Of a stretch of DNA of 6,785 nt, positions 1 to 6,785 are shown one piece after another. How positions within the stretch are numbered: position 1 is the stretch's first letter; each line of letters begins with the position of its first letter. The stretch lies in assembly GCA_937902565.1 (NCBI GenBank), contig CALFMX010000161.1, forward strand, positions 1 to 6,785, written 5' to 3'. The translations under genes were made by a program, and so were the position numbers. Below the pieces are notes generated by a model. It was not told where the DNA came from, searched no databases, and worked only from the letters and a program-made list of their open reading frames with translations. This stretch comes from an uncultured Spirochaetales bacterium. Lineage in GTDB: Bacteria; Spirochaetota; Spirochaetia; Sphaerochaetales; Sphaerochaetaceae.

Positions 1-81
1 GTCACCACCAAGAAGAAGGCCATATCCGTCTCGCACGATGATGTGACGGTCAAGGCCACCTATTTCTGTTCTGTCAGCTGA
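1..81 (+). CDS. C-terminal end of an upstream phage-operon protein (partial)
   Basis: Frame 1 is open from the first base of the window to a TGA at 79-81, giving the last 26 residues of a protein (it begins VTTKKKAISV and ends TYFCSVS). The other two forward frames close within the first 45 bases. The stop lies 15 bases before the start of the tail fibre gene, on the same strand, so it is probably the preceding gene of the same late operon. The residues are beta-prone (alternating hydrophobic and polar), which would fit a structural protein, but no family can be recognised from so short a piece. Confidence 0.6.
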   Translation, partial: VTTKKKAISVSHDDVTVKATYFCSVS

Positions 82-96
82 CCAAAAGGAGAACAC

Positions 97-3000
97 ATGG
101 CACTAACCGGCGCAAGTTATACCCTCACATCCCTCAGCGATGCTCCCACGTACCAACTGCAGTTGACGATGTCTTCTGCCTCCTTGGGGACTTTGGATCT
201 TGCTTTCTACAAGAACGGGTCGCTGTACACACCCTCGGTATACGTGCATGCACGCAGCTGGGACGGCAGCAGCTGGGCCCAAAGCGGTGCAAGCGGGACC
301 ATGACAGGAGGCGTACGTTCGTACAGCTATAGCTCGGCGGGGGCCTTCGATGTGCAGATCTACACCGATTCGTCCAAGACCGAGCTGCTGGCCACCTCAT
401 TCGTCTCCTATGGTGAGACCGGAGAAGCGGGCTCTGACGGGGTGGCGGGATCCGATGGACTCAGTGTCACCCCGATCCACCAGTTCGCGCTTCTTGAAGA
501 AGGGTTATCTCCGGGGGCCGCTACACAGTGGAGCGAAAGCTTGCCCGGCCCTTGGTATTACGGCTATGAGTACTGGACGCGCGTCAAACAGGTGTGGAGC
601 GACTCCACTCCCCAAGAACCCCATATCACCTACGCAGAACCTTTTTTGGATGTCGGGGCGAACACGCTGCTGCGCAATTCGATCTCGTTTGCCATCAGGA
701 GCAACCGAAGCACCTATGAGCGCAATGTACGCAGCGTTGAAAACTCGATCGTGGTCCTCAGCGCCGACAGCCGAGGGTACGAGAACGCTACCTTCCAATG
801 GCTGATCAACGCCGAATCCTATGCGGGAGGAGAGCTGACACTCACCATCCCCAAGAAGCAGGCGCCACCCCAGATCGATATCACCTGCACGATGTCTTAT
901 ACCCGTCTGGGTAGTACCGAGACGATGATACGTACACTCACCCTCTCGGCCAACGATGTGACCGAGTACACCAGGAGCTACGGGATCCTGGGGGGTCCCG
1001 GGACCATCAGCGATGCGATCGAAGGGGATTGCTATGTGCTGCAGACGGGAGACGACTACGTACCCCAGGTGTTCGCAAGCGGTTCGTGGATCCCCATCAC
1101 CAGCCAGAACGCAGCCCAATATCCCGAGGCGATGAGCAAATGCGGCAACGCAGTGCTCCTCAGTGGGGCGAATATTCCCGTCACCTCCACCGCACTGTAC
1201 GCATACTATCGTACCCTGTATGCGCAGTCGGCGAATATCGATGTGCTTTCCACTCAGGATCTGCAGATCATCGATACCGGACGCATCCGCTCGATGGGAA
1301 AGCATGCGATCGGGGATGGGAACTCGGGCTTCATTATCAACAGCGACGGAACCAGCGAGTTCGTCGGTACGGTCATCCGCAACGCCGATCTCTCGGAGAC
1401 CCGCATCGAGCGCCTTGATGCCGATGTGCTGCGCACCGTCAACGAGGTACGAACCGGTGAATCATTCAACGGCTCGTTGTCCTCAACCCCTTATTGGGAC
1501 TTGGGGACGGTGATGGGGGACCTCATCGCCCAGGTCGCAGCCAACTCGGTTGTGCACAAGGGCGGCTCGTTCATGGCCACCAAGGTGGAAGGTGGTTCTG
1601 TATCCACCGTCTTCGAGAACGTGTTGCATGTCACCTCTTCTGGCGAGCGCGATCAGGAGCGCAGTCTGCTCAGCCAGCAGGTCACCACGGCAAATGCGGG
1701 AACCGCCTATACTGTTGGCGCGCTTCCCGCATACACCCAATCTCCTATCAAACTTGGCGGTATCAATTATCTTGCACGCATCACCTCCTCAGGTGCTGAG
1801 GTTGCAGGCAAGAAGCAGTACTCGCTCGATGGAGGGGGCTCCTGGACCGACTACGACAGTCGCACCCTCGATCATGCGACAGTGGCGGGCAAGACCGTCA
1901 AGGTGCGCCAAGTGCTCAGCGGCACCTTGTATGACCCAGGCAGTTGCACTACCGGACGGGTATCGGGCATCAGTTCGACATCCTCGTCAACCCCTCACTT
2001 GGCGGAGGGAAACGGCAGGATGGTAGTCGCGTGGGGCTCGACGCTCAAATCATTTCCCACCGGAAACGTGGGCTCGGTCTCATCGTATTCGCTGAGCACT
2101 GCGTATCCTTCCACCATCGGTCTGGCATTCGGCAATGGTATCTTCCTGGCCCTCTGCTCGGGCTCGGTCCAACGCCGTGTGCTCTCAGGTGGAGCGAACG
2201 GCACTTCGTGGAGCGAGCTGTCCAGCGAGGCTTACGACAACCTGTTCTTCGCCAATGGATACTTCTATGCACATGTGTTTGGCGGGGGTGCCTCCGATTG
2301 GAAACGCTCGACCAACGGAAGTGGGTGGACAGCTGCAGGCTTCACCTGTGCCCATCCATTCCCATCCTACAATAACGATTTCATGAACTCGCGAATCGCA
2401 TACGGAAACGGCGTCTATATCCAGGTCAGCTATGTCACCCTCTCATCAGCATCGGTGTACCGGAGCACCGATGGGCAGAACTGGAGTGCGATCAATATCG
2501 CCAGCACGTGCCCCAGCGGCATAGCTTGGGGCAACAATTTCTTTATCGCCTACGAATACGGCAGTGCGTATTACTATGTCTCGGGCAACGGAGGAACCAC
2601 CTGGTCCAAACGCTCCCTGGGCTACACGCCCACCAAGATGGGAGCTGCCGTCTATGCCGCCAGTGGAGCCAATCCCGCTTCGACGGGTACCACGCTACAG
2701 CGGGTGTTCTACACCATCGACAGCGCGGGGTATCTCAGTGCTCTGACGTTGGGTGAGGCAACACCCACCTCCTATACAGCGGGGACACTCAGTGCAGCCT
2801 ACAATTACAGCGCCTACGATGTGGGCATTAATCTGTTGGATGGGCAGGGGGTGAAGATCAGCAGCCATACCACAGCCAAGGATTATTATGCCGGCACGTT
2901 CATCTTCGATGGGACCAACCTCTCTGCAGCGCTAGGCTCGTTCTACTACAAGTTTGCAGGCATCTTCAAAGCCGGCACCCAGGTGGCTGCCGGGGCGTTC

Positions 3001-3414
3001 GACATGTTCCAAAGCATCGCCATTGCCTGGAACCGTATCTACAACAGCATCGAAAGTCCTGTGGCAAGTCCTGCGATCGTAAGTTGGTCGGGAACCAGTT
3101 TGACGATCACCGGTGCCGGGGGAGTGACCTCTCGCATCCGCAGCAACGACCTGTTCTCTGCCCTTTCGATCTCCTTCACCGTGATCGCCGAGGCGAAGGG
3201 AGCGTACACCAAGGCCCTGTATCCCCAACAAGCAGGCCAATATGACATCGGCGTGTCCTCGAATCCATATGCGAATGTCCATGCGAACACGTTCCATGGG
3301 AATCTGCAAGGGAGCGTGAGTGGAAATGTGAGCGGCAACGTCACCGGTAATGTGACGGGAAATGTGAATGCACAAGGCACCACCAACAAGGTGTGGGGGG
3401 CTGTGTGGAACTAG
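97..3414 (+). CDS. Phage tail fibre / tail-tip protein with beta-propeller-like domain
   Basis: A 1105-residue protein, probably a receptor-binding fibre or tip component of a phage tail. ATG 97 is chosen because AAGGAGA (86-92) precedes it. Order of parts: residues 1-105 are beta-rich and Ig-like. Residues 106-121 are a short collagen-like run of Gly-X-Y triplets (GET GEA GSD GVA GSD). Residues ~355-450 are a stalk of the kind seen in phage fibres and host-specificity proteins ('LYAQSANIDVLSTQDLQII', then a 'SDGTSEF' turn). Residues ~570-880 hold repeated 'GNG-F' strands at 638, 679, 719, 770 and 812 and Asp-box-like turns ending in Trp at 583, 705, 744, 796 and 836, which suggests a beta-propeller able to bind glycans. 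Residues 1040-1069 carry the fibre-tip signature 'LYP...YDIG...ANTFHGN', followed by Gly-Asn-Val-Ser/Thr repeats. No signal peptide or transmembrane helix is seen. It is the first complete gene of the cluster. The fibre role is confident; the ligand is unknown. Confidence 0.85.
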   Translation: MALTGASYTLTSLSDAPTYQLQLTMSSASLGTLDLAFYKNGSLYTPSVYVHARSWDGSSWAQSGASGTMTGGVRSYSYSSAGAFDVQIYTDSSKTELLATSFVSYGETGEAGSDGVAGSDGLSVTPIHQFALLEEGLSPGAATQWSESLPGPWYYGYEYWTRVKQVWSDSTPQEPHITYAEPFLDVGANTLLRNSISFAIRSNRSTYERNVRSVENSIVVLSADSRGYENATFQWLINAESYAGGELTLTIPKKQAPPQIDITCTMSYTRLGSTETMIRTLTLSANDVTEYTRSYGILGGPGTISDAIEGDCYVLQTGDDYVPQVFASGSWIPITSQNAAQYPEAMSKCGNAVLLSGANIPVTSTALYAYYRTLYAQSANIDVLSTQDLQIIDTGRIRSMGKHAIGDGNSGFIINSDGTSEFVGTVIRNADLSETRIERLDADVLRTVNEVRTGESFNGSLSSTPYWDLGTVMGDLIAQVAANSVVHKGGSFMATKVEGGSVSTVFENVLHVTSSGERDQERSLLSQQVTTANAGTAYTVGALPAYTQSPIKLGGINYLARITSSGAEVAGKKQYSLDGGGSWTDYDSRTLDHATVAGKTVKVRQVLSGTLYDPGSCTTGRVSGISSTSSSTPHLAEGNGRMVVAWGSTLKSFPTGNVGSVSSYSLSTAYPSTIGLAFGNGIFLALCSGSVQRRVLSGGANGTSWSELSSEAYDNLFFANGYFYAHVFGGGASDWKRSTNGSGWTAAGFTCAHPFPSYNNDFMNSRIAYGNGVYIQVSYVTLSSASVYRSTDGQNWSAINIASTCPSGIAWGNNFFIAYEYGSAYYYVSGNGGTTWSKRSLGYTPTKMGAAVYAASGANPASTGTTLQRVFYTIDSAGYLSALTLGEATPTSYTAGTLSAAYNYSAYDVGINLLDGQGVKISSHTTAKDYYAGTFIFDGTNLSAALGSFYYKFAGIFKAGTQVAAGAFDMFQSIAIAWNRIYNSIESPVASPAIVSWSGTSLTITGAGGVTSRIRSNDLFSALSISFTVIAEAKGAYTKALYPQQAGQYDIGVSSNPYANVHANTFHGNLQGSVSGNVSGNVTGNVTGNVNAQGTTNKVWGAVWN
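1999..2631 (+). repeat. Beta-propeller-like repeat block inside the tail fibre gene
   Basis: Codons 635-845 encode five diverged repeats of about 40-50 residues. Each has a strand of the form (L/I)A-x-GN(G/N)-x-F/Y, with GN or AN at residues 638, 679, 719, 770 and 812. Turns resembling Asp-boxes (S-x-D-G-x-x-W) occur between strands: STNGSGW at 738-744, STDGQNW at 790-796 and SGNGGTTW at 829-836. An earlier box, SLDGGGSW at 576-583, lies just upstream. This is the pattern of sialidase/BNR-type or related beta-propeller blades. The assignment is by eye; the blade number is uncertain (five or six). Confidence 0.6.
3298..3369 (+). repeat. 12-bp repeats encoding Gly-Asn-Val-Ser/Thr tetrapeptides
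   Basis: Six consecutive 12-base units encode GNLQ, GSVS, GNVS, GNVT, GNVT and GNVN (residues 1068-1091 of the fibre). The nucleotide units differ mainly at third positions, so the peptide rather than the DNA is conserved. Such GNV(T/S) runs are common near the C-terminus of phage tail fibres, where they form a repetitive beta or glycine-rich shaft at the tip. Confidence 0.75.
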
Positions 3415-3418
3415 GAGG
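3413..3418 (+). promoter_or_regulatory. Ribosome binding site setting the start of the 104-aa gene
   Basis: AGGAGG overlaps the TAG stop of the fibre gene and lies 7 bases before ATG 3426. An in-frame ATG at 3393 lies inside the fibre gene without such a site, so 3426 is the likely start. The arrangement suggests translational coupling to the fibre. Confidence 0.8.
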
Positions 3419-3425
3419 ATCAACC

Positions 3426-3740
3426 ATGCAATGCAATGAATGTGGACGGCAGCTGACCAAGCTGCCCTTCATCTTGGACGACAGTGAGATCGCCGACATG
3501 CAACTGGCGATCGACAAGATCAATACCGCACAGACCGCCCTGAAGGCTGAGGTGTACGCATCCTACCGATTCGAGCAGGACAGGGACATCTACGCCTACT
3601 TCAAGGCGGTCTTCGACGAGATGGCAGAAGGCAGGTTCCTGTATGCCACCTGGGAACGCCGCGTCCGTAGCCATTACAATTACCCGGAGGGCGAGCTTCT
3701 GGTGATCAACGGCGAGTGCTTCTCCCATGAGGGCTCGTGA
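3426..3740 (+). CDS. Small protein of unknown function with CxxC and CxxH ends
   Basis: This is a 104-residue, mostly charged and helical protein. I do not recognise its family. Visible features are a CxxC at residues 3-6 (MQCNEC), a long helix-prone segment from about 18 to 75, and a CFSH (CxxH) at 98-101 close to the C-terminus. The four potential ligands C3, C6, C98 and H101 could form a zinc site that joins the two ends, but this is inference. There is no signal peptide or membrane segment. It starts 11 bases after the fibre stop, and its own TGA overlaps the ATG of the Cys-rich gene by one base, so the three genes are co-transcribed and probably co-translated. Possible roles are a fibre-assembly chaperone, a minor tail protein, or an accessory or recognition factor for the radical SAM enzyme. 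None can be chosen from sequence alone. Confidence 0.8.
   Translation: MQCNECGRQLTKLPFILDDSEIADMQLAIDKINTAQTALKAEVYASYRFEQDRDIYAYFKAVFDEMAEGRFLYATWERRVRSHYNYPEGELLVINGECFSHEGS
3729..3733 (+). promoter_or_regulatory. Ribosome binding site and TGATG overlap before the Cys-rich gene
   Basis: GAGGG lies 6 bases before ATG 3740, inside the end of the preceding gene, whose TGA (3738-3740) shares a base with that ATG. A GTG at 3737 directly before the ATG is in frame and would add one residue; the ATG is preferred. The TGATG junction indicates translational coupling. Confidence 0.65.
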
Positions 3741-4387
3741 TGGGAACCTATAATGATATCAGAAGCCGCTTCGAGGCAATTCAGGAGGCCTTCCGCGTTA
3801 ATGGCTACCAGCGCTACGACAACTATTATGTGTTCTCCCCGCCTGCTGGCTTTGCCATCGGCCTTCCCATGAAGGCCTCGGACATGAATAGCATGAAGGA
3901 TACGCTGCAAGGGGGCACGCGAGCGCTTTTGTACACCACCTACCCCATCTCCTCGGTTGCAACGGGAAGTCTGATCAGCGCCAACCTGCTGAGCCAGATC
4001 GACCAGTACAAACAGGACATCAATGATCTGCGCGGCTGTGCCAACTGCAGCAACACCTGCACCTCGACGTGCTACAACGGCTGCCACAACTGCACCGGAG
4101 GGTGTACGGGTTCCTGTACCGGGTGCAGCGGCTGTACCGGTTGTAGTGGATGCTCAGGCAACTGCTACAGCTGCAAAGGGGGACTGTGGTGTGTTTCGTG
4201 CCATGGGTGCAGTGGATGCGGAGGATGTCGCGGCTGTGGTGGATGCACCGGAAATTGCCAAAGTGCCTGCTCGGGCTGTACCTCCTGCAGTACCAACTGC
4301 AACGCCAGCTGCAACGTGAACTGTTCGGGTGCATGCAAGAATTCCTGCTCGAGCGGTTGCTCGAACTCATCACGCATTGGAGGCTGA
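3740..4387 (+). CDS. Cys-rich repeat protein, candidate radical SAM substrate in a tail operon
   Basis: A 215-residue protein in two parts. Residues 1-99 contain no cysteine and are soluble and mixed helical, with an aromatic patch (YQRYDNYYVF, 23-32) and a 'KASDMNSMKDTL' segment (45-56) resembling the helix of many phage structural proteins. Residues 100-207 hold 31 cysteines, nearly all spaced by 3 or 4 residues, separated by Gly, Ser, Thr and Asn. There is no Asp, Glu, Met, Phe or Pro after residue 99. The only longer gap is CKGGLWC at 145-151, which holds the sole Trp. The gene overlaps its upstream neighbour by one base and ends 1 base before the radical SAM gene. Cys-repeat proteins next to SPASM radical SAM enzymes are known RiPP precursors that receive thioether bonds, so modification here is likely but unproven. 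The position behind a fibre gene and the long N-terminal domain suggest a virion part. An alternative is an unmodified metal-binding or disulfide-rich protein. Confidence 0.85.
   Translation: MGTYNDIRSRFEAIQEAFRVNGYQRYDNYYVFSPPAGFAIGLPMKASDMNSMKDTLQGGTRALLYTTYPISSVATGSLISANLLSQIDQYKQDINDLRGCANCSNTCTSTCYNGCHNCTGGCTGSCTGCSGCTGCSGCSGNCYSCKGGLWCVSCHGCSGCGGCRGCGGCTGNCQSACSGCTSCSTNCNASCNVNCSGACKNSCSSGCSNSSRIGG
4037..4360 (+). repeat. Cysteine-codon repeat tract (CxxC / CxxxC units)
   Basis: The tract encodes residues 100-207 of the Cys-rich protein, with a TGC or TGT codon every 9 or 12 bases. Spacing in order is 3,4,4,4,3,4,4,3,3,3,3,4,3,6,3,3,3,3,3,3,4,4,3,3,4,4,4,4,4,4. The 3-spaced units cluster around the centre and the 4-spaced units toward both ends. 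TGC and TGT alternate irregularly and the intervening codons vary, so this is not a recent perfect tandem duplication; the spacing appears to be kept by selection. Confidence 0.85.
4379..4383 (+). promoter_or_regulatory. Ribosome binding site setting the radical SAM start
   Basis: GGAGG lies 5 bases before ATG 4389, within the last codons of the Cys-rich gene. The reading frame is open further upstream to an ATG at 4329, but those 20 codons lie inside the Cys tract and lack a ribosome site. The protein beginning MLIPFREPGLF has the usual distance to the CxxxCxxC motif. Confidence 0.8.
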
Positions 4388-4388
4388 T

Positions 4389-5645
4389 ATGCTCATTCCC
4401 TTTAGAGAACCAGGGTTGTTCAACGTGACGCTGAACACCACCGAGAACTGCAACCTCAGGTGCACTTACTGCTATGAGGTGCACAAGAGAAGAAGGACCC
4501 TCTCGATGGAGGATGCAAAGGCCTTCATCGACCACATCCTCACCGACCCCGATCCTGCGGGTTTGTTGGATGATCCTGATCCGGTGTTCCGCAAGGCATA
4601 CCAGAAAGGGCTGGTCGTCGATTTCATCGGTGGCGACAGCTTCATGGATGTGCCGTTCCTGGACGAGATCTGCTCCTACACCCTTGCCAAGGTGATGACC
4701 ACCGACACTCCCAATGCCAGGAACTGGCGGGGCAAGCTCCATTTCTCGATCTCCACGAACGGCACGCTCTTCTCCGAGCAAGCAAGGCGGTTCTGCGAGA
4801 AATACAAGGACCTGTTGCTGATGGGCATATCGCTGGATGGGTGCCCTACCATCCATGATGCAAACCGGGTGTTCCCTGACGGTAGTGGTTCGATGGGAAG
4901 CATCATCCGCCACTGGCCATGGTATAAGAAGACCTTCCCGATCCAGTCGATGCAGACCAAATCCACCGCGAACCGCCAGAGTATCTCCTACCTGTACGAT
5001 TCGCTGGTGTATCTGCACGAGGAGCTGGGAATCCGGTACATCAACCAGAACTTCATCATGGAGGATACGGGGTGTACTGAAGCTGACTATAAGGAACTGG
5101 ATTGCCAGATGGAAAAGTGTACCGCCTATGTGCTTGAGCATCGCGGCGACCTGTTCTGGAGCATGCTCAGCAAGGAGCAGTTCGGTTATGCACACCTGTC
5201 CACAGGGCCTGACTGGGACTGTACCGGCCACTGCGGAAGCGGGGCCATGCCCGCACTCTCGGTGGACGGCAGGATCTATCCGTGCATCAGATGGCTGCCC
5301 CACACCCAGGTCGACAAGGCCGGTTTCATCGTCGGGACCGCCAAGGAGGGCTTCACCCACAAGGAGAACTTCCTGAAGGTTCGCGAGGGTGCCTACCGTT
5401 CCAATTGCTCTCTGGATGAGAAGTGCAGGAAATGCGAGGTGGAGAGCGCCTGCTCGTACTGCATCGGAGGTTGCTATTCGGAGTTCGGCGAGTTCAAACG
5501 GACGACCTACATCTGCGAGATAACTAAGCTGATGGTCAAATGGGCCAGAAGGTACTGGGACGAGTACAACCGGCTTGAGGGGTTGGATCCGATCGACTGG
5601 GCTACCGAAGCCCGAGAGAAAGGGAACAGGCATGAGATCATGTAG
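4389..5645 (+). CDS. Radical SAM/SPASM peptide maturase
   Basis: A 418-residue enzyme. The radical SAM signature CNLRCTYC places C21, C25 and C28 to bind the [4Fe-4S] cluster that cleaves S-adenosylmethionine. Further barrel motifs follow: FIGGDS at 79-84, in the place of the usual GGEP; SISTNGTL at 120-127; and GISLDG at 146-151, followed by HDANR. The C-terminal third is SPASM-like: C282 then GRIYPC at 294-299, then C346-x2-C349-x5-C355-x2-C358-x3-C362 and C376, enough for two auxiliary clusters. C278 and C340 are additional. Only about 20 residues precede the CxxxCxxC, so no N-terminal peptide-recognition domain is fused. Enzymes of this design form thioether or carbon-carbon links in peptides, and a family acting on Cys-repeat targets is described. 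The substrate is inferred to be the Cys-rich protein one base upstream. It is a cytoplasmic enzyme, the last gene of the operon, and has no visible frame damage. Confidence 0.92.
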   Translation: MLIPFREPGLFNVTLNTTENCNLRCTYCYEVHKRRRTLSMEDAKAFIDHILTDPDPAGLLDDPDPVFRKAYQKGLVVDFIGGDSFMDVPFLDEICSYTLAKVMTTDTPNARNWRGKLHFSISTNGTLFSEQARRFCEKYKDLLLMGISLDGCPTIHDANRVFPDGSGSMGSIIRHWPWYKKTFPIQSMQTKSTANRQSISYLYDSLVYLHEELGIRYINQNFIMEDTGCTEADYKELDCQMEKCTAYVLEHRGDLFWSMLSKEQFGYAHLSTGPDWDCTGHCGSGAMPALSVDGRIYPCIRWLPHTQVDKAGFIVGTAKEGFTHKENFLKVREGAYRSNCSLDEKCRKCEVESACSYCIGGCYSEFGEFKRTTYICEITKLMVKWARRYWDEYNRLEGLDPIDWATEAREKGNRHEIM

Positions 5646-5745
5646 AATGAGTCATTTTAGAAATTCTTTTAATGGGAATTTTCATGATTCTAGTCAATCA
5701 TTGAATAACCGTATATAACCCTCACTCTACTGCTGTATTGCGTAG
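5646..5745. other. AT-rich convergent gap between the phage operon and the minus-strand gene
   Basis: This 100-base gap separates two convergent genes, so transcripts from both sides should end here. I see only a weak AT-rich inverted repeat, AAATTC (5661-5666) with GAATTT (5676-5681), a short palindrome TCAATCATTGA (5694-5704), and a direct repeat TAGTCAAT (5691-5698 and 5743-5750). None is a convincing intrinsic terminator or attachment site. The drop in GC content begins here, so it may be a junction between elements. Confidence 0.4.
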
Positions 5746-6780
5746 TCAATGGCCACGAAACAAATCATCAAGAAATGAGACTGAGGGATTGTTTTTAGTT
5801 TCATGGTGTTCATCAATTGAGTATTTGGGGAACCCATTTTTCAAAGGATTGAGGTCGTTGATCTTTGACTGTGCCCATTCCATCCATTTTGAGTTTTCAC
5901 TATCCGACTCTGCAGCCTGGTCTTGTACTTGATTCTTGACATATTCAACATAATTTTGAATTTTCTTCATCTGGCTATATGCCTCAGAGTCTGCAATTAG
6001 CTTCTCATATCGTTTTGCATCAAGTCTCTTTAATCGTTCTTCCTCAAGCTTTCTGGCTTGTTCCAATTTCAATCTTTGTTCTCGCTCAAGAGCCAGGATA
6101 GTTTCATTGCTACTTTGTATTGCGACATAAATGAAACCCAACATTATTTCTTTGATTGAAGCCTCGATGAGTTGCTTGCCTCGATCTTCCCAGGATTGAT
6201 ACACCCTCTTGCCATCATTAATTGATAAAAGCAATCGACCAGTAGCGGTAGGGATGTATCTATATTTTGGCACTCTCCCATAATGGTGATCCTCTTCATA
6301 GGCATTGCGTTCTTTTTCAGTCAATGGAAATCTCTTATTGGTGAAAGGCTCAATAATGGCAAAGTATATTCTTTGCCCAAACAGATTCACAAACATACGA
6401 GCGTGGGGGGAAGCATCTTCCTTTTCAATTGAAAAATCCCATTTCCGTGCTTTAAAACCTTGAAGAAGAGTTTCCATCAAAAAGGCAGCTCTTAAAGCGC
6501 AACTATCAGTAACATCAATTGCCAATGTATCACGATAGTTAGTGGACCGTAGAGTATTTTTATTCCGTGTCTGTGATATTAGAAATTTCTTGACCATAGG
6601 ACTGGTGATATCTTGCTCGGACACAAGCACCATTGGCTTTCTAGTTTGTTCGGCCTGTAATGTTCTGGAAGCAATCTCCTGGATTTCTTTGTCTTTTATC
6701 TCAATATCTGGATTGTTGAAGATTTCAGAAGGTGGCGTACAATAAAGTTCGCAATTTAGAGGTAGATTGAAAAAGGTCAT
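5746..6780 (-). CDS. Coiled-coil-containing protein of unknown function, possibly 5'-truncated by the window
   Basis: 344 residues from ATG 6780, but the frame stays open to the window edge. Only five bases precede that ATG and they carry no ribosome site, so the true start may lie outside. Residues 1-90 are mixed. Residues ~90-220 look like a folded alpha/beta domain, with RAAFLMETLLQGF at 97-109, a 'WDFSIE' strand at 114-119, 'QRIYFAIIEP' at 136-145, 'PTATGRLLLSI' at 177-187 and 'SWEDRGKQLIE' at 196-206. Residues ~228-262 are a strongly charged helix rich in Glu, Arg, Lys and Leu, likely a coiled coil, followed by further helix to about 310. From memory, this resembles a family of uncharacterised bacterial proteins of accessory regions with the same W-strand/TGRL/W-D order and a charged C-terminal helix, whose longer members have an extra N-terminal region. 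No function is known to me. Low GC and the opposite strand set it apart from the phage genes; it could be a host gene beside a prophage or a cargo gene. Confidence 0.8.
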   Translation of the reverse strand: MTFFNLPLNCELYCTPPSEIFNNPDIEIKDKEIQEIASRTLQAEQTRKPMVLVSEQDITSPMVKKFLISQTRNKNTLRSTNYRDTLAIDVTDSCALRAAFLMETLLQGFKARKWDFSIEKEDASPHARMFVNLFGQRIYFAIIEPFTNKRFPLTEKERNAYEEDHHYGRVPKYRYIPTATGRLLLSINDGKRVYQSWEDRGKQLIEASIKEIMLGFIYVAIQSSNETILALEREQRLKLEQARKLEEERLKRLDAKRYEKLIADSEAYSQMKKIQNYVEYVKNQVQDQAAESDSENSKWMEWAQSKINDLNPLKNGFPKYSIDEHHETKNNPSVSFLDDLFRGH

Positions 6781-6785
6781 GAGAG

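Follow-up and report, generated by a model that had tools for sequence, protein, structure and literature searches.

We think it probable that the DNA analysed here carries a cassette of a phage tail module in which a radical SAM/SPASM enzyme cross-links a cysteine-repeat protein and so gives the tail fibre a rigid tip or accessory. With a little less assurance, we consider it likely that tailed phages of many kinds, including the jumbo phage SPN3US, staple a Cys-repeat fibre tip into a covalent rod, an assembly step that has not been described before. To our knowledge, radical SAM maturases have been known for peptides and enzymes, not for virus particles. The window (the whole stretch that we analysed, 6,785 bases) covers bases 1-6785 of contig 161; the genome is incomplete.

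The three genes of the cassette and the fibre-like gene before them (Table 1) are co-directional and lie in the order fibre-like protein, small protein, Cys-repeat protein and enzyme, with a gap of 11 bases, an overlap of 1 base and a gap of 1 base between successive ORFs. A preliminary description of this DNA had placed a 31-cysteine gene one base before a radical SAM/SPASM gene, and the ORF coordinates (4387 and 4389) agree with it, as do the 11-base gap and the 1-base overlap with its statement that a fibre-like gene and a small gene precede the pair with gaps of at most 11 bases. The single overlapping base is 3740, where the start of the Cys gene meets the stop of the small gene, and the GGAGG ahead of the enzyme's ATG sits within the Cys gene. 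The upstream gene had also been described as a tail fibre gene. Its position and the tail-module setting of a homologous prophage (see below) agree with this, but the protein itself has no family match in NCBIfam, Pfam or PHROG searches; the fibre label that we use for it is derived from its position and from the tail matches of the preceding genes in that prophage. The structure model of the small protein (mean pLDDT 91) has antiparallel helices after a CxxC motif, and look-alikes of its gene occur near the pair in other phages, with weak alignment among them.

Table 1. Coordinates of the fibre-like gene, the cassette genes and their parts in the window.
Feature	Position	Strand	Remarks
Large fibre-like tail protein, 1105 aa	97..3414	+	Stop TAG; last large tail-module gene; label from position
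Small third partner, 104 aa	3426..3740	+	Stop TGA; GGAGG upstream; N-terminal CxxC
Cys-repeat protein of 215 aa with 31 Cys; predicted target and part of the tail tip	3740..4387	+	ATG start, TGA stop
N-terminal helical domain, residues 1-99; predicted docking/attachment	3740..4036	+	Block pLDDT 72-88
Cys-Gly-Ser-Asn-Thr repeat, no Asp/Glu	4037..4384	+	Cys mostly 3 or 4 residues apart
Radical SAM/SPASM enzyme of 418 aa; predicted to mature the Cys repeat	4389..5645	+	ATG start; family matches, motifs
CxxxCxxC motif, SAM-binding iron-sulphur cluster	4449..4472	+	Motif, alignments
SPASM cysteines, residues 282-376, auxiliary clusters	5232..5516	+	Invariant in alignments

In the enzyme, the CxxxCxxC motif (residues 21, 25 and 28) and the SPASM cysteines (residues 282, 299, 346, 349, 355, 358 and 376) are invariant in alignments of 26 and of 12 sequences. 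The protein matches the Pfam family Radical_SAM (PF04055, E = 2.5e-07), and of the NCBIfam families TIGR04115, that of the CXXX-repeat maturases, fits it best (E = 3.1e-66), at a score of 224.3 bits that misses the family's cut-off of 350. Further NCBIfam matches are to PapB (NF047865, E = 1.3e-36) and the SCIFF maturases (TIGR03974, E = 3.2e-19), and among the PHROGs phrog_1802 matches it (E = 2.8e-34). A profile of the enzyme family matches a sole solved structure, 5WGG/5WHY (E = 6.4e-30), which we take to be CteB, a thioether-forming maturase. Thioether formation is the chemistry of both CteB and PapB.

All 31 cysteines of the neighbouring protein lie at residue 100 or later, spaced by 3 residues (15 times), 4 residues (14 times) or 6 residues (once). 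The repeat that they form is mostly Cys, Gly, Ser, Asn and Thr, and contains no Asp or Glu. Its predicted structure has pLDDT below 50, compared with block values of 72-88 for residues 1-100; structure comparison gave no confident fold match for the N-terminal helical domain. Compared with the TIGR04117 target family of NCBIfam, the protein gives a weak match (E = 0.041). Across 36 repeats from phages (see below), Asp and Glu make up 3.5% of residues, although some repeats are not acid-poor, as in L013, with 24 Asp/Glu in 215 residues (about 11%). The Cys spacings pooled over these 36 repeats total 1175, comprising 901 spacings of 4, 226 of 3, 45 of 5 and 3 of 2; on these counts we set aside a polyglycine helix with Cys on one face as a model of the repeat.

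IMG/VR contigs contain near-identical cassettes, as do genomes filed under Sphaerochaeta, Sphaerochaetaceae or Spirochaetes. On a 277-kb Sphaerochaeta contig, the cassette is part of a prophage with genes for terminase, portal, head protease, major head protein and minor tail protein upstream, then a weak tape-measure match and tail proteins, and then the fibre, small, Cys and enzyme genes; a serine-type integrase gene lies further downstream. The genes downstream of the cassette vary between prophages. In a survey of 392 genomes from the phylum, six had a match at E ≤ 1e-40. Four of these (the window's own genome included) are from the window's family and have the 31-Cys gene adjoining the enzyme gene, a fifth (G332) has a fragment of the gene, cut off by the end of the contig, with small genes next to it that resemble lysis genes by eye, and in the sixth (G390) the system is of the cell type, with a 68-aa Cys peptide and genes for an ABC transporter. 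Both genes of the pair are under purifying selection. In comparisons with related prophages, the dN/dS values run from 0.044 to 0.068 for the Cys gene (7 of 7 comparisons, with identical values for L005 and L014) and from 0.051 to 0.076 for the enzyme gene (6 of 7 comparisons), a range from which we left out the value of 0.268 for L018 because its enzyme match stops at residue 325. With dN/dS this low, the Cys and enzyme ORFs are not chance ORFs. We also considered the Cys protein as a host-range or specificity part of the tail, but its 91% identity to the counterpart in one related prophage (L003), versus 74% for the fibre, argues otherwise.

To see how far the pairing extends, we used 101 viral loci gathered by motif scans, so the rates given here are conditional on those scans. 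ORFs were scored by an enzyme model, and the threshold of at least 200 was reached in 64 loci; the 37 below it were not counted. Clustering, for which about 70% identity across the final 330 residues was required, gave 36 clusters, which became 35 when L156 and L185, being one contig, were merged. We defined a Cys-repeat ORF as having at least 9 Cys in a chain of which at least half is Gly, Ser, Thr, Ala or Asn. Such an ORF lies within 3 kb of the enzyme gene in 31 of the 35 clusters. All 36 of these ORFs share the strand of the enzyme gene; the rest of these loci, 272,807 bases read on both strands, contains none. The four clusters without one are L006 (whose enzyme gene is interrupted), L183, L223 and L222 (whose contig ends within the enzyme gene). 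When the search was reversed, using the Cys-repeat protein P0157 as the query, the enzyme was present in 7 of 7 loci (L159 and L160 are copies). The analysis shows that the pairing is general and recurs in unrelated phages. In the 37 loci below the threshold, enzyme matches are distant, broken or absent, and several of these loci have another kind of Cys repeat.

A scan of viral contigs for GC[S/T] repeats gave at least 120 stretches among the matches listed, each short (about 1-15 kb), and one of the 120 listed, L061, has the enzyme; it is from the same contig as L155. By a simple rule, 41 of the stretches have a Cys-chain ORF; many of these are plain (CSG)n runs, which we take for chance frames. 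At least six (L056, L121, L124, L136, L144 and L145) encode real-looking Cys-run proteins with a shared N-terminus and a Cys at every third residue, and there is no radical SAM enzyme in the stretches concerned (about 1-15 kb each), so a run of Cys is not in itself a sign that the enzyme is present. The existence of these phage proteins, together with the capacity of CxxC and CxxxC repeats to bind metals or form disulphides, favours the possibility that disulphides or bound metal hold the Cys repeat together as a structural part of the tail, and that the enzyme acts on another target, for instance the fibre or a host molecule. We regard this as unlikely, because a Cys repeat is so regularly within 3 kb of the enzyme gene and because the enzyme's best NCBIfam family is named for a CXXX-repeat target.

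The preliminary description had suggested looking at whether the pair sits beside tail fibre genes in other genomes, and we found that it does lie beside tail genes. In 23 of the 27 clusters tested, a neighbouring gene matched a PHROG 'tail' family at E ≤ 1e-3, a figure that comes from hand-picked genes and is not an unbiased rate. These neighbours were long genes, most of them no farther off than 4 kb and none beyond about 7 kb (the farthest are in the window-type cluster, tested in the L014 prophage, and in L012, at about 6.4 kb). The 27 clusters are drawn from the 31 with a Cys-repeat ORF; L186, from which only the Cys protein was run against the PHROGs, and the SPN3US-type clusters L207, L211 and L212 are outside the count. 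The families matched are baseplate wedge, tail fibre, central fibre J and tail proteins, and the tested neighbours in L178, L008, L013 and L155 gave no PHROG tail match. The phages with the pair beside tail genes have siphophage-like, myophage-like and jumbo gene sets. For example, the gene order in L154 is baseplate J, further genes, a Cys fusion, radical SAM, an unknown gene, radical SAM/SPASM and tail sheath, so that the cassette is inside the tail operon, flanked by baseplate J and tail sheath. In L158, the cassette is between a large tail protein gene and genes that are holin- and amidase-like by eye.

In several phages the repeat is part of a longer, fibre-like or Gly-rich protein. L186 has a 568-aa fibre-like protein with the repeat at its C-terminus, in L154 collagen-like stretches precede the repeat in the same protein, and in L201 and P0157 the repeat is joined likewise to fibre-like sequence. 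Because Pfam names none of the L186, L154 and L201 proteins as a fibre, this label is our reading of their sequence and position. The L186 protein matches phrog_6085 at residues 443-531, which is its Cys part (E = 2.7e-14), and also matches a PHROG virion structural family (E = 1.1e-06). Ahead of the repeat, the joined proteins have short 'ADxLxG'-type motifs, which presumably resemble those of phage fibres. In L191, whose enzymes are below the score threshold, a Gly_rich_2 domain (PF21722, E = 6.7e-12) is joined to a Cys repeat of a second kind. This junction recalls the gp38-type fibre-tip adhesins of tailed phages, which have a low-complexity Gly-rich tip; unlike those adhesins, the Cys repeat here is accompanied by a dedicated modifying enzyme. 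The PHROG families corresponding to the window enzyme (1802, phage radical SAM domain-containing) and to the Cys part of the L186 protein (6085, unknown function) have labels that give neither a tail role nor a mutual link.

A search of a phage collection with the ChrisDB enzyme gave 62 records, mostly from Erwinia and Salmonella jumbo phages, and in 61 the identity is at least 60%; with residues 1-57 of the SPN3US Cys protein, 54 records matched. Some of the matching records are duplicate GenBank/RefSeq entries. SPN3US has two Cys ORFs between gp167 and gp165/164/163; in record JN641803 they occupy 143,828-144,220 and 143,413-143,817 on the minus strand, corresponding to 7097-7489 and 7500-7904 of locus L025. 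Its record annotates neither gene: the first has no feature, and the second is overlain by SPN3US_0166 in another frame. According to the accessible parts of two papers on this phage (PMC5694885, PMC10052503), gp168-gp170 are present in virions and are tail fibre or baseplate candidates, and gp168 is essential as judged by an amber mutant; the accessible parts of the SPN3US proteome literature do not mention gp163-gp167. We argue that virion proteomics would overlook a protein that lacks annotation, has modified cysteines and offers few sites for trypsin; Lys and Arg are nearly absent from the repeats. Papers on jumbo phages name radical SAM genes without a tail role in the parts accessible to us (PMC5468394, PMC6143709, PMC8066314, PMC11898562). 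Within the accessible open PMC literature (including PMC7411985 and PMC6807378), a scope outside which preprints and most subscription papers fall, we found no link between radical SAM chemistry and phage tails.

The window pair is like the TIGR04115/TIGR04117 systems in having a radical SAM/SPASM enzyme beside a protein with short, regular Cys spacing, as do most of the viral clusters (31 of 35), but its target is long, lacks an export signal, lies in a tail operon and has Cys at every third residue as well. Similarly, the enzyme is like PapB, the SCIFF maturases and CteB by its sequence and profile matches. PapB-type ranthipeptides have a Cys-x3-Asp/Glu acceptor pattern, and the window repeat, lacking Asp and Glu, does not follow it; the window also differs from the PapB, SCIFF and CteB systems in having no exporter and in that its product is predicted to be structural. 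Since the NCBIfam relatives of the enzyme are peptide maturases, the cassette could be a phage-carried RiPP system, whose product, resembling a ranthipeptide or sactipeptide, would be released to act as a bacteriocin or superinfection factor and would not belong to the particle. Relatives of the cell type have exporter genes, as seen in G390 and also in L010, which is filed as a phage but has tatA/tatC-like genes and a Cys protein with a twin-arginine start. On their gene content, these two loci indicate that homologous enzymes serve cell-type systems too. Nevertheless, we find a released peptide improbable for the phage pairs. In contrast to sactipeptide and ranthipeptide systems, none of the five window genes matches an exporter or protease family in NCBIfam or Pfam, and export signals are lacking from the 36 phage Cys proteins: none has RR in its first 20 residues, and only one, from L157, has an N-terminal hydrophobicity that reaches that of L010 (2.1 versus 1.87). 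These proteins are 64-568 aa long (35 of the 36 have at least 127 aa), and in six clusters (L158, L164, L170, L172, L173 and L216) the repeat precedes a similar region of about 110 residues, so that this region is not a usual leader peptide. The joining of the repeat to fibre-like sequence in relatives also argues against release. The preliminary description had named, as contrary to its interpretation, homologous pairs located mostly away from phage genes with exporters and proteases; pairs away from phages with exporters were found at two cell-type loci, G390 and L010.

Accessory genes commonly sit at the end of a tail module, and the genes after the cassette differ between prophages, but it is very improbable that the cassette is a moron, an accessory block settled there by chance, in view of the gene overlap on its fibre side, dN/dS of about 0.05, the same setting in unrelated phage types, the position of the L154 cassette inside a tail operon and the fusions of the repeat to fibre-like sequence.

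Taken together, these comparisons support the phage-tail interpretation of the pair that was given in the preliminary description. From them we infer that the Cys protein is in the particle, that its bonds are formed and that it has a role in infection. The steps that we propose for the stapling of the tail tip are, in order of falling confidence, as follows. First, the Cys protein would be a tail component bound via its helical domain, as a separate chain here and within the fibre where the two are fused. Second, the enzyme would modify the Cys protein in the cytoplasm, ahead of assembly. Third, the bonds would be Cys thioethers; because acidic acceptors are absent from the window repeat, any thioethers formed would most likely be to backbone carbons, of Gly, Ser, Thr or Asn. 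Fourth, the product may be a stiff rod that resists protease and reduction. Fifth, our guess is that the small helical protein aids docking or assembly.

Annotation hides key genes of this kind, as both of the SPN3US Cys genes show. If our interpretation is true, the tail tips of several kinds of phage are stapled covalently, which would put radical SAM chemistry to a new use and would explain many phage radical SAM genes that are now listed as accessory. Very stable protein rods could then also be made by a new route, and the idea is testable in genetically tractable phages.

The fibre protein of the prophage L003 (L003:5709-9026) is 74% identical to that of the window, and the Cys proteins of the two are 91% identical. 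The place after the cassette, occupied in the window by a 344-aa gene, is filled by different genes in other prophages.

Cys-repeat genes are missed or mis-framed in several phage records. The record of Salmonella phage SPN3US omits two of them (L025:7097-7489 and L025:7500-7904), and its annotated gene SPN3US_0166 (L025:7573-7908) is an open reading frame that overlaps a Cys-repeat gene in a different frame. We found the same situation in the Kwan record at L027:5224-5553. In Erwinia phage ChrisDB, a minus-strand reading frame is annotated over the Cys-repeat gene at L009:5130-5513; the next Cys-repeat gene is annotated, as gp187.

Some radical SAM genes are interrupted at the CxxxCxxC motif. 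Intein-like inserts split the genes at L155:2362-4737 and L157:11094-13436, a label based on matches to PF14890 and LAGLIDADG_3, with the PF14890 score in L157 lying below that family's cut-off. In a viral contig of 195 kb, the radical SAM gene (L006:9410-11455) also carries an insert in its CxxxCxxC region, for which no Pfam name was obtained, and no Cys-repeat reading frame was found at this locus under the rule we applied (at least nine Cys, and at least half of the chain Gly, Ser, Thr, Ala or Asn).

Some phage contigs carry Cys repeats of a second kind, either (CTCNCNY)n or (CPCNCNF)n, and as many as three radical SAM genes lie close to them. In one contig, L191, a Gly-rich domain and a repeat of this kind are joined in a single protein. 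A separate phage protein family has a common N-terminus and Cys at every third residue; the stretches examined around its genes lack a radical SAM gene.

Locations of features discussed in the text
Feature	Location	Strand	Remark
344-aa gene after cassette	window 5746-6780	minus	
Second Cys-repeat kind	L188-L190, L191, L226, L228-L245		not every one of these loci
Cys-every-third-residue family	L056, L121, L124, L136, L144, L145		
704-aa radical SAM protein	L247:3847-8161 (G390)		
68-aa peptide with CxxC repeats	L247:3847-8161 (G390)		
ABC transporter and IS66-like transposase genes	L247:3847-8161 (G390)		judged by eye

A cell-type relative occurs in G390, a genome from the same phylum as the window. 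At another locus (L010:2222-6270), in a record classed as phage, a gene for a twin-arginine Cys-repeat protein lies next to a radical SAM gene and to genes resembling tatA and tatC. Because these genes occur together, L010 is probably bacterial DNA despite its filing as phage.
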